A stretch of 64,000 nucleotides of DNA, from IMG/VR virus record IMGVR_UViG_3300019776_000550, positions 27,499 to 91,498 of that record. One strand, given 5' to 3'. Each line of letters opens with the position of its first letter. Positions within the stretch are counted from its first letter, which is position 1. Both the position numbers and the translations under genes were made by a program. This document shows, one piece after another, positions 1 to 64,000 of this stretch. Under the pieces are notes generated by a model. It saw nothing but the letters and a program-made list of their open reading frames with translations, made no database searches and was not told the DNA's origin. This stretch comes from a virus.

Positions 1-344
1 ATACTTTTTTCAGTTGCAAAATAAACATACTTTTCATCTACAACGTGGTTATCATTTACCCAATATTCTTTTAATAAATATCTATCCCATTCACTACTTA
101 ATACTTTATTTTTAATTTCTTCCTTTTCCAACTCTTCAATTGGAATATTAGTAAGAATAGATATAATTTGTTTAAGTTTAGTTCCAAACTGTTTTATTGT
201 CCAATCACTTGAATAATCAGAGGTGTAATGCCAATGTGGAACATTACTGTTTGAAATCTTTTTCTTATTTATAATAAGACTTTGAATTATTTCACCAACA
301 GTATCTTTACCTGATTGTTTTTTACCACTTATTGCAATTATCAT
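1..344 (-). CDS. deoxynucleoside monophosphate kinase-like protein (partial, 3' end outside window)
   Basis: The ATG at 344-342 opens a frame that runs off the left edge with no stop. The first residues read MIIAISGKKQSGKDTVGE, a P-loop (GKKQSGKDT) typical of phage dNMP kinases such as T4 gp1 and of related NMP/adenylate kinases, which phosphorylate dNMPs for replication. The rest of the visible 114 residues has no diagnostic motif, and the nucleoside-binding part lies outside the window. Its start overlaps the stop of the upstream gene (ATGA), so it is the distal gene of the 1.14-0 kb minus-strand operon. The P-loop is certain; the exact kinase type is inferred. Confidence 0.72.
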   Translation of the reverse strand, partial: MIIAISGKKQSGKDTVGEIIQSLIINKKKISNSNVPHWHYTSDYSSDWTIKQFGTKLKQIISILTNIPIEELEKEEIKNKVLSSEWDRYLLKEYWVNDNHVVDEKYVYFATEKS

Positions 345-598
345 AGTTTTATTTTGTTTAACATTTCTTTAAATGCTTTGAAAGCTTCTTCTTTTGTTTC
401 ATAAACATCAGTAAAATCATTCCATTCACATTCATCTTCGTTATTAGGGTAATAATCCTTTACTAAATATAAAGTTTTGCCTTTGCTAATTACAATTTCA
501 ACAATAGAAACCCTGTTTATAGAAACAGGGTAACTATTATGTTTGTTAATTGCATAGACTACATCACCAATAAGACCTTTTACATTAATTGTTTTCAT
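341..598 (-). CDS. hypothetical protein, 85 aa
   Basis: I do not recognise this small protein. A longer frame opens at 694, but that start would bury 110 bases of the upstream gene. The ATG at 598 gives MKTINVKGLIGDVVYAIN with a normal 14-base overlap, so I prefer it. The C-terminal half (WNDFTDVYETKEEAFKAFKEML) looks like the short beta-alpha tail often seen in phage regulatory or nucleotide-metabolism accessory proteins. It sits tightly between two other small genes and the kinase gene. Confidence 0.7.
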   Translation of the reverse strand: MKTINVKGLIGDVVYAINKHNSYPVSINRVSIVEIVISKGKTLYLVKDYYPNNEDECEWNDFTDVYETKEEAFKAFKEMLNKIKL

Positions 599-857
599 AA
601 ATTTGATTAGTCCAAATGCATTCTTGAAATTCATTACCTTCGTAAACTTCAACTGTAGGTTGATTGTTGTTTTCATTAGGATATAAATACTCATCAGCCT
701 CTGATAAGTATTCTAATTCTTCAAATTCTGATTCATAACATAAATCAAAAGGAAATGTATTTTCTTTTAACTTTTGTATTAAATCTTGCATGTTGGCATC
801 ATCATTAAAATGCAGTCTTTGCCAAGTTGTTATTTTAACATCTATATACTTATTCAT
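585..857 (-). CDS. hypothetical acidic protein, 90 aa
   Basis: Unknown. The protein is acidic, rich in Glu, Asp and Asn (for example EFEELEYLSEADEYLYPNE), with no membrane segment or known motif. It overlaps both neighbours by 8-14 bases, the usual translationally coupled spacing in this operon. Confidence 0.7.
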   Translation of the reverse strand: MNKYIDVKITTWQRLHFNDDANMQDLIQKLKENTFPFDLCYESEFEELEYLSEADEYLYPNENNNQPTVEVYEGNEFQECIWTNQIYENN

Positions 858-1143
858 AACCTTTTACATATTGTTTTAAAAATTCATGTACTTCTTCAAC
901 TGTATAATAAGAAGGTGTCCAACTATGTTTATGATAATCATCATAAACAAAGTCTTCTATATATACACTAAATTTTGTTGTTGTAAGTGATTCAATTTCA
1001 TTTTCATCAAGTGTTTCATTATAAAAATGTCCACTGTATCCAATTTGTTTTTCAGCAACAATATGTTTATCAGGAAATAAAAGTCTTAATTTATTTACAA
1101 TTGATGACATACTTAAAATCGATGATATACTTGCTTGTTCCAT
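850..1143 (-). CDS. hypothetical protein, 97 aa
   Basis: Unknown. First gene of the small operon 1143-0. The C-terminal stretch TPSYYTVEEVHEFLKQYVKGY resembles the tails of the two following small proteins (a hydrophobic/aromatic strand followed by a short helix), hinting at distant paralogy, though that is weak. A terminator of the preceding operon lies just upstream (1174-1213). Confidence 0.7.
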   Translation of the reverse strand: MEQASISSILSMSSIVNKLRLLFPDKHIVAEKQIGYSGHFYNETLDENEIESLTTTKFSVYIEDFVYDDYHKHSWTPSYYTVEEVHEFLKQYVKGYE

Positions 1144-1173
1144 TTTGATAGTTGTTTTAAAGTTTATAATATG

Positions 1174-1213
1174 AAATAAAAAATACCTATAAACTAAAAG
1201 TAAATAGGTATTT
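1174..1213 (-). terminator. intrinsic terminator after the MazG-like gene
   Basis: A 10-bp stem (AAATACCTAT at 1181-1190 with its complement at 1204-1213) is followed on the minus strand by a T-rich run. It lies 25 bases past the stop of the gene at 1239-1793. Confidence 0.75.
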
Positions 1214-1238
1214 AATCAATAAAGTGACTTAATAAATT

Positions 1239-1793
1239 TTATTTTTCAAGTTCTCTTCTTTCAGAATCTAAATCTCTATTAAGAGCTGCTTTTTCTGTAA
1301 ATTTATCAGGGTATCTAACTCTTAATTTGTCAATGTTATTCTGTAGAGCCTTATCAGTGTTAATTTCAAGCACATTTTCACCAATATAAACCCAATGATT
1401 AAAAAGTGCATTTAGATTATTAGAAGTAATGGTTTTGTTATAATTAGTTTTTATTCTAATTTGTTGCATTTGTTTAAATGAAATTACAACATCCATCAAA
1501 ATCTCTTCTATTGGGCAATTAACATAATGTTCTGCTAAATGATAATCTTCAAAGTTTAACAATACACCTGTTCTACAAGCTTCATTAGCTAAATACCAAG
1601 CTACATCAGCCCATTCTTCTGAAAGATTTACTTTATCAATTGGTTTATCATAAGCTAAATTCTTTTTATAAATGTCAATAATTTCACCTATTTCAGTAAT
1701 AACACCCATCATCATGTGACGAGCATTACTATTTTCTTCATAAAGACTTTTAAAAGTCCTATTAGCTAAGTTTTGATATTCGATGTAATTCAT
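1239..1793 (-). CDS. MazG-like nucleoside triphosphate pyrophosphohydrolase
   Basis: All-alpha NTP pyrophosphatase of the MazG superfamily, which hydrolyses (d)NTPs to monophosphates and PPi. Seen in the sequence: an EIGEIIDIYKK helix at about residues 33-43, then SEEWADVAWYLANE at about 58-71, which together fit the ExxE...ExxD metal-binding signature. The C-terminal NIDKLRVRYPDKFTEKAAL matches the closing helix seen in many phage MazG-like proteins. At 184 aa it is longer than single-domain MazG, with a helical insert in the middle. It overlaps the upstream gene (ATGA, 1790-1793). The substrate is unknown; phage MazG proteins have been linked to nucleotide salvage and ppGpp control. Confidence 0.8.
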   Translation of the reverse strand: MNYIEYQNLANRTFKSLYEENSNARHMMMGVITEIGEIIDIYKKNLAYDKPIDKVNLSEEWADVAWYLANEACRTGVLLNFEDYHLAEHYVNCPIEEILMDVVISFKQMQQIRIKTNYNKTITSNNLNALFNHWVYIGENVLEINTDKALQNNIDKLRVRYPDKFTEKAALNRDLDSERRELEK

Positions 1794-2179
1794 ATTAACT
1801 TTAGTTTGTTTTTCATTATATATTCAAAAATAGCAGGTTCTCTTTTGATTAATTGAACTTGCAAATAACTTTCTAAATAATCAGTAAGAAAAAGAACTTT
1901 ATCTTCTTCATCATGATTCTTTAGAAAATCAATAATGTCAACATCAATATCATATACTGGTTCTAATTCTTCAATTATACAGTTTGTTATTAATAAATCC
2001 ATTATCTCGTTGTAATACTTTTCAGTAGTACTATGTTCATTTGTATAAACATTTTTAGCTAATTGACCAATGTTAACAGTAATCTTAACATGAATTTTTT
2101 TCTTCTTGTTGTGAAACTGTTTTTCTGACAACTCTTTGAATGATGATTTAAGATTTTTGTATCTTTCTTCTATATTCAT
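1790..2179 (-). CDS. hypothetical protein, 129 aa
   Basis: Unknown. A basic N-terminus (KQFHNKKKKIHVK) is followed by an acidic helical part. There is no signal peptide or known motif. It is coupled to the MazG-like gene by an ATGA overlap and lies 4 bases from the glycosyltransferase gene. Confidence 0.65.
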   Translation of the reverse strand: MNIEERYKNLKSSFKELSEKQFHNKKKKIHVKITVNIGQLAKNVYTNEHSTTEKYYNEIMDLLITNCIIEELEPVYDIDVDIIDFLKNHDEEDKVLFLTDYLESYLQVQLIKREPAIFEYIMKNKLKLI

Positions 2180-2183
2180 TATG

Positions 2184-2951
2184 TTATTCTTTTAACAAGT
2201 CAAAGTTAATTTCATTTAGCACTTCTTCTTCTGACCAAATTTTCACAACATTATCTTTTGCAATGTTGTTGTTATTTAATCTATGATTTTTAAATGCTGT
2301 ATCATGGTTTGAATAACCTCCTGACATATGATGAACTCCATTATTCCATTCATATATATAAGTAGCAGGTAGTTCTTTATCTACAATAATACCAGTAGAG
2401 CTTAAGCTTTTAATTAATCCTTCTTCGGGATATTGACTAGGTTCTTCAAATCCATTTAATAATAAAAACTTACTATCAATAAACCAACTACCTTCAAAAG
2501 TGTTAGATTCTAAAGTAGTTTTTTTACTTACACCATCACGATATATGGATTGAAAAGGTTTATATATCTCACCTCTAAAAGAATTACATGCGTTTAGATG
2601 ATTGTGCAAATACATATCATCATCTTGCCATAAACTTACTACATCTGATTGTTTTATATAATTTTGAAAATAATACAAACCATCATTATATATTTCTCCT
2701 AGATTATCATAATGATTTTCTGTATAAAGTGATATATGATTATTCCATAAAATAATATTATCTTCATACATAATTGAATCACCATCATTACGAATCTTTT
2801 TTAGCTCTAATTCAATATAATTAGGGCTGTTATTATATATACAAAGAGTTTTGTTAAGATAGTCTTGCATTAACCAACATCTAATACTTCTACCAAGAAG
2901 ATGAGGTCTATTATAAGTGTATAATAAAGCTACATGTTTACGATTCTCCAT
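2184..2951 (-). CDS. GT2-like glycosyltransferase
   Basis: Probable nucleotide-sugar glycosyltransferase with a GT-A fold. Evidence: the N-terminus HVALLYTYNRPHLLGRSI matches the first beta strand and helix of family 2 enzymes (the YNRP segment), and a DXD-type metal/nucleotide-sugar motif appears as WQDDDMYLHNHL near residue 113. The segment MSGGYSNHDTAF near 210 is compatible with the acceptor side. At 255 aa it is a compact single-domain enzyme. It could modify phage DNA bases, virion proteins or host glycans; the early replication-side location favours DNA or host modification, but that is inference. A second, unrelated-looking glycosyltransferase lies at 60.1 kb. Confidence 0.7.
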   Translation of the reverse strand: MENRKHVALLYTYNRPHLLGRSIRCWLMQDYLNKTLCIYNNSPNYIELELKKIRNDGDSIMYEDNIILWNNHISLYTENHYDNLGEIYNDGLYYFQNYIKQSDVVSLWQDDDMYLHNHLNACNSFRGEIYKPFQSIYRDGVSKKTTLESNTFEGSWFIDSKFLLLNGFEEPSQYPEEGLIKSLSSTGIIVDKELPATYIYEWNNGVHHMSGGYSNHDTAFKNHRLNNNNIAKDNVVKIWSEEEVLNEINFDLLKE

Positions 2952-2981
2952 ATTTCCTAACGGGTTGTAGTAAGTTGTAAA

Positions 2982-3134
2982 TTATTCATTAGTTACAATA
3001 GTTATTAAATGCTTTTTATCACCTTCAATTCTATCAAGAGTTGATTTAAGAATTTTTAATTGTTTAAAACCTTTACCTTTTAAAGGTATTTTACAATTAA
3101 CATGAGTTCCTGTAACTTTGATGTACTTATTCAT
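2982..3134 (-). CDS. hypothetical small basic protein, 50 aa
   Basis: A short frame starting MNKYIKVTGTHVNCKIPLK and ending TIVTNE, rich in Lys. The start codon overlaps the stop of the upstream gene (TAATG at 3132-3136), which supports real coding. Function unknown; the size and charge are compatible with nucleic-acid binding. Confidence 0.6.
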   Translation of the reverse strand: MNKYIKVTGTHVNCKIPLKGKGFKQLKILKSTLDRIEGDKKHLITIVTNE

Positions 3135-3958
3135 TAGTTTAATAATGAAATATCTTTAACAAACACTTTTTGAAGAAGCATTACTTTAGTACTTTCAGTA
3201 AGAATGTTACTCTTTTTAATAGATTCAGTAACGCTGTTATACATATTCCAAACAGTTGTTTCATCATTTACAATACTATAACGTGATGAAGAATCCATTA
3301 AAGAACTAATAGCATCAGAAACTGGATTAATACCAAGTTCTTTATTCTTTTTAGCAAAGAACAAAAGTTCACCAGCAAGTTCATAAATTTGATTTTTATT
3401 AAGTTTCTGTTCATACATGTATTCAGCTACACGCTTATACTTTTGAACATCACCTAATGAATTATCAATATATCTTACTGTATCATCATAAACTCTATGA
3501 TAATTACCTGTAATTGATAATGAAGTAATATTATCAGCTCCAAAAATACATCCGTTGCTACAGTATGTAATTCGTTTACCTTTGTAAAGACGCATTTCAG
3601 GTTTTAATGAATTGAGATTATAAACTAATCCAATTTCACCTGTCATATCACGAAACAAAGAATCAATATCAGGAACTACACTAAAAGATTCAGGAAGTTT
3701 AGCTTTAGCAAGTATTGTACCATAGGCTACATTTTGAATACCTTCTGCATCTACATTAAGTTCTCCTGTTGACAATGTTTTTTCAGCATTAATAACTTTA
3801 TCATCTGCTTGAAAAGTCCATTCAACTGGAATATCTTGGAATTTATTAAGAAACGGTTCTAAATAATCCATAGGATGTTTAAAACGCAAGGTTTCTGATT
3901 TAGGGTGTACAAAGATTTTAGATTCCTCTAATTGCGAAAGTGTTAGTAAGTCTGCCAT
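3134..3958 (-). CDS. DUF932/DUF3871-like phage-plasmid protein
   Basis: A 274-aa protein of unknown function. The middle part (IGLVYNLNSLKPEMRLYKG followed by KRITYCSNGCIFGAD near residues 120-145) resembles the central block of the DUF932 'phage/plasmid-like' family and its Bacteroidota relative DUF3871, proteins commonly found beside recombination and replication genes. The C-terminal third is helical. It forms its own unit with the small gene at 2982 and has a terminator of the previous unit 25 bases upstream. The family assignment is from remembered motif similarity only. Confidence 0.4.
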   Translation of the reverse strand: MADLLTLSQLEESKIFVHPKSETLRFKHPMDYLEPFLNKFQDIPVEWTFQADDKVINAEKTLSTGELNVDAEGIQNVAYGTILAKAKLPESFSVVPDIDSLFRDMTGEIGLVYNLNSLKPEMRLYKGKRITYCSNGCIFGADNITSLSITGNYHRVYDDTVRYIDNSLGDVQKYKRVAEYMYEQKLNKNQIYELAGELLFFAKKNKELGINPVSDAISSLMDSSSRYSIVNDETTVWNMYNSVTESIKKSNILTESTKVMLLQKVFVKDISLLN

Positions 3959-3981
3959 TTTTTATTGATATTTAAGATTTG

Positions 3982-4015
3982 AAAAAAAAATAGAGTGCCT
4001 TTTAAAGACACTCTA
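3982..4015 (-). terminator. intrinsic terminator
   Basis: A 7-bp stem (TAGAGTG at 3991-3997 with CACTCTA at 4009-4015) is followed on the minus strand by nine Ts. It lies downstream of the gene at 4050-4331. Confidence 0.8.
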
Positions 4016-4049
4016 AATTATAAATAAAAAATTTAATTTGCAAGTAAAA

Positions 4050-4331
4050 TTATTTAATTCTTTTGATTACAAGTTGTCTCTTTGTGGTATCAACTTCCTT
4101 GTATATAATCGTACTTACTTTAAAATCAGAAGTAAGTTTAGATTGAACATATAATTTTGACCTCATGTGATTAGTAGGATTTTTAACTAATATCTTTTGA
4201 CCTACATTAAGTTTTTCAGATGCTTTGATTGCTAAATCAAGTCTACTTGTGTCAAAAGATACAAAGTCACCTACAAAAATTCCTTGTTCAGCTAGTTCAG
4301 CTAATTCTTCTTGTGTTAATTGATTATCCAT
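4050..4331 (-). CDS. hypothetical protein, 93 aa
   Basis: Unknown. An acidic N-terminal helix (TQEELAELAEQGIFVGDFV) precedes a basic, probably beta-rich C-terminus ending KRQLVIKRIK. It overlaps the end of the UDG gene by 16 bases, so the two are probably translated together, and it ends at a terminator. Confidence 0.65.
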   Translation of the reverse strand: MDNQLTQEELAELAEQGIFVGDFVSFDTSRLDLAIKASEKLNVGQKILVKNPTNHMRSKLYVQSKLTSDFKVSTIIYKEVDTTKRQLVIKRIK

Positions 4332-5275
4332 TTGATTGGTTGATTAAAAATATTTAAGATTTCATTTGTTTTTCTAAATACTCCTTCATGTTCCCAAGCA
4401 CGTTGTTCATAATTAGCTCTTGCAGGATGTTCGCAAGAAAGCGTAAAATGAAAAGTACTAATATACTTTTTAAAATATTGCGCTTTTGCCCCCATTAGGA
4501 TAAATACAACAGGTTGGGTTTGTCCATTTATAACCTCTATCACCTTTTGAATAAAAGGTTTCCATAATTCAGCATGTGAATTAGGTTCTCCTTTTCTAAC
4601 AGTCAAAGCAGAATTAAGAAGTAAAACACCTTGATTTGTTAAATGTGACAAAGAATTATCAAGATTAGCTGTTTCATCATAATCAAAATCAGCTTTTATT
4701 GCTTTTTCAATTAGTTGCAAAGAAACTGGTTTTTGTGATTTATGTGTAGCAAATGCAATACCTGTAGCATTATCATTGGGATAAGGGTCTTGAGCTAATA
4801 TAACTGCTTTTATTTTAGTAATATCTAACTCAAAAGATTTAAATACATTTTCTCTTGCAGGATGTACAGTATATGCATTTCTTTCAAGATTATTACATTT
4901 GTAATTAAGTTCTTTGAACCATTCTGTATTCAAAACTTCTCTCAATTCATTAAACCAAGACCAATGAAAACGTTTTAAAATTGCAGTTTCCCAAGTATTA
5001 ACATCTGGATTTGAGTTAATATTACTGTTATCAGGTTTAAAGATTAATCGATGATTTGAATAAACACCTTCTTGGTAATTAAATTTAGTATAAGGTACAA
5101 CCTCACTATCTAATTGTAAATCAAGAAATGTTTTTCTCATATTCAATCCTGTATTAGGATTATGAATAATAATATCTTTATCTTCTTTTTTTAATCTACC
5201 AACAACAGTACTTTTAATATAAAACTCACCTTTTTCAGAAATGTAATCAGGAACAAAAACACAATTATCAGACAT
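4316..5275 (-). CDS. uracil-DNA glycosylase, family 1-like, with N-terminal extension
   Basis: Excises uracil from DNA to leave an abasic site. Visible motifs: the water-activating loop AQDPYPNDNATGIAFAT (family 1 consensus GQDPYH, here with A and P at the ends but the catalytic Asp kept), the QGVLLLNSALTV strand, FILMGAKAQ, and the C-terminal SCEHPARANY, whose His matches the catalytic HPSPLS histidine. About 100 residues precede the catalytic domain and match no family I know. A start at 5296 is also open, but ATG 5275 (MSDNCVFVPD) leaves an 8-base overlap typical here. UDG genes are common in crAss-like phages. Confidence 0.85.
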   Translation of the reverse strand: MSDNCVFVPDYISEKGEFYIKSTVVGRLKKEDKDIIIHNPNTGLNMRKTFLDLQLDSEVVPYTKFNYQEGVYSNHRLIFKPDNSNINSNPDVNTWETAILKRFHWSWFNELREVLNTEWFKELNYKCNNLERNAYTVHPARENVFKSFELDITKIKAVILAQDPYPNDNATGIAFATHKSQKPVSLQLIEKAIKADFDYDETANLDNSLSHLTNQGVLLLNSALTVRKGEPNSHAELWKPFIQKVIEVINGQTQPVVFILMGAKAQYFKKYISTFHFTLSCEHPARANYEQRAWEHEGVFRKTNEILNIFNQPIKWIIN

Positions 5276-5789
5276 CTTTAGTTTTAACTGTATCATTTAG
5301 CTTGTTTGTTTCAAAAAAGTTAAAAAGATTTTCACTTTGTGATTTAGTAAGAGTTCCTGAATTGCAAAGGTTAAAAGCATTTGTTAAAATACTTTTATAT
5401 TTAGACAAAGCTTGTTTAGATGGTTGGTCAGCAAAACTTTTACCTTCTGCAAATTCTTCAAATTTCATTCTAGTCTTAGCAATATCAGTTAATTCTTCTT
5501 TTACTTCACCAAAAAAGTCTGTTACAGTGTCAACTTGCTTCCCAAGAGAATCAAGTTTTTGTGATAAAATGAAGTTATTTTTATCAGATTCAGCTAATTT
5601 AAGATTTAATTCAGCTTTAACAGCATCAGCTAATGATAATTCATTAGTTAAATACTCAACATCCCTTGCTAGATTTTCAACATCATTAGATTTTATTTTT
5701 GTTAATATAAACATTAGTATTAACAATATAGTGTAAGCTATAATAATAATCAATATGGTATGTGGTTGAATAACTGCTAAATTTAACAT
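5268..5789 (-). CDS. membrane-anchored coiled-coil protein
   Basis: Unknown function. The first about 30 residues hold one hydrophobic segment (TILIIIIAYTILLILMFIL) followed by KIK, suggesting an inner-membrane anchor with N-out/C-in or the reverse. Residues about 36-105 are a long amphipathic helix with heptad-like hydrophobics, then a small helical C-terminal domain. Such anchors in phages include spanin-like, superinfection-exclusion and replication-tethering proteins; nothing decides between these. It lies directly upstream of UDG with an 8-base overlap. Confidence 0.65.
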   Translation of the reverse strand: MLNLAVIQPHTILIIIIAYTILLILMFILTKIKSNDVENLARDVEYLTNELSLADAVKAELNLKLAESDKNNFILSQKLDSLGKQVDTVTDFFGEVKEELTDIAKTRMKFEEFAEGKSFADQPSKQALSKYKSILTNAFNLCNSGTLTKSQSENLFNFFETNKLNDTVKTKDV

Positions 5790-5825
5790 TTGTTTATTTG
5801 TTTTAATTGTTTAAAAGATAAATTA

Positions 5826-5859
5826 ACAAAATAGCAACTCAACAAAGTCAAGTTGCTAT
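5826..5859 (-). terminator. intrinsic terminator
   Basis: A 9-bp stem (ATAGCAACT at 5831-5839 with its complement at 5851-5859) followed by TTTTG on the minus strand, 24 bases after the stop of the Gp157-like gene. Confidence 0.7.
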
Positions 5860-5882
5860 CTGACAATTGAACTCTCTGAAAC

Positions 5883-6437
5883 CTACCTAATAGTAAGATG
5901 TTGACTTTCAACAAGTTCAGCACCTACTATATCAACTCCCTGTTGAATTTCTTTCTTAATTTCAGTTTTGTTTACTTCTTTTTTGAAAGCTGTAGCATCA
6001 ATATTAAGTAATGAAGAAACAGCATTTGCATCATTTAAATCAAGTTTTGTAGATAATGTAAATCTACAAAATTTCGGATTAATCAAAGCTTCATCAACTT
6101 TAACACTTACAGACTTACCAATAGATAAACTAAAATCATCTACTTTAGCTTTACCTCCTCTTAATTGTAAGGAGTGCATTAAATAAGTTTTCAATCTACT
6201 AATTGTATTATCAGTAGCTTGATTCTTTTGTTTAAGTCTGTCAATTTCTGATTTACGAAGTTCAATAACTTGTTCTAAATTCTTAATAACCCATACATAA
6301 TCATTTGCTTTATCATTAAACTCGGATTGATTAATAGTAAGAATTTCATCAAGTTCGTCTGTTAACTCACCTTCATTTTCAATTAATTGTTGAAATGCAG
6401 TTTGTAAGTCTTTGTCAATCTCCCAAAGTGTCTTCAT
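5883..6437 (-). CDS. Gp157-like phage protein (siphovirus Gp157 family)
   Basis: Matches the Gp157 family (Pfam Siphovirus Gp157), found beside recombination/replication genes of many phages; one streptococcal member was linked to phage resistance. Visible: the N-terminal helix LWEIDKDLQTAFQQLIENEG, the long coiled coil IELRKSEIDRLKQKNQATDN at about 75-100, and the conserved closing beta region (GGKAKVDDFSLSIGKSVSV). At 184 aa it is close to family length. It overlaps the RusA-like gene by 23 bases and probably acts in DNA recombination, which is inferred from context. Confidence 0.75.
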   Translation of the reverse strand: MKTLWEIDKDLQTAFQQLIENEGELTDELDEILTINQSEFNDKANDYVWVIKNLEQVIELRKSEIDRLKQKNQATDNTISRLKTYLMHSLQLRGGKAKVDDFSLSIGKSVSVKVDEALINPKFCRFTLSTKLDLNDANAVSSLLNIDATAFKKEVNKTEIKKEIQQGVDIVGAELVESQHLTIR

Positions 6438-7092
6438 AAGATTTGTATTTATAAATGTTAATAATAAGTTTTCGGTAATTTGAAACTGAATTTGGGTTGT
6501 TAGAAATTACAATTTCATGTTCAATTCTTTTAATGCAATGAACATTATCATTGAGTATAAATCCAACAGGATTTTTTTCTACTACCCCACGTTCAGTAAA
6601 TTCATGTTCTTGTATTACATCTAAAAATGTTTTTTCGTAATACTGTTTGTAATTATCTAAATCATCAATATTAGATTTTGTAGGAGCTACATCATCTAAA
6701 GTTGTGAAATAAATAAATTCTATTCTAATAGGTTCATTTATAATAGCAGAAGGTTTAAGACTTTTCTTAAAATAATCTTTAAGGTATCTTTTGATTGCTA
6801 TATAATTACCTAAATCCATTTGACTTTTTTTACTATTACCTTTAGTATGAAGCCCTTGTCCTGCAATTTTTAAAAAGCGTTGTGTACCAGCTTCTTTTGC
6901 ATTGCTTAAAATAGGTTCATAAGTAGACAAATCTACTAAAACACCTTTTTTATTAAAATCACAAGTATAACCAATTTCATTAGTTAACTTCTTAGGTATT
7001 TTTTTAGAAGATTTAGTGTAATACTTTGCTCTTATTATTCCTTTAGGAACATATCTTGGATAATCATGAAATACAAATTGTCGTAGTAGCAT
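6415..7092 (-). CDS. RusA-like Holliday junction resolvase candidate
   Basis: The segment IDDLDNYKQYYEKTFLDVI near residue 140, followed by GFILNDNVHCIKRIEHEIV, mirrors the RusA pattern in which a D-x-DN motif precedes an alpha helix and a second acidic position lies in a D/ND-x-V strand. RusA enzymes cut four-way junctions, which would suit resolution of replication intermediates before packaging. At 225 aa the protein is longer than RusA (about 120), with a basic, Lys-rich N-terminal half. A divergent endonuclease of another family remains possible. Confidence 0.5.
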   Translation of the reverse strand: MLLRQFVFHDYPRYVPKGIIRAKYYTKSSKKIPKKLTNEIGYTCDFNKKGVLVDLSTYEPILSNAKEAGTQRFLKIAGQGLHTKGNSKKSQMDLGNYIAIKRYLKDYFKKSLKPSAIINEPIRIEFIYFTTLDDVAPTKSNIDDLDNYKQYYEKTFLDVIQEHEFTERGVVEKNPVGFILNDNVHCIKRIEHEIVISNNPNSVSNYRKLIINIYKYKSYEDTLGD

Positions 7093-7093
7093 A

Positions 7094-7285
7094 TTAATCT
7101 AAATAAATTTCTTTAACATCTCCATTGTAAACAATTGATGTAACAGTTCCAAAAATATCAATTGAATCTTTAGATTCAAACCAGTAAGACACATTAAGTT
7201 CTTCGCCTACTCTTATAAGTTTAAGAATATCATAAAACTTAGTTGTGTGAGTGCGATACTCTTTATAAATTAGTTCAAATTTCAT
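7094..7285 (-). CDS. hypothetical protein, 63 aa
   Basis: Unknown small protein, probably all beta (alternating hydrophobic residues in SIDIFGTVTSIVYNGDVKEIY). It overlaps the next gene by 4 bases (ATGA). Confidence 0.6.
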   Translation of the reverse strand: MKFELIYKEYRTHTTKFYDILKLIRVGEELNVSYWFESKDSIDIFGTVTSIVYNGDVKEIYLD

Positions 7286-7479
7286 AATCTTGTTATAAAA
7301 TATCGCATTACGGTATGCAATTTACCTTTTTTAGTATCAATATCATAATTAGTTTCTTTGCCATGATAAGTATTAATAGTTCTTTTACCAACTATAACAC
7401 CTTCAACAGATTCAAGTTGACCTTTGTTTCCTTCAAAAACAGCGTCAACCATAACTTTTTGTCCTAGTTGTAGTTCCAT
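7282..7479 (-). CDS. hypothetical small beta-barrel-like protein, 65 aa
   Basis: Unknown. The pattern LQLGQKVMVDAVFEGNKG...VEGVIVGKRTI with a Gly-rich turn suggests an SH3/KOW-like small barrel, as in many phage accessory proteins. Inference from pattern only. It shares the ATGA overlap with the gene at 7094. Confidence 0.6.
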   Translation of the reverse strand: MELQLGQKVMVDAVFEGNKGQLESVEGVIVGKRTINTYHGKETNYDIDTKKGKLHTVMRYFITRL

Positions 7480-7481
7480 TC

Positions 7482-7931
7482 TTAAATTGAGTTTTTAGTT
7501 AAAAAATCTATTACAAAATTTCGTTGATTATCAGGAAATGCATTATGTTTTTCATAATACAAAGACTGTCCAACAATGTCAGCATAAAGCAATAACTTTT
7601 CAAAATAATAATTATGATGTAATTGTGATTGCATTATATTATATACTTCTAATTCACCTTTTAATGTAAATGGTAAATCATGTTGTATATGAATAGCATC
7701 ATGCCAAGCTCTAAAAGCCAAGTTTGTATCTTTATTTCCAAAGATTGTATTTTCACAATTCAAATCAGTTATTCCATAAACACCATTAGTTTTATAAAAT
7801 AACTTAATATCATCAAATGTTAATAAATCATTGTTTATAACATAAGGATATTTATATTTATTATCACTAATAAATTGATTTAATTTTTGTGAAAAAGACC
7901 AATCTGATTTATACTTTTTAAACTCTATCAT
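7482..7931 (-). CDS. conserved phage hypothetical protein, 149 aa
   Basis: The central block NLAFRAWHDAIHIQHDLPF contains His and Asp residues (AWHD, HIQHD) in a spacing that suggests metal binding; similar AWHDxxH blocks occur in uncharacterised phage proteins. No nuclease family is assignable. It lies between the primase gene (ATGA overlap) and two small genes. Confidence 0.6.
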   Translation of the reverse strand: MIEFKKYKSDWSFSQKLNQFISDNKYKYPYVINNDLLTFDDIKLFYKTNGVYGITDLNCENTIFGNKDTNLAFRAWHDAIHIQHDLPFTLKGELEVYNIMQSQLHHNYYFEKLLLYADIVGQSLYYEKHNAFPDNQRNFVIDFLTKNSI

Positions 7932-8917
7932 AATAAGTGATGTTTATAATATTCAATTAAATCAGTAGTAGCATCTTTACCAAATTTACTTAAAAATTCA
8001 GTAAAATCTTTGCTTTCATCTTCGTTAAAGAGTAACGGAATTGTATTAAATTCTTGTTTATATTTAATTGATTGTCGTTTACCAGTCCAATCATTATCAA
8101 AAAGTGTAAATATCTGAACATCACCCATTAGCAACAATAAGGGAGGTATAACATCAGATGCTCTAATCTTTTCATTAATAATAAAACAAGAATTAATACC
8201 AAATAACCTTAAATAAAAGGCATCTTTTTTACTCTTTGTAATAACAACATACTCAAATTCAGTATTTAAAAATTCAAAATCACCATATTTAATACCAGTA
8301 GGATTAATAAACCTTCTTTGATGTTTGTCTTTCAAAGGTGAATAAATTTGATATTTAAAAAGGTCACTTTCATCAGGAAAATAATAAGCAAATGTACATT
8401 TAAGATTATCATAAAATCTTTGTTCATTGTTAACATACTCCCAATAACATTCAATACTAAAAATACTATTGTCTTGAAGTACTTTATACGAAACATCTAA
8501 TCCTCCAATATTCCAAAAATCTAAATCTCGTTTAGAAAAATGTTTTCTTTTAATTCTTAAACCATATTTAGCTTTTACAGAAAGTAATTCTTTTCTAGCT
8601 TCAACAACTTTAGTATTTTTAATTAAACCAAAATCATTAGCTATAATCTCAAGAGCTTTGATAAAAGAAACTCCATATTTTTGTTTGACAACATCAAAAC
8701 AGTCAAATTGTCGCCAAGCAAAATCATTGAATATCAATCTGTTATCTGTATCTCTGACATAAAAAGAACATTTAGGAAAACTATCTTCTCTAAGTATGTT
8801 TGTATAAAACTTATTGAGAGATACACTAGATATTTCAAGATACCTTTCAAAAATATCAATTTCAGATACTTTAGAAAGTATATACTCTTTAGTGATTTCA
8901 AATTGAATTAATTTCAT
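7928..8917 (-). CDS. DnaG-type primase-like protein (degenerate TOPRIM)
   Basis: Likely synthesises RNA primers for the helicase/polymerase encoded just upstream. The N-terminal part (REDSFPKCSFYV...WRQFDCFDVVKQKYG...FIKALEIIANDFG) has the layout of a phage primase zinc-binding region, with only some Cys kept. The TOPRIM-like part shows VVITKSKKDAFYLRLFGI and FTLFDNDWTGK, where the usual catalytic Glu of 'TEGxxDA' is Ser/Lys while the DND acidic pair is kept. The ATG at 8917 overlaps the upstream stop (ATGA); a start at 8941 is open but would overlap 28 bases. The Glu replacement means activity should not be assumed. Confidence 0.68.
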   Translation of the reverse strand: MKLIQFEITKEYILSKVSEIDIFERYLEISSVSLNKFYTNILREDSFPKCSFYVRDTDNRLIFNDFAWRQFDCFDVVKQKYGVSFIKALEIIANDFGLIKNTKVVEARKELLSVKAKYGLRIKRKHFSKRDLDFWNIGGLDVSYKVLQDNSIFSIECYWEYVNNEQRFYDNLKCTFAYYFPDESDLFKYQIYSPLKDKHQRRFINPTGIKYGDFEFLNTEFEYVVITKSKKDAFYLRLFGINSCFIINEKIRASDVIPPLLLLMGDVQIFTLFDNDWTGKRQSIKYKQEFNTIPLLFNEDESKDFTEFLSKFGKDATTDLIEYYKHHLL

Positions 8918-9195
8918 TTTGATACATAATCTAAATACCACACATTACCTATAATCTCTAATTTATATTTACCTTCTATCACATTACATGTTGTAGGTAT
9001 CCTATAATTATATCTATTAGGTTCTGTTGGATAATTTATAAAATACTTACCTTTATCATTAACAGTTAAATACAACTGTTTTTCATTAACTATGTAATAA
9101 ACAAAGGGTAAATCAGGATTAAAAGATGCGTATAATCTGTAAACATGACCTCCACCATCTTTAATTATTCTTAGAAAAACTTCATTATCTTCCAT
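8914..9195 (-). CDS. hypothetical protein, 93 aa
   Basis: Unknown, beta-rich and aromatic (many Tyr: GKYFINYPTEPNRYNYRIP). It is the first gene of the unit running to the primase and follows a strong terminator at 9202-9235. Confidence 0.6.
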   Translation of the reverse strand: MEDNEVFLRIIKDGGGHVYRLYASFNPDLPFVYYIVNEKQLYLTVNDKGKYFINYPTEPNRYNYRIPTTCNVIEGKYKLEIIGNVWYLDYVSK

Positions 9196-9201
9196 AGTAA
9201 T

Positions 9202-9235
9202 AAAAAAAAAGGTGTAGAATTAACTACACCTTTTT
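9202..9235 (-). terminator. strong intrinsic terminator
   Basis: A perfect 12-bp stem (AAAAAGGTGTAG at 9206-9217 with 9224-9235) and a 6-base loop, with further Ts on the minus strand, 13 bases after the stop of the gene at 9248. Confidence 0.88.
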
Positions 9236-9247
9236 GGAGTAAGTAAA

Positions 9248-9874
9248 TTAAATTAAATTGGTATTTGTTCTAGCAGCAGGTCTTTCACCATCAGGACTTT
9301 TGTCAGGACGTGTAAGTCTATTATAAGAAGGGTCAAGAGGAGAAAGTTCTCTTGTTTTATATTTGCTGCTAATTACATTTCCATAAGCTGGAAAATCAAT
9401 ATATCCTGTTTTAACAGAATAACCAATCATAATTTGAAATTCCATTTCTAGCAAATCAGATGCATAAAGTTGTTCACAAACTTCAAGAAAATCTTTAGCT
9501 CCATTAACATCAATATCATCTAACTTCTTATAGTTAGCATCTGTCATAAAACAACCAAAAATATGCTTTAGACGACTAAAGTTACCATTAATCATGTTAG
9601 CATATTTTGCATCTTCACTTCTATCCTTGCGATTAGCTTGAAGAAGTTTAGCTCCCTTTTCATATCGACTCATGTCAAATTTAAAAGGGTCTAACATACC
9701 CGTATTAAACTCATTGCCATCAGCATCTCTAAATGAAAAATTAATTTTAGCATATGCGTTACCATTACTACTTACAGCTTCTGTATATTCAGGTAGTCCT
9801 GCTAGAAATACTGTAACACCTTTTTCATTTGGTTGAATAAGACCACCTTGACCTTGAATATCTCCTAATTTCAT
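9248..9874 (-). CDS. putative ssDNA-binding/recombination-associated protein, 208 aa
   Basis: Not recognised with certainty. The N-terminal half alternates beta strands and Gly-rich turns (GVTVFLAGLPEYTEAVSSNG, NAYAKINFSFRDADG), compatible with an OB-like fold, and the tail is polar and disordered (PDKSPDGERPAARTNTN). Its own strong terminator and some CGT arginine codons suggest good expression. It lies in the same cluster as the Sak4-like ATPase, which in other phages is paired with an SSB. Function therefore rests on context. Confidence 0.4.
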   Translation of the reverse strand: MKLGDIQGQGGLIQPNEKGVTVFLAGLPEYTEAVSSNGNAYAKINFSFRDADGNEFNTGMLDPFKFDMSRYEKGAKLLQANRKDRSEDAKYANMINGNFSRLKHIFGCFMTDANYKKLDDIDVNGAKDFLEVCEQLYASDLLEMEFQIMIGYSVKTGYIDFPAYGNVISSKYKTRELSPLDPSYNRLTRPDKSPDGERPAARTNTNLI

Positions 9875-9930
9875 TTTTTTTGTTTGTTTATTTTTATTGA
9901 AAATTTAAAAAAATCGGACTAAAAGATAAT

Positions 9931-9963
9931 AAAAAAGCCCTAAATATTGCTATGAAGGGCTTT
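9931..9963 (-). terminator. intrinsic terminator
   Basis: An 8-bp GC-containing stem (AAAGCCCT at 9934-9941 with 9956-9963) followed by TTTTTTATTA on the minus strand. It ends the single-gene unit 10556-10032. Confidence 0.85.
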
Positions 9964-10031
9964 CTTTATTTTAAGAAATGATTGTAGAGCCTACCTACTT
10001 TTGCGAGGCATTAAAATACTTTTACAAAAGA

Positions 10032-10556
10032 TTATGATTCCCAACTGTCTTCATCATCTTCTTCTGACTCATCATCAAAATCTTCTGCAACTTGAGCTTC
10101 TACAGTAGTAGATTTTTCAGGTTTACGAATTAGTTCAGCAGGAGTAACTTCCCACACACTAATAACACCATCTACTTCTTCATCTGTATTACGAGTAAGG
10201 TTAAAACCATGCTTATCATCTTGGATGTTCAACAAAGACTCAAGTTCTTTGTAAACAAACTCTTGTGATTTCTTAGCACCTTTTTTACCCTTCATAATTG
10301 CACCATCTGTATCAGAAGGTACAACAATAAGAAATACGTTACCCGATTCATTCACACCTGCTGTAAGAGCATAATTATTCAAACCCATATCAGAAAACTT
10401 CTGATTTGAAACTTTAAAAACAATTTTGCTATTACCCTTCTCATCAACACGCTTACTTGCAGTAAGGTCATTAGTACGAATAAGGTTCTTCATTGCAGCT
10501 TTACCAGCTTCTGTGAAAGTTCTTTCAATTTTCCGAGTTACGATTGTAATACCCAT
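10032..10556 (-). CDS. abundant acidic-tailed protein, SSB-like candidate
   Basis: A 174-aa protein whose last 20 residues are strongly acidic (DDESEEDDEDSW), as in many ssDNA-binding proteins, where the tail recruits replication partners. The first half is basic and beta-rich with a Lys-rich loop (MKGKKGAKKSQEF). It is a monocistronic unit with its own promoter (10596-10627) and terminator, and it uses CGT arginine codons like the major capsid gene, all pointing to strong expression. No SSB consensus is readable, so the role is inferred. Confidence 0.45.
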   Translation of the reverse strand: MGITIVTRKIERTFTEAGKAAMKNLIRTNDLTASKRVDEKGNSKIVFKVSNQKFSDMGLNNYALTAGVNESGNVFLIVVPSDTDGAIMKGKKGAKKSQEFVYKELESLLNIQDDKHGFNLTRNTDEEVDGVISVWEVTPAELIRKPEKSTTVEAQVAEDFDDESEEDDEDSWES

Positions 10557-10595
10557 TGTTTTAATTGTTTAATTGGTTTGTAATTGATTATAATG

Positions 10596-10627
10596 TAAAG
10601 GTACTCTATTTTTGGATATTCTCCAAA
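10596..10627 (-). promoter_or_regulatory. Bacteroides-type promoter for the acidic-tailed protein gene
   Basis: On the minus strand TTTG (10627-10624) is followed after 20 bases by TACCTTTA (10603-10596), close to the Bacteroides sigma-ABfr consensus TTTG-N19-21-TAnnTTTG. It lies about 40 bases upstream of the start codon at 10556. Confidence 0.5.
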
Positions 10628-10632
10628 TGTTT

Positions 10633-11352
10633 TTAAGATTTCTTGTAATAATTTTTAATGGTTTCAATAACTAAACCCATATCATTGGGTATTTCATAAT
10701 CTGCAAAGCAACCTAAAGGACTTTTTGCAGTATTGTAACCATCATTTTGTGTATCAAACCAGTAATTTACTTTCTTTGCTACTTTATCTAATCTACTATT
10801 AGAGTAAAGTACAAATGTAAACATACCTTCTATATTAAGATACTGGTCTGTTAACTTTCCCGCAGTTTTTACACGCTTAAATCCGTCATTATCTTTGTCA
10901 AAGTGATACATAAAGATAATGTTTAAGTCTTCACGTTTGCAACCTTGTGCAGCTCTAATAGGCAGATAAGCAGCTTGTCCAATTTCACTAAACTTATCGT
11001 AACCTTTTTCGAGTATTTTATCCATAAACATCAGCAACTGAATATAAACAGCATCATCAACTACAATGTTTTTGATACCTTTAAATTTATCATCATTATC
11101 AATAGCTTCGATAAGTGATTTAATTGCAAATGGGTCATGTGTTTTAAAATGTCTTCCTCCCTGACTTAGTAATTTACCTAATGGGTAAGAAGCTTCTGCA
11201 TTAGGAGTAGGTAATGGTTTTCCACTAACATTGATAAGAACTGTTTCATTTGGATTTAGTCCTTTAATTTCAATGTTTTTGTCTTTGTAGGGAAATATAG
11301 ATGTACTTTTACCAGTACCAGTATTTCCTACTACCGCAATAAGAGTTGCCAT
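10633..11352 (-). CDS. Sak4-like RecA-fold single-strand annealing ATPase
   Basis: P-loop ATPase of the phage Sak4/AAA_24 type, a RecA-like recombinase core that promotes strand annealing with an SSB. Walker A is GNTGTGKST at residues 9-17, Walker B is IVVDDAVY near 96-103, and a following helix-strand (DLNIIFMYHFDKD) fits motif 3. At 239 aa it is typical for the family. It stands 3 bases from the DnaB-like gene and downstream of it in the same transcript. The AAA and RecA families are hard to tell apart by eye, but size and neighbours favour Sak4. Confidence 0.78.
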   Translation of the reverse strand: MATLIAVVGNTGTGKSTSIFPYKDKNIEIKGLNPNETVLINVSGKPLPTPNAEASYPLGKLLSQGGRHFKTHDPFAIKSLIEAIDNDDKFKGIKNIVVDDAVYIQLLMFMDKILEKGYDKFSEIGQAAYLPIRAAQGCKREDLNIIFMYHFDKDNDGFKRVKTAGKLTDQYLNIEGMFTFVLYSNSRLDKVAKKVNYWFDTQNDGYNTAKSPLGCFADYEIPNDMGLVIETIKNYYKKS

Positions 11353-11354
11353 AA

Positions 11355-12536
11355 TTAATCTTTAAAAGTTCCAAGTTTTATTCTGTTAACAACTTCAACA
11401 GGTTTTTCATCTTTGATAATACCTTTTTTAGTAAGGTATTTAACGTAATCTCTGTCAGTCTTAAATTCTTCAACTTTAGGTAATTCTTCAAATGTACCTG
11501 TAGCTCCATTAAATAACATACCAATTCTAAGATTAGGTGCTGAATATCTACTTTTAAGAAGCTTTACACTTCTATAAGTATCTTTTAAGATTTCAATATT
11601 GTAACCTCCTTTTGGATGTTCTTTAATTTCATATCTATCAGGTGCAAATATACCAATTACTTCTGTTGCATCCCTTGCTGTAAGTTTATTGTCACCAAGA
11701 CCATCTAAAGAAGGTTCTAGCTTGGCTTCAATACTCTTACCGCTAAAATCATGTTCAACTCTTTCTTTATCAGCTGCTTGTTGTTGTACAACAATAAGAT
11801 GAGCTTGATAATAATTTTTAAGAGTTAAACCATAGTCAGATGAAAACTTAGACATAGCTTGATGAAGTGTCATAGTTTGATTAGTAGACTTATTAGTTTC
11901 AGGTTGAGTTAAACTAATATGGTCAACTATAACTTCTATAAAAACATTATCATCATCGTATCTCCAGTACTTCATTTCAGTACCTTCTTCATCTAATTTA
12001 ACATCTTCACGCCCTTTTACAGTGTTAATAATAACATCTCTACATTTTTTATACATACCATAAGGATTTTTGATATTAGTATAAATCCTAACATGTTTAT
12101 TGAAGAAATCTACATAATCTTGATAAGATTTAAGATATTCAATAATCTTAGAATTTACTTTAACATCTTCACCTTCTCCGTGAATAGAGAGCAACTCTCT
12201 ATAAGATATATCAATGTTATAATCACGTTTAAGAAATGCACATAGAATATCAGCTAAATATTCTTCTGCTGATAATTCTAATGAAAATATGATTATAACA
12301 ACATTTATATCAGGATTATTTTTTACAAAATCTAATACATTAGAAACATAAAAAAATCTTGTAAACTTACTTTTACCTACACCACTAGATGCCGTAACAA
12401 TAGTATAACTACTTTTAACAACTCCAGGAACATATTTGCTGAATCGTTTAAATCCAACAGGTATAAAGTTAAATCCTCCATCTAAATGTCTTTGATAATT
12501 ATTTTCAATATTATTAATGAGTCTCTCAAATATCAT
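11355..12536 (-). CDS. DnaB-like replicative helicase (SF4)
   Basis: Hexameric helicase unwinding DNA ahead of the phage polymerase. Walker A is TASSGVGKSKFTR at about residues 48-60, motif H1a is VIIIFSLELSAEEYL, Walker B is FIEVIVDHISLTQP, and motif H3 is AHLIVVQQQAADKER. The C-terminal KLLKSRYSAPNLRIGMLFNG supplies the basic finger region (R, K near the end). It lacks the N-terminal DnaG-binding domain of bacterial DnaB, so it is the short phage form at 393 aa. It overlaps the upstream gene by 11 bases. Confidence 0.85.
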   Translation of the reverse strand: MIFERLINNIENNYQRHLDGGFNFIPVGFKRFSKYVPGVVKSSYTIVTASSGVGKSKFTRFFYVSNVLDFVKNNPDINVVIIIFSLELSAEEYLADILCAFLKRDYNIDISYRELLSIHGEGEDVKVNSKIIEYLKSYQDYVDFFNKHVRIYTNIKNPYGMYKKCRDVIINTVKGREDVKLDEEGTEMKYWRYDDDNVFIEVIVDHISLTQPETNKSTNQTMTLHQAMSKFSSDYGLTLKNYYQAHLIVVQQQAADKERVEHDFSGKSIEAKLEPSLDGLGDNKLTARDATEVIGIFAPDRYEIKEHPKGGYNIEILKDTYRSVKLLKSRYSAPNLRIGMLFNGATGTFEELPKVEEFKTDRDYVKYLTKKGIIKDEKPVEVVNRIKLGTFKD

Positions 12537-13176
12537 CGTTAAATATTTTTAACTCTGTTTTATGTTGGTCTTCATACATAGCAGCTATACCATCAAAAGC
12601 TTTAAAATAACCTTCAATGTTATAAGGTGCTGAATTTGAATTACAATCATCTAAATAAAGTTTTGTTATTTCCATGAATCTTGTAAAAAGAATATTATTA
12701 TTACCCTTTAGGATATTAACTCTAAACATCTCTACAAGTTCATCTTTACTGTGTTTACCCCAAACAGAATATTTCTTGGGTTTAGTAAGACCATTAATAT
12801 CTTTAATATGTACTTGTTTAGGATAAATAGCAATAAACTGTTCAAAAGCATCTTCAACATCTGTGATGTAAAAATATTGAAGAAATTTATCTGTTACTTT
12901 TAAGTTAGTCAGTTTAATGTTTTCATCATTTCCCCATATTTCAAGATATTCCTTTTGTTCAAGATTTTTACATATTTGAATCCAGTTTATATCATGTCTG
13001 TCTTGATATTTTTGAGACAATTGACCAAATTCAATTATGTTTATGTCTCGTGGTACTTTAAATAAATTATCGTCGTAATTATTTTGATTAATCATTACAC
13101 GATAAAGTAACCAGTATTCTTCTGCTGTAATACAAAGTTCATCTAAGAACTTTGCTAGTTTGAAAGGTTCTACCAT
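12526..13176 (-). CDS. putative replication accessory / helicase-loader-like protein
   Basis: Helical 216-aa protein. Residues 1-75 look like a winged helix (LCITAEEYWLLYRVMINQ...ICKNLEQKEYLEIWGN), and a helical C-terminal domain follows (SKDELVEMFRVNILKGNN, RFMEITKLYLDDC). That is the layout of DnaD-like replication initiator or loader proteins, and its position directly upstream of the DnaB-like gene supports a loader role. No family is confirmed. Confidence 0.4.
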   Translation of the reverse strand: MVEPFKLAKFLDELCITAEEYWLLYRVMINQNNYDDNLFKVPRDINIIEFGQLSQKYQDRHDINWIQICKNLEQKEYLEIWGNDENIKLTNLKVTDKFLQYFYITDVEDAFEQFIAIYPKQVHIKDINGLTKPKKYSVWGKHSKDELVEMFRVNILKGNNNILFTRFMEITKLYLDDCNSNSAPYNIEGYFKAFDGIAAMYEDQHKTELKIFNDDI

Positions 13177-13574
13177 TTAAGCATTTTTAAAAGTTTCATT
13201 TCTTCTTTATGAACATCAATAGCATCTGTAATTGTATAATTCTTTAAAGGATGTGTGCAACAAAATGTATAAGTTGTAGATTCAAGTTTATACTGAAATT
13301 TAATCAACCAGTTATCTACTCTTAATGCTGATAAATCCTTAATTAGTTTAACTCTTCTTTTCTTGCTAAGTCTGATTCTAGTATAAAGTCTTTTAAAACT
13401 ATCAGGTGACATAGCAATAGTTATATTTTTACAATTACAATCATTTACTAACCATATCATGTTGCCAATCTCAACGTTCTTTTTTATAAACTGAATAGCA
13501 ACTGTATATCGGTTTCTGTCTTCTATAAACTGTTCAAAATCTGTCTTGTTATTTAACTCGTTTACATCATTCAT
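13170..13574 (-). CDS. hypothetical basic protein, 134 aa
   Basis: Unknown. Strongly basic in the middle (RLYTRIRLSKKRRVKLIKDL), suggesting nucleic-acid contact, with scattered Cys (NDCNCKN, FCCTH) that could bind a metal. It overlaps the SF2 helicase gene (ATGA) and the gene at 12526. Confidence 0.6.
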   Translation of the reverse strand: MNDVNELNNKTDFEQFIEDRNRYTVAIQFIKKNVEIGNMIWLVNDCNCKNITIAMSPDSFKRLYTRIRLSKKRRVKLIKDLSALRVDNWLIKFQYKLESTTYTFCCTHPLKNYTITDAIDVHKEEMKLLKMLKW

Positions 13575-14857
13575 ATCAGTTCTTTTAGTTCTTCTAAAGT
13601 GATTGTTTTAGTAAACTGTCCTTTTAAACTTGAAGCTAACCAAACCTTTTCTTGACTTAGTATGGTATCTGCACCAAGTTTAAAATCATCAATGAAGAAA
13701 TTAATCATAATAGGTGCTTTATCAGGATTGTCTTCATCAAATCTGATAATTCTACCTAATTGCTGAACAGCATCTAAATCATTAGATGTATAAGAAACTC
13801 TTAATCCAATTCTACAAGATTTAATATCAAAACCTTCTTTGAGAGAATCAATAGAAATTAAATGAGGTTTTTGATTAGAATAGAATTGATTTAGTACTTC
13901 TTCTTTACTCTTCTTTTTAAGTTTAGAATGATAAGAAATACTATTAGGGTTAGCATCTTCAAGCTGTTTAGCAAAATCGATAGTGCTACAAAATATAAGA
14001 GCTTTTTCTTTTACAACTGAAAGTAAATCAAGTGTAGCTAAATATTTAGATTGTGTATTTTGTAAAATCTGTTTTCTAACAGAAATAGCTTTTTGCCATT
14101 TCATAAGCATACCAAATACAGCACCTTCTTTTTGATTAAGCTGATTAGCAATACGTTCTCTTTCTTTTTTTGCATTAGGTGCAATTAAATTATAAGGAGA
14201 GTAATGTCCTACACCTGCAAAATAAGCACTATACTTTTTGTGTTCATTATGAGCATGAAGATAATCAGATTTTTCTCTAAGAGTTAGTTCAAGTGGCACA
14301 TTATAAATTTGTGTTGCTGGAACTAATCCTTTTTTAAATCCCCAATACAAACTAATTTGATATTTTTCAACTGATTTACCTTTTTTAACCATTTCTTGTC
14401 TAAGAAATGATTCATATTCAGGTTTCAAAGTAGCTGTAAGAAATAATGATTTTTTAAATACAGCATTTTGAATAGCTGTACTAAAATATTCACTACTTTT
14501 GTTCAATGCTCTATGTACTTCATCAATAATAAGTAAATCACATTGATTATTCTTATTATTCATCGTGTAAGAGTTTATTATAAAGATTTCTATTCTTACT
14601 AATGGGTAATCTTTATATAAATTCTTAGTAGCTTCTGTCCAAGATTCTTTTAGATGTTCTTTAGGTACAATAATATGTACATTAAGATAAGGATTGGCAG
14701 CAGCTTCTTTTGCTATCTTTTTTGTACCAATGTAAGTTTTTCCAAAACCTGTATATGCTTCACAAAGAAGATTATCAGATTCATTGTTAACAATATCATC
14801 TTGTACAAAATTCTTTAAATGGATTCCTTCAAGAGTTGATTCAGGAGGTCTAATCAT
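13571..14857 (-). CDS. superfamily 2 DEAH-box-like DNA/RNA helicase
   Basis: Two RecA-like domains with all main SF2 motifs: I (EAYTGFGKTYIGT, residues 33-45), II (LLIIDEVHRAL, near 109), III (FLTATL), IV-V region (ALIFCSTIDFAKQL, ISIDSLKEGFDI) and VI (DAVQQLGRIIRF). The family includes UvsW- and RecG/ComFA-like phage helicases acting in recombination and restart. At 428 aa it is a core helicase without accessory domains. It sits in the replication operon between the polymerase and the DnaB-like gene. Confidence 0.88.
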   Translation of the reverse strand: MIRPPESTLEGIHLKNFVQDDIVNNESDNLLCEAYTGFGKTYIGTKKIAKEAAANPYLNVHIIVPKEHLKESWTEATKNLYKDYPLVRIEIFIINSYTMNNKNNQCDLLIIDEVHRALNKSSEYFSTAIQNAVFKKSLFLTATLKPEYESFLRQEMVKKGKSVEKYQISLYWGFKKGLVPATQIYNVPLELTLREKSDYLHAHNEHKKYSAYFAGVGHYSPYNLIAPNAKKERERIANQLNQKEGAVFGMLMKWQKAISVRKQILQNTQSKYLATLDLLSVVKEKALIFCSTIDFAKQLEDANPNSISYHSKLKKKSKEEVLNQFYSNQKPHLISIDSLKEGFDIKSCRIGLRVSYTSNDLDAVQQLGRIIRFDEDNPDKAPIMINFFIDDFKLGADTILSQEKVWLASSLKGQFTKTITLEELKELI

Positions 14858-15065
14858 AAATTATATCATCAGTTATAATACGTTTCTTATGCTTACTTAC
14901 AACTTTTAATACAAGATAATCATGTGAATTATCTCTTGTAAATTCCTTTGCTTTTTCAGTAGCAATATTTCTATCAGTAGTTACTGTTTCTGAAATCAGT
15001 TGAGCAACTCCTTCTTTTTCTTTTGCTACATAATAAATTGATTTTTCAGGTTCGTTATTTGACAT
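14850..15065 (-). CDS. hypothetical protein, 71 aa
   Basis: Unknown small protein (SIYYVAKEKEGVAQLISET...EKAKEFTRDN...YLVLKVV), a beta-alpha-beta pattern. It overlaps the SF2 helicase gene by 8 bases and follows the polymerase gene by 5. Confidence 0.6.
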   Translation of the reverse strand: MSNNEPEKSIYYVAKEKEGVAQLISETVTTDRNIATEKAKEFTRDNSHDYLVLKVVSKHKKRIITDDIIYD

Positions 15066-15070
15066 ACATG

Positions 15071-17002
15071 TTAAAATAGTTTTAATTGATTTTTGTTAAC
15101 TTTTTTATTCTTACTTTTATAATCTTGTTCAATATCATCAATAAGCTTTTGAGCTTCTTGAATATAATATCTAAAATCTATATCAGTAGGAAAATCATCA
15201 GGTAATCTGTTAATTAATTCTACATTAAATCCTGAAACTATTTGAGATATTCTACCATCTTCAAATACTTTTTTAAGTTTCTTATAAGATTTAGCTACAT
15301 AAAATCTAACAGTTCTTGATACTTCTTCTTCTTGAATAGAAACACCGTTATAAACTTGAATAACAAGTTTATCTTTTTTGTTACAACGTTCTTTTAAACA
15401 AAACTTTTTAATATCATAACAAGTTGTTATAGTTTCTCTAATAGAAATATTGTTTACAAAATAGTTAATAGCTGCAATTACACTAATTTGATTGCTATAA
15501 TCTTTATGATAAGGGTCAGGTACTGAATCTGATTTTAAATCAGGTACATAAGCTCCTTTGTACTTATATTTATTTTCTTTAGTTATAGCAAAATAATTAT
15601 TTACATCTCTAATAAACATGGCTTTATAAAAAACTTCTTCTAATTCCATGTTAAAAAAAGATTCCCATTGATTACATATCTTTCTAAAATTGTCAATTTG
15701 ATTATTATTAACATAAACGGTAATACCATCTGTATTAGCTTGTATAATTTGACAATCTTCTATTTCTGATATATCTTCTAATAACTTTAATAATCTAAGT
15801 TGACCATTAATAGTTACTTTAAATGTACACGCAATATCATACAAAAAACTATACTTATCCTTAAATTTGCCATAAACACTATTAAGTGCTTTTTTATAAG
15901 TATCAGATTGAATTTTAGCATTTTTATCACTTTTAATAAGTGATTTATTTTGCTTTCTCCAAGTAACTTGTGATTTAGCAACTTTAAGAAAAGATTCTTT
16001 ATTAAGATGTTCAGGCACTGCTTCTAAATCTATATAAAGTGAAGGATATAGTGATGCTACATCTACATCAATTATACTATGAGTAGAAGACTCTTTGAAA
16101 ACACCTTTTAAAGAACCATGAATACCACCTTTTTTAACATCTAATTTAAGTTCTTTAATATATACATCAAATGCAACTTTATTTTCAATGCTATCTTTAT
16201 TATCATTGCTATTATAAATAACAACTTTTTTAAGTTCGTGTTGAAGTTCTTTTAAATGATTTTGTTTAAAGTTGATATGTTGTATTATATCTTTTAAATT
16301 AACAAAATCTCTATTAGTTCTTCTTTGTAGAACTTCTTGTGGGTTCTCATTTGTTTCTTTACAATAATAATATAAAAAAAGATGTTCTCCTAACTTAGAA
16401 TCTGACCAATTAATACAATCTAAATTTGTATTTTGTTTGATATTTTGTCTAAGTCTTATGTTATCAACCATTTTTAAGAAAAACTGATAAGTAGCTTGAA
16501 CATCATTAAGATTGTATTCAAGTATTTTATTTTGTTCTTCTATCTTTGTAATTGTAGAAGTATAATGATAAGGCATATCTTCTACATTAGGCAATTCTAA
16601 AGCAACTTCTAATTGTTTTAAAGAAGTTCTTCTTGCTGGATTATCAAAATGAGCTATACTAAATACATCAATCTGACTAAATATAGGATTTCTAATCCTA
16701 TTGAATTTAGGAGTTTCGGTATTTACAAGTCTTTGACTTTCTTTATATAACAAATCATTCATTTCTTCTAATGGGAGATTACCAACTATATTGAAAAGAT
16801 AATCTAAAAGTGGATAATCATAGTTTAAGTTATTAAAACCTATACCTATTATACCACTATTTACAAAATCTTTATATTCTTGATAATCATTATTAAATAT
16901 AGATAAGGTGAAGCTTTTAACTTCACCTGTATCTATATCTAACCACGTTGAACAATGAAAATTTTTAAATTGCTCAATATCATATACCCAAATATTTCTC
17001 AT
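15071..17002 (-). CDS. family B DNA polymerase with 3'-5' exonuclease
   Basis: Replicative polymerase. Exonuclease motifs: Exo I VYDIEQF (D8, E10), Exo II GFNNLNYDYPLL (about 55-66), Exo III YNLNDVQATY (about 163-172). Polymerase motifs: GGIHGS (292-297, the YxGG-like link), motif A DVDVASLYPSLY (312-323), motif B KKALNSVYGKF (370-380), motif C QANTDGITVY (421-430, TDG in place of the usual DTDS) and the basic KYKYKGAY near 478-485. At 643 aa it is compact, nearer in size to protein-primed enzymes than to T4 gp43, although no terminal-protein gene is visible here. Crassvirales members carry either a family A or a family B polymerase; this one carries B. Confidence 0.9.
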   Translation of the reverse strand: MRNIWVYDIEQFKNFHCSTWLDIDTGEVKSFTLSIFNNDYQEYKDFVNSGIIGIGFNNLNYDYPLLDYLFNIVGNLPLEEMNDLLYKESQRLVNTETPKFNRIRNPIFSQIDVFSIAHFDNPARRTSLKQLEVALELPNVEDMPYHYTSTITKIEEQNKILEYNLNDVQATYQFFLKMVDNIRLRQNIKQNTNLDCINWSDSKLGEHLFLYYYCKETNENPQEVLQRRTNRDFVNLKDIIQHINFKQNHLKELQHELKKVVIYNSNDNKDSIENKVAFDVYIKELKLDVKKGGIHGSLKGVFKESSTHSIIDVDVASLYPSLYIDLEAVPEHLNKESFLKVAKSQVTWRKQNKSLIKSDKNAKIQSDTYKKALNSVYGKFKDKYSFLYDIACTFKVTINGQLRLLKLLEDISEIEDCQIIQANTDGITVYVNNNQIDNFRKICNQWESFFNMELEEVFYKAMFIRDVNNYFAITKENKYKYKGAYVPDLKSDSVPDPYHKDYSNQISVIAAINYFVNNISIRETITTCYDIKKFCLKERCNKKDKLVIQVYNGVSIQEEEVSRTVRFYVAKSYKKLKKVFEDGRISQIVSGFNVELINRLPDDFPTDIDFRYYIQEAQKLIDDIEQDYKSKNKKVNKNQLKLF

Positions 17003-17004
17003 AA

Positions 17005-17301
17005 TTACTGATTTAGTGATTGATAAACTTCAAACACTCCAAGTTTTTCTAATAAAACTCGTAAAGGTTCTCCACCAAAAGAAAATCGTGTATGATTCCA
17101 TGATATTTCTAATGATTCATGTTCGTCGAGATGTACAACAAAATAATTAGATTTATTAAGAATTATACTATTTACAGTATATTCTTTATTTTCTATTATA
17201 GGTAATTCTCCTGATGCTATAATCATAGAAATTATATCATCAGGAATACCTTTATCATTTGTACAAACTACTTTTAATTCACTACTAGGCTTAATTATCA
17301 T
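17005..17301 (-). CDS. hypothetical protein, 98 aa
   Basis: Unknown. Soluble, mixed alpha/beta. It lies 2 bases before the polymerase gene in the transcript direction and overlaps the small membrane protein gene by 11 bases. Confidence 0.6.
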   Translation of the reverse strand: MIIKPSSELKVVCTNDKGIPDDIISMIIASGELPIIENKEYTVNSIILNKSNYFVVHLDEHESLEISWNHTRFSFGGEPLRVLLEKLGVFEVYQSLNQ

Positions 17302-17470
17302 CTAAATCCTTTTTGACACCTATGATAATTAAAACTAATACTGTTCCATAGATTAAACCATGTATTACAGCTAATGTTGGATTATGCTGAATAGCATAAA
17401 TTGTATCTGTAATCCATAAAAACAGCACTAGTGTTAATGCTGCCAAGAATAAGCTCATAATAGTTTTCAT
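17291..17470 (-). CDS. small membrane protein, 59 aa, two transmembrane segments
   Basis: The frame starts MKTIMSLFLAALTLVLFLWI and has a second hydrophobic stretch (LIYGTVLVLIIIGV) before a charged end KKDLDDN. It overlaps the next gene start by 11 bases. Function unknown; small two-helix membrane proteins in the early region may alter the host envelope, but a holin role is unlikely this far from late genes. Confidence 0.6.
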   Translation of the reverse strand: MKTIMSLFLAALTLVLFLWITDTIYAIQHNPTLAVIHGLIYGTVLVLIIIGVKKDLDDN

Positions 17471-17521
17471 TATTAAAATTATTATTGGTTACTGATTAAT
17501 TAACTGCTGTAATTTAACAAT

Positions 17522-17547
17522 AAAAAGGGAGTTTTTCAACTCCCTTT
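17522..17547 (-). terminator. intrinsic terminator
   Basis: A 10-bp stem (AAAGGGAGTT at 17524-17533 with 17538-17547) followed by TTTATT on the minus strand, 8 bases beyond the stop of the gene at 17555. Confidence 0.85.
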
Positions 17548-17554
17548 GATTTAA

Positions 17555-18388
17555 TTATGCGTTGATTTCTGTTAACATACCAAGATTACGAACTGCATAT
17601 TGGTTTTGTAACCACTCTTGAAATTCAGCATTAAACAATGCACCTTGTTTTACTGCAACAGGAACACTATCAGCAGGGATAACATCATCATGCTTAAATT
17701 CAGCATTATTTTTCAATTCATTTGCTCTAAAACCTGCTAAAGACGCTTGTATGTCAGTAGTAGGTCTTACTACTAATGTAGTAAATTGAAAAATGAGTTT
17801 ATTATTTAATAACAAAACATCACCTCCTTTACCACTACGCTTGGGTTCAAGTGTAATCAAACCTGTTGTGGTAAGCTGTGGCATTTGAAGAGTTGTTGTG
17901 TTATTACGAACAATATACGTAACAAAATTCTTCTTTACTAAACTTTCACTAAAGTTAAATCCATCTTTAATACCATTAGCTTCACAAAAAGCCAATGTTG
18001 TAGTTTGCCAAAAATACTTTTGGCGACTTGAATTTGACACTCTACCCATTAGGAAATAACCTAACAGACTAGAACTGTCTTCAATTTCATCACTTGATTC
18101 AACATTTTGAGTAAACTCAAGTTGAAACGTAAGTGCATTAATACATGTAATACGTTTTTCTTCTTTTGAAGAATTTACAAATGCAGCATTAGGTTCTGCA
18201 TTAAATATTTGTTTATATACAAAACCAAGTTCTTCATGGCTTTTATCAATAAACAAAGCATTTTTACTGGCTTTGATTTCTTCATAAGAAGTCATTCCAG
18301 TAGCTGCAATAGTAGGTTTTGTTATTTTAACTTTGTTAACAATAACTGGATTTGTGATTTCGAACGGATTTGAAATTTCAGTTGACAT
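17555..18388 (-). CDS. hypothetical, probably abundant protein, 277 aa
   Basis: Not recognised. Soluble, with a Pro/Ile-rich N-terminus (SNPFEITNPVIVNKVKITKP), a Ser/Glu-rich middle (VESSDEIEDSSSLLG) and a beta-rich C-terminal half with KRSGKGGDVLLLNN. It is a single-gene unit with its own terminator, and it uses CGC/CGT arginine codons, which in this genome mark the major capsid and other likely abundant proteins. A DNA-binding or structural housekeeping role is possible, but nothing proves it. Confidence 0.55.
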   Translation of the reverse strand: MSTEISNPFEITNPVIVNKVKITKPTIAATGMTSYEEIKASKNALFIDKSHEELGFVYKQIFNAEPNAAFVNSSKEEKRITCINALTFQLEFTQNVESSDEIEDSSSLLGYFLMGRVSNSSRQKYFWQTTTLAFCEANGIKDGFNFSESLVKKNFVTYIVRNNTTTLQMPQLTTTGLITLEPKRSGKGGDVLLLNNKLIFQFTTLVVRPTTDIQASLAGFRANELKNNAEFKHDDVIPADSVPVAVKQGALFNAEFQEWLQNQYAVRNLGMLTEINA

Positions 18389-18413
18389 AGTTTGATTTAT
18401 TTAAGTTGGTTTG

Positions 18414-18432
18414 AAAAAAAAAAAAAAAAAAA
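18414..18432. repeat. 19-base homopolymer tract (A on plus, T on minus)
   Basis: Nineteen As in a row on the plus strand, between the stop at 18442 and the start at 18388. On the minus-strand transcript this is a U19 tract without an upstream hairpin. It is a likely slippage site and may vary in length within a population. Confidence 0.85.
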
Positions 18433-18441
18433 TATAAGATG

Positions 18442-18696
18442 TTAATATACTACATTGTTCAATCTCAATGATTTAAGATTTTGTTTCTTAATCCATTGTG
18501 AATTATTGAGAACAGATAAAATCTGTTTACGTGCGTCATAATATGACTTAGCATGTACAGATATGACAAATTCATATCTAGTATTTCCAAACTGTTTATC
18601 TTTACTTTCTGTTTCTCTACCTGTATAACTACAAGTATTTACTTTAGAAATTGAAATTTGTTTACCAAATAAATCTACAATACCCGTGTATATCAT
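18442..18696 (-). CDS. hypothetical protein, 84 aa
   Basis: Unknown. Basic, mixed alpha/beta (VISVHAKSYYDARKQILSVL). It overlaps the gene at 18693 by 4 bases (ATGA) and ends next to the U19 tract. Confidence 0.6.
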   Translation of the reverse strand: MIYTGIVDLFGKQISISKVNTCSYTGRETESKDKQFGNTRYEFVISVHAKSYYDARKQILSVLNNSQWIKKQNLKSLRLNNVVY

Positions 18697-18899
18697 AATT
18701 TAAAATAATTGTTTTCAATTTCTTTTTCATATTCAACATGTTCAATAGCTTGTTCTATGTTATGAGGACATGTACTTTGTACTCTTTGATTGTTTCTCAC
18801 AATCATTTTAAGAGTATTACGTAGATGATTGATGTCCATAGCATCAATATCTACATATTTTCCATCTTTAGTTCTCCAATATACTTTTTCCATTGTCAT
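18693..18899 (-). CDS. hypothetical protein, 68 aa
   Basis: Unknown. A frame opens at 18929, but that start lies inside the terminator hairpin 18910-18937, so I place the start at ATG 18899 (MTMEKVYWRT); ATG 18893 is also possible. Helical, with one Cys and a His-rich centre (CPHNIEQAIEHVE). Confidence 0.55.
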   Translation of the reverse strand: MTMEKVYWRTKDGKYVDIDAMDINHLRNTLKMIVRNNQRVQSTCPHNIEQAIEHVEYEKEIENNYFKL

Positions 18900-18909
18900 A
18901 AATTTTTTA

Positions 18910-18937
18910 AAAAGGAAGTGATTTTTCACTTCCTTTT
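18910..18937 (-). terminator. intrinsic terminator, possibly bidirectional
   Basis: A perfect 12-bp stem (AAAAGGAAGTGA at 18910-18921 with 18926-18937) and a TTTT loop, 8 bases past the stop of the gene at 18945. The T run after it on the minus strand is short (five Ts). Confidence 0.75.
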
Positions 18938-18944
18938 GTTTGAT

Positions 18945-19289
18945 TTACATCAACCACTTATTTGCATTTTGTTGATGGTATTCAACCATCAAGTTAGCTT
19001 TTTGTGGATTCAAATAAATCCACATTTGCTTCGCCGTTTTGTACTCATCGTACACTTTCTTTGCATTTATGCAAGTAAATTCGTACATGTCAATAACATG
19101 TACAACTTGCTCTACGTTTTCTCCTCCTGCTGCTTTAGGAAGAGTGAAGTAGAATACCATTTCTCCTATACAAGCGGCAATTTGAAAATTGCCCTTGCAG
19201 AAAATCTTTCCTGTTGGAAATACAGCGGTGAAATTTAATTCACCATTTCCAAACGTCTTTGTGATTTTAATTCCGTTAATGTTATTCAT
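18945..19289 (-). CDS. hypothetical protein, 114 aa
   Basis: Unknown. The first half is a beta-rich domain (GNGELNFTAVFPTGKIFCKG, GEMVFYFTLPKAAGG), the second half helical (KKVYDEYKTAKQMWIYLNPQ). Base composition is richer in G+C than most neighbours, as also seen in the genes at 22145 and 22699, which may mark later acquisition. It overlaps the membrane protein gene at 19282 by 8 bases. Confidence 0.6.
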   Translation of the reverse strand: MNNINGIKITKTFGNGELNFTAVFPTGKIFCKGNFQIAACIGEMVFYFTLPKAAGGENVEQVVHVIDMYEFTCINAKKVYDEYKTAKQMWIYLNPQKANLMVEYHQQNANKWLM

Positions 19290-19479
19290 GTTCTTCTATG
19301 TTTAGTGATGTTAAAAATGAAACCATACCCACGATACATAAGTTGTATGTGGCAAAAAATAATTTAACATAAGAGACATGAATGTCTATTACATTAAAAA
19401 ATAAATATTCTGCTAATATCAATAACACATATATAAAAAGTGTCATTAATATTATAAAAATTAATCTTGTTATTTTCAT
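19282..19479 (-). CDS. small membrane protein, 65 aa
   Basis: Two predicted transmembrane helices (LIFIILMTLFIYVLLILAEY and LFFATYNLCIVGMVSFLT) and little else. The start codon is directly preceded by a run of As (9 before the ATG) in place of a Shine-Dalgarno site. Function unknown. Confidence 0.6.
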   Translation of the reverse strand: MKITRLIFIILMTLFIYVLLILAEYLFFNVIDIHVSYVKLFFATYNLCIVGMVSFLTSLNIEEHE

Positions 19480-19496
19480 TTTTTTTTTGTGATTAA

Positions 19497-19535
19497 AATA
19501 AAATATTCCTATTCAGTAAAACTAAATAGGAATAT
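19497..19535 (-). terminator. intrinsic terminator
   Basis: An 11-bp stem (ATATTCCTATT at 19503-19513 with 19525-19535), followed by TTTTATTTT on the minus strand. It lies 18 bases past the stop of the gene at 19553. Confidence 0.7.
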
Positions 19536-19552
19536 AATCATTTGTCCATCAT

Positions 19553-19768
19553 TTATCTGAAATATACGAAAATGTCGTCGTATATTTCAGATACAACCAC
19601 TACTGCTCCAATAAGAGCAAACATTAGACCGCCACCTATTAAATAGGCGACTGACATTATTACTTCATGGTAATTAATGTCAAATATAAGACTGATAAAG
19701 GCTGCAGGAATTACGAATAGAATAGACCATACAGCTACAAATCCAATAAGACAAATTAATGCTTTCAT
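19553..19768 (-). CDS. small membrane protein, 71 aa
   Basis: Two hydrophobic segments (LIGFVAVWSILFVIPAAFIS and MSVAYLIGGGLMFALIGAVV) with an acidic C-terminus (SEIYDDIFVYF). A 14-base poly(A) tract lies just upstream of the start on the minus strand. Unknown; similar in layout to the gene at 19282. Confidence 0.6.
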   Translation of the reverse strand: MKALICLIGFVAVWSILFVIPAAFISLIFDINYHEVIMSVAYLIGGGLMFALIGAVVVVSEIYDDIFVYFR

Positions 19769-19861
19769 TTTATTTTTTTTTTTTTTAAGGTTTATGTTCT
19801 TTTTTCTTCACTCTGCTTTTTACAAGGACTTGTGACCTTCTATATTAAATATAGGTAGCAT

Positions 19862-19897
19862 TAAAGAAAAAGCATCTATTCTCCCAACAGATGCTTT
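19862..19897 (-). terminator. intrinsic terminator
   Basis: A 9-bp stem (AAAGCATCT at 19869-19877 with 19889-19897) followed by TTCTTTAA on the minus strand, 11 bases past the stop of the small gene at 19909. Confidence 0.7.
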
Positions 19898-19908
19898 GAA
19901 TAGTTGTG

Positions 19909-20049
19909 CTACACTTTTACACAACTAAGAATCAAGGAACTTTCATCCTTAATAATAGAAATAGCTTCCATAACAGAAGAAGCTTCAATTTCCATATTAA
20001 GAACAATAATTCCTGTTCTCAGACGGTAACTTACTAAATACTTGTTCAT
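19909..20049 (-). CDS. hypothetical small protein, 46 aa
   Basis: Frame starting MNKYLVSYRLRTGIIVLNME and ending SCVKV, with a beta-strand/helix pattern (EIEASSVMEAISIIKDESS). It ends in TAG and is followed by a proper terminator. Similar small proteins with an 'ASS-MEAI' helix are seen as phage hypothetical proteins, but no function is known. Confidence 0.5.
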   Translation of the reverse strand: MNKYLVSYRLRTGIIVLNMEIEASSVMEAISIIKDESSLILSCVKV

Positions 20050-20082
20050 AGTATTAGGTTTAAATGTAAGAAAATAGAATTA

Positions 20083-20253
20083 CTATTGAATTTTAATAAT
20101 TCCGTCATAATCTACGGAATATATCAAAAATCTTTTATCTCTTATCTCTCTCCAGATAGAAGCATTTTTCAGAGTTTTTAATCTTTCTAACGCATCTTCT
20201 AATGATTCAAACCATATATATTCATAGTCTGAATTAAATATAAAGTATTCCAT
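20083..20253 (-). CDS. hypothetical small protein, 56 aa
   Basis: Frame starting MEYFIFNSDYEYIWFESLED and ending YDGIIKIQ, TAG stop. The beta-alpha pattern resembles that of the protein at 19909 (a short strand, then a helix with Glu/Ala/Leu). It stands alone with 33-73 base gaps. Function unknown. Confidence 0.5.
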   Translation of the reverse strand: MEYFIFNSDYEYIWFESLEDALERLKTLKNASIWREIRDKRFLIYSVDYDGIIKIQ

Positions 20254-20326
20254 AATAAACAATTAAAAATGAATAAAACAGAATTGTGACAGTTTCTAAG
20301 ATAACTGACAAAACTTATTGTTTGCA

Positions 20327-20548
20327 TTACAATATTGTAACACCTGTTAAAACTCTTGAAGTTGTATTATTTACAACTTCATAAAATTCCCAAACCATGT
20401 CTCCATTGTTATAATTAAACATAGAGACATAAATAGAATTAGAATCATAACATTCTAATTCTATAAATTCTTTCCATGCTTTTTCCAAACCATTTTCATG
20501 GTTTGTATGAGTTGGGAAAAATTCAATAAATTTCAATTCTTTCAACAT
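20327..20548 (-). CDS. hypothetical protein, 73 aa
   Basis: Unknown soluble protein (FFPTHTNHENGLEKAWKEF...MFNYNNGDMVWEFYEV). It overlaps the gene at 20542 by 7 bases. Confidence 0.55.
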   Translation of the reverse strand: MLKELKFIEFFPTHTNHENGLEKAWKEFIELECYDSNSIYVSMFNYNNGDMVWEFYEVVNNTTSRVLTGVTIL

Positions 20549-20742
20549 AAATCTTCTATTTTTAAATCTAAAACTGGAAGTTCTTTTACTATTTTGTAAT
20601 AATAACTTTCTGAGTCATCAGTAGGTTGATTATTAACAAAATTCTGAACTTTTTCTAAGTCTTTTTCTTGTATCTTACCTAGTAAGATATTTTCATCACA
20701 GTGTCCTTTACCGTGATAATAATATTTGAATAAATACATCAT
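20542..20742 (-). CDS. hypothetical protein, 66 aa
   Basis: Unknown. Starts MMYLFKYYYHGKGHCDENIL. The ATG is directly preceded by 12 As on the minus strand. It is the first gene downstream of the hairpin-rich tract. Confidence 0.55.
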   Translation of the reverse strand: MMYLFKYYYHGKGHCDENILLGKIQEKDLEKVQNFVNNQPTDDSESYYYKIVKELPVLDLKIEDLC

Positions 20743-20783
20743 TTTTTTTTTTTTGATTTAATTACACAGCTTAAAATAAAATA

Positions 20784-20891
20784 ATTACAATTGTATGATT
20801 TAATGCAAGTAGTTTGATTAACTTCTCGGAACTAACTTTCATAAGAATTTCTTCTTATAACCAGTACATCCTTTGCACATACAATTGTAAT
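20784..20891. repeat. 14-bp perfect inverted repeat enclosing smaller stems
   Basis: ATTACAATTGTATG at 20784-20797 is exactly complementary to 20878-20891. Inside, TGCAA/TTGCA extends the stem and ATAAGAA/TTCTTAT (near 20840-20858) forms a hairpin, so a multi-branched RNA of about 108 nt can form on either strand. Confidence 0.7.
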
Positions 20892-20943
20892 TAATTGTTT
20901 TTAAATGTTCGGTTGTGTCTGTTTTGTATATCACAACTTTATC

Positions 20944-20995
20944 TTACACATCTATTGAGAAACCTCCAATGTCTCAAATGTTTTTCAATGTGTAA
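20944..20995. repeat. nested hairpin
   Basis: Outer stem TTACACAT (20944-20951) with ATGTGTAA (20988-20995); inner stem TTGAGA (20955-20960) with TCTCAA (20972-20977). Confidence 0.6.
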
Positions 20996-21005
20996 ACCAG
21001 ATGCT

Positions 21006-21086
21006 TTACTTCAAACATTTCAAAGCTTCAATGGAGTTTGTAAGCTTTGAATAACAATGACCTTTTAACTTACATGATTTTCTCAT
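21006..21086 (-). CDS. possible micro-ORF, 26 aa, Cys-containing
   Basis: Starts MRKSCKLKGHCY and ends ALKCLK. Its ATG lies inside the stem of the hairpin 21070-21090, so translation could be gated by that structure. Length alone does not prove coding. Confidence 0.2.
   Translation of the reverse strand: MRKSCKLKGHCYSKLTNSIEALKCLK
21019..21051. repeat. 10-bp hairpin
   Basis: TTCAAAGCTT at 21019-21028 pairs perfectly with 21042-21051 across a 13-base loop. Confidence 0.65.
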
Positions 21087-21090
21087 GTAA
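21070..21090. repeat. 8-bp hairpin with 5-base loop
   Basis: TTACATGA at 21070-21077 pairs with TCATGTAA at 21083-21090. On the minus strand the stem covers the start codon of the micro-ORF 21006-21086. Confidence 0.65.
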
Positions 21091-21177
21091 AACTTTTATA
21101 AAAGTAGTTTCAAGATTTATTTAGACACGTTTATCTCATCATCAGATTGTTTTCGTGTATATTTTAATTCAAAACTT

Positions 21178-21266
21178 AATAATAAAACAACAACTCTAGG
21201 TGTACATATCATAGGTAGTGAGCCTATGTACATATTTTTCACAGTTGAGCGTTGTTGCTTTATTAT
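21178..21266. repeat. long imperfect inverted repeat with inner hairpin
   Basis: The arm 21178-21196 pairs with 21247-21266 over about 18 bp with two extra or mismatched bases. The interior holds a CATAGG/CCTATG hairpin. The predicted RNA is about 89 nt and rod-like. Confidence 0.65.
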
Positions 21267-21282
21267 CTACTTCTAATAACAT
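21196..21282 (-). CDS. possible micro-ORF, 28 aa
   Basis: Starts MLLEVDNKATTLNCEKYVHR and stops with TAG at 21196, exactly at the edge of the inverted-repeat arm 21178-21196. Coding is uncertain, since most of it coincides with the structured element. Confidence 0.2.
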   Translation of the reverse strand: MLLEVDNKATTLNCEKYVHRLTTYDMYT

Positions 21283-21303
21283 CAGTTGTCTTTTGTTATT
21301 AGA
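21272..21303. repeat. 10-bp perfect hairpin
   Basis: TCTAATAACA at 21272-21281 pairs with TGTTATTAGA at 21294-21303, loop 12 bases. Confidence 0.7.
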
Positions 21304-21410
21304 TTCACCTTCTGTTCACTCTAAGCAAGTACGTGTTATTGTATTAACACAATGCGATATGAGCATAAACAGTTTTCATCTCCTTATTTAAGGGAAACTA
21401 GGTTAGTCAA

Positions 21411-21500
21411 AAAAAAAAGAAGTAGTTTATTCTTTCAGATGTCTTTTAAAAAGACGGAAAGATGGACACAGCTGACATTGTAAGCAGTCCTACTTCTTTT
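21411..21500 (-). ncRNA. candidate small structured RNA with three-way junction and 3' U run
   Basis: On the minus strand the 11-bp closing stem (21490-21500 with 21415-21425) encloses one arm made of GGAC/GTCC plus GCT/AGC (about 21464-21489) and another made of TCTTTC/GAAAGA capped by GTCTT/AAGAC (21431-21462). The 3' strand of the closing stem runs into more Ts, so the RNA would end like an intrinsic terminator transcript. The fold is read by eye, and expression is not shown. Confidence 0.4.
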
Positions 21501-21507
21501 ACGTAAT

Positions 21508-21531
21508 CCTACCATCATGTCACTAGGTAGG
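21508..21531. repeat. 6-bp GC-containing hairpin
   Basis: CCTACC at 21508-21513 pairs with GGTAGG at 21526-21531. Confidence 0.5.
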
Positions 21532-21541
21532 TTTCCCACTC

Positions 21542-21590
21542 AACCTTCTATCATTATGATAGCTAACCCTTGTGAAGTTAGAATGAGGTT
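21542..21590. repeat. three-way-junction-like element
   Basis: Closing stem AACCT/AGGTT (21542-21546, 21586-21590) encloses CTATCA/TGATAG (21548-21562) and CTAAC/GTTAG (21563-21581), two adjacent hairpins. Confidence 0.5.
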
Positions 21591-21591
21591 T

Positions 21592-21650
21592 TAAGAATCG
21601 TTAGTTTTATTCTGTTGCCAAGAAAAACTAACAAAAAACTCCGAATCTTA
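21592..21650 (-). terminator. nested hairpin downstream of the zinc-motif gene
   Basis: Inner 9-bp stem GTTAGTTTT (21600-21608) with 21624-21632, and an outer 8-of-9-bp stem (21592-21600 with 21642-21650). It begins right after the stop of the gene at 21652, so it may end that transcript or be the first element of the structured tract. The following T run on the minus strand is weak. Confidence 0.45.
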
Positions 21651-21651
21651 T

Positions 21652-22041
21652 TCAGTCGCAGAGTTCAGACCTAACACAACCTGAATGTGCAAATGGAAAT
21701 CCATCATACATTCCACCTCCGCAATGACTACAAGTAGTCTCTGCAAAAGTGTCATGGATTTTTTCCATTGCTTCATTGGTTGCTGGTTCAGACATCAACT
21801 CTAGCAATACTTTCCTTAAATCATAAGGATTATGGACTTTGTAAGTATTATGCTCACAATCCATAGCGTATGCAGAGTCAATATTCTCATGCGTTATGTT
21901 TATACACTTATTATTGTAATAAGCTGATAAGCAATAAACATGAGGTAGTCTGTGACCATTAAAGTCTAAACCAAACTGCTCTACAAGGACTAATTCTGTC
22001 ATTGTTTTACAATTTAATTTAAAAAGTTTTTCTACTAACAT
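21652..22041 (-). CDS. hypothetical protein with C-terminal zinc-binding-like motif
   Basis: Unknown. The C-terminus reads TTCSHCGGGMYDGFPFAHSG followed by C, so CxxC plus H and C could bind zinc. A second in-frame start at 22002 (MTELVLVEQFGLDF) has an A-rich leader and may be the real one; the first ATG lies within a weak hairpin. The gene is flanked by hairpin-rich spacers on both sides and is not coupled to a neighbour. Confidence 0.55.
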   Translation of the reverse strand: MLVEKLFKLNCKTMTELVLVEQFGLDFNGHRLPHVYCLSAYYNNKCINITHENIDSAYAMDCEHNTYKVHNPYDLRKVLLELMSEPATNEAMEKIHDTFAETTCSHCGGGMYDGFPFAHSGCVRSELCD

Positions 22042-22144
22042 AACTTCTAGTAGATAAAGTGATACTAATTACCTGTTGATTCTCAAGATGTATCAAGTCT
22101 TGATTCCTTATACTCAGTTAGCAGGTTCTGAGTTTAGGATTGAG
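22042..22144. other. 103-base spacer with short hairpins
   Basis: Contains TCAAGA/TCTTGA and ACTCAG/CTGAGT stems with loops of about 10 bases, continuing the structured character of the tract further left. No coding frame of note. Confidence 0.4.
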
Positions 22145-22510
22145 TTACAGAGTAACCACTTTCTCTCTCAAATTACGAGAGACATGGTTTCTCAATGTCT
22201 GCAAATCTGCCTGTTCTTTACAGACAAACTCTCCATTTGCTTCTCTAACAAGAGTAGCAATAATAGGAAAGTTCCCTGTAAGTCCATGCAGTGCTACTAA
22301 TACCATAGTAGCTAATGCAGACATTCCTGGAACTGCTACCGTAACAACAGTATTACTTTCAACCCCTAAAGATTGAAGATACTTTGTTACAGCTTCCAAA
22401 TTTTCCCCAAATGGTTTTTCAGGGTTAATTTGAACAGTTCCATGAAACTCAAATCCTAATTCATCAAGACTCTTGTTAAAGTGTCCTGACAAGTTAAGTT
22501 TCTTGTTCAT
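22145..22510 (-). CDS. Csx15-like (CARF-related) protein, candidate type III CRISPR counter-signalling factor
   Basis: A 121-aa protein starting MNKKLNLSGHFNKSLDELGF. Pattern: an N-terminal strand ending in a small-residue/His turn (LSGH), a VQINPEKPF strand, a central helix (ENLEAVTKYLQSLGV), a VVTVAVPGMSALATMVLVAL helix start, LHGLTGNFPIIATLVRE, and a closing helix LQTLRNHVSRNLRE. This order matches what I remember of the CRISPR-associated Csx15 family ('NFS/GHP...LHGrxGyFP...NLQxVRd'), a small CARF-like Rossmann protein tied to type III systems and cyclic oligoadenylates. No cas gene is nearby. A longer frame opens at 22558, but ATG 22510 has a better leader. The family match is from memory, not from a search. 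Confidence 0.5.
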   Translation of the reverse strand: MNKKLNLSGHFNKSLDELGFEFHGTVQINPEKPFGENLEAVTKYLQSLGVESNTVVTVAVPGMSALATMVLVALHGLTGNFPIIATLVREANGEFVCKEQADLQTLRNHVSRNLREKVVTL

Positions 22511-22558
22511 TTTTAAGGAACGTAGGAAACTAATGTGTTCTATTCTAAGTAAGAACAC

Positions 22559-22689
22559 TTAACTTGCAACCACTAAAGTAGGTTACTTTCACTTTGTAGC
22601 ATATTTAAAAATCTGGAGGTAATGCTACTTAACCTCACTGTTAGCTTTTTATATAAAAAAGCTAAAAAAACAAAAACAAAAAGAAAAAA
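22559..22689. other. spacer with hairpins between the Csx15-like gene and the gene at 22699
   Basis: Holds GTAGCAT/ATGCTAC (near 22598-22631) and TTAGCTTTTT/AAAAAGCTAA (near 22641-22668) stems; just upstream GTGTTCT/AGAACAC (near 22533-22557) covers the region before the start codon. No gene is visible. Confidence 0.45.
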
Positions 22690-22710
22690 AAGCTAGGATT
22701 AACCTAGCTT
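22682..22710 (-). terminator. intrinsic terminator overlapping a stop codon
   Basis: An 8-bp stem (AAGCTAGG at 22690-22697 with 22703-22710) whose loop holds the TAA stop of the gene at 22699, followed by a long T-rich run on the minus strand. Confidence 0.75.
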
Positions 22711-22929
22711 GAATTTCTGGATGATAGCGTCTAACACGCTATCAGCAACACCGTAACCATTTGCGTATTCAATAACACTGACTTCTGCATCAGTGAATTT
22801 CTCCGCGATACATATTAACGTTTGCGAAGCTTTTGACAGCTTCTCGTAAATTTCGTCGGTGACTTCCACACCTTTTCTGCCCGATACCTTTCTATCGGTA
22901 TCTTTAACATCTAACTTTATCTGAGCCAT
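22699..22929 (-). CDS. hypothetical protein, 76 aa, first gene of the leftward early arm
   Basis: Unknown. Helical (EIYEKLSKASQTLICIAEKF), basic N-terminus, with a C-terminal GYGVADSVLDAIIQKFKLG. Its G+C content is higher than the regional average. As the first gene left of the divergent control region and with its own terminator, it is probably expressed immediately after infection; small proteins in this position are often host-takeover or anti-defence factors, which is only inference here. Confidence 0.6.
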   Translation of the reverse strand: MAQIKLDVKDTDRKVSGRKGVEVTDEIYEKLSKASQTLICIAEKFTDAEVSVIEYANGYGVADSVLDAIIQKFKLG

Positions 22930-23317
22930 TTTCTTTTTTGTTTAAAGTTTATTGGGGGTACAACCCCTCGCAATTTCAGTAGGGGGTGGCTAAGGTAAGT
23001 AGTTCCTCAATCAGCAAATTTCCACAACTTCTATTAAAATTATGATGTCTTCATTCAGCAAATCTTTTTGTAGCACTATAATCAGCTAGGGGGGTCTTTT
23101 AGTATATTAATCCAAAGTACCTTCTTTTGTAGTAGGGATATTAGGTATATCATGTTCAGCAAGTGTATTTTTAATGTCAATTCTATTGTTCTAATGGGGG
23201 TTATTCAGTAGGTTTTTGCTGTTTTTGGCTGTTTTCATTTTAAAATAGTTTTTTTAAGTATATGGAAAACGGTCATTTTAAGCTACTTTTAGAGTTAACT
23301 GCCTGATTATCAATCAG

Positions 23318-23352
23318 TTTACTATGTCAAAATTATAATTTTACTATGTCAA
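23318..23352. repeat. tandem operator-like repeat TTTACTATGTCAA x2
   Basis: Exact 13-base repeats at 23318-23330 and 23340-23352, 22 bp apart (about two helical turns), so bound proteins would sit on one face of the DNA. Confidence 0.75.
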
Positions 23353-23362
23353 TATTTTGACA
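23347..23362. promoter_or_regulatory. palindromic operator candidate TGTCAATATTTTGACA
   Basis: A 6-bp dyad (TGTCAA/TTGACA) with a 4-base centre. It overlaps the second 13-base repeat and ends 10 bases upstream of the -7 box, an ideal position for repression or activation. Confidence 0.6.
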
Positions 23363-23372
23363 GTTTTTTCGC

Positions 23373-23380
23373 TATATTTG
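23373..23380 (+). promoter_or_regulatory. Bacteroides-type -7 box TATATTTG
   Basis: A perfect match to TAnnTTTG, 19 bases before the start codon at 23400. The -33 TTTG is not at the normal distance (TTTG at 23356-23359 is too close), so activation by a protein bound at the adjacent repeats is plausible. Confidence 0.6.
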
Positions 23381-23399
23381 TACAAATCATTTGATAAAA

Positions 23400-23933
23400 A
23401 TGAAGATAAAAGAAGTAATAAAAATCAATAAAGTAGCTGTAAAAGTAAGAGATGTAGATATAGGTGTTAATCCTTTCATGAAAGATGTAAATATTAAAGT
23501 ATCTGTAGTAAATTTAGAAGGTGATTATGTTAAAGAGGATGATTTATACTTACCAAATAACACTTATATTGAATCAGAACCTTATACAAAGATTTTTATA
23601 AATGCTGAAAACAGAAAAATTGTTAATAAATTAACACAACGAGGTAAAGATTTGCTATTATGGTTGCTTTATGAGATGGAAGCTGGTCAAGATTTTATTA
23701 AAATTAATAAAGTTAGATATATGAAAGAATTAAGTATCAAATCTGTTAATACTTATAAAACAGCTTTATCAGAATTAATAAGATATGGTATGTTAAAGGA
23801 GTCAAAAGCAAAAGATATATACTGGATTAATTCACAATTCTTTTTTAATGGTAATAGAATCAAGAAATATAAAAAACAACTGATAAATAAAGATGGCAAT
23901 AGAATTAATAATAAAGAGAAAGGCGTTTCCTGA
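23400..23933 (+). CDS. RepL-like winged-helix DNA-binding protein
   Basis: First gene of the rightward arm. The C-terminal half (RGKDLLLWLLYEMEAGQDFI, SIKSVNTYKTALSELIRYGM, YWINSQFFFNGNR) matches the winged-helix layout of plasmid RepL-type replication proteins, including the 'YWIN..FFFNGdR' ending. The N-terminal 70 residues are a separate beta-rich part. It could bind the adjacent repeats as replication initiator or as autoregulator. A TTG at 23391 is in frame, but ATG 23400 is the natural start. Confidence 0.65.
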   Translation: MKIKEVIKINKVAVKVRDVDIGVNPFMKDVNIKVSVVNLEGDYVKEDDLYLPNNTYIESEPYTKIFINAENRKIVNKLTQRGKDLLLWLLYEMEAGQDFIKINKVRYMKELSIKSVNTYKTALSELIRYGMLKESKAKDIYWINSQFFFNGNRIKKYKKQLINKDGNRINNKEKGVS

Positions 23934-24186
23934 AAGAGAAAAACTAGAGTTAAGGTTAAAAGAAATGGGATTTAAGAATAAAATTGATTCTAAACCTTAT
24001 ACTGCTTGGAAAATATGGAATAGTTTTTTGGTTATTCGTACTTACGGTAACTATTATACAGTACATACTAACGGAGATATAGACCATTATGAAGTTAAAA
24101 AATGTGCTTATCAAGGTATTAGTTACGAAATGAACAATTTTGATTTTTTAGGTCAACTTTTAACAAAAAAAGATATAGAACAATGA
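23893..24186 (+). CDS. hypothetical protein, 97 aa
   Basis: Unknown. Basic N-terminal helix (FPEREKLELRLKEMGFKNK), then a beta sheet (YTAWKIWNSFLVIRTYGNYY). The start overlaps the RepL-like gene by 41 bases, more than usual, so an internal start such as ATG 23965 is possible. It overlaps the next gene by 4 bases. Confidence 0.6.
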   Translation: MAIELIIKRKAFPEREKLELRLKEMGFKNKIDSKPYTAWKIWNSFLVIRTYGNYYTVHTNGDIDHYEVKKCAYQGISYEMNNFDFLGQLLTKKDIEQ

Positions 24187-24377
24187 ACTTAGAAGAAGTA
24201 ACAAAGATAAGAGTAAGAATCAAAGCTCTTCAATTGCAAGTTGATACTGCCAATAGTATCATAGAAAAAGCTGAACTAATGGATGAAATTGAAGATTTAA
24301 AAATTCAAGTTGGTGATTTTGAAAGAAAAGTAAGAGATATTAGTGATGATTTAGATTGTGAAAACTGTAGCGGATAA
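24183..24377 (+). CDS. small coiled-coil protein, 64 aa
   Basis: Nearly all helix with heptad-like Leu/Ile positions (VRIKALQLQVDTANSIIEKA) and a C-terminal DCENC. Possibly a dimerising adaptor for a neighbouring protein. Function unknown. Confidence 0.6.
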   Translation: MNLEEVTKIRVRIKALQLQVDTANSIIEKAELMDEIEDLKIQVGDFERKVRDISDDLDCENCSG

Positions 24378-24378
24378 T

Positions 24379-25146
24379 ATGAAATACTTTATAGACACTG
24401 AATTTCTTGAAGGAACGCAAGATAAAACTATATTTGGAATTAAATATGGTAAAACGAAGCCTACAATTGATTTAATATCAATAGGTATAGTAGCAGAAGA
24501 TGGTAGAGAATATTATGCTATTAGCAAAGATTTTAATTTAAAAGAAGCTTGGAATAGGTATGATTTAAAAATCAATAAACATTTTCCACAAGGTTCTGAA
24601 TATAATAAAGAATATTGGATTAGAGACAATGTGTTATTTTCAATTTGGAAAGAACTTGTAGCTAAAGATGTACAATGGTACAAAGATATGTGGAGAAAAG
24701 TTCCAACTTATACAAATGCTTATAATCCTAAAGACCATTACTTTAATTACAGTAACCTTAAAAGACTTATTAATGATTACGGCAAAACAAATAAACAAAT
24801 AGCAGAAGAAGTTAAAGAATTTGTTTATAAAAATAATAAACCTGAGTTTTATGGTTATTATTCAGATTATGATTGGGTAGCTTTTTGCTGGTTATTTGGG
24901 AAAATGATAGATTTACCTAAAGAGTTTCCTCAATATTGTATTGATTTAAAACAAGAATTAGATAATAAAGTTAAAACTTATTTTGCACAAAGAGATGATG
25001 ATTATATATTAAATGTTTATGGTTATGAAGGCGTATTAAATAAAGTTAAACAGTTGCCTGATTACCCAAAGCAAATTAATGAACATCATGCTTTAGCGGA
25101 TGCTAAATGGAATAAAGAGTTATATGATTTTTTTGACTTTTATTGA
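24379..25146 (+). CDS. DEDDh 3'-5' exoribonuclease, Rv2179c-like
   Basis: RNase T-like fold of the Rv2179c family. Motifs: FIDTEFLEG (Exo I D and E), FYGYYSDYDWVAFCWLFG (Exo II D) and the DEDDh motif III HHALADAKWN. At 255 aa it is longer than Rv2179c itself because of an insert around residues 70-130. It would trim RNA or short oligonucleotides; in a phage early operon that could mean host mRNA turnover or removal of signalling oligonucleotides, which is inference. I chose ATG 24379, 1 base after the previous stop, over the GTG at 24358. Confidence 0.8.
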   Translation: MKYFIDTEFLEGTQDKTIFGIKYGKTKPTIDLISIGIVAEDGREYYAISKDFNLKEAWNRYDLKINKHFPQGSEYNKEYWIRDNVLFSIWKELVAKDVQWYKDMWRKVPTYTNAYNPKDHYFNYSNLKRLINDYGKTNKQIAEEVKEFVYKNNKPEFYGYYSDYDWVAFCWLFGKMIDLPKEFPQYCIDLKQELDNKVKTYFAQRDDDYILNVYGYEGVLNKVKQLPDYPKQINEHHALADAKWNKELYDFFDFY

Positions 25147-25172
25147 ATAATTAAAACTTAACTTATAATATT

Positions 25173-25367
25173 ATGTGGCAAACATGTCCTATATGTAAAG
25201 GGATTGGTAAAGTCAATCATTCTTATATAAATAATTCAAATACTTCTCTTTGTGAAACTTGTGATGGCAAAGGGATAATTAGTGAATTAACTGGATTATC
25301 ACCTGTTAAAGCCAATAATCAAAATATTAAATATAAAAACTTAAAACAATTTACAAGATGGAAATAA
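25173..25367 (+). CDS. DnaJ-type zinc-finger small protein
   Basis: A 64-aa protein with two CxxCxGxG modules (CPICKGIGK and CETCDGKGI) forming one zinc site like half of the DnaJ cysteine-rich domain. Such proteins are common in phages and are thought to act as zinc-binding adaptors or redox chaperones. It overlaps the Acb2-like gene by 10 bases, so the two are likely co-translated. Confidence 0.75.
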   Translation: MWQTCPICKGIGKVNHSYINNSNTSLCETCDGKGIISELTGLSPVKANNQNIKYKNLKQFTRWK

Positions 25368-25630
25368 AGCAAACTTTTGGGCAAAAAGCAGTAGGTTTAA
25401 CTTTTAATCCTAGTGACAACGATAAAGTAGGTAAAGCTAAACAACTAGCTGCTGACTTAATTGATTTAGTAGAGTTAGATTATTATGAAAAAACTACTCT
25501 TCCAACAGATGAAAAAATTAATCAACTTGGCAAATCAAGTTGGTTAACTAATGTTTTTCGTACAGCAGCGTTTAATACAATTATAGCTGCACAAATGGCA
25601 GTAGTTAAATTTTTAACTTGGAAAGATTAA
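25358..25630 (+). CDS. Acb2/Tad1-like cyclic-nucleotide sponge (anti-CBASS candidate)
   Basis: A 90-aa, mostly helical protein. The N-terminal signature FGQKAVGLTFNPSDNDKVGK is followed by KQLAADLIDLVE and a C-terminal helix NTIIAAQMAVVKFLTW. This is the pattern I associate with the Acb2/Tad1 hairpin family (FNPS..., A-LID, then 'A-M-AVK-LT'), hexameric proteins that sequester cyclic di- and trinucleotides from CBASS and in some members gcADPR from Thoeris. Length fits (about 80-100 aa). It ends the early transcript with a terminator 24 bases downstream. Assignment is by motif recall without a search. Confidence 0.7.
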   Translation: MEIKQTFGQKAVGLTFNPSDNDKVGKAKQLAADLIDLVELDYYEKTTLPTDEKINQLGKSSWLTNVFRTAAFNTIIAAQMAVVKFLTWKD

Positions 25631-25653
25631 TTAGGGTTTGAAAAATAAAACTG

Positions 25654-25688
25654 ATAGGTTATGATATTTTATTATAACCTATTTTTTA
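25654..25688 (+). terminator. intrinsic terminator
   Basis: A 9-bp stem (ATAGGTTAT at 25654-25662 with 25674-25682) followed by TTTTTAT, downstream of the Acb2-like gene. Confidence 0.75.
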
Positions 25689-25701
25689 TATTTACAATAT
25701 T

Positions 25702-26649
25702 ATGAGATTAGGAAACATAGGAAATACAAGTTCTGCAACTGATGTTTTTGTAAAAACTGTAGTTGATAGAAATAATTTGCATATTGAAAAAGCAAAAGAA
25801 AGTTCTAATGGTCAAATATCATTTAGAGATGATATACATGAATATAGAAGTGTACATTCAAAAAATGTATATACTTCTGTAACTACTTTTATTGGACAGT
25901 TTCAGAAACCTTTTAAGGCTGAATACTGGAGTTATTATAAAGCTTTAGAAAGTGTTGTAATTGCAACTTATGGTCAACAAACATGGTATGCTATTAAAAG
26001 AAAGTTAAAAGAATTTAGAGCTTTAGATAGAGAAGATGATGGTGTAGTTTACATGAAAGATGTAATTAAACAATTTAACATACCACAAGTTCATACTAAA
26101 GTTGAACATCTTAGACAACAATGGGATAAAAAGAGAGATGATGCTTGTGCTAAAGGAACTGCGTTTCATAACAAAAAAGAAGAAGAATCTTATTCTAATG
26201 GGTATGATTCGATTAATAATATGATAGTTCCTACATCATTGAAATACTCTTTTGACTTATCTAAATTAGAAGATGGATTTCATGCTGAATTACTTGTTTA
26301 TAATGATTACTTTCAGATAGCTGGCAAGATTGATAAATGTATCATTAAAACAGAAGGTAATAAGAGATATGTTTATATTGATGATTATAAGACTAATGAA
26401 AAGATAACTAAGAGAAATGAATTTCAAAGTCTTAAACCTCCTATAAGTCACTTGGATGATTGTAAATGGAATATTTATAGATTGCAGCTATCAATGTATG
26501 GAGTTTTGTTAGAATTAGCAGGATATGAAGTTAAACATTTACAACTTACTCATTGTACTGACTTTGGTGAATTTCCTGAACCATTCACTATTTTAAGAGA
26601 TGAAATACATACTATTTTAGAATATAGAGCAAGTCAATTATACAATTAA
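25702..26649 (+). CDS. PD-(D/E)XK nuclease, RecB/Cas4-like
   Basis: Exonuclease-type nuclease. Motifs: KGTAFHNKKEEE (the GxxxH motif I), FHAELLVYNDYFQIAGKIDK (E and the AGKID motif II), VYIDDYKTNEKI (D-Y-K-T motif III, PD-(D/E)XK) and the motif IV QLSMYGVLLE. At 315 aa it matches phage RecB-like nucleases, which process DNA ends for recombination with Sak4 or degrade host DNA. It lies just after the terminator, likely with its own weak promoter (TATATTTA near 25687). Confidence 0.8.
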   Translation: MRLGNIGNTSSATDVFVKTVVDRNNLHIEKAKESSNGQISFRDDIHEYRSVHSKNVYTSVTTFIGQFQKPFKAEYWSYYKALESVVIATYGQQTWYAIKRKLKEFRALDREDDGVVYMKDVIKQFNIPQVHTKVEHLRQQWDKKRDDACAKGTAFHNKKEEESYSNGYDSINNMIVPTSLKYSFDLSKLEDGFHAELLVYNDYFQIAGKIDKCIIKTEGNKRYVYIDDYKTNEKITKRNEFQSLKPPISHLDDCKWNIYRLQLSMYGVLLELAGYEVKHLQLTHCTDFGEFPEPFTILRDEIHTILEYRASQLYN

Positions 26650-26664
26650 ATTAAGCATTCAATT

Positions 26665-26931
26665 ATGTTAAAAGATTATATTGTATCAGCAAATTCTGCT
26701 AATGTTACAGTAACTAACACTTGTTATACAACTAAATTAGAAACAACAAAACCTGATTTTTATGAATACTGGTGGTTAAACTTAACTGATAACAATGAAG
26801 TTGTAGTAACTCATTCAGGTAAAGCTTATGGTTTTAAAGATGATTTAGAAAAACAATTACTTATTGAATTTGCAAGAAAATTTCCTGATGTAGAAGTATC
26901 AGATTATATTTTTAAAATGAGAATGTTATGA
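26665..26931 (+). CDS. hypothetical protein, 88 aa
   Basis: Unknown, beta-rich at the start (ANVTVTNTCYTTKLETTKPD) with a helical end. It overlaps the next gene by 4 bases. Confidence 0.6.
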   Translation: MLKDYIVSANSANVTVTNTCYTTKLETTKPDFYEYWWLNLTDNNEVVVTHSGKAYGFKDDLEKQLLIEFARKFPDVEVSDYIFKMRML

Positions 26932-27329
26932 TAAATGTAAAAGATTTAAAGAAAGGTGTTTCAATCGAAGATGTTTGTAATACACTTTTAGAAGCAAGAG
27001 TTCAAATACAACTCTATCATTGGGCTGCAAAACCTGCTATTAACTTTGCATTACATGAAGCCTTAGGAGCTTTGTATAATGATATTGATGGTAAACTAGA
27101 TGGCTTTGTGGAAACCTCACAAGGAACTTATGGCAAAGTGTTTATGTTAAAAACAAAACCATTAGCAACAAGTAATGGAGTAGTTGCAACTCAAGCATTG
27201 TCTTATGTAAAAGGTTTAAATGAGTTTCTTATATCTGCCAGAAGTAGCATTACACATAGTCATCTACAAAACGAGATAGATGATTTTATTAATATTGTAA
27301 ATTTAGCATTGTATAAGCTTACACCTTAG
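26928..27329 (+). CDS. ferritin/Dps-like protein (DUF5856-like)
   Basis: Helical 133-aa protein. The first helix LLEARVQIQLYHWAAKPAIN and the following LHEALGALYNDIDGKLDGFV have the spacing of the phage Dps-like family annotated as DUF5856, and a later acidic helix (HSHLQNEIDDFINIVNLALY) completes a four-helix bundle. Dps-like cages bind DNA or iron, but the full ferroxidase ligands are not evident. Last gene of this transcript. Confidence 0.55.
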   Translation: MINVKDLKKGVSIEDVCNTLLEARVQIQLYHWAAKPAINFALHEALGALYNDIDGKLDGFVETSQGTYGKVFMLKTKPLATSNGVVATQALSYVKGLNEFLISARSSITHSHLQNEIDDFINIVNLALYKLTP

Positions 27330-27343
27330 TTTATAAAGGTGTA
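27320..27343 (+). terminator. weak intrinsic terminator
   Basis: An 8-bp stem (TACACCTT at 27320-27327 with 27336-27343) that includes the stop codon of the gene before it, followed by a T-rich but interrupted stretch. Confidence 0.5.
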
Positions 27344-27454
27344 GTTGATTTATTTACTTATTTTTGGGTTAATTTCAGTTGATTATTTGAAAGCTAGATT
27401 AACCTAATTCCATTCTATTATCCTAATGGGCATACCAATTTAACACTTATAAAA

Positions 27455-27790
27455 ATGGCATCTTTAACATTAACAGAAGTAGCAATTGAATCATTAATTC
27501 CTAACCCCAATCAGCTTGTTCTTGAATTACCAAAGGATTATGATAAGGGAAAGTTTAACATTCAACGTCAAGATAAACATTTAAGAACTGACCTATTATA
27601 TAAAGTAGAAAAAATAGGTCAAAATGCAAAAGACTTTCTTGGTATTGATAAAAATTATTTCATACTTTTACAACCTAACCTTACTGTAATAACAATTTTG
27701 ATAGAAGGGCTTACTTATATCTTAATTGACATGACAGATGTGTTAGTAGCATTTAAAGAAAAAAAGCAATTAGTACATGTTGAACAATAA
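27455..27790 (+). CDS. hypothetical protein, 111 aa, first gene of the packaging/structural operon
   Basis: Unknown. Beta-rich, with two hydrophobic strands (LTVITILIEGLTYILIDMTD) that could be a buried sheet rather than a membrane segment. It is preceded by a 125-base spacer that probably holds the late promoter, though no clear consensus is visible. It overlaps the HU/IHF-like gene by 14 bases. Confidence 0.6.
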   Translation: MASLTLTEVAIESLIPNPNQLVLELPKDYDKGKFNIQRQDKHLRTDLLYKVEKIGQNAKDFLGIDKNYFILLQPNLTVITILIEGLTYILIDMTDVLVAFKEKKQLVHVEQ

Positions 27791-27995
27791 TGCAGTTACA
27801 GCTAGATTTATTAAAGAGATAAGTGAAGAACTTAATATTGATGAAGCTAAAGTTGCTGAAATATTAAATAATTTCTTTGATACTATTATTAACTTTGCAA
27901 GCCAAAAGAAAGCTATTTTCTTTTGGCTTACTGGTTTTGGTAAGATTTATTATAGAAAATATAAAAAACCTGATGTAAGGAGGAAATCAAAATGA
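27777..27995 (+). CDS. HU/IHF-like DNA-binding protein, short form
   Basis: Resembles the dimerisation half of HU/IHF: T-x-x-FI-x-x-IS helix (AVTARFIKEISEELNI), a second helix (KVAEILNNFFDTIINFAS) and the beta turn LTGFGKIYYRKYKKPDVRRK matching the 'GFGKF..RK' strand. At 72 aa it lacks the long DNA-binding arms. IHF-like subunits among structural genes are a known crAss-like feature; they may help genome packaging or ejection. Confidence 0.6.
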   Translation: MLNNNAVTARFIKEISEELNIDEAKVAEILNNFFDTIINFASQKKAIFFWLTGFGKIYYRKYKKPDVRRKSK

Positions 27996-28141
27996 GATAT
28001 TTAATACCATTTTATTTTTTATATGAATTTATAAAAAATGATTTTGAACTACCTGTTTATACTAATGTCAATATTATATATACAACTATTATGTTATTAT
28101 ATATAATAGCGGTTTTACTATTAAATTGTAAATTATGCTAG
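27992..28141 (+). CDS. small membrane protein, 49 aa
   Basis: Starts MRYLIPFYFLYEFIKNDFEL and has a hydrophobic C-terminus (TTIMLLYIIAVLLLNC). It overlaps the HU/IHF-like stop (ATGA, 27992-27995) and the next start (28135), so it is embedded in the operon. A true Shine-Dalgarno AGGAGG lies 8 bases upstream, unusual in this genome, although those bases also encode Arg-Arg-Lys. Confidence 0.6.
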   Translation: MRYLIPFYFLYEFIKNDFELPVYTNVNIIYTTIMLLYIIAVLLLNCKLC

Positions 28142-28788
28142 ACGAATGGTTTGAATTAAAATACGATTTACCTGTTCTTAAAACAGAATGTAGAAATGTT
28201 GAATATCTTAAAAAGATATACACACGAGATAATGGTGATGTAACTAGTGAACCAGGTGGTAAAAGTGTTAGAGTAAAAAAGACAGCAGCTAAAGAAATAG
28301 CTTATATTTACTTTACTTTAAGCACTAATCATTTTCAAGGATATAAAGGTAAACAACGAGATTCAATAATTAAAGAACGTGTAGGACTACCTTTAAACTG
28401 GACACCTGATGAAGAAATTAAAAATGCAATTAGATTCTTAAAAGAAGATACTACTATTATTGAAGAAAAATTACTTAATACAATTGAAAGTAATTTACAA
28501 ACTAATAGAGAGTTGTTTGAAGAAGTTGAAACTAATAACAAAAAAGTATTAGAATTTCTTCAAAAAGAAGTAAATGAATTAACAACAGAACAGCTTAGTG
28601 AAAGAAAGATTTTAATTGATAATCTTAAAAATGATTTTAGAATCATGTTAGGTTTTATCAATGATTTAGGTAGTGCTTTTGAAAAAGTTAAAAAGCTTAG
28701 AATTGACTTAAATCAAGCTAAGCGAAAGCAAGGTAAAGAATTAAGTACTATAGAAACTGACAGAAGTTTTTATCAAAGAAATAGATAA
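28135..28788 (+). CDS. putative small terminase subunit or packaging accessory
   Basis: A 217-aa protein directly before TerL (no gap). The N-terminal part includes a possible helix-turn-helix region (RVKKTAAKEIAYIYF...RDSIIKERVGLPLNW) and a long coiled coil from about 100 to 205. Position and architecture are compatible with a TerS-like protein, but no family match is evident; it could equally be a neck or portal accessory. Confidence 0.4.
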   Translation: MLDEWFELKYDLPVLKTECRNVEYLKKIYTRDNGDVTSEPGGKSVRVKKTAAKEIAYIYFTLSTNHFQGYKGKQRDSIIKERVGLPLNWTPDEEIKNAIRFLKEDTTIIEEKLLNTIESNLQTNRELFEEVETNNKKVLEFLQKEVNELTTEQLSERKILIDNLKNDFRIMLGFINDLGSAFEKVKKLRIDLNQAKRKQGKELSTIETDRSFYQRNR

Positions 28789-30954
28789 ATGTTTACAGGA
28801 ATTAATTATTTTAGAGAACTTGCTTTATATTATGATAAGCATGGATATTACCCTTATGCAAATGAATATCAAGAAATTTATAATGAATTAAACCCTGCCA
28901 ATAGCAAATTAAAAGTACCTGTTCCCTTTGATGCTTTACCTTATTACATGCAAGATTTTGCAAAGGAAACTATTACAAAATTTGTAAATGGAGATAGTCA
29001 TGGTGATACTATTATTACAGGAGAACATTTCTTTTATCTCAATGCTGTTAATATTGAAAGAACTGTAGTTAATCAACCTGGAATACATAAGAATAACACA
29101 ACTAATGCTAGAAAAGTAGGTAGTAGAAAATTTGCATTTCCTGATTTTTGGGATGAAGATTGGAGATACTTTTGGGCTTGTGATATAGCAAGACACGGAT
29201 TAAAAGAAGGATATGAATTAGAAGAATATAATAGAATATGCAAACCATGTAGTTTACAACTCATTACAACTCCTGAAAACTTTAGTGGAGGATTAGATAT
29301 TTTTTATCTTAAACCTAGAGGTGTAGGAGCAAGTTGGAAAGGTGGCTCTTATGCTAATTATAATCAATTTTTAATTCCTGACAGTAATACTTTTATTATG
29401 GCTGAAACTCAAGAATACCTTTTGAAAGATGGTATTTTTGATAAGTTTAATAAGATAAGAAGTTTTATTCAAAGTAAATGTTGGTGGTTAAGCAAACATT
29501 TTTATAAAGAAAGTTTAAGTAACTTTGAATATAGCACAGGATTAAAACAAATCATTAATGGAGCAAATGTAACACAAGGCTTTAACACTACCGTTGCAGG
29601 TGTTACAATAGATGGTAGTGCAGACAAAGCTCGTGGTAAAAGAGGTAATATTATATTTGAAGAAGCAGGTTCATTTCCTTCATTAGCAAGAGTATGGGAA
29701 GTAAGTGAAGCTTCTGTAAATGAATATGGTGTTATATATGGACAAAGAAGAGCTTTTGGTACAGGAGGTGATGAAGGAGGTCATTTTGCTTTTATGGAAG
29801 AAGTTACTAATAATCCACAAGATTATAGAGTAATTCAATGTGAAAATATATATGATGAATTTCAAAAACCTATTACATTCTTTACTCCTTGTTATACTAA
29901 CATTACAGATAAAGATGAAAATGGAAATAGTGACAAGGAGTTAGCTAAAAAGAAATTTGACAAAATAGAAGAAGAGTTAAATAAAAGTGATAATATTACA
30001 AGGTTAGACCAGCATAAAGCTGAATTTCCTAGAAAACCATCAGATGCTTTTAGAACATTAGCTGATAATTTATTACCATCAGCTAAGGCTAAACAAAGGT
30101 TGGAATATCTTGAAAAAACAAATATAGATAGAGCAGTTTGTACTTATGGTACTTTAGAAACTAATACAAAAGAAATTATATTTCTACCTGACAATGTTTT
30201 ACCTTTTGAGCAATATCCTGTAAAATCTGATGGTAAGAGTAAAAAAGGTTGTATTGCTATATTTCAACAACCTTTTAAAGTTCGCAATACAGTACCTGAC
30301 GATTTGTATATTCTTTATGTAGATGCTTATACGCAAGATGAATCTCAATCAGGTTCAGTAGGAGCTGCTTATGTATATGAACAACCTAATAGATATACTA
30401 GATTTAAAGGAGGTATAAGTCCTGCTTGGTATGTAAGTAGACCTGAGGGATTTAATGGTTCTACAGAATTTGCTAAAAATGTATTTTTACTTGCTGAATT
30501 TTACAATGCTAAGATTAGTTTAGAAAATGACCAAGTAGGAGATTTAGTAAGTTATGCAAAAAAGAATAGAGATACTAAAGGTAGAAAGCTTACTTTGTAT
30601 TTAAGTGAACAGTTTGATTTAGGTTTTGATGAAAAATTAGCTACTAAAGCATCTATGAAAAGAAGTTTTGGTATGCACATGACAGAACCTAGAAAACGAC
30701 AAGGTTTGAAGTATTTAGATGAATGGTTAACTACTCCAAGAGGTATAAATGAAGATGGTCAGATTATTTATAATATCGATATGATTTATGATAGAGGACT
30801 ACTTAAAGAAATTAAATATTATAAGTATGGAGTAAACGCTGATAGAATTTCTAGTTGGTTAATTGGTATGTATCATATCAAAGAAGAAGAATATCAAGAA
30901 ACTAAAAGAAGAAGACGAGAACACAATAGTTTAGAAAACCTAAGATTATACTAA
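28789..30954 (+). CDS. terL: large terminase subunit (TerL)
   Basis: Packaging motor. ATPase domain: Walker A-like YLKPRGVGASWKGG (about 173-186), Walker B GNIIFEEAGSF (about 286-296), and coupling motif in the following segment (VIYGQRRAFGTGGDE). Nuclease domain: DLYILYVDAYTQDE (first Asp of the RNase H-like site, about 503) and ISLENDQVGDLVSY (second acidic strand). At 721 aa it fits crAss-like TerL. It overlaps the portal gene by one base (TAATG). This is one of the best-supported calls in the window. Confidence 0.92.
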   Translation: MFTGINYFRELALYYDKHGYYPYANEYQEIYNELNPANSKLKVPVPFDALPYYMQDFAKETITKFVNGDSHGDTIITGEHFFYLNAVNIERTVVNQPGIHKNNTTNARKVGSRKFAFPDFWDEDWRYFWACDIARHGLKEGYELEEYNRICKPCSLQLITTPENFSGGLDIFYLKPRGVGASWKGGSYANYNQFLIPDSNTFIMAETQEYLLKDGIFDKFNKIRSFIQSKCWWLSKHFYKESLSNFEYSTGLKQIINGANVTQGFNTTVAGVTIDGSADKARGKRGNIIFEEAGSFPSLARVWEVSEASVNEYGVIYGQRRAFGTGGDEGGHFAFMEEVTNNPQDYRVIQCENIYDEFQKPITFFTPCYTNITDKDENGNSDKELAKKKFDKIEEELNKSDNITRLDQHKAEFPRKPSDAFRTLADNLLPSAKAKQRLEYLEKTNIDRAVCTYGTLETNTKEIIFLPDNVLPFEQYPVKSDGKSKKGCIAIFQQPFKVRNTVPDDLYILYVDAYTQDESQSGSVGAAYVYEQPNRYTRFKGGISPAWYVSRPEGFNGSTEFAKNVFLLAEFYNAKISLENDQVGDLVSYAKKNRDTKGRKLTLYLSEQFDLGFDEKLATKASMKRSFGMHMTEPRKRQGLKYLDEWLTTPRGINEDGQIIYNIDMIYDRGLLKEIKYYKYGVNADRISSWLIGMYHIKEEEYQETKRRRREHNSLENLRLY

Positions 30955-33374
30955 TGAACGGCACATTACCTTTACAGAAAATACCTAAGAATAAAAAGGA
31001 TAGAGAGTGGAAAGTTAATAACTTAAAATATTACAATACATTTGCGTATAGTAATAATTCACTTTCTTACAACAAAGCTATTGAAAGATTATTTAAAATA
31101 GCTGCTGGTATTATGGATGTAACTGATTATAGTCACATTCAAAATCCTTATCATTTAATAGGTGAACAGTATAAAAAGTACCCTGAAAAACTTCGTAGAT
31201 ATGATATTGTAAGTCCTTTGTTTTTAAGAGCATTAAGAGAATTTAAGAAAAGACCATTTGAACCTGTTGTTTATACTCAAAATAGTAATTTTGATAGTAT
31301 GAAACAACAAGCTGAAAAAGCATTAATAGAAGAAAGTTTACAAAGGAAGTTTGTTAATATGTTAATTCAAACAGGTCAGCTACAAGAACAAGAACCTGTT
31401 GAAGAAATTAGTCCTGATGTTATTAAGCAAAAAGTCAGTACTTTAAAAGATATTGAAACTATATCTGGACAAAAAGTATTAGATTATATACTATCAAAAG
31501 AAGATATTTACTCTCAATATGTGAGAGAATTTTATCATTTTATATGCAGTAACAGATGTAGTAGTTATGCAGATGTAAGGTATGATAATATCATAAGATA
31601 TTCAGTACATCCTATGATTATTGATTCATATGGCAGTAAAAATAATAGGTTGTTAGAAGATGCTAACGTAGTTAGAGCTAGATATAATTTTACTTACGAA
31701 GAAGTTATTGATATATTTCAAGGAGAAGATTTGAGTGAATATCCTGATTTCTTTGAATATCTTGAAAGATATAATACTAATAGAACTACAAGTAATTCTG
31801 ATTTTTATGATGATAGAGTTACTAATTATCTATCGCAGTATATGTATAACAGGTATGGAATTACAAGAAATGATACTGCTATTAGTAATACAAAGTATAT
31901 AAATGTAAATCATATTCAATGGACTAGTTTTAGACTTGTACACTTTATTCCTAATGGGGATTCTTTTATTGAAGTAGATGAAGATTATCAAGGTAATGAT
32001 ATTATATACAGTGAGTGGAAAGAAGAAGTTAGAGAAGGTTATGTAGTAGCTAACAAGTATTTTATTGGAGGTGATTGTTTAGAATTTCCTCGATATGATT
32101 TTAATAATCCATTTAAAGCAAAAAACAGTTATTGTGGAATTACTTTTATGGATGATTTAGTTCAACAAATTAGTATTCCTGAAAAAATAGTACAGTATCA
32201 AGAAGCTTATGATGTTGTTAAATTTAAAATTCAATATACAATAAATAAAAACAAAGATAAAATAGCCACAATACCTTTAAGTTTGATTAGAGGTTCTATG
32301 CCTATTGATTCTTCTAAAGATAAATTTGAACATACATTTGGTGAAGATGAAGATAAAGACTTGCAGTTTTTACAAAAAGAAATGGAGAGAGGTAGGAATC
32401 ATCCATTGGCAGAAGCTATGTATTTTGCTGATACTACTCAAATGCTTTTTGTAGATGATACTAGTGAAACTGCTGCTACTGCTGTACAAATGTTAAAACA
32501 AATAGATTTAAGCTTAGGTAATTATATTGGGTTTTTAATGGATTACGCTCGTAGCATTAAAGCAGAAGCAGAAGACTTATTTGGATTTAATAGATTTGTT
32601 AATGGTGATATAGGTCAAAGAGATTCTGTTAGAAATGTTCAACAGGGTTTAGAACAATCTACAGCTATTATTGATTTATATTATGATGAATTTGAAAGGT
32701 ATCAAGCTTGTGATTTGCAGAGATTATTAGATTTAAGTAGATATGCTTTTAGAACAGGTAAGAATCTTACTTATGTGAGAGATAATACTGACATTGAAAG
32801 ACTACAGATTCCTGATAATTATCAACACTTGTCTTATGGTATATTTGTTCGCAATAGTGCTAAGACAAAAGAAGTATTAGATAGACTTAAAAATCTTGCA
32901 AATGAGTTTATTCAAAATGGAATGAAACCTTCTGTTTATGGAAAATTAATTTCACAATCTTCTAATTATGCTAGTATTATAAAAGAGATTGAAGACAAAG
33001 AAATTGAAATGCAAAAGCAACAAGAAATGCAAGCTCAAGCTGATAGAGATAATCAAATTAAGCTTCAAGAAATGCAAATGCAAGATAAACAAGCTGATAG
33101 AGATATTGAAAAATATAAAATAGATACAAATGCAGAAGTTGCGATTAATAAAACAATTGCTACTTTGCAATCTATGAGTATTGGCAATGATGATGATAAT
33201 GCTGTTTTAGAGTTAGAAAAGATAAGAATGGCTCAAATAACAGAACTTCAAAATAACATGATTAAGAAAGAAGATATTAAGACTAAAAAAGAAATAGCAA
33301 AAGCTAATAATGATACTAAAAGATTTGTAGCTGAACAATCATTAAAAGTAGCTAAAGAAAATAAAGGTAAGTAA
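30954..33374 (+). CDS. portal protein
   Basis: An 806-aa protein immediately after TerL. N-terminal and middle part mixed alpha/beta with a long 'stem/wing' region; residues about 670-806 are a Gln/Lys/Glu-rich coiled coil (KEIEMQKQQEMQAQADRDNQ), typical of crAss-like portals, where it forms the barrel inside the capsid. Called mainly from length, position between TerL and the capsid genes, and the coiled-coil tail; no short catalytic motif exists for portals. Confidence 0.82.
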   Translation: MNGTLPLQKIPKNKKDREWKVNNLKYYNTFAYSNNSLSYNKAIERLFKIAAGIMDVTDYSHIQNPYHLIGEQYKKYPEKLRRYDIVSPLFLRALREFKKRPFEPVVYTQNSNFDSMKQQAEKALIEESLQRKFVNMLIQTGQLQEQEPVEEISPDVIKQKVSTLKDIETISGQKVLDYILSKEDIYSQYVREFYHFICSNRCSSYADVRYDNIIRYSVHPMIIDSYGSKNNRLLEDANVVRARYNFTYEEVIDIFQGEDLSEYPDFFEYLERYNTNRTTSNSDFYDDRVTNYLSQYMYNRYGITRNDTAISNTKYINVNHIQWTSFRLVHFIPNGDSFIEVDEDYQGNDIIYSEWKEEVREGYVVANKYFIGGDCLEFPRYDFNNPFKAKNSYCGITFMDDLVQQISIPEKIVQYQEAYDVVKFKIQYTINKNKDKIATIPLSLIRGSMPIDSSKDKFEHTFGEDEDKDLQFLQKEMERGRNHPLAEAMYFADTTQMLFVDDTSETAATAVQMLKQIDLSLGNYIGFLMDYARSIKAEAEDLFGFNRFVNGDIGQRDSVRNVQQGLEQSTAIIDLYYDEFERYQACDLQRLLDLSRYAFRTGKNLTYVRDNTDIERLQIPDNYQHLSYGIFVRNSAKTKEVLDRLKNLANEFIQNGMKPSVYGKLISQSSNYASIIKEIEDKEIEMQKQQEMQAQADRDNQIKLQEMQMQDKQADRDIEKYKIDTNAEVAINKTIATLQSMSIGNDDDNAVLELEKIRMAQITELQNNMIKKEDIKTKKEIAKANNDTKRFVAEQSLKVAKENKGK

Positions 33375-33454
33375 ATAAAATTAGCTTAAAAAATAATTTT
33401 AATTTATTGTTGTATAAATTTGGAAATGTAGTTACAAACTTAAATATTTGAAAT
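33375..33454 (+). promoter_or_regulatory. intergenic spacer with likely promoter for the capsid genes
   Basis: An 80-base gap in an otherwise overlapping operon. It carries TAAATTTG (33415-33422), a match to the Bacteroides -7 consensus TAnnTTTG; a -33 TTTG is not clear. An extra promoter here would explain high capsid protein levels. Confidence 0.45.
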
Positions 33455-34435
33455 ATGAATGAGTTACTAGAAGGATTAGAAAAAATCACAAAAGTAGAAC
33501 CACTGTTAACATCAGTTAATGCAGAAACAAATGATAATGCTGCTTCTTTTGAAAATAATCAAATAGCAGAACCTCAACCTACAGCAACAGAAACTTCTGT
33601 TGGAGATAACGGTTTTGAATCAGAAGAAGACCTTATTAATTATGTAGCTGCTAATTTAGAAATAGACGATTTTAAACCTAGCAAATCAGGTATTGATGCT
33701 ATAGTTGAATTAGCTCAATATAAGCTTAACAGTATTCAAGAACAATACAGGTCTTTTGAAAATCAAGAATTACTTGAATACAAAGAACATCTTGAAAACG
33801 GAGGTAATTACGAAACATTTAAACAAATTCAAAGTCTTGACAATGAATATGCTAAAATTGTAGTAATGGAAGATGATATTGAAGGACAAGAAGCTTTGGC
33901 AAAACATATTTACGATTTACAAGGTTTAGATGAAGTTGATATTGAATCATTGATTGAAAAAAGAAAAGATAATGGTACTCTTTTTGATTTTGCATATCAA
34001 GGTTTAAATAGATTAGCTGAAATTAGAGAAGCTGAAGTACAAGAAGCTAGAAATCGTATTTCTGCTGAAATAGAAGCTAACAATAGAGCTGCTATGCAAT
34101 TTCAGCAAGAAATTGAAAATGCTTTAAAAACAAACAATTTTAATGGAGTTCGTTTAGATAATAATGTGTTGAGAGAAGTTGAAAAGCAACTCACGATTGA
34201 TGCTAATGGGCAAATACCTTTGCAAGAAACTGTAAATAATTTTAACGGAACTCAACATACTTTAATGAATTACTTTGCTTATTGTTTAGCAAATAATCTA
34301 CCAATTGAATATAAACCTGTTAATGCAAGACCTGTAGGTAATAACAAACCTATACACTCTATTTTAAATAAACAATCATCTATTCAAGAAAAACAAGGTA
34401 AATTAGAAGATTTATTGCCACTTATAAAACCATAA
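33455..34435 (+). CDS. scaffold-like / capsid assembly protein
   Basis: A 326-aa, acidic, helical protein between portal and major capsid protein. The N-terminal 60 residues are low-complexity and Asn/Glu-rich, followed by helices with coiled-coil character (IREAEVQEARNRISAEIEAN). Position and composition suit a scaffolding protein lost from the mature head; crAss-like phages have such a gene here. No protease motif seen. Confidence 0.55.
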   Translation: MNELLEGLEKITKVEPLLTSVNAETNDNAASFENNQIAEPQPTATETSVGDNGFESEEDLINYVAANLEIDDFKPSKSGIDAIVELAQYKLNSIQEQYRSFENQELLEYKEHLENGGNYETFKQIQSLDNEYAKIVVMEDDIEGQEALAKHIYDLQGLDEVDIESLIEKRKDNGTLFDFAYQGLNRLAEIREAEVQEARNRISAEIEANNRAAMQFQQEIENALKTNNFNGVRLDNNVLREVEKQLTIDANGQIPLQETVNNFNGTQHTLMNYFAYCLANNLPIEYKPVNARPVGNNKPIHSILNKQSSIQEKQGKLEDLLPLIKP

Positions 34436-34444
34436 TATAATAAC

Positions 34445-35965
34445 ATGTATCCTTTTAAATCCGACATAGTTCTAGGTGAAGGAATCTACAACGATAATGA
34501 ATATGCAGGTATTCAAAGACTTGATGCTATTCGTCAATCTAGTGGTATTGACCCTGCCATTAAAGAACTTTTAAACAGTCAAGCAGTTTATGCTTTTGGT
34601 AATGATGCTCAATTTGGTAGCAAAAACTTTCCTATTCTTATGCAAACGCAAGGTATGGGAAGAAAACGTGCTGTAACATCTTATGATGGGCAAGTTTATA
34701 ATATGATTTTTGGTAAACCAAAGAAAGTATCTGTAATTGCTCGTACTATTCAATATGGTACTGATACAGTAGGTTTAAATTACAATCCTTTTTATATTAT
34801 TTTTAAAGACCGTCATTTCATGAAAAATCAAATTATCATGGCTGGTGGTATTATGGGTAATGTTCAAGTACAACTCAAAGATGGTGGAGTTAAAGAAGGT
34901 GCTGGTTGGAAATACCAATGTGTTGTTTTTGGTAAAGTAACTGATTTTGTTCGTTCAAGTTATCTTCGTGCTAATCAAGTATGGGCAGAAGGAGTTGTTA
35001 AAGTTTCTCAAGAACACTCACGAGGAACTGAACATCGTAGTTATGGCCCTTCACGTGTACAAAATCAACTATCTTTGATTCGTCAATCTATTAAAGTAGC
35101 TGGTAACATTGCTAACAAAGTACTTAACTTTACTATCAATGTTGATGGTAAGTCTATTAAGAGTTTTGTTGAGTGGGAAAAGTATTTGACAGAACTTGCG
35201 TTTAACGAAAAGAAAGAAACTGATATTCTACTTTCTAAATCAAATCGTGGAGAAGATGGTTTTGTACAAAACTTTGATGCTGACAGTAACAAACCTGTAG
35301 TTTCAGGTCACGGTATTATCAATCAAATTCCTGATACACACGTTCTTTCATATACACGTATGACAGAAAAGAAACTTGATACTTTCCTTACAGATACACT
35401 TGATATTAGTATGAATCTTGATACAGATTTGACTAAGACTAAGGTTGTTGATATTATGGGAGGTTATGGTTTGTTCCAAGAATTTGATTATGCTATGAAG
35501 CGTAATATGAATACTCTTGTACCAATGCTTAATTCTGATTTGTTTATTCAAAAGAATGGAGAAGGTGGTCTTACTTATGGTGGTTACTTTACTCAATACA
35601 AACACCGTTCAGGAGCTGTTTATCGCTTTACACATCACCCATTCTTTGAAAATAGTGCTGTAGCTCAATCTGCTCCTCGTCACCCTGTTACAAATCGTCC
35701 TATTACTTCTTACGAAGGTATTATTTTGAACTTTGCTGAAATTTCAATGGGTGAAGGTAAAACAGCACCAAATATTGAGTTTCTTTATGAAGAAGGTCGT
35801 GAATACATTGAAGGTACTGTAAGAGGTATGGCTAAGATTGAAGGTCGTCAAGGTGGTGATATTAGCACTGATATTGATGCTTCATCATTGGAGATGATGT
35901 GTTCACAAGGAGTACACGTAAACCAACCACTAGGTCTTGGTTATGTTAGATGTAAACTATCTTAA
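34445..35965 (+). CDS. major capsid protein (HK97 fold)
   Basis: A 506-aa protein. Conserved-looking block near the N-terminus (YPFKSDIVLGEGIYNDNE, then LLNSQAVYAFGNDAQFGS) and a C-terminal P-domain-like region (LEMMCSQGVHVNQPLGLGYV) match crAss-like MCPs in my memory. Codon use differs from neighbours: CGT for Arg and GGT for Gly dominate, as expected for the most abundant virion protein. Preceded by a likely promoter at 33415 and by the scaffold-like gene. Confidence 0.85.
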   Translation: MYPFKSDIVLGEGIYNDNEYAGIQRLDAIRQSSGIDPAIKELLNSQAVYAFGNDAQFGSKNFPILMQTQGMGRKRAVTSYDGQVYNMIFGKPKKVSVIARTIQYGTDTVGLNYNPFYIIFKDRHFMKNQIIMAGGIMGNVQVQLKDGGVKEGAGWKYQCVVFGKVTDFVRSSYLRANQVWAEGVVKVSQEHSRGTEHRSYGPSRVQNQLSLIRQSIKVAGNIANKVLNFTINVDGKSIKSFVEWEKYLTELAFNEKKETDILLSKSNRGEDGFVQNFDADSNKPVVSGHGIINQIPDTHVLSYTRMTEKKLDTFLTDTLDISMNLDTDLTKTKVVDIMGGYGLFQEFDYAMKRNMNTLVPMLNSDLFIQKNGEGGLTYGGYFTQYKHRSGAVYRFTHHPFFENSAVAQSAPRHPVTNRPITSYEGIILNFAEISMGEGKTAPNIEFLYEEGREYIEGTVRGMAKIEGRQGGDISTDIDASSLEMMCSQGVHVNQPLGLGYVRCKLS

Positions 35966-35974
35966 TTAAATTAT

Positions 35975-36907
35975 ATGACTGCACAAACCGTAGAAAGAAA
36001 AGCTATTGCATTCGCTTGTTTTAACAATGCTTATTTACCAAAAAAGTTTGTTGAAGAGTTTGACAATAAGCAAGTACCCTATACTATAGGATACGGAGAA
36101 TTTGGAATTAACAGACCTATACCTCTTGAAACAGAAACTAAAGTTCCTGCGTTTGCTAAATTAGTAGGAGTAGACTTTAACAATCCTAATTGGACAGAGC
36201 GAGTTGAAGACTTTTTAGCTGAATGGGAAATTAAAATCCCATTAGGAGAAATGAAAGGTTCTAAAGTAGATGGAGGAATGATTTTAGATGGTGGATATAG
36301 ACAAGATGAAAATGGTATTATTCATCCAAACGACATCAATGCTTATATTGCACTTAATCTTATGAGTCAGGATGGTGAAGTTGGTAAAGATGTTGATAGT
36401 TACAAATACAAATCTCAATACAAGTTTTTCTGTTTAGATGTTACAAAACAAAAAGCAGAAGAAATTGCATCTATTGAGAATGAGAAAAAGAATTATCAAC
36501 GTACTGCTAAATTATTATCTGCTAAAGATAATGATGACCAACTTAAATTCATTCTTCAAGTTTATAATAAAGAAGTAAGTCCTATTGAAATTAGCGGCTA
36601 TACTCGCATTCAACTTGAAGATGGTATTATTGAGTTGTCTAAAAAGAATCCTAAAGCTATTGCAGAAGCAACAAGTGAAGGTTTTGAACTAGCTCAAAAG
36701 GCGTTCTTAACAGAACTTGTTCATAGTGGAGCAGTTCAGCAACAAGGAAACGCTTACTTCTTTAAATCACAGCTTTTAGCAAATGATGATGAACAAATGA
36801 TAATTTGGTTAAAGAATCCTGCTAATAGTGGAGATATTGCTAAGATGCAAGCTATTATTCTTAATTACAAAGCTACTAATGTTAACCGTACAGGAAATAC
36901 ACTTTAA
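35975..36907 (+). CDS. head-associated structural protein, 310 aa
   Basis: Not assigned. Begins with a conserved-looking domain (RKAIAFACFNNAYLPKKFVE) and contains a Gly-rich stretch (SKVDGGMILDGGY). The C-terminal region is helical (AIAEATSEGFELAQKAFLTE). Its place right after MCP suggests a capsid auxiliary or head-tail joining role. Confidence 0.5.
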   Translation: MTAQTVERKAIAFACFNNAYLPKKFVEEFDNKQVPYTIGYGEFGINRPIPLETETKVPAFAKLVGVDFNNPNWTERVEDFLAEWEIKIPLGEMKGSKVDGGMILDGGYRQDENGIIHPNDINAYIALNLMSQDGEVGKDVDSYKYKSQYKFFCLDVTKQKAEEIASIENEKKNYQRTAKLLSAKDNDDQLKFILQVYNKEVSPIEISGYTRIQLEDGIIELSKKNPKAIAEATSEGFELAQKAFLTELVHSGAVQQQGNAYFFKSQLLANDDEQMIIWLKNPANSGDIAKMQAIILNYKATNVNRTGNTL

Positions 36908-37640
36908 TATACTTAATGAGTTAACTTTAGGTTCTTATAGTATAAGAGACTATGAGCTTGAAGAACTTGATGCTATTATTAACCAAGAAGTTTATACTGT
37001 ACTTAATAGAATTAATAGTAAGAAGGCAAATGATAGAACTGAAGTAGAAGATAGTATAATAAGGTCTTTAACAAGAAATTATTGTACTACTTCTACGGAA
37101 GTAAATGGTGTATATGTCAGTGATTTACCTGATGATTACAGTTCTTTAATTAGAGGTAATTCATTAGTTTATGATAAATCATGTAAGACACCTGTTAGTA
37201 AAATTGAAGAAGGTTCTATTTATAGAGCTAGCGAAGATGTTTTGTATAATTCAACTTGGTATAAACCATGCGAAGTATTTACTGGAGGTAATGTTTCAGA
37301 AGTTTATGGTTCTGTAGATAAGTTAGCTAGTAAATATCAACCTTCAAGTTATGTTGATTATAACATATTTGATACTTATAATCCAAGTATCAGACCTATT
37401 TTTACAATAGAAGGTGATGAAGTAAAAATTAAATCTAAACTACCTGTTTCTAAATTTTGTTTAACTTATACAGGGCAATTTAGAAATGAAGATGAAATAA
37501 ATTATTGCCAAGGAACTACACTTAATTTTCCTGATAACATACAACGATTTTTTATTCAACAAGTAGTTTTAAAATTATCTATTATAGCTGACGATTCTCA
37601 ACAAAAAGTAATTAATCTCAAATCTGAAAATATAAAATAA
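36879..37640 (+). CDS. head-to-tail connector-like structural protein, 253 aa
   Basis: A longer frame opens at 36828, but ATG 36879 (MLTVQEIHFNILNEL) gives a 29-base overlap and a soluble N-terminus, so I use it. The N-terminal helix followed by IRDYELEELDAIINQEVYTV and a beta-rich middle suggests a ring or adaptor protein. It shares general layout with the protein at 55627 (helix first, beta sheet later). Function inferred from location. Confidence 0.5.
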   Translation: MLTVQEIHFNILNELTLGSYSIRDYELEELDAIINQEVYTVLNRINSKKANDRTEVEDSIIRSLTRNYCTTSTEVNGVYVSDLPDDYSSLIRGNSLVYDKSCKTPVSKIEEGSIYRASEDVLYNSTWYKPCEVFTGGNVSEVYGSVDKLASKYQPSSYVDYNIFDTYNPSIRPIFTIEGDEVKIKSKLPVSKFCLTYTGQFRNEDEINYCQGTTLNFPDNIQRFFIQQVVLKLSIIADDSQQKVINLKSENIK

Positions 37641-37641
37641 A

Positions 37642-38574
37642 ATGAACGCACAATTGTTTCTAGTAAATAGCGTTAGTACAAATAAAGCTATTGAAACTTT
37701 ATCTCCAAATGAATTAGGAATTTATGGTTTGGATAGTGTTAATATGCAAACTATCAATGCTTCTTCTACTAGTAAAGTAGATGCTCTTTATCTAGGTCTT
37801 GGTAAAGTTAGTGGAGGAGCTTGGTTAAGTCGCCATGTTCAAAGTCCTCGTAATCGTAATTTTGAACTTCGTAAATTTCCTTATCGTGATGCTGTTAAAC
37901 AAGTTAAAGTAGCTTCTATTAACTGTTTGGGTACTTCACCTTATGATGAATTTATCCTAAAGATTAGTACAAGGGCTGCTTATGAAGGTTTTCATGGACT
38001 AGCTTATTACACAAAATCATTTAGTGTAACAGGTAAATTTGCAAATGCAACAGCTCTTTATACAGCTCTTGCAAATGAACTTACAACTACTATTGCTGAT
38101 GGATTTATTGATAGTGTTGTTCCAACATCAACTGGTATTCAAATTGTAGCTAAAGTAGGTCAAGTACTTGATGTATCTTTGGTTATGATTCGCGATGAAG
38201 CAGATACTTGTAATCCATGTATTACATGTGAAGCAGTTGTTACTACTCTTAATGCAGGAGATACTGGTTCAGGTACTTATCAACATGTACTATCTATGCA
38301 AAAAGCTTGGGGTGTTTGGACAGGTAGAGGTTATATGACTGATAGAATGTTTAAACTTCCTAATGATGATTTTCCTATTAATCCTGCTACTAAATGGGAC
38401 TTGTACTACATGAAGTGGACTAATGAAAATCAACCTAATGAAGATAACGGTTCTGTTTTTAATGTTTATCAAGAGTATATGATTGCTGTACCACAAGGTA
38501 CTGATATGAGTTATTATGTACAAACTGTAGAAGGTATTACTGGTAAAACACATCTTATTACTACATCTGCCTAA
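37642..38574 (+). CDS. abundant virion protein, 310 aa (capsid decoration/tail-tube candidate)
   Basis: Starts MNAQLFLVNSVSTNKAIETL. Beta-rich, with a CNPCITCE cysteine cluster in the middle. Arg codons are mostly CGT/CGC (for example at 37832-37892), like the major capsid gene and unlike most neighbours, so it is probably made in large amounts. It ends with a single-base overlap to the next gene (TAATG). Candidates: minor capsid/decoration protein or a tube protein; the sequence alone cannot decide. Confidence 0.5.
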   Translation: MNAQLFLVNSVSTNKAIETLSPNELGIYGLDSVNMQTINASSTSKVDALYLGLGKVSGGAWLSRHVQSPRNRNFELRKFPYRDAVKQVKVASINCLGTSPYDEFILKISTRAAYEGFHGLAYYTKSFSVTGKFANATALYTALANELTTTIADGFIDSVVPTSTGIQIVAKVGQVLDVSLVMIRDEADTCNPCITCEAVVTTLNAGDTGSGTYQHVLSMQKAWGVWTGRGYMTDRMFKLPNDDFPINPATKWDLYYMKWTNENQPNEDNGSVFNVYQEYMIAVPQGTDMSYYVQTVEGITGKTHLITTSA

Positions 38575-39227
38575 TGATTAATTTCAAATGTGAAGATAAT
38601 TGTGAAACACAACAACTTGATATTTGGGATAACAGTACAGAATTTGATTATCAAAAAGCTATTATTAAAATAGATGATATTCAATTTAAAAAAGAAATCA
38701 ATCAATCTACTAATCCTAGATTGATTGATTTTTTAAATCCAAATCTTAATACCAAGTTATCAGTTGATGTTAAAGATGATGGTCTTGTCAAAGTAGATTA
38801 TTATTTATTTAAATCAGTAGAAGCTGTTATATATGAAGTAGGTTCAAACATTGTTGCAGCACCTAACATATATAACAGCTTTATTGGTTTTGATTATATC
38901 TACATTGATGATGTGTATGAAATAGATAAATCTAAGAGTAGTACACACACGTTATTTTTAAAACAACCTGTTAAAGCAACTTCTTCATTATATTACAAAG
39001 GTAAAAAAGCTACTGATTATGTAGCTTATTTATGTAATACAAAAAAAGAAGTTACAAAAAGAGTTTTAAAATTAAGTGTTTGTAAGAATTGTGGTTGTGA
39101 GTATTCTGATTTGAGCAAATCTCTTATTCAGATTTCTCTAATGGGCAAAAGCAATAACATAACGTTAGATAATAAAAAAGCCATAGTTAAAGAATTACTT
39201 AATAGATATGGTACTGGAAAATGTTAA
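38574..39227 (+). CDS. virion protein, 217 aa
   Basis: Unknown. Beta-rich N-terminal half, then CKNCGCEYSDLSKS, a small Cys motif, and a helical end. The gene after it overlaps by 20 bases. Confidence 0.5.
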   Translation: MINFKCEDNCETQQLDIWDNSTEFDYQKAIIKIDDIQFKKEINQSTNPRLIDFLNPNLNTKLSVDVKDDGLVKVDYYLFKSVEAVIYEVGSNIVAAPNIYNSFIGFDYIYIDDVYEIDKSKSSTHTLFLKQPVKATSSLYYKGKKATDYVAYLCNTKKEVTKRVLKLSVCKNCGCEYSDLSKSLIQISLMGKSNNITLDNKKAIVKELLNRYGTGKC

Positions 39228-39561
39228 CTTGCAACTACAACAATACTTATTAAGTTTATATGAGAAAGATATAAGCTTAAAAAAATATTTAATAAAAGAT
39301 AAAGAAATACAATGCAAAATATTTATCTTAGAATCACTATATCAAATTCATGACTGGCTTGTTTATAGTGATTTTGCTGCTTATACAGAATTAGTAAAGT
39401 CTATATGTGAAGATACAATAGAAGACAATAATCCTTTAGAAGTAGAAGTTCCTGTATCACCTTATCATTTTTTTGAAGAAGTTTGGGCTGGAGCTAATTA
39501 TTGTTGTGAACAATATGAAGAAGAATGGGAGGGTACTCAACCTATTTGTGAATTAACTTAA
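39208..39561 (+). CDS. virion-associated helical protein, 117 aa
   Basis: Unknown. Helical and acidic, with a Tyr/Cys-rich end (GANYCCEQYEEEWEGTQPIC). Sits in the structural operon. Confidence 0.5.
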   Translation: MVLENVNLQLQQYLLSLYEKDISLKKYLIKDKEIQCKIFILESLYQIHDWLVYSDFAAYTELVKSICEDTIEDNNPLEVEVPVSPYHFFEEVWAGANYCCEQYEEEWEGTQPICELT

Positions 39562-39576
39562 ATAAACTAACTAACT

Positions 39577-39735
39577 ATGACAAACTTAGAAGCATTGCAA
39601 ATCTTAGACAACATTGCTGCTCAAACAGCTTTAGTTCGCAAGGATGCTGTTTTAGTACAAACAGCTATTGATACACTAGCAAAACTGATTGCAAGTGTTG
39701 AAATTCCTGATAACCAATCAAATCAATCTGAATAA
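39577..39735 (+). CDS. small helical protein, 52 aa
   Basis: Starts MTNLEALQILDNIAAQTALV, one long amphipathic helix followed by a short polar tail (PDNQSNQSE). The TAA overlaps the ATG of the next gene (TAATG, 39733-39737). Possibly a trimerising or chaperone peptide for the fibre genes that follow. Confidence 0.6.
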   Translation: MTNLEALQILDNIAAQTALVRKDAVLVQTAIDTLAKLIASVEIPDNQSNQSE

Positions 39736-41216
39736 TGAATACTGGTAGAGTTATATATACACATCTAAGAAAGGTATATAAAGGGATTACCGATGAGTAT
39801 GGTAACTCTATTCCTGTATTAGATTGTTTTGGCAATGAAATTAAAAAGTGTAATGTAGAAGGTGATGTTGATTACATCCCTCCTACATTAAACCCTTTGT
39901 TGTGTCCTACAGATTTTCCTGTTACTACTACAGTTAATTTTACTACAACTACAAGTAATTTTACAACAACAGTAACAACCACAAGTAATGCAACAACTAC
40001 TGCAAATTGTAATTTCAATATCAATAGTGCTGATTTTGATTGTAGCAATCCATCTTATATAACAATAGAAGTAAATACAACAATAACTAGCGGAACAGTA
40101 AATGCATTGATTGTAAACACTGAAACTAGTATTACTAGAAATAACTTAACTGTTGTTAATGGGTCAGTTTATTTTAACTTACCTTATAGCATGGTAGGTG
40201 ATAATATTATAGAAATTAATTATATGGGTTGCACACGGTTAATTCAGTTAAGTATTTTGTGTAATAATATACTAAATTGCAATTTATTAAATATAATTTG
40301 CAATCAAAGTACTACATCTAGCACAAGTACGACTACAACTACAACATCATCAACGTCAACAACTTCAACAACGTCAACAACAGTTGATGTTACTTGTAAT
40401 TTGACATCAGTAACAGCATCTCAAATATTACCTAATCAAATAAAGATTGATTATGTTGGAACTAATGTTTCTAGTTGGAGTTGGCAAGTTTTACAATCAG
40501 GTACTATATTAGAAGCTGGAAATGTAACAAGCTGGACAGGAAATACATTTTATTTAAATTTACTGACTCCACTATGTAATGGTACATATACAGTTAAAAT
40601 TACACCTTCAAATTGTGCAACTTTATTTAAAGAAACATCAGTAACAATAACTGATAGTATATGTTGTACAGTAGCTATAACATCAGTAACTAATTTATCA
40701 CCTACTAAAACTAGAGTAGTTTATACAGTTACTGGAGTTGCTAATATTGATTGGGAAATTATAGAAGGAACAACATCTGTTCAAGCAGGTGCAGTAAATG
40801 TAGTTAGTGGTATTAATACAACTGAATTTGACCACGTACCTTTAGTTAATGGTAATTATGCATTTAAGTTAAGTAAAGGAGTAGCTTGTTTTGATACAGA
40901 AGCATTTGCTGTAAATACAACTACAGTTACACCTTGTTTATTTACATTAAATACACCAATTGTAACTTTAGCTAGTAGTGGTTTATCTTATGATTTTAAT
41001 ATTCCAATAAGTAATTCTCAACCTAATTATACTATTACAATATTTACAGAAAATATGTTATTAGTATCAGTGCAAGGTTCTCCTAATGGAGTATTTAGTT
41101 TGCTTAAAAACATGGGAGGTATTGATATAAGTAACAAAGTTCTTACTATTCAATTCTTATCTGAACCTGTAGGATGTACAAAATCTGTAGATGTAAATAT
41201 GGCAACAGTCTCTTAA
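39735..41216 (+). CDS. Thr-rich linker and Ig/Fn3-like adhesin-type tail protein
   Basis: A 493-aa protein. After a short N-terminal anchor (VIYTHLRKVYKGITDEYGN) comes a Thr-rich spacer (about 60-90), an Ig-like domain, a second Ser/Thr spacer near 190-215, and two more Ig/Fn3-like repeats with paired Cys (NGTYTVKITPSNC, NGNYAFKLSKGVAC). Such beaded domains on mucin-like linkers suit carbohydrate or mucus binding. The Thr-rich DNA is built of short in-frame repeats (40316-40383). Confidence 0.6.
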   Translation: MNTGRVIYTHLRKVYKGITDEYGNSIPVLDCFGNEIKKCNVEGDVDYIPPTLNPLLCPTDFPVTTTVNFTTTTSNFTTTVTTTSNATTTANCNFNINSADFDCSNPSYITIEVNTTITSGTVNALIVNTETSITRNNLTVVNGSVYFNLPYSMVGDNIIEINYMGCTRLIQLSILCNNILNCNLLNIICNQSTTSSTSTTTTTTSSTSTTSTTSTTVDVTCNLTSVTASQILPNQIKIDYVGTNVSSWSWQVLQSGTILEAGNVTSWTGNTFYLNLLTPLCNGTYTVKITPSNCATLFKETSVTITDSICCTVAITSVTNLSPTKTRVVYTVTGVANIDWEIIEGTTSVQAGAVNVVSGINTTEFDHVPLVNGNYAFKLSKGVACFDTEAFAVNTTTVTPCLFTLNTPIVTLASSGLSYDFNIPISNSQPNYTITIFTENMLLVSVQGSPNGVFSLLKNMGGIDISNKVLTIQFLSEPVGCTKSVDVNMATVS

Positions 41217-41229
41217 ACAAAAAAAAGAA

Positions 41230-41946
41230 ATGAATTTACAACCTGTAGAAGTAGATAGTGCTGGTATTTATTGTATTAAGTTTTTAACTAGTGGAGATGT
41301 TGAATTAACTGGTTATAATCAAAATCAATGTCGAAATAGCACTACTATACCTGATGTAAACGGCAAGTTTATTGTAAGTTTTGATTTACCTAATGGAAAT
41401 TATATAATACCAAAAATAAGAGTGTATAAAGATTCTCTTGTTGGTTATTACAAAGATTTTTTAAATATAGCTGTAAATTGCGAACCTGTAACTACAAGTA
41501 CTTCTACAACAACAAGTACTTCTACAAGCACTTCTACTACAGTAACTACAACTGATGTTCCTACTACAAGTCCTCCTGTAGAAGGAGCATTAAAAGTTTT
41601 ATTATATGAAGCTGACACTAATGATGATAATTTCTTTCAATTATCAGTAACTCCAAATAACAATGGTACTTTTATAATTACTGATACAGGAAACAATCAA
41701 GGTTTAAAAGTTTATTATAAAATAAATGGAGCTTCTAATTTTACAGATGCAAGAACCTTATCATCTACACCAATACCTGGAAATGAAGAATTTCATATAA
41801 TTAAATATGGTTATGATGCATCTATTACAAATGTAAATGACCCTAATGACATTGGATGGAGAATGTATTATGATAGTACTAGTCCACTATCTTGTAAAAT
41901 TGCTAGTTATACAGCTTATATTGAAACAACTACACCTATTGCATAA
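41230..41946 (+). CDS. tail protein with Ser/Thr-rich linker, 238 aa
   Basis: An N-terminal beta domain (GNYIIPKIRVYKDSLVGYY), a linker of Ser/Thr (about 90-115) and a C-terminal beta domain. It overlaps the next gene by one base. The domain plan resembles the previous protein in miniature. Receptor/mucin-binding role inferred. Confidence 0.5.
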   Translation: MNLQPVEVDSAGIYCIKFLTSGDVELTGYNQNQCRNSTTIPDVNGKFIVSFDLPNGNYIIPKIRVYKDSLVGYYKDFLNIAVNCEPVTTSTSTTTSTSTSTSTTVTTTDVPTTSPPVEGALKVLLYEADTNDDNFFQLSVTPNNNGTFIITDTGNNQGLKVYYKINGASNFTDARTLSSTPIPGNEEFHIIKYGYDASITNVNDPNDIGWRMYYDSTSPLSCKIASYTAYIETTTPIA

Positions 41947-44900
41947 TGCCTACACTTACTCAAATATTACAAGCTCCTCAATCTTTATGGACTAATGTAG
42001 TTCCTACAGATTTAAGTATATTTAATGATTTACCTGCTTTTTCTGTTGCTCCTAAAACTTATGGTAGTGGTAGCAACTTAGAAGATGAATCTGTTTTTAA
42101 CAAAAATAAAGTTAATGGTAATTTTGGTAATGGTTTTTTTCATACTTATTATGCTGGTGCAGTTGTAAGTTGGATGTCAGCTCTCGGTAAGAATAATCCT
42201 AATGGGGTACAAACATTTACAACTAACGAATTGAATAATTTAGTAGATACTTATATTGTAGGACAAGCTCCTGTTAATGCTAAATTTATCATTGTGGATT
42301 TTGAACCAGCCGACCCAACTAATCAAAGTTGGATGTGGGATTATGCACATTCTAATTTTAAAGCAACAATGGTAGCTATTGCACAACGAGTTGAAAGTGT
42401 GCATGGAAAGTATTTTTATGATTGGATTACAAATGAATTTAAATTTACATTTAATGGTGAAAATTATGATTTAAATGGAGCTAACAATGATGGATTTGCT
42501 AATAATAATAGTTCTACTAATAGTTCAGCAAAAATTTTAGCTGTACATAGAAATACAACAGGCGTAAGTAACATTATAAGTTCAACTATTAATCAAGTAG
42601 GTTTAGGTTATACTGCTATTACATATAATGCAGGTGCTAATTCTACAGGAATTTTAGATAATACTAAATGGAGAGGTGTTGAAAATACAGTACTTAAAAG
42701 TATTGACGGACTTTCTCTTAAAGCTAAACTTACACCTAATACTAAAACAGTAGCTTACTATTGGCCTTTAGAAGATAAACCTGTAAGTAATCCAGGACGA
42801 AGAAGTAATATTTATACTAAATTTAAACCCAATAGTAAAACATCAGCTTATCCTCAAAATTTAAGTGGTAAAGTTACTGTAAATGATAATAGGCTTACTT
42901 ATCCTTCTAATATTATAGAAGATAGTATTTTGGTACAAATGACATATCCAAACGTTATTCATGCTGAATACTGGTTACATGGAAGTAGTTATAATCCATA
43001 TGCTCAAATACGATATAGTAGCATAAATGGAAGTAGTACTTCTTGTATAGGAGGCTCTTTTAAGACAGGTAATTATCAAGGAAATGAATCTAGTTTACCA
43101 TGTCCTAGTGATTTAGGTGATTATATAGGTACTGAAAACAGAACTTTAACAGCGTTTATTAAAGGTGTTTATAGATATGCAGCTAGCGGAATCAAAGATG
43201 TTTTAAATGGTACACAAGTACAAGAAGTTTATCAATTTCAATATAAAAGAACTATAAACGGAGTTCTGCAAACTAATTTTAATACTTCTGTATTTGAAAA
43301 TCATACTGGACAAGCAGCTTTAGCTTGGGAACATTCACAACCTCTTTTGTTAGTTTGGAGAAAACCTAGTACAAATGAAAGAGTTATTATATTTTGGGAT
43401 GTTTTTGCAGATGCTTATGCACCTACTACATTTAAATTTAATATAGGAGCAACTGAATATACAGGTACAACAAAAGGTAATAGAGCTTATGTAGCTTATT
43501 TAGCAGATGGTGAAACAACTACTTTACCCGCAACTACAACAACAACTATTACAACAACTGTTGCTTCTGGACAATTAAACCCTGCAATAAGACCTTTTTC
43601 TGAAAGAAAAGTAGTTTGGAATGGTGCTGATATTAACAGTACAACTTTGTGGTATGATGCTATTAATCATGGAGTACAATGCTTTTCTTATTTAGATTTT
43701 TATTGGGGAATGATTGAAAGAACACAAGGTGTTTATAATTTTGATGAATTAGATTGGTTATTAAATAAGTTTAATAATGATGGAGTTAAATTAATTTTAA
43801 ATTTTAGAGCTGTAATGGCTACTCCTAATGCTATTAATCTTTGGACAATTCATAATAAAGTAGGAAACTCTTTTGTAACACAATCTTTATCACCAAGTAC
43901 TACATCGTATTTTCCTGAATCTTCTTATGATTTAGATAGATATGGCAATAAAGCTAATTATAATGCAAACTTAGGAGCTGCTGCATGTTTTGCTTATCAC
44001 GATACTTTTATAAGAAATAGATTTTTTGAGTATGTAGCACGAGTTTGTGATTATATTCATAACCATCCGCTTAAAGGAGTGGTAGAAGGTATAATGTTAA
44101 TTGACGGAGGTCTAACAGAAACTGGATTTAATGTTCAGTATGATGGTATAATGACTGATATAGGTTATAATGATAGTAATATTGCAGTATATAGAACTTT
44201 TTTACAAAGTAAATATGGTAGTATATCAAGTTTAAATTCAGCTTGGGGAAGTAATTTTGGTAGTTTTAATGAAATTAACAGAAGTAATATGCCAAAGACT
44301 GCTGATAATACTTATGATATGACATATAATGAAGGAGAAGGTCAAAGAGATTGGTACAGATTTAAACTTAAAACTCATAGAGAGTTTTATCAACAATTTG
44401 TAAATACAGTTAAAAATCCTTCATTGCAAGTAAATAGTTTAGCTACAGCAACAGGACTTAATACATTTGCTTATTTAACAGAAAACTTTAGTAGTGGTCA
44501 AGGTAGAACTTGGGGGGTTGCTGCATTTAGATATATGTATGAAATGTTTGATTGTTATTTCTCTTCTACAACATCAGGAACAAGTCCTAATCATACAAAT
44601 AGCTTCTTAGGTGATGTACAATTAAGAAACATGTTGCTTCTTGGTACATTTGGTAATAAACCAAGAGGACAAGAACAAGATAACGACCCTGTAGATTCAG
44701 CAACAGGTCAATCAAGAACAGCTAAACTTACTTTTGATACTGGTGCTAAATATACTATAGTAGCATTACAAAATGATTCTAATGCATGGTTAAGAAATGT
44801 ATTAAGTGATGATGGTGTTACAAGAACTTATAAAGAAGATGTTTTAAGAACTAAAACATTATATTGTACAAATCAAACACCTACTCCTATAACACCCGCT

Positions 44901-45056
44901 GTTACATTAAATTATTATGATGCTGATATTTTAACAGCTCCTCACAATCCTACTAATGTTGTAGAAGCTTGGAAAACAGCTACTAACATTAATAGCAATT
45001 CTAATGGAACAATGAGTCAAGTAGTAGCTATAAACTGTATTTCAAATCTTGTATAA
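41946..45056 (+). CDS. tail protein with glycoside hydrolase (GH42-like) domain
   Basis: A 1036-aa protein. Residues about 1-510 are a large module with TIM-barrel-like strands (FIIVDFEPADPTNQSWMWDY, TVAYYWPLEDKP). A Thr-rich linker (about 518-537) leads to residues about 545-900 that read like a GH42/GH-A enzyme: QCFSYLDFYWGMIERTQGVY, VKLILNFRAVMATPNAINLW, GVVEGIMLIDGGLTETGF (acid/base Glu candidate) and FLQSKYGSISSLNSAWGSNF, the last very close to the 'W..KYG.I..LN.AWG..F' stretch of beta-galactosidases. Likely cleaves or binds host capsule or mucin glycans. Confidence 0.65.
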   Translation: MPTLTQILQAPQSLWTNVVPTDLSIFNDLPAFSVAPKTYGSGSNLEDESVFNKNKVNGNFGNGFFHTYYAGAVVSWMSALGKNNPNGVQTFTTNELNNLVDTYIVGQAPVNAKFIIVDFEPADPTNQSWMWDYAHSNFKATMVAIAQRVESVHGKYFYDWITNEFKFTFNGENYDLNGANNDGFANNNSSTNSSAKILAVHRNTTGVSNIISSTINQVGLGYTAITYNAGANSTGILDNTKWRGVENTVLKSIDGLSLKAKLTPNTKTVAYYWPLEDKPVSNPGRRSNIYTKFKPNSKTSAYPQNLSGKVTVNDNRLTYPSNIIEDSILVQMTYPNVIHAEYWLHGSSYNPYAQIRYSSINGSSTSCIGGSFKTGNYQGNESSLPCPSDLGDYIGTENRTLTAFIKGVYRYAASGIKDVLNGTQVQEVYQFQYKRTINGVLQTNFNTSVFENHTGQAALAWEHSQPLLLVWRKPSTNERVIIFWDVFADAYAPTTFKFNIGATEYTGTTKGNRAYVAYLADGETTTLPATTTTTITTTVASGQLNPAIRPFSERKVVWNGADINSTTLWYDAINHGVQCFSYLDFYWGMIERTQGVYNFDELDWLLNKFNNDGVKLILNFRAVMATPNAINLWTIHNKVGNSFVTQSLSPSTTSYFPESSYDLDRYGNKANYNANLGAAACFAYHDTFIRNRFFEYVARVCDYIHNHPLKGVVEGIMLIDGGLTETGFNVQYDGIMTDIGYNDSNIAVYRTFLQSKYGSISSLNSAWGSNFGSFNEINRSNMPKTADNTYDMTYNEGEGQRDWYRFKLKTHREFYQQFVNTVKNPSLQVNSLATATGLNTFAYLTENFSSGQGRTWGVAAFRYMYEMFDCYFSSTTSGTSPNHTNSFLGDVQLRNMLLLGTFGNKPRGQEQDNDPVDSATGQSRTAKLTFDTGAKYTIVALQNDSNAWLRNVLSDDGVTRTYKEDVLRTKTLYCTNQTPTPITPAVTLNYYDADILTAPHNPTNVVEAWKTATNINSNSNGTMSQVVAINCISNLV

Positions 45057-45077
45057 TGATATTAAAATAAATATAAA

Positions 45078-45563
45078 ATGAGTGTAACAACAACTACTGT
45101 ACCTCAACCAATTGCAACTAACCAAACAGCTACGTTTCCTATTGCAACTAGACAATCGTTGAATTTATCAACAGGTGATACTCCTTGTTCAGGAAGTTTT
45201 ACAAGTTATGCTGTTAAATCAAATTCTATTGTAGGATTAAGTAACATAACTCTAGTAGATAATATAGCATCTTTTGATGTAATAGGAGCTTTAGGTTATT
45301 TTATTAAGCAAATGTATTGCAATGGGATACTAGTTGCAGAAGCTGTTATTACTATTACAGGTACAGCTAATACAACTTTACCTTGTGGTTGTAATCCTTG
45401 TAACAATCAAGATGCTACTCCTATTTGGCAGTTTTTTAAACAAGTAGGTAGTAGTTATATTTATAAAGATATTAATAGTTGTTCACCTACATATGGTAGT
45501 GAACAATCTATGGGTAACTGTAATTCTTCTATACCTTTAAATAACTGTGGTTGCAGATGTTAA
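45078..45563 (+). CDS. Cys-rich small tail protein with Thr-rich N-terminus, 161 aa
   Basis: Starts with a short Thr run (VTTTTVPQPIATNQTATFPI), a beta domain, then PCGCNPCNNQDATPIWQFF and a final NNCGCRC. Eight or more Cys suggest disulfides or a metal site. Unknown. It overlaps the long fibre gene by 13 bases. Confidence 0.5.
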   Translation: MSVTTTTVPQPIATNQTATFPIATRQSLNLSTGDTPCSGSFTSYAVKSNSIVGLSNITLVDNIASFDVIGALGYFIKQMYCNGILVAEAVITITGTANTTLPCGCNPCNNQDATPIWQFFKQVGSSYIYKDINSCSPTYGSEQSMGNCNSSIPLNNCGCRC

Positions 45564-48500
45564 ACAATTCTAACCAAATACATCAACTACAGACAGATGT
45601 CTGTTGTTTAAAAGATTTAATTAAATCTTTAGAAGCTAAAGTTAATAGTTCATGTTCTACTCCTTCATCATTAAAGATTAAGAATGATGGGATTGATATT
45701 ACACCTATTAATTTTAAAAGTCTTGATTTTATAGGAGATTTACAGGCTGCAAGTTACGGAAATGATGTAAAGATATTCGCTAATCTTACTAATGGGCAAG
45801 GTTCAGTGATTTCTGTAGCTGGAAAAACAGGAGCTGTAATACTCGATAAAACAGATGTTGGTTTAAATAATGTTGATAATACAACAGATTTATTAAAACC
45901 TATATCTACAGCTACACAAACTGCTTTAAATTTAAAACAGAACACTTTAGTAAGTGGAACTAATATAAAGACAATTAATGGACAAAGTCTGTTAGGTTCA
46001 GGTGATGTAACTATTTCAGCAGGAGGTGGAGGTACAGTAAGTTCTGTAGCACTAGACGTTCCTGTTGGATTTGCTGTATCGGGTAGTCCTATTACAACAA
46101 GTGGTATTATCGGATTGTCATTTGCAACAGGTTATTCGTTGCCTACTAATGCAAATCAATCTAATTGGACTAATGCTTATAACAATAGAATATCAGCGTT
46201 AACTACCAGTGGTAATTCAGGAGTTGCTACATTATCAAATAATACTTTAAATATTCCAAATTACACCTTAGCTGGTTTAGGAGGTCAACCTCTTAATTCT
46301 AATTTAACAACTATAGCTTCATTAACAGGTGCTAGTGGATTTTTAAAGACAAACGGTAGTGGAACATGGACAGTTGATACTAATAGCTATATTACAGGAA
46401 ATCAAAATATTACTTTAAGTGGACAAGCTATAGGTAGTGGCACAACTAATATAAGTATTACCTTAGACAATAATGCTGTAATAAATAAAGTATTAACAGG
46501 GTTTACTTCTGCTACAGGTACAATTTCAGCTACTGATAGTATACTTCAAGCAATACAAAAATTAGATGGTAACTTAGCTTCTGCAACAGCAGGGGGAATA
46601 AGTAGTGTTACAGGAACTCCAAATAGAATTACATCTACTGGAGGAAGCAATCCTATATTAGATATAAGCAGCAATTATGTAGGTCAAAGTAGCATTAATA
46701 CTTTAGGTACAGTCACTACAGGTGTTTGGAATGGCACATCTATTTCTGATACTTATATTAGCAGCGCATCAGTTTGGAATAGTAAACAATCAGGAATACA
46801 GTTTCAAGATGAAGGAGCTAATTTAGATTCTAGTGGTACAGTAAATACTGTTAATTTTACAGGAAACCATGTAACAGCTTCAAGAACTGGCAATGTATTA
46901 ACATTAGATTTTTCAGGAGGAGGTGGCAGTGGCACAACTAATTTATCATATACAGCTTCTTCAACGAATGGTATTGTAGTATCAGATACAGGAACAGATG
47001 CTACAATCCCATTAGGAAGTAGTACAAATGCAGGGTTAATCTCTCCATCACAAGTTGATAAATTAGGATTTATTTCAGTAACACAACCTGTTAACCTAGA
47101 CCAATTAGAAACAGATGTAGCTGCAAATAATGCTAAAGTAAGCAATGCTACTCACACAGGAGATGTAACAGGTAGTACAGTATTAACGTTAGCTACTGTT
47201 AACTCAAATATAGGAAACTTTAATACTGTTACAGTTAATGCTAAAGGTTTAGTAACTGCTGCAACTAATATTTCTTACTTAACAAGTAACCAAAACATAA
47301 CATTATTAGGAGAAGCTAGTGGAAGTGGCGCAACATCAATTGCTGTCACATTAAGTAACAGTGCTGTAATCAATAAAGTTCTTACAGGGTTTACATCAGC
47401 TACTGGTACTATACTTGCAACAGATACTATTCTACAAGCTATACAAAAACTTAACGGTAATTTAGCAGCAGCTACTGCTGGCGGAATATCTTCTGTTTCA
47501 GGTACTACAAATCGAATAACTTCTACAGGTGGTAGCAACCCTATACTTGACATTTCAGCTTCTTATGTAGGACAAACAAGCATTACAACACTTGGTACTG
47601 TTACAACAGGTACATGGAATGGAACTGCAATATCAGATTCTTATATTTCAAGTGCATCTACTTGGAACGCTAAGCAAACAGCTTATGCTAATTTAACAGC
47701 TATTGGTTCATTAGCAAATTCAGCAGGAGTACTTACAAATAATGGAACTGGTACATTTAGTTATACAACAGTAACAAGTAATGCTACACATACAGGAGAT
47801 GCTACAGGAGCAACTGCATTGACTGTAGTAGGTATCAATGGTACAAATTTAGCATCGTTAGGTACAGGTATTCTTAAAAATACAACTGGTACAGGAGTTC
47901 CAAGTATTGCTACAGCATCAGACTTTCCAACTTTAAATCAAAATACTACAGGAAGTGCCGCAACATTAGCTGTAGGAAGAACTATTTCTATAACAGGAGA
48001 TTTGACTTATACTTCTCCTGTTTTTAATGGAAGTACAAATATTACAGCAGTTGGTACATTAGCTACTGTAAATGCTAATATAGGTAGTTACGGTAGTAGT
48101 ACACAAGTAGCTACATTTACAGTAAATGCTAAAGGTTTAGTTACAGCAGCAGGAAGCGTTAATATATCATTAGCTGGATTAGGAGGACAAGCTCAATTAA
48201 GTGGAACAGGTTTCGTTAAAGTATCAGGAACTACTGTAACTTATGATAACAGTGTATATTTAACAGCTAATCAGAATATAACCCTATCTGGAGAAGCAAC
48301 AGGAAGCGGAACAACTTCTATAGGAGTAACATTAAGCAATAGTGCTGTAATTAACAAGGTACTTACTGGTTTTACTAGTTCTACTGGTACGATATTAGCT
48401 ACAGATACTATCTTACAAGCAATTCAGAAGTTAAATGGAAACTTAGCAGCAGCTACAGCAGGAGGTATTAGCAGCGTTAGTGGTACAACTAATAGAATTA

Positions 48501-49393
48501 CCTCAACTGGAGGCAGTAATCCAATAATTGATATTTCTGCATCTTACGTAGGACAGTCTTCTATTACTACATTAGGAACTATTACTACTGGTATATGGCA
48601 AGGAACAGCTATAGCAGATACATATATTTCTTCTGCAACAACATGGAATAACAAACAAGCTGGTATTCAGTTTAAAGATGAAGGTGTTAATTTAGGTACT
48701 TCAAATACAGTAACGGAAGTTAACTTTACTGGAGCTGGTATAACAGCATCAAGAGTAGGGAACGTAGTTACTGTAGATGTAGGAGCTACATCTGGAGTAA
48801 CAAACTTATCATACACTACATCAGCTACTAATGGAATTGTAGTTTCTGACACTGGTACTGACGCTACAATATTAGCAGCTTCAGGAACAATTGCAGGTTT
48901 AATGTTACCTGCCGACTTTACTAAATTATCTAATATTACAATTACACAACCTGTAAACTTAGATGATTTAGAATTAGATGTTGCTGATTTAACTACATTA
49001 TCAGGAGTTGCATCTAATGCTACAACACTCGGTACTTTTACAGGAACTACAATTCCTGACAATAGCACAATAAAAGCAGCTTTACAAAGTTTAGAAACTT
49101 CTTTAGAAAGTTCTTCGGGAACAGGTTCTACTCAAACTAAGATAAGAGTTGTTAATGCAAGTACAACATTAGTTGCTGCAACTGATGGAACTGTAGTATT
49201 TGATACAGCAGGAACTGTTGCTACATTACCTACTCCTGTAAATGAAAAACAACTAGTTGTAAAAAATGTAAGTACTGGTAATATAACTGTAACTGGACAT
49301 ATCGACGGAAGTTCAGCTCAAACATTTACTGTAGCTACATTAGAATCATTTAGATTTCATAGTAACGGAACAACTTGGTATTTAATTTCTTAA
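45551..49393 (+). CDS. long tail fibre with three internal repeats, 1280 aa
   Basis: N-terminal coiled coil (HQLQTDVCCLKDLIKSLEAK), then the common fibre motif VGLNNVDNTTDLLKPISTAT, then beta-prism-like repeats. Three copies of an about 135-residue module begin at residues 284, 580 and 907 (DNA 46400, 47288, 48269). The C-terminus (TGHIDGSSAQTFTVATLESF...NGTTWYLIS) is a typical fibre tip. Likely a trimeric adsorption fibre. The repeats are nearly identical in protein yet strongly different in codons. Confidence 0.75.
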   Translation: MQMLNNSNQIHQLQTDVCCLKDLIKSLEAKVNSSCSTPSSLKIKNDGIDITPINFKSLDFIGDLQAASYGNDVKIFANLTNGQGSVISVAGKTGAVILDKTDVGLNNVDNTTDLLKPISTATQTALNLKQNTLVSGTNIKTINGQSLLGSGDVTISAGGGGTVSSVALDVPVGFAVSGSPITTSGIIGLSFATGYSLPTNANQSNWTNAYNNRISALTTSGNSGVATLSNNTLNIPNYTLAGLGGQPLNSNLTTIASLTGASGFLKTNGSGTWTVDTNSYITGNQNITLSGQAIGSGTTNISITLDNNAVINKVLTGFTSATGTISATDSILQAIQKLDGNLASATAGGISSVTGTPNRITSTGGSNPILDISSNYVGQSSINTLGTVTTGVWNGTSISDTYISSASVWNSKQSGIQFQDEGANLDSSGTVNTVNFTGNHVTASRTGNVLTLDFSGGGGSGTTNLSYTASSTNGIVVSDTGTDATIPLGSSTNAGLISPSQVDKLGFISVTQPVNLDQLETDVAANNAKVSNATHTGDVTGSTVLTLATVNSNIGNFNTVTVNAKGLVTAATNISYLTSNQNITLLGEASGSGATSIAVTLSNSAVINKVLTGFTSATGTILATDTILQAIQKLNGNLAAATAGGISSVSGTTNRITSTGGSNPILDISASYVGQTSITTLGTVTTGTWNGTAISDSYISSASTWNAKQTAYANLTAIGSLANSAGVLTNNGTGTFSYTTVTSNATHTGDATGATALTVVGINGTNLASLGTGILKNTTGTGVPSIATASDFPTLNQNTTGSAATLAVGRTISITGDLTYTSPVFNGSTNITAVGTLATVNANIGSYGSSTQVATFTVNAKGLVTAAGSVNISLAGLGGQAQLSGTGFVKVSGTTVTYDNSVYLTANQNITLSGEATGSGTTSIGVTLSNSAVINKVLTGFTSSTGTILATDTILQAIQKLNGNLAAATAGGISSVSGTTNRITSTGGSNPIIDISASYVGQSSITTLGTITTGIWQGTAIADTYISSATTWNNKQAGIQFKDEGVNLGTSNTVTEVNFTGAGITASRVGNVVTVDVGATSGVTNLSYTTSATNGIVVSDTGTDATILAASGTIAGLMLPADFTKLSNITITQPVNLDDLELDVADLTTLSGVASNATTLGTFTGTTIPDNSTIKAALQSLETSLESSSGTGSTQTKIRVVNASTTLVAATDGTVVFDTAGTVATLPTPVNEKQLVVKNVSTGNITVTGHIDGSSAQTFTVATLESFRFHSNGTTWYLIS
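46400..46812 (+). repeat. fibre repeat copy 1
   Basis: Encodes the module beginning NQNITLSGQAIGSGTTNISI and ending near GIQFQDEG. It differs from copies 2 and 3 at several residues (for example DGNLASAT instead of NGNLAAAT). Confidence 0.8.
47288..47690 (+). repeat. fibre repeat copy 2
   Basis: Encodes NQNITLLGEASGSGATSIAV onward. The core 74 residues (SNSAVINKV...) differ from copy 3 at two positions only. Confidence 0.85.
48269..48680 (+). repeat. fibre repeat copy 3
   Basis: Encodes NQNITLSGEATGSGTTSIGV onward. In the 74-codon core compared with copy 2, I count 24 identical codons, 48 synonymous changes and 2 amino-acid changes. Confidence 0.85.
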
Positions 49394-49404
49394 TATATAA
49401 AAAA

Positions 49405-49848
49405 ATGGACAAAAGACTTTATCAATCAGGAAATATAGCTATTCCTTTATTAATTAATCCTGAACATGCAGTAAATCCACAACCTAATTTTCTTATCATT
49501 GAAGATATTAGAGGTAAAACTAAAGTGGAACTTCCTGTATTAGGAGATACTGTTTGTAAAATTGCTCAATATAAAATTGTATATAGAGAGATTCTTGAAG
49601 CTTCTGTAGAGTTACATCGAATGGAAGAGATGCGAGAAATTGTTTATGAAAGTGCCTACCAACCAGTACCTACAGGAATAGTGGAAGCGTTAACTGATTA
49701 TTCATTTTTGATAAATAAAGTTGACGAAGTAAATTACATGCTTAATTTATTTCAATTCAGAGGTGTATTGTACAATTATCAACTAATTATTGATACAGAA
49801 AAGCTACAAGATATTATTGATACAGAAAATCCACCAATAACAGCTTAA
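49405..49848 (+). CDS. fibre-associated protein, 147 aa
   Basis: Starts MDKRLYQSGNIAIPLLINPE at ATG 49405, 11 bases after the fibre stop; a start at 49375 would overlap the fibre gene. Mixed beta N-terminus and helical end (TDYSFLINKVDEVNYMLNLF). Possibly a chaperone or adaptor for the fibre or spike. No family recognised. Confidence 0.55.
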   Translation: MDKRLYQSGNIAIPLLINPEHAVNPQPNFLIIEDIRGKTKVELPVLGDTVCKIAQYKIVYREILEASVELHRMEEMREIVYESAYQPVPTGIVEALTDYSFLINKVDEVNYMLNLFQFRGVLYNYQLIIDTEKLQDIIDTENPPITA

Positions 49849-49852
49849 TTAA

Positions 49853-52471
49853 ATGAAATTAGGAGAAAACAAAACTGTTAGTGAAGTAAGAGCTTTTACA
49901 GCACAAGATGTAAAGCTTAATAGAATTGTATATATAACAGATGTTGATAAAGAAGGAGAGTTTGTATTAGATAGTACAGACACTACTTCTACTGATAATC
50001 TAGGTACAATTCTTGTAACAAATAGTGGAGCAAGATATAAAAGAAGATATACAGGTGCTGTAAATGTCAGATGGTTTAATGCTAAAGGGGATGGAACTAC
50101 TAATGATACTACAGCTATACAATACTGTATAAGTAATATAGATTCTGTTTATATTCCTAAAGGTACTTATAAAGTAGATACTTTAACTCTTAGGTCAGGT
50201 GTTAAACTAGTTGGTGATGGTGCTTCTACAATATTAAAAGCTAATTCAGATTTTACAAAAGTTATTAATATTTATACAGCAGGTTCTGTTACCAGTAATG
50301 TTACAGTTTCTGATTTATCAATAGATGGAGGTGGGCAAACAACTGACAAATATACAGGAATAAAACGTGCTTATGGAGTATATATTTCTAATGCACAAAA
50401 TATTACAGTTGAACGTTTGTATATTTATAAATGTGGTGTAATGAATCCTTCATCTGTTATAGATGATGTGAATTTTGGAGGTTATGGTATTTTTGGAGAA
50501 TCTCGAAATGGAGAAATTAGAAACATAATAGTTTCTGGTTGTACTGTAACTGATATTGCTGGTGGTGGAATGCAAATGGGTGATGGTATTATGTTTAATG
50601 GATTTAATGATAATACATCTATTGTTCCTAATCACATAACCATAGAAAACTGTCATGTTGAAAGAGTAGGAAGACACTGTTATAGTGTTGGAGGAGAACC
50701 TCCTCAAAGTTTAGCTCAAAATGTATATTTAACAAATCTTTACGGAAAAGATGCTTCTCTTTGTGGTATTGATTTTGAAGAAGGAGTACAATGTACATTA
50801 GATGGCTTTAAATTTGAAAATTGTGGCAATTATACATATTATTATGATATGTCAGCAATTGCTCAATATGGTTCTCAATATCATTTAAGTAGTGGTATTG
50901 CTATTGGTAATCTATGTGAAGGTACTACCATGAGAAATGGTCATATAAGAAACTCTAACTACGGAATAACATTTGGTGGTTCTAGTAATATACTATATGA
51001 AAACATTAGAATTGAAGGTAGTACTCAAGCTGATATGGCTTTGCGTTTAGCGCGTATAGGAGACAATACTGTATTAAGAAACATTAGATGTTTAACAGCA
51101 AATAAGACTGTATCTTTTTATAGTTCTACAGTAAATTCAAACATATTGATTGATAGTTGTTACTTTGCTAATGGGGCTAACATCGCTGGATTACAAGGAG
51201 CTAGATTTAGCAACTGCTCTTTCGCAAATCCGCTAACTTTATCAGGTCAATATGATACTAAAAATGTTATTATTCAAGGTTGTAATTTTTCAGGAGCAAG
51301 AGGTATAAATTTTATAAATACAGCTTATGCAGAAGATATAACAATTACTAATTGTAATTTTATTGGTAATACAGAATATGGTATTTATCTTACATGGAAT
51401 AGTGTACTCAGAACAAAAATTATAAATAATGAATTTAGAAATATTACTGGAACATCAGCAGGTGCTGCTATAACTCATGCTAATTCTGATAGTCAAGATG
51501 CAATAAGTTCAATTGTTAATAATAAATTTGTAAATTGCAAAGCAGGAATATTTTTAAATCAAGGTTGTAAAAATAATACTATTTCTTCAAACTCATTTAA
51601 TCAGATTTCAGGATGGTGTATAGATACAGGTACATTAGCTGCTGTTAATGGATTGTTTAATGTCAGAATAACAGGAAACCATGCGGATAATACTTGTGTA
51701 AACGGTCTTAGAATTTTAGTAGGTGGTTTTGGAGCTTTATCTTATGATTATTGTATTATTACTGATAATTCATTTAATGTAAGTGGAACTGCTTACAATG
51801 TTAACTCAGGTAATATTAATGGTTATTTTATTACAGAACGTAATGTACAATTTAATCAACAGGGAGGTGCTGATTATACAATAGGTTATTATGACCCATA
51901 TAGACTTGTAGAACTTAATGGGTCGTCTGCATATACCTTAAACATACCTCCCGAGAGTTCTGTAAACTTTCCAATAGGAACTATTATAAATGGAGTTCAG
52001 CTTGGTACAGGACAAGTTACTGTAGTAGCAGGTTCAGGAGTTACAGTATTAAGTAGAGGAGGAATATTAAAAACAAATGGTCAGTATTCTAACTTTTCAC
52101 TTATTAAAAGAGCTTCTAATACTTGGTATTTGTATGGAGACTTAGAAAGGTCTGCTCCTCAAGTACAGAGTGCAGTTTCAACTGCTACATTTACTTTTAA
52201 TTGGAGTAGTAATGATATAAGTGTTATAACAGCACAATCTGTAGCACTTACTGTTGCAGAACCTACAGGAACTCCTTCTCAAGGAAGACCTTTTATATTA
52301 AGAGTAAAAGATAATGGAACTGCTAGAGCAATTACATGGAATGGTATTTTTAGAGGAGTTGGGGTTACATTACCTACAACAACAGTAGCTAATAAAACTA
52401 CTTATGTTTCAGGGTATTATAATAGTACAGACACAAGAGTTGACATTGTTGGAGTATTGACTGAAAGTTAA
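49853..52471 (+). CDS. tail spike with right-handed beta-helix (pectate-lyase-like depolymerase)
   Basis: An 872-aa protein. About 70 residues form a head-binding part, then the pectate lyase 3 signature FNAKGDGTTNDTTAIQYCI, VYIPKGTYKVDTLTLRSGVK and LVGDGASTILKANSD. Residues about 140-640 repeat short strands and Asn/Gly turns of a beta-helix. The C-terminus (SVALTVAEPTGTPSQGRPFI, ILRVKDNGTARAITWNG) is a common spike trimerisation/tip domain. Probably degrades a surface polysaccharide. Confidence 0.82.
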   Translation: MKLGENKTVSEVRAFTAQDVKLNRIVYITDVDKEGEFVLDSTDTTSTDNLGTILVTNSGARYKRRYTGAVNVRWFNAKGDGTTNDTTAIQYCISNIDSVYIPKGTYKVDTLTLRSGVKLVGDGASTILKANSDFTKVINIYTAGSVTSNVTVSDLSIDGGGQTTDKYTGIKRAYGVYISNAQNITVERLYIYKCGVMNPSSVIDDVNFGGYGIFGESRNGEIRNIIVSGCTVTDIAGGGMQMGDGIMFNGFNDNTSIVPNHITIENCHVERVGRHCYSVGGEPPQSLAQNVYLTNLYGKDASLCGIDFEEGVQCTLDGFKFENCGNYTYYYDMSAIAQYGSQYHLSSGIAIGNLCEGTTMRNGHIRNSNYGITFGGSSNILYENIRIEGSTQADMALRLARIGDNTVLRNIRCLTANKTVSFYSSTVNSNILIDSCYFANGANIAGLQGARFSNCSFANPLTLSGQYDTKNVIIQGCNFSGARGINFINTAYAEDITITNCNFIGNTEYGIYLTWNSVLRTKIINNEFRNITGTSAGAAITHANSDSQDAISSIVNNKFVNCKAGIFLNQGCKNNTISSNSFNQISGWCIDTGTLAAVNGLFNVRITGNHADNTCVNGLRILVGGFGALSYDYCIITDNSFNVSGTAYNVNSGNINGYFITERNVQFNQQGGADYTIGYYDPYRLVELNGSSAYTLNIPPESSVNFPIGTIINGVQLGTGQVTVVAGSGVTVLSRGGILKTNGQYSNFSLIKRASNTWYLYGDLERSAPQVQSAVSTATFTFNWSSNDISVITAQSVALTVAEPTGTPSQGRPFILRVKDNGTARAITWNGIFRGVGVTLPTTTVANKTTYVSGYYNSTDTRVDIVGVLTES

Positions 52472-52476
52472 ATATT

Positions 52477-53265
52477 ATGTATATTCGTTTTCCAAGTTTA
52501 GTAATGGCAGGTAGTCCTGCCATTACATATGATACTGACGCACAAGCTTTTATAACAGCAGCAAACATCACAAATACTACTCAAAGAAATGCTATTAATC
52601 AATTAGTAAATAGTCTAAAAAGTAATGGTGTTTGGGCTAAATGTTTAGCTATTTATCCTTTTGTAGGTGGAACAGAAGCATCTCATAAATTTAATTTAAA
52701 AAATCCATTAGATACTAATGCAGCTTTCAGGTTAGTTTTTCAAACAGGTTGGACACATTCTTCTGGAGGAGCTGTTCCTAATGGTTCTACTTATGCTAAT
52801 ACATTTTTAGTACCAAGTGCTTCATTAGGCTTAAATAATAAACATCTTTCTTATTTTAGTACATCTAGCGGAAGCACTGCTTCTCTAATGGGAGTTGATG
52901 ATGGAAGTAATACAGATGGATTAATTCCTAACTTTTCTAATACTGGAGATAATTACAGTACTTTATCTTCTTCTGTAAGTTTAAAAAGTGGAGGTGTTTC
53001 TTTAGGATTTCATTTGATTACTAGAACAGTTTCTACCAGCCATTCTTATTTTAGAAATGGAGCTAATAAATTAACTACAACTGATAATAGTGTAGGTAAT
53101 TCAAATTCATCTATTTATTTAGGTGCTAGAAATTTAAATGGAGGAGGTTCTCAAGGTACAACAAGAGGATGTAGTTTTGCTTCTATAGGTTCAGGATTAA
53201 CAGATACAGAAGTATCTAATTTTTATACTGCTGTTCAAGCATTTCAAACTTCTTTAGGAAGATAA
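52477..53265 (+). CDS. lectin-like (LamG/concanavalin A-like) receptor-binding protein
   Basis: The N-terminal block (DAQAFITAANITNTTQRNAI, NQLVNSLKSNGVWAKCLAIY, PFVGGTEASHKFNLKNPLD) is a pattern I know from many Bacteroidota phage tail proteins, followed by a Gly/Ser-rich beta sandwich (SIYLGARNLNGGGSQGTTRG). The final GLTDTEVSNFYTAVQAFQTS is also typical. It likely binds a glycan receptor. Six bases from the spike gene, so the two may form one adsorption unit. Confidence 0.7.
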   Translation: MYIRFPSLVMAGSPAITYDTDAQAFITAANITNTTQRNAINQLVNSLKSNGVWAKCLAIYPFVGGTEASHKFNLKNPLDTNAAFRLVFQTGWTHSSGGAVPNGSTYANTFLVPSASLGLNNKHLSYFSTSSGSTASLMGVDDGSNTDGLIPNFSNTGDNYSTLSSSVSLKSGGVSLGFHLITRTVSTSHSYFRNGANKLTTTDNSVGNSNSSIYLGARNLNGGGSQGTTRGCSFASIGSGLTDTEVSNFYTAVQAFQTSLGR

Positions 53266-53276
53266 AATATAATAAA

Positions 53277-53717
53277 ATGTTATTAATATTGGCAATCTGG
53301 CTTGCAAGTATTTTAATACCTATTGGGTTTATATATAGTGTGATAAGACATTTAAACGGAATATTAAAAGTAGGAAATAATGCAGCTTATTTAATTGATG
53401 TTATAGGAAATGTTATTTGCGCTGAATTATTTAATGATTTGTTAGTTATTAATAAAAAGATGCATCCTTTTGGTGATAGAAATGAAACCATAAGTGAAGC
53501 TTTAGGTATTAATTATTTTTGGAAAAATTTAACTAAATTAGGGTATCACTTATTTGCTTTAATTGAATTACATGATTATAAACATTTTCACAAAGCGTTA
53601 AATGTTCCATATAATAAAGAGACAAGTAAAGAAAAAAGAAAAAGAATTTTTAAATTAATTATAGGTTACTTTATTTTAAGTCTTGTAGTTTTATTATTAA
53701 TGCTTTATGAAAATTAA
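53277..53717 (+). CDS. membrane protein with terminal TM helices (lysis candidate)
   Basis: 146 aa, with hydrophobic segments at both ends (LLILAIWLASILIPIGFIYS and KLIIGYFILSLVVLLLMLY) and a conserved-looking middle (HPFGDRNETISEALGINYFW) that occurs in uncharacterised Bacteroidota phage proteins. The late position invites a holin-like role, but no lysis cassette is next to it. Confidence 0.5.
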   Translation: MLLILAIWLASILIPIGFIYSVIRHLNGILKVGNNAAYLIDVIGNVICAELFNDLLVINKKMHPFGDRNETISEALGINYFWKNLTKLGYHLFALIELHDYKHFHKALNVPYNKETSKEKRKRIFKLIIGYFILSLVVLLLMLYEN

Positions 53718-54042
53718 ATATATCAATACTCCAACATTTCAATTAGATGATTTATCATTCAATCATAATATTGGAATTGTTTCAGATACAGTTTTTAACA
53801 CTATATCAGAAGCTTATAATAATTTACATACTTCTTATACAACAACTGTTGCTGTTGGATTAAGAAATACAGATGAATATTTATCACTAAGCGTAAAAAA
53901 ATTCATACCTTTAGTGGGTAATAGGGTAGCTAAATTTGCAAATGATTTTGAAATTTCTTATTATTACCTTATTTTAGATGGCAACGGAAAATTAATTGAT
54001 AAAAAGTTAATACATAAAACAAATATTGAAAATGAAAACTAG
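53707..54042 (+). CDS. hypothetical virion protein, 111 aa
   Basis: Unknown, beta-rich. It overlaps the membrane protein gene by 11 bases and the next gene by 17. Confidence 0.5.
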   Translation: MKIKYINTPTFQLDDLSFNHNIGIVSDTVFNTISEAYNNLHTSYTTTVAVGLRNTDEYLSLSVKKFIPLVGNRVAKFANDFEISYYYLILDGNGKLIDKKLIHKTNIENEN

Positions 54043-54526
54043 TGCATCATTAGTAGAACAAAACGATTATGATAATGTAATAGTAACTATAAGTACTACT
54101 ACGTTTAATGTCACAACAACAACTTGTTCTTGTACTCCTATTTCACATAACGTATCAAAGACATTGTGTAGAAATGATGGATTTGTTTATGTAGAAACAC
54201 CACAATATAGAGTACCTAGTTGTGGAGATTCTACATTTCTTTCTTATCGTATTACACAACTTCCTGTTGGTGGTAGCTTGCAAGTAGATGGTGTTAATGT
54301 AACTTTAAATCAAGATTTGTCTAAACAACAAATGGCAAAACTTGTTTACAAACTTAATTATAGCAATGTAAACTCTGACACAGCTAAGTTTACAGTAAGA
54401 CTTTCTTGTGGAACATCAGCAGCTAATACTATTACATTTACAATTACAGATTGTGAATCAGCAGGTTGTCAAGATTGTGCTACTACTACTGTTCTTCCAT
54501 TGATTACAACAACTACTGGAGCTTAA
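54026..54526 (+). CDS. Thr-rich, Ig-like tail protein, 166 aa
   Basis: A Thr run near the N-terminus (ISTTTFNVTTTTCSCTP), one beta-sandwich domain with paired Cys and a Thr-rich end (ATTTVLPLITTTTGA). Same composition as the fibre-cluster proteins at 39.7-45.5 kb, suggesting a shared scaffold type. Confidence 0.5.
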   Translation: MKMKTSASLVEQNDYDNVIVTISTTTFNVTTTTCSCTPISHNVSKTLCRNDGFVYVETPQYRVPSCGDSTFLSYRITQLPVGGSLQVDGVNVTLNQDLSKQQMAKLVYKLNYSNVNSDTAKFTVRLSCGTSAANTITFTITDCESAGCQDCATTTVLPLITTTTGA

Positions 54527-55200
54527 TGTTATTATCTGATTTAGCTAATTTTATTGCTAAGAAGCAGGGTATAAGTGAGGATTTGATAGCTGTAGACTTA
54601 CTAAAGCATCAAATTCTTGCTTATAACGCTGTTGTTATAAAACAACAATATGATAAAAGCGGACTTATTGCAGAATCTTTATCTCAAACTATTAGATGTG
54701 TTAATGTTAATAAAGTTAATTCAGCAGCTTGTGGTTTAGGTGTAGATAATGACTTTGTATTGAGAACAAGTTCTAAAGTACCAAAACCTTTGATTTTAAA
54801 AAGACGAGTTCCTTTTTTATCAGTTTATAATACAGTAACTTCATCCAAAAGAGTTAGTTTAGATTATATATCACCCAATGAACTTGAGTATATTCAAGAT
54901 AGACGTTTTACAAAAAATAATATGTTTTATACTTATGAAAACGATTATGTCTATATTGTTAATGCTCTTGAAAAAGGTATTGATTTAAATACAGTTAGTA
55001 TTAGAGCTATTTGGGACAATCCATTAGAAGTAAAGCTGTTTGCAGAAAACGAAAAAATAACAGGCTGTAATCAATTATGCCAAGATTGTAGCAATGAAGA
55101 ATCTACATGTTTTCAAGATGGAGATTATAACATAGCAAGTTCAATAGAAGGACTTATATTATCTTTCTTTTTAAATGATAACATTAATAAAGCCGAATAA
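54526..55200 (+). CDS. tail/neck ring-like protein, 224 aa
   Basis: ATG 54526 overlaps the previous stop by one base (TAATG); a longer frame at 54466 is unlikely. Helical start (LANFIAKKQGISEDLIAVDL), then beta strands, and a CNQLCQDCSNEESTC cluster near the end. By order (ring proteins, IHF-like, gp4-like, muzzle in crAss-like phages) it is probably one of the neck rings. Confidence 0.5.
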   Translation: MLLSDLANFIAKKQGISEDLIAVDLLKHQILAYNAVVIKQQYDKSGLIAESLSQTIRCVNVNKVNSAACGLGVDNDFVLRTSSKVPKPLILKRRVPFLSVYNTVTSSKRVSLDYISPNELEYIQDRRFTKNNMFYTYENDYVYIVNALEKGIDLNTVSIRAIWDNPLEVKLFAENEKITGCNQLCQDCSNEESTCFQDGDYNIASSIEGLILSFFLNDNINKAE

Positions 55201-55207
55201 CAAAGTT

Positions 55208-55627
55208 ATGGTACTTTTAGAGTACTATAAAGAATATCACGATAATGTAGATAGTAAAGTCAGCATTATTACTTATAGCAGTGTAGTTAAACTTTTTTTT
55301 AAAAAGTGTAAAGAATATATTTTTACAGGAGAAACTTTACATTTACCTATTGGTAAATTTAAAGTTAATCAAATTGTAAGAGACATTTCAGAAAAGAAAG
55401 TTTGTTTTCCTGGTACTAAAAAAGCAAGAATAGAAGCTGCTAAACAAGGTAAGTCAGAAGAAGAAATTAAATCAATTATTGTTTATAGAACTAATACTTC
55501 TTATGCAGCTTTACAGTGGAAACAAAGTACGTTATTTAATAAGAATAATCTTGACTTTGTATTTTCTACTATAAGAAACTTACATAGAGATTTACCTAAG
55601 TATTTTAATTATTCAGATTATAACTAA
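55208..55627 (+). CDS. HU/IHF-like structural-operon protein, 139 aa
   Basis: Central segment SVVKLFFKKCKEYIFTGETL followed by HLPIGKFKVNQIVRDISEKK resembles the HU/IHF turn 'G..I.L.GFG.F.V'; crAss-like phages carry an IHF-like gene just before the ring/muzzle genes. ATG 55208 is preferred over 55175, which would overlap the previous gene by 26 bases. The match is weak, and the protein is longer than IHF. Confidence 0.4.
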   Translation: MVLLEYYKEYHDNVDSKVSIITYSSVVKLFFKKCKEYIFTGETLHLPIGKFKVNQIVRDISEKKVCFPGTKKARIEAAKQGKSEEEIKSIIVYRTNTSYAALQWKQSTLFNKNNLDFVFSTIRNLHRDLPKYFNYSDYN

Positions 55628-56427
55628 TGAATCACTCTTTAATTTCAAGTCGGTCTATTATACAAAGAATTATCAGTAGATATAACATTACTATATCTAA
55701 AAGTGAAGCTATTGAGTGGGTAGGTGATGGAATTGAAGAAATAGGTTATCATGCTGGGTTTTTTAATAAGGTTAAAAAAGTAAATGTAATTAATTATAAA
55801 ATAGATATTCCTTGTGATTTTGTTAGTTTAAATTATTTTATTTATGAAGGTAAAAAATTAAATTATGGATTGCCTAAATCGCATAATTATCCAAAGTCTG
55901 TTAATGCAGCAGAAGTAGATTTAGTAACTAACATGATAGCTAATTCTACAATAAAGCTTGATTTAAATGCATGTTGTGAAGATAGTGAATTAGAAGAAAA
56001 AGTTTATCATATAGATATACTTGAAAAGAGAGCAAGTTATCTTACTGATACTTTTAAATATACAGACCCTTCTGATGATTATTATTACACTAATTCAGGC
56101 GATGGATATAGCACTAATGCTAAAGATGAAGTTTATATTTTCTACAAAGCTTTTCCTCTTGATGATGAAAATTACCCTTTGATTATCAATGAAATCAAAT
56201 ACAGAAATGCAATAACTCATTACTTATTACTATGTTATTTAAGTAGTGGTCACAAACATCCTGTATTAGATTATGAAACTGTAAAGTTAGAAAGCAGAAG
56301 ACTCATTCAAGTTGCTGCAAATGAACACTTTAAGATGACAGTTAAAGATATGGAGAAATTTGCGGATAATTGGACAAATATGTTATTTAGAATATCTAAT
56401 AATTATAATTATTACAGTAATGGCTGA
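55627..56427 (+). CDS. tail ring protein, P22 gp4-like (crAss ring protein 1)
   Basis: A 266-aa protein directly upstream of the muzzle cluster. N-terminal helices (IIQRIISRYNITISKSEAIE, WVGDGIEEIGYH) and a beta centre (VINYKIDIPCDFVSLNYFIY) match the tail-tubular gp4-like fold described for crAss-like phages, where it joins portal and tail. It overlaps the IHF-like stop by one base. Confidence 0.7.
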   Translation: MNHSLISSRSIIQRIISRYNITISKSEAIEWVGDGIEEIGYHAGFFNKVKKVNVINYKIDIPCDFVSLNYFIYEGKKLNYGLPKSHNYPKSVNAAEVDLVTNMIANSTIKLDLNACCEDSELEEKVYHIDILEKRASYLTDTFKYTDPSDDYYYTNSGDGYSTNAKDEVYIFYKAFPLDDENYPLIINEIKYRNAITHYLLLCYLSSGHKHPVLDYETVKLESRRLIQVAANEHFKMTVKDMEKFADNWTNMLFRISNNYNYYSNG

Positions 56428-56581
56428 CCAAATCTTAGAGCAACTTCCTCAAATATTAATGGGAATTTACTTATTTTATAAAAAAATTGACAGTACTCCA
56501 ACTAATCTTGATGATTTAAAATCAGAAATAGAAAATCTTAAAAATGAAGTTAGTTTTTTAAAAGGTAAATTATCAAAATGA
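56420..56581 (+). CDS. small coiled-coil protein, 53 aa
   Basis: Starts MADQILEQLPQILMGIYLFY at ATG 56420 (8-base overlap); a longer frame at 56360 reads inside the ring-protein gene. It ends in a short coiled coil (DDLKSEIENLKNEVSFLKGK). Possibly a small muzzle-bound or chaperone peptide. Confidence 0.55.
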   Translation: MADQILEQLPQILMGIYLFYKKIDSTPTNLDDLKSEIENLKNEVSFLKGKLSK

Positions 56582-56889
56582 CATCACGACAAATAGCACT
56601 TGGACTAGCTTTTGTTATATCTATTATAATTTCTTCTTACGTAAGAAAGAATAGAAATACAGTAGTAGCAAAAAGTATTCAATCTAAAATTGATACACTT
56701 ACTAAAATTAATGATAGTACTTATGTAAGTTTAGAACTTGTATCAATAAAAGATACTGTAGTATTGCGAGAAGGTGTTTATATACAACATCCTAAAGAAC
56801 TAATTATAAGATTGAGTGCTGTTTCAAATAATATTGATGTAGATTCTACTAAAAAAACTTTAGCGTTTCAACTTAAATCAAAGCTATGA
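56578..56889 (+). CDS. membrane-anchored small protein, 103 aa
   Basis: One N-terminal hydrophobic helix (RQIALGLAFVISIIISSYV) followed by a soluble domain. ATGA overlaps on both sides (56578-56581, 56886-56889). Could be a lysis-timing or ejection-related protein. Unknown. Confidence 0.55.
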   Translation: MTSRQIALGLAFVISIIISSYVRKNRNTVVAKSIQSKIDTLTKINDSTYVSLELVSIKDTVVLREGVYIQHPKELIIRLSAVSNNIDVDSTKKTLAFQLKSKL

Positions 56890-59800
56890 AGTATAAAGGA
56901 ATGTGGTTAGATGGTAATCCTAACCAACAATCACCTAATACAACAAGAAAGAATAAAAATGTTGTTGTTTCTGAAAGATTAGGTAGTTGGACTAATGAAA
57001 AAGGTTTTTTAAAAATAAGAGATTTTTCGTTATTTCCTAATGGGGTCATTCCTTTAAATAGGAATGACTTTGTTGTTTTTAGTACTAATGATACTAATAG
57101 CGAAATAGGACTAATTGATTCTAATAATCAATATCGAGTTATTGTAAATAATAATCAACTTGGTTTTAAAAAGAATAATCCTATTCATGGTGAGTTTTTT
57201 ATTAATAATAAAAATGAAAGAATCATAACATGGACTGATGGAAACAAAACTCCTAAATGTCTTAATATTGATAATGTACCTGCTAATTTTACAACAGGTA
57301 AATTAGAATTATTTAATTATTCATATTCACCAAATGTAGTTAGTTCTTTAGAAGAATCAGGTTCATTATTAACAGGAGCATATTATATAGCATTGCAGTA
57401 TGTAAGAGATGATAATAGTACTAGCAATTGGTTTAAAAATTATAATCCTATATTTCTTACTAATAGTTCATCTAGTACAATTTATGCTAATTATTCAGGT
57501 TCAGAAGCTGAATTGTATAGTGGTAAAAGTATAAGATTAAATTTGACAAATGTAAATACTGATTATAAATATGTTAGAGTAGCTTATATTTATCAAGCAA
57601 ATGGAGTCAAAAAAGCATTTAAAATTAAAGATACTTTAATAAACGGAACATCTTTAAATTTAGTTATTACAGGTGATGAACAAAAAGAAACTTTAGAAAT
57701 AGATGAAATTATTATAGATAAAGCTATTTATAAATCAGTAAAACACCTTACAGATTTTAAAGGTACTTTGTATGGATTAGATGTTACTCAATATAACGAA
57801 CCTAATCAGCAGTCCTTTGTTAATAATCTTACTTTTAATTGGTGTTCTTATTTAATTAATCCTACTATTGATAATATTCCAGGTATAACAACTAATGTTA
57901 AAAACTCTTATAAATATCATAATTACAATAATCAACAAAGAAGTTTTTGTCATGATGAAGTTTATGTTATTTACATAAGATTTAAATATTATTGGGGTAG
58001 TGGTAAATGGTGGGTTTGTTCAGGTAGACCTGCTGTTGGAACAGAAAAAGATAATTCACAAGAAATAAAAGAAGTTGTAAATGGAGTAACTAAGTATTAT
58101 AAAAACTATCAAGTAAATGATACTTGTAGTTTAGTAGGTGATTATCTTGGTGGTAAAGAAGGTACATTTAGTTATTGGGAGAATGAAAACGAACCTTACC
58201 CTTCAACAGGATATTATCCTAATGGAAATGTTAGACATTTCAAGTTTCCTTCATTAAATTGGATGCGAAATAATGTTTATAACAATCAATTTTATGGGAC
58301 TGTATATATGGATATATTAGGTCTTAAATTAAATAATCTTAATTTATCATTATTTAAAGATTCAGAAGGTAATCCTGCTATAGGTTATGAAATAGGCTAT
58401 GCACAAAGAGATAATAACAATAGAGTAATATCACAATCATTAGGTATTAAAAGTTGGTTTAGAACTCTTAATGTTGGTAAATCAGAATTAGTTAGTCTGG
58501 GTGGTAACTGGTCTACATCAACAAATGGTTATTCTGAATCAGGAGCTTCTGCTTTTGAAAATTATTTGAGAACATATCCATTTGAATTGCTTTATACAAA
58601 AAATAATATTAAAGCAAATAGATTTAGATTAGAATATAAAATGAATACAACAGCTTCTGTTAATAAAAGACGTGTCAATACTAGTTATTACACTGGAACA
58701 GACGATAATCTTATAACAAGTTATTCTAAAGCAGTTGGTGTAGATTTTATAGAAAATGCATCTGTTAGTTCTATAGAATCTTATAAATTATATGAAGTAC
58801 TTAATCAAGAATATATTCCTACAAATATTTTTGATAATAACAAAAATAATATATTCGGAGAAGAGCATTATCTTATTAAATATAGTTCTATAAGTCCTAT
58901 ATTTTCTAATTTAGATAATTTTAATACAAAAGTAGACCAATTAGACCTTAATGCAACAACAGGTCAAATAAGAGAAGAAAATGGATTAATTACATTATTA
59001 AATATAAGTACAGATTATTATTACGATTTTAGAAAACAAAATATAATTAATACAGGTTATCAATTCAATATTTATTCTAATGATATTATTTGGGGAGGAG
59101 ATTCTTATATTTGTGATAATAATTTTAACACATATGGTATAAATTTAAATTCTAATTATGAAAATAAATATAGTCTTGATAGTATTGAAAATTCATCTGA
59201 AAAATATGATGATAAATGGAATGGTATAAGAACCTATCATAGATATTTATGTGAAAGTAGATATAATATCAATCTTAGATATATTAATCCTAAAAATAAA
59301 ACTTATACTACTTATTTTCCAAATACTGACCAATTTAATAAATTATCTTTTTTACATATTATGGAAAGAGATAATGACCCTAATATGTTTCAACAAGGTT
59401 ATTCTAAAGATTATCATGCTCAAAATAATATTGAATTTTCAACTATTTTTGATTATCAAGCTGAATATAATACTGTACAACCCTTTAGGATAATTAGGAG
59501 TGCGCCTATAAACAAAGAATTTGATATAAACAACTGGAGAGACTGGAGACAAAATGATTATTTTGAAATAACCAAAAACAAAGGTAAAGCTAAAAACATT
59601 GAAGCTAATAAAGACTTTATATATATACACTTTGAAAGAGAACTTTTAAGAACTGTAGGTAGAGAGAAATTTGATGTAGCTGGTAAAAATGTATTCATTG
59701 GATATGGAGATATATTTGAATCAGAACCAGAAGCTATAATTTATGATTCAAATGGTTATCTTGGTACACAACATAAATGGAGTTGTTTATCTACAATGTA

Positions 59801-60122
59801 TGGTTATGTTTTTTATGATGCTGAAAAAGGTATTTGGTGGTTAATTAGTGATAAACCTACTCCTATTTCTTCAAATGGATTCATGGATTTCTTTAGAAAT
59901 GTTGATACAGTTGAATTAGATAATCCTTTTAATGCTTATGGTATTATAACTTCATTTGATGAAGAGTACAAAAGATTACTTATTACTTTTAAAAACAAAG
60001 TTCTTAAAGCTCAATATAAAAATAAATTTAAAGGTGTTTGGAAAGATGAGCAAAATTTTATAAATTCATTGCGAAGTGGAGATATAGTTTTGAAAGACAA
60101 TAAATACATGAGAATACAATGA
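56886..60122 (+). CDS. muzzle / tail stabilisation-like protein (P22 gp10-like), N-terminal part
   Basis: A 1078-aa protein of the crAss-like muzzle type. The start (KGMWLDGNPNQQSPNTTRKN, SERLGSWTNEKGF) and the late blocks (HKWSCLSTMYGYVFYDAEKG, IWWLISDKPTPISSNGFMDF, GIITSFDEEYKRLLITFKNK) fit the repeated beta-propeller-like structure. The protein stops after DIVLKDNKYMRIQ, just where other members, as I recall them, continue with a '..SWT.SY....WIS.H.Y.P..' domain. That missing piece seems to be the ORF at 61419. Confidence 0.72.
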   Translation: MKYKGMWLDGNPNQQSPNTTRKNKNVVVSERLGSWTNEKGFLKIRDFSLFPNGVIPLNRNDFVVFSTNDTNSEIGLIDSNNQYRVIVNNNQLGFKKNNPIHGEFFINNKNERIITWTDGNKTPKCLNIDNVPANFTTGKLELFNYSYSPNVVSSLEESGSLLTGAYYIALQYVRDDNSTSNWFKNYNPIFLTNSSSSTIYANYSGSEAELYSGKSIRLNLTNVNTDYKYVRVAYIYQANGVKKAFKIKDTLINGTSLNLVITGDEQKETLEIDEIIIDKAIYKSVKHLTDFKGTLYGLDVTQYNEPNQQSFVNNLTFNWCSYLINPTIDNIPGITTNVKNSYKYHNYNNQQRSFCHDEVYVIYIRFKYYWGSGKWWVCSGRPAVGTEKDNSQEIKEVVNGVTKYYKNYQVNDTCSLVGDYLGGKEGTFSYWENENEPYPSTGYYPNGNVRHFKFPSLNWMRNNVYNNQFYGTVYMDILGLKLNNLNLSLFKDSEGNPAIGYEIGYAQRDNNNRVISQSLGIKSWFRTLNVGKSELVSLGGNWSTSTNGYSESGASAFENYLRTYPFELLYTKNNIKANRFRLEYKMNTTASVNKRRVNTSYYTGTDDNLITSYSKAVGVDFIENASVSSIESYKLYEVLNQEYIPTNIFDNNKNNIFGEEHYLIKYSSISPIFSNLDNFNTKVDQLDLNATTGQIREENGLITLLNISTDYYYDFRKQNIINTGYQFNIYSNDIIWGGDSYICDNNFNTYGINLNSNYENKYSLDSIENSSEKYDDKWNGIRTYHRYLCESRYNINLRYINPKNKTYTTYFPNTDQFNKLSFLHIMERDNDPNMFQQGYSKDYHAQNNIEFSTIFDYQAEYNTVQPFRIIRSAPINKEFDINNWRDWRQNDYFEITKNKGKAKNIEANKDFIYIHFERELLRTVGREKFDVAGKNVFIGYGDIFESEPEAIIYDSNGYLGTQHKWSCLSTMYGYVFYDAEKGIWWLISDKPTPISSNGFMDFFRNVDTVELDNPFNAYGIITSFDEEYKRLLITFKNKVLKAQYKNKFKGVWKDEQNFINSLRSGDIVLKDNKYMRIQ

Positions 60123-61426
60123 TTTTTCTTTCTGCACAACCTGATGATACTTATTTTATATGGCAATTACAAGTACTAACTAACAACCTTAAAGAGTTAG
60201 AAGTAGATAGAGAAAGTATTCATATTTTAGTAGGTTATAAAAAAGAAATTAATCCTCTTTGGGTTGAACATATAGATACTGTTTATGGTAATGTTCATTT
60301 TATAAAAGATGAAAGAGTTTCATCTACTTATTTATCTTCTATTAGACCTCATATTATTAAAAAGTTTATGATGGCTAACAGCAAATATTTAGATGAATAT
60401 ATATTTTATCATGATGCAGATATTCTATTCGGAGAAATACCTTTGTTTGAAGGTATGGAAGATGGTAGAGTTCATGTAAGTAGAACTTCATACATTGACT
60501 ATAGTTATATTACAAGTAAAAATTCACCTTCTTTGCTTAAAGACATGCTTAATGTAGTAGGTATTGATGAAACTACAGTAGCTGAAAGACAAAATAATAC
60601 AGGTGGAGCGCAATATTATTTCAAAGGATTAGGTTATAACTTTTGGGACAAGGTAGAAAGAGATTGTGAAATAATGTACAAAATGTATTTTAACAATCTT
60701 GATACTTATAAAAAAGAATTTGCTAGTGCAGGTAGAAGTATTGATGAATATGATTTTCAAATATGGACTACTGATATGTGGGTAGTTCTTTGGAATATTT
60801 GGTTATTAGGTTATAAAACTTATGCTAACAATGAATTAGACTTTGCTTGGCCTACTACTGATAAAAATGAATGGATTAAAAAGTATAAGATATTTCATAA
60901 TTCAGGAGTAAGTTCAAAAGAAAGATTTGATTTTTTATACAAGCAAGATTTTCATAATGTATTTCCTTATGGTCAAATTTCTCATTTACATCCACAAATT
61001 AAATTTGATAACGGGGTAGTAATAGATGTTACTCAACAAGTTTATATAGAAGCAATTAATAAAACAGGTGATATAATAAAAGGTTTAAACAAACTTAATA
61101 AAAATGTTATATCATGTGTATTAATTGTTAAAATTGATAATTTTGATTCTATAAAAGAATCAGTTGATAGTTTTATAAATCAAACTTATGCTAGCAAAGA
61201 ACTTATAATATTTAATATTAATGAAACAAATATTACACTACCTGAATCTTACAAAAAAAGAGGCATTAGGTTTATTAACATTACTCGCAGCTTTGTATCT
61301 AATGCGCCTTATGTTTCTTTAGAAAATGCTAGAAATGATGCTAATTCATTAGCTTTTGGTAGTAAAATTATTAGATGGGATAATATGTCTTATTTATCTG
61401 ATTATTTAGAAAAATTACATGGATAA
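60119..61426 (+). CDS. glycosyltransferase-like protein, 435 aa, inserted between muzzle parts
   Basis: GT-A-type N-terminal domain with FYHDADILFGEIPLFEGMED (DxD motif near residue 100), AERQNNTGGAQYYFKG and WTTDMWVVLWNIWLLGYKTY, then KYKIFHNSGV. This family is common near tail genes of Bacteroidota phages. Residues about 330-435 resemble a second, degenerate GT2-like domain (ISCVLIVKIDNFDSIKESVD, SFINQTYASKELIIFNI). ATGA overlap with the muzzle gene and 8-base overlap with the next gene. Could glycosylate tail proteins or host glycans. Confidence 0.7.
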   Translation: MIFLSAQPDDTYFIWQLQVLTNNLKELEVDRESIHILVGYKKEINPLWVEHIDTVYGNVHFIKDERVSSTYLSSIRPHIIKKFMMANSKYLDEYIFYHDADILFGEIPLFEGMEDGRVHVSRTSYIDYSYITSKNSPSLLKDMLNVVGIDETTVAERQNNTGGAQYYFKGLGYNFWDKVERDCEIMYKMYFNNLDTYKKEFASAGRSIDEYDFQIWTTDMWVVLWNIWLLGYKTYANNELDFAWPTTDKNEWIKKYKIFHNSGVSSKERFDFLYKQDFHNVFPYGQISHLHPQIKFDNGVVIDVTQQVYIEAINKTGDIIKGLNKLNKNVISCVLIVKIDNFDSIKESVDSFINQTYASKELIIFNINETNITLPESYKKRGIRFINITRSFVSNAPYVSLENARNDANSLAFGSKIIRWDNMSYLSDYLEKLHG

Positions 61427-62129
61427 TAATACTTATGTTGAAGTTGATTCATCATGGTTGGTAGATGTTAGTTTTACTATGTCTTATCAACCTGATGCTG
61501 ATTTATGGATTAGTTACCATGATTATATTCCTGATTTTGCATTTCATTTAAGGAATAATAAACTTCTCAGCTTCAATGCTAAAGGGTTGTATTTACATAA
61601 TCACGATAACAGATGTATTTTTTATAATAATCAAAGATTTGAAACTTACATTACACCTGTATTCACACCTTATTTAAAAGATAAAGAAGAAGTAGTTTAT
61701 CCATTTGTATTAAATGGTTTGAAATGGCTTACTGATGTTTTTGATTCAGAAAGAAGAAGGATAGATTCTACTTGGACGCATATTAGTTTACATAACTCAC
61801 TTCAATCTACTATTAAAATACCAATTGTAGTTTATAATAGTAGTTGCTCAAAAGTATCTCAATATGGAATTTACAATGTAAAACGAGTAATGAATCATTG
61901 GACTTTTTCAAGATTTAGAGATAATGTTGTGGCAAGAAATTTAAAGTCGCTTGACACACAAATAGACGATGAAGTTGAGGTTAATGTTAGCAAAGTGAAT
62001 TGCAATAATGTGCTAAAAGCTAGATTTAGAGATGATTACGTTTTAGTTAAGTTAAGTTATAATAATGTATCACAACATTTGTTGTGTTTTAATGAATTGC
62101 TTTTTGACTTTACTCCTGTAAAAATATGA
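61419..62129 (+). CDS. muzzle C-terminal-like protein, 236 aa
   Basis: Starts MDNNTYVEVDSSWLVDVSFT and continues MSYQPDADLWISYHDYIPDF, a stretch that in related tail stabilisation proteins follows the propeller part in the same chain. Later VYNSSCSKVSQYGIYNVKRV and NHWTFSRFRDNV also fit. I infer that this is the split-off C-terminal part of the muzzle. It could be an independent cap protein assembling with it. Confidence 0.6.
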   Translation: MDNNTYVEVDSSWLVDVSFTMSYQPDADLWISYHDYIPDFAFHLRNNKLLSFNAKGLYLHNHDNRCIFYNNQRFETYITPVFTPYLKDKEEVVYPFVLNGLKWLTDVFDSERRRIDSTWTHISLHNSLQSTIKIPIVVYNSSCSKVSQYGIYNVKRVMNHWTFSRFRDNVVARNLKSLDTQIDDEVEVNVSKVNCNNVLKARFRDDYVLVKLSYNNVSQHLLCFNELLFDFTPVKI

Positions 62130-64000
62130 AAATAGATTCTGTAGATAGCGTTACATCTTATGAAACTGAAAGCAAACCATTAGATAATGGTGAAAAGTTT
62201 CAGATGTCTAATAAACCTAAAATTAAAGTAGGTAGTAGTCTTAGCGCACCTATTTATATACCTTATAAACCTGTAAATCCTAATCAACAAGCTAAAAAAG
62301 CTTATAACTATTATATAGGTAGAGGTGTAAAACCTAATGTAGCTGCTGGTATTGTAGGTAATTTGTATAAAGAGTCAGGCTTAAATCCAAATGCTGTAGG
62401 TGATAAAGGTACTGCATATGGAGTAGCTCAATGGAGAGGTAATAGGTTAAGCAATTTAAAAAATTATGCAGCTAAAAAAGGTAGGTCATATTCAGATTTA
62501 AATACTCAACTTGATTATATTTTAGATGAGCAAGGTGAAAATAATGTGTTAAAAGAAATGAACAATCAAACACCTGAACAAGCAGCTATGACTTTTGCAA
62601 ATAAATATGAAAGACCTAATCCTAAATATGCAGATTATAGTACACGTAGTTCAGTAGCTAAACAATTAGGACAAATGAAATATGGTGGTAATATTCCTAG
62701 ATTACAAGTAGGTGGTAAAACTCCAAGATATAAACCTCTTAAATACAAATATGATAATAAAGGTCGTAAAATAGCACTACTTAATGATAAAAATGAAGTT
62801 ATAAGAGAAATTGACCCTGCTACTGGAAGACCTAAGTATGGTAATCCTTTTAAAAAAGTAGGAGAACTATTAGGAGAAGCTAAGGATTATTTAGGTAAAA
62901 CCTATGATAAAGATGGTGTGTTAGGAGTAGTGGATGAAGTTATGTCTGCTCCTGCTAGAGGTGTAACTAAAGCTATTACAGGTAAATATCAAGACCCAAG
63001 TACAGCATTAGATATTAAAAATCCTTATGCTAAAATGGCAGTAGATATGGTATTAGACCCTACTAATTTATTACCCACGGCAGTATTAACCAAAGCTCTA
63101 AAAGTAGTTAAAGGAGCTAAAACAGTTAAAACTATTACGTTGGCGGCTGACCCTGCTTTTCAAGCATTAAGAAAAGCAGCTAAACAACATAATGTAGCTC
63201 GAAGAATATTGCAAGAGGGAGAGCATTTTACTAATATGAGAAAATATGCTGAAAATTTAGGATTTAATGCTGGAAATGCCGCTAAACCATATAAAAATAT
63301 TGAAGTAGCTAGAAAAATGAGTAAAGCTGACCCCCTTAAAGCAGGTTCAGCTTTACTTAATGATTTAATTAACATAGACAAACCTGATTCTAACAAACCT
63401 ACTATTAATAATAATCCTAATATTATATTTAATACTGTTAATTCTAATACTCCAAATAGAAAGAAATTACCTTCTTTATCTAATAATACAACCGCAGTAC
63501 AAAATAAACCTCAATACTCTATTCCAAAAAGTACAGAAGTACAAAATACTAATTCAATAGTAAAACCAGAGGCTTCTATTGATTCTGTTTCTTTACCAAG
63601 TGAAGAAATTTATATACAACCCACTCCTAAAAGAAGACCTCGTAGACATTCAGAATCTATTCGAGATTATGAGGATAGCTTTAAAAATAAACCATCAACA
63701 TCAGGTCAACACCATTACGAATTAATGGATGATTATTATAAAAGACTTCATAAAGAACATGTATACGGAATTAAAGAAGCTCCAAAATTAATTAGAAATC
63801 GATATGAGAGTCCTAAATATCCATATGGAGGAAATCTTAAATCATTAGATACTAATTACTTTGATAAATGGTATAGAAAAGGTAGATTGGGTCAATTAGT
63901 AAATAATCCTCCTAAAATAACTAAAAAAGCATTAGGTGGTTATTTACCCAAACATGGTTTAGGAGCAGGTACTATTTTAAATTTAATTTCAGGTGCATCT
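62126..64000 (+). CDS. virion cargo protein with phage tail lysozyme domain (partial, runs off right end)
   Basis: ATG 62126 overlaps the previous stop (ATGA), and the frame is open to the window end (625 codons). Residues about 52-180 form a phage tail lysozyme-type domain: KKAYNYYIGRGVKPNVAAGI, VGNLYKESGLNPNAVGDKGT (catalytic Glu at about 83), AYGVAQWRGNRLSNLKNYA. The rest is low-complexity and hydrophobic/Gly-rich with YGG motifs, as in crAss-like cargo proteins ejected ahead of DNA. Expected to continue into long virion proteins, with RNA polymerase genes further right. Confidence 0.75.
   Translation, partial: MKIDSVDSVTSYETESKPLDNGEKFQMSNKPKIKVGSSLSAPIYIPYKPVNPNQQAKKAYNYYIGRGVKPNVAAGIVGNLYKESGLNPNAVGDKGTAYGVAQWRGNRLSNLKNYAAKKGRSYSDLNTQLDYILDEQGENNVLKEMNNQTPEQAAMTFANKYERPNPKYADYSTRSSVAKQLGQMKYGGNIPRLQVGGKTPRYKPLKYKYDNKGRKIALLNDKNEVIREIDPATGRPKYGNPFKKVGELLGEAKDYLGKTYDKDGVLGVVDEVMSAPARGVTKAITGKYQDPSTALDIKNPYAKMAVDMVLDPTNLLPTAVLTKALKVVKGAKTVKTITLAADPAFQALRKAAKQHNVARRILQEGEHFTNMRKYAENLGFNAGNAAKPYKNIEVARKMSKADPLKAGSALLNDLINIDKPDSNKPTINNNPNIIFNTVNSNTPNRKKLPSLSNNTTAVQNKPQYSIPKSTEVQNTNSIVKPEASIDSVSLPSEEIYIQPTPKRRPRRHSESIRDYEDSFKNKPSTSGQHHYELMDDYYKRLHKEHVYGIKEAPKLIRNRYESPKYPYGGNLKSLDTNYFDKWYRKGRLGQLVNNPPKITKKALGGYLPKHGLGAGTILNLISGAS

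Follow-up and report, generated by a model that had tools for sequence, protein, structure and literature searches.

A 121-residue open reading frame on the minus strand of a metagenomic virus contig raises the question of whether a phage can carry the CRISPR-associated protein Csx15 and, if so, what function the protein would serve there. The stretch analysed (the window) comprises 64,000 nucleotides, positions 27,499 to 91,498 of IMG/VR record IMGVR_UViG_3300019776_000550, a 91.5 kb contig labelled G000. Positions refer to the window unless stated otherwise.

Identification of a Csx15 gene

22145..22510, minus strand: csx15 gene, 121 aa, ATG at 22510 (NCBIfam, PADLOC, PDB 9tet/9teu, AlphaFold2)

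The translated frame (MNKKLNLSGH...VPGMSALATMVLVALHGLTGNFPIIATLV...LQTLRNHVSRNLREKVVTL) was matched by the NCBIfam profile NF040560.1 CAS_Csx15 with 48.1 bits (E 1.2e-12), the curated cut-off of this profile being 35 bits, and by the Csx15 profile of a second library, PADLOC, at E 7.6e-8. Sequence matches in the PDB were confined to 9tet (PfCsx15, E 2e-5) and 9teu (CliCsx15, E 7e-4). Pfam profile search returned no match and the PHROGs search a chance-level match only (phrog_31652, E 0.03). Identity to cellular Csx15 was about 22–31%. The sequence-only reading had proposed a Csx15-like protein on the basis of stretches running from the LNLSGH start to the tail; each of these is present in the frame, and the family claim is borne out by the NCBIfam score over cut-off, the PADLOC match and the sequence matches to both solved Csx15 proteins. 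Among the Csx15, Csx16 and Csx20 profiles it had named as a check, that of Csx15 was the one above its cut-off. Taken together, profile, residue and context evidence establish the 121-aa minus-strand protein as Csx15, a small protein of the CARF superfamily. The family assignment is based on sequence evidence, the fold search by itself being insufficient.

The ATG at 22510 agrees with the start of Csx15 homologues. A GTG at 22558, giving 137 aa, was rejected as the start because it falls within a promoter-like site and cellular Csx15 has no counterpart of the 16 added residues.

Phage context and expression

28789..30954, plus strand: terminase large subunit, TerL (phrog_6681, E 2.8e-69; Crassvirales relatives)
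30954..33374, plus strand: portal protein (phrog_6547, E 1.2e-52; crAss-like relatives)
34445..35965, plus strand: major capsid protein, MCP (phrog_11589, E 4.9e-53; crAssphage relatives)
15071..17002, minus strand: DNA polymerase of the minus-strand replication arm headed by csx15 (phrog_1252, E 9.7e-136)

TerL, portal and MCP agree with the earlier designation of the source as a crAss-like phage and confirm that the record is a Crassvirales phage. Its closest named relatives are crAssphages and Flavobacterium and Cellulophaga phages of Crassvirales, at about 23–30% identity. Replication genes occupy the minus strand left of about 22.9 kb and virion genes the plus strand right of 23.4 kb, and csx15 comes second in the replication arm. 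Elsewhere in the window, the C-terminal half of a 326-aa protein (4316-5296) is a uracil-DNA glycosylase domain. The Cas10 palm domain and Cmr3 were sought throughout the 91.5-kb record and neither was found, nor did a simple repeat scan of the record reveal a CRISPR-like array, so that the claim of no cas gene nearby also holds. In common with AcrIII proteins, this Csx15 is encoded by a phage, as identified by TerL, portal and MCP, and stands without Cas10 or Cmr3. Absence of Cas10 marks the phage form of Csx15 and is not a defining trait of the protein family.

22542..22569, minus strand: possible csx15 promoter (TTGCAA, 16 nt, TAGAAT; consensus scan), sequence conserved in phage G001 (see below)
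22690..22710, minus strand: intrinsic-terminator-like hairpin that follows the 76-aa gene upstream (terminator scan)

The terminator-like hairpin ahead of the gene suggests that a separate transcript begins with csx15. Promoter-consensus matches in the region are no more frequent than expected by chance, and early expression is therefore proposed from the position of the gene. A Bacteroidota-type promoter was sought before csx15 and not found. The leader also contains an inverted repeat (TGTTCT...AGAACA, 22536-22557) that overlaps the promoter-like site, is kept in G001 and is a possible operator.

An exchanged block shared with a distant phage

21649..22595, minus strand: 947-bp block of leader, csx15 and a 129-aa gene, 93% nucleotide identity with G001 (blastn)
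21652..22041, minus strand: 129-aa protein with a Cys-rich CSHCGGG motif near its end, the downstream partner of csx15; its G001 neighbour is 88% identical

The sole close relative of this Csx15 in IMG/VR was found in G001 (UViG_3300016476_001273; L028-L034), a contig of 136 kb. Identity between G000 and G001 was 25% for TerL, 23% for the portal and 30% for the DNA polymerase. The portal of G001 (68006-70741 of that contig) is nearest to that of Leptolyngbya phage Lbo-JY46 (35%), followed by csAssE-Sib and Cellulophaga phages, and G001 is a second crAss-like phage. As Lbo-JY46 is a phage of a cyanobacterium, the hosts of crAss-like phages of the G000/G001 type need not be Bacteroidota.

The search for homologues in other crAss-like phages that the sequence-only reading had suggested led to G001, where the csx15 block is carried at 93% identity and in the same location, next to the divergence point, where the replication arm begins. 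Between the two csx15 genes there are 20 nucleotide differences and 2 amino-acid changes (dN 0.007, dS 0.26, dN/dS about 0.03), and the 129-aa neighbour gene gave dN 0.060 and dS 0.33. A near-identical block in distant phages, with few amino-acid changes, indicates that csx15 is passed between phages and that purifying selection on it is strong; the csx15 block is an exchanged, selected cassette. The 129-aa protein had no family match in NCBIfam, Pfam, PHROGs or PADLOC profile searches. Employed as baits, the DNA polymerase and the 129-aa protein recovered one relative each and no additional csx15 cassette.

Other traces of exchange were observed. A 59-nt element (21536-21594) lies downstream of the block in G000; its counterpart in G001, an 83% match, is on the upstream side, and the element may mark recombination ends. 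An Rv2179c-like 3'-5' exoribonuclease gene (24358-25146) is 98% identical to G001 gene 105820-106590 and forms a second recently exchanged block, and a further one, encoding a 257-aa protein that is 87% identical, lies outside the window at positions 24848-25621 of G000.

Ligand residues and predicted fold

22481..22483, minus strand: codon of H10 (SGH motif), equivalent to PfCsx15 H11 / CliCsx15 H13, cA4 binding/catalysis (alignment and published mutants)
22286..22288, minus strand: codon of H75 (LHG motif), equivalent to PfCsx15 H82 / CliCsx15 H90, invariant in alignments
22166..22192, minus strand: codons of R107, R112 and R115 (C-terminal arginine helix), equivalent to PfCsx15 R116, R120 and R123 (alignment)

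In PfCsx15 and CliCsx15 the ligand site is formed where dimers stack, one dimer contributing H11/H13 and S9 (Chi et al. 2026, PMC13148439) and the other H82/H90 together with R116, R120 and R123 (PMC13148439). Mutation or structure implicates H11, H82, R116, R120 and R123 of PfCsx15 and H13 and H90 of CliCsx15 (PMC13148439). At the corresponding alignment columns the phage protein has S8, H10, H75, R107, R112 and R115. H10, within LNLSGH, is the motif-I histidine in the loop after strand 1, H75 the LHG histidine, and R107, R112 and R115 the three C-terminal arginines. All five of these histidines and arginines were invariant in an alignment of 16 sequences; in a larger one (n=45) H75, R107 and R112 were invariant while H10 and R115 were at least 90% conserved. 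In addition, F95 aligns with Y113 of CliCsx15, which flanks the adenine. The crAss form is compact and departs from the canonical pattern in several places, as the WQT motif is missing, GNFP replaces GHFP, TLVR replaces RLRP, the hairpin is shorter, and one residue more separates R107 from R112 (arginine-helix spacing 5+3 versus 4+3).

Both tested Csx15 proteins are specific for cyclic tetra-adenylate, cA4 (PMC13148439), and in E. coli the cellular protein CliCsx15 shuts down cA4 immunity and restores survival against type III CRISPR (PMC13148439). PfCsx15 acts as a sponge and hardly cleaves cA4, yet it has the histidines that CliCsx15 needs for cleavage (PMC13148439). On account of this, sequence is compatible with either a sponge or a ring nuclease and does not distinguish them.

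The AlphaFold2 model of the phage protein, for which an alignment of 45 window and locus sequences was used as input, had a pLDDT of 90.1 and a pTM of 0.81. Strands were predicted at 2-6, 55-59, 83-89 and 95-102 and helices at 13-17, 34-47, 64-78 and 103-118, giving the element order E-H-H-E-H-E-E-H, which includes a beta hairpin and ends in the arginine helix, as published for Csx15. The model is a CARF-like alpha/beta fold in which one canonical strand is missing and the beta hairpin is extended, and its matches in structural libraries were weak. Foldseek against the PDB gave nothing below E 0.001, the top ranks being shared by SAVED/CARF proteins (Cap5, AcrIII-2 9r8s, Cam1, Sis0455 and Csm6) and DUSP phosphatases. 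The latter were not read as homologues since profile searches with the sequence indicated Csx15 and matched no profile of a phosphatase.

Repeated occurrence of Csx15 in phages

Scans of IMG/VR with broader alignments recovered seven more viral Csx15 records, representing six further phage lineages with the following phage genes:

L022/L023 (one phage): exonuclease VIII, helicase, primase, integrase
L041/G004: TerL
L042/G005: baseplate wedge, phage multi-subunit RNA polymerase, DnaB
L043/G006: tape measure, TerL, head protease
L044/G007: TerL, portal, capsid, tape measure
L045/G008: TerL, portal, tape measure, primase

Cas10 was absent from all seven viral Csx15 records searched (G001, G002 and G004-G008), and the identical search detected it in 7/7 cellular genomes with Csx15. 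The Csx15 phages are mutually almost unrelated, with 0 to 4 proteins in common pairwise. In the 58-sequence tree, viral proteins were scattered among the cellular ones; the viral/cellular label changes 7 times, and supported branches force at least 4 of these changes. Viral and cellular sequences were paired in two cases, L041 with L092 and L043 with L089, and the surroundings of the L092 and L089 genes are those of ordinary type III loci, containing genes of the Cmr or Csm type, including a GGDD-bearing Cas10. The cellular csx15 genes L123 and L124 likewise lie beside Cmr/Csm-type genes inside type III loci; the gene content of loci around cellular csx15 was read by eye from open reading frames. 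The crAss-like pair and a Heimdallarchaeota protein sit together on a long branch, a placement that is not reliable. Csx15 has thus been taken up repeatedly by unrelated phages, in seven lineages when the crAss-like phages are included.

Phage copies of csx15 were found in uncultivated-virus contigs only. With crAss and canonical Csx15 as queries, tblastn against 50,697 INPHARED phages and 72,556 plasmids (PLSDB) gave no real match, the INPHARED result being in agreement with a published negative survey. In this survey of 28,114 phage genomes by Hoikkala et al., AcrIII-1, Csx20 and Csx16 were found and no Csx15 was reported (PMC12409355). Among sampled cellular genomes, the frequency of Csx15 was 67/400 in the phylum of Ktedonosporobacter (Chloroflexota), 21/394 in the phylum of Chlorobaculum and 5/392 in the phylum of Thermogutta. 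Six of the cellular proteins (L008, L018, L056, L058, L121 and L122) have an N-terminal hydrophobic extension that is probably a membrane anchor.

Proposed function

The mechanism that we propose starts with a csx15 product made early in infection, from a promoter of its own where the replication arm begins. The protein would form dimers that stack head to tail, and cA4 would be trapped between the stacked dimers. As a result the level of free cA4, the signal generated by the host type III complex (Cas10) on sensing phage RNA, would fall and cA4-activated effectors (Csx1/Csm6-type nucleases and others) would stay off. Slow cleavage of cA4 by the phage protein may add to trapping.

Dimer stacking, cA4 binding, early expression and an anti-CRISPR effect are all properties that we infer for the phage protein. 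An anti-type III function is best supported since the functional residues are kept, the gene is under purifying selection and moves between phages, and uptake has taken place without cas genes; on these same grounds the earlier suggestion of an anti-type III factor, either sponge or ring nuclease, is upheld as an inference. We put the probability that the phage Csx15 is an anti-type III protein trapping cA4 between stacked dimers, as a sponge or slow ring nuclease, at roughly 0.78. It also appears reasonably likely that phages have turned to Csx15 repeatedly as a counter-defence, with seven or more unrelated lineages, crAss-like phages among them, having separately exchanged it with type III CRISPR loci and using stacked dimers to trap cA4 against type III immunity.

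A true Csx15 relative could alternatively be aimed at another cyclic-nucleotide defence, of the CBASS kind, instead of type III CRISPR. The diverged pocket surroundings of the crAss form, with GNFP in place and WQT and RLR lost, would allow for a different ligand; related SAVED domains, which appear among the structural matches, bind CBASS ligands, and anti-CBASS phage sponges are common (PMC11722364; PMC13148439). The tested pair of Csx15 proteins is nevertheless cA4-specific (PMC13148439), the residues with which they hold this ligand are all kept in the phage form, and cellular Csx15 is located inside type III loci (L123 and L124), making a CBASS-like target unlikely. A further alternative is a domesticated Csx15 that has lost its ligand function and now serves the phage structurally or as a regulator. 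The long tree branch and the low identity to cellular Csx15 would fit such a protein, whereas a dN/dS of about 0.03, the retention of precisely the ligand residues and the independent, repeated capture of Csx15 by other phages would not, and we regard domestication as rather improbable.

Since csx15 is elsewhere an accessory gene of cellular CRISPR systems and the virus contig comes from a metagenome, a cellular gene brought in by misassembly or misbinning also had to be considered. Phage genes flank csx15 on both sides, its composition resembles the rest of the record and Cas10 is absent. A misassembled cellular gene was rejected, being practically refuted by G001, where the gene occupies the same place in a second crAss-like contig of 136 kb.

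Relation to known systems

The phage form resembles PfCsx15 and CliCsx15 (NF040560; 9tet and 9teu) in profile family, ligand histidines, arginine triad and predicted layout and differs from them in being phage-borne, without cas genes and 121 aa long as opposed to about 126. With AcrIII-1 / Crn2, likewise phage-encoded, it would share the removal of cA4 and the turning off of type III CRISPR signalling, but AcrIII-1 is an enzyme of another family that uses the 2'-hydroxyl of its substrate (PMC13148439), and no sequence relation to the phage Csx15 was found. AcrIII-2 / Crn5 (PDB 9r8s), reported as the top structural relative of Csx15 (PMC13148439), is a viral protein of the SAVED/CARF superfamily that stacks head to tail around cA4 and gave a weak Foldseek match; it differs as a SAVED protein of about 235 residues in a separate sequence family. 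Csx16 and Csx20, CRISPR-associated cA4 ring nucleases present in few phages (2 and 4 of 28,114; PMC12409355), are comparable as well while belonging to other families. Phage sponges of the Acb2/Acb4 type also trap a cyclic nucleotide signal but are anti-CBASS proteins of other families with other ligands.

The Csx15 family and the strategy of cA4 removal are accordingly already known, and phage-borne Csx15 is apparently unreported; a literature search for a crAss-like ring nuclease found no report. Chi et al. took the absence of Csx15 from phages to suggest that it may lack anti-CRISPR utility (PMC13148439). The seven unrelated phage lineages with Csx15 contradict this premise and remove the argument. 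Chi et al. further argued that, given the large amounts of cA4 produced by type III systems, sponging should have little effect on them (PMC13148439), and the suggestion that it may be fruitless there becomes testable, as a phage-evolved Csx15 is directly comparable with a cellular sponge (Pf) and a slow ring nuclease (Cli). Uncultivated viruses show a distribution of Csx15 different from that in the published phage survey (PMC12409355), and Crassvirales gain a candidate type III counter-defence.

Csx15-like domains were also observed in other settings. Two uncharacterised viral models (BFVD), A0A6J5NYB9 and A0A1S5Y369, match the model of the phage protein with a Foldseek probability of 1.00 and are candidate viral Csx15-like proteins, one of them from an archaeal virus. 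A literature search for 'CbCash' (PDB 9ylu/9ylv/9ylx) found no paper. This protein of 297 aa contains a C-terminal Csx15-like domain (168-290) in which MQG replaces the LHG histidine, suggesting that Csx15 domains also occur as parts of larger proteins.
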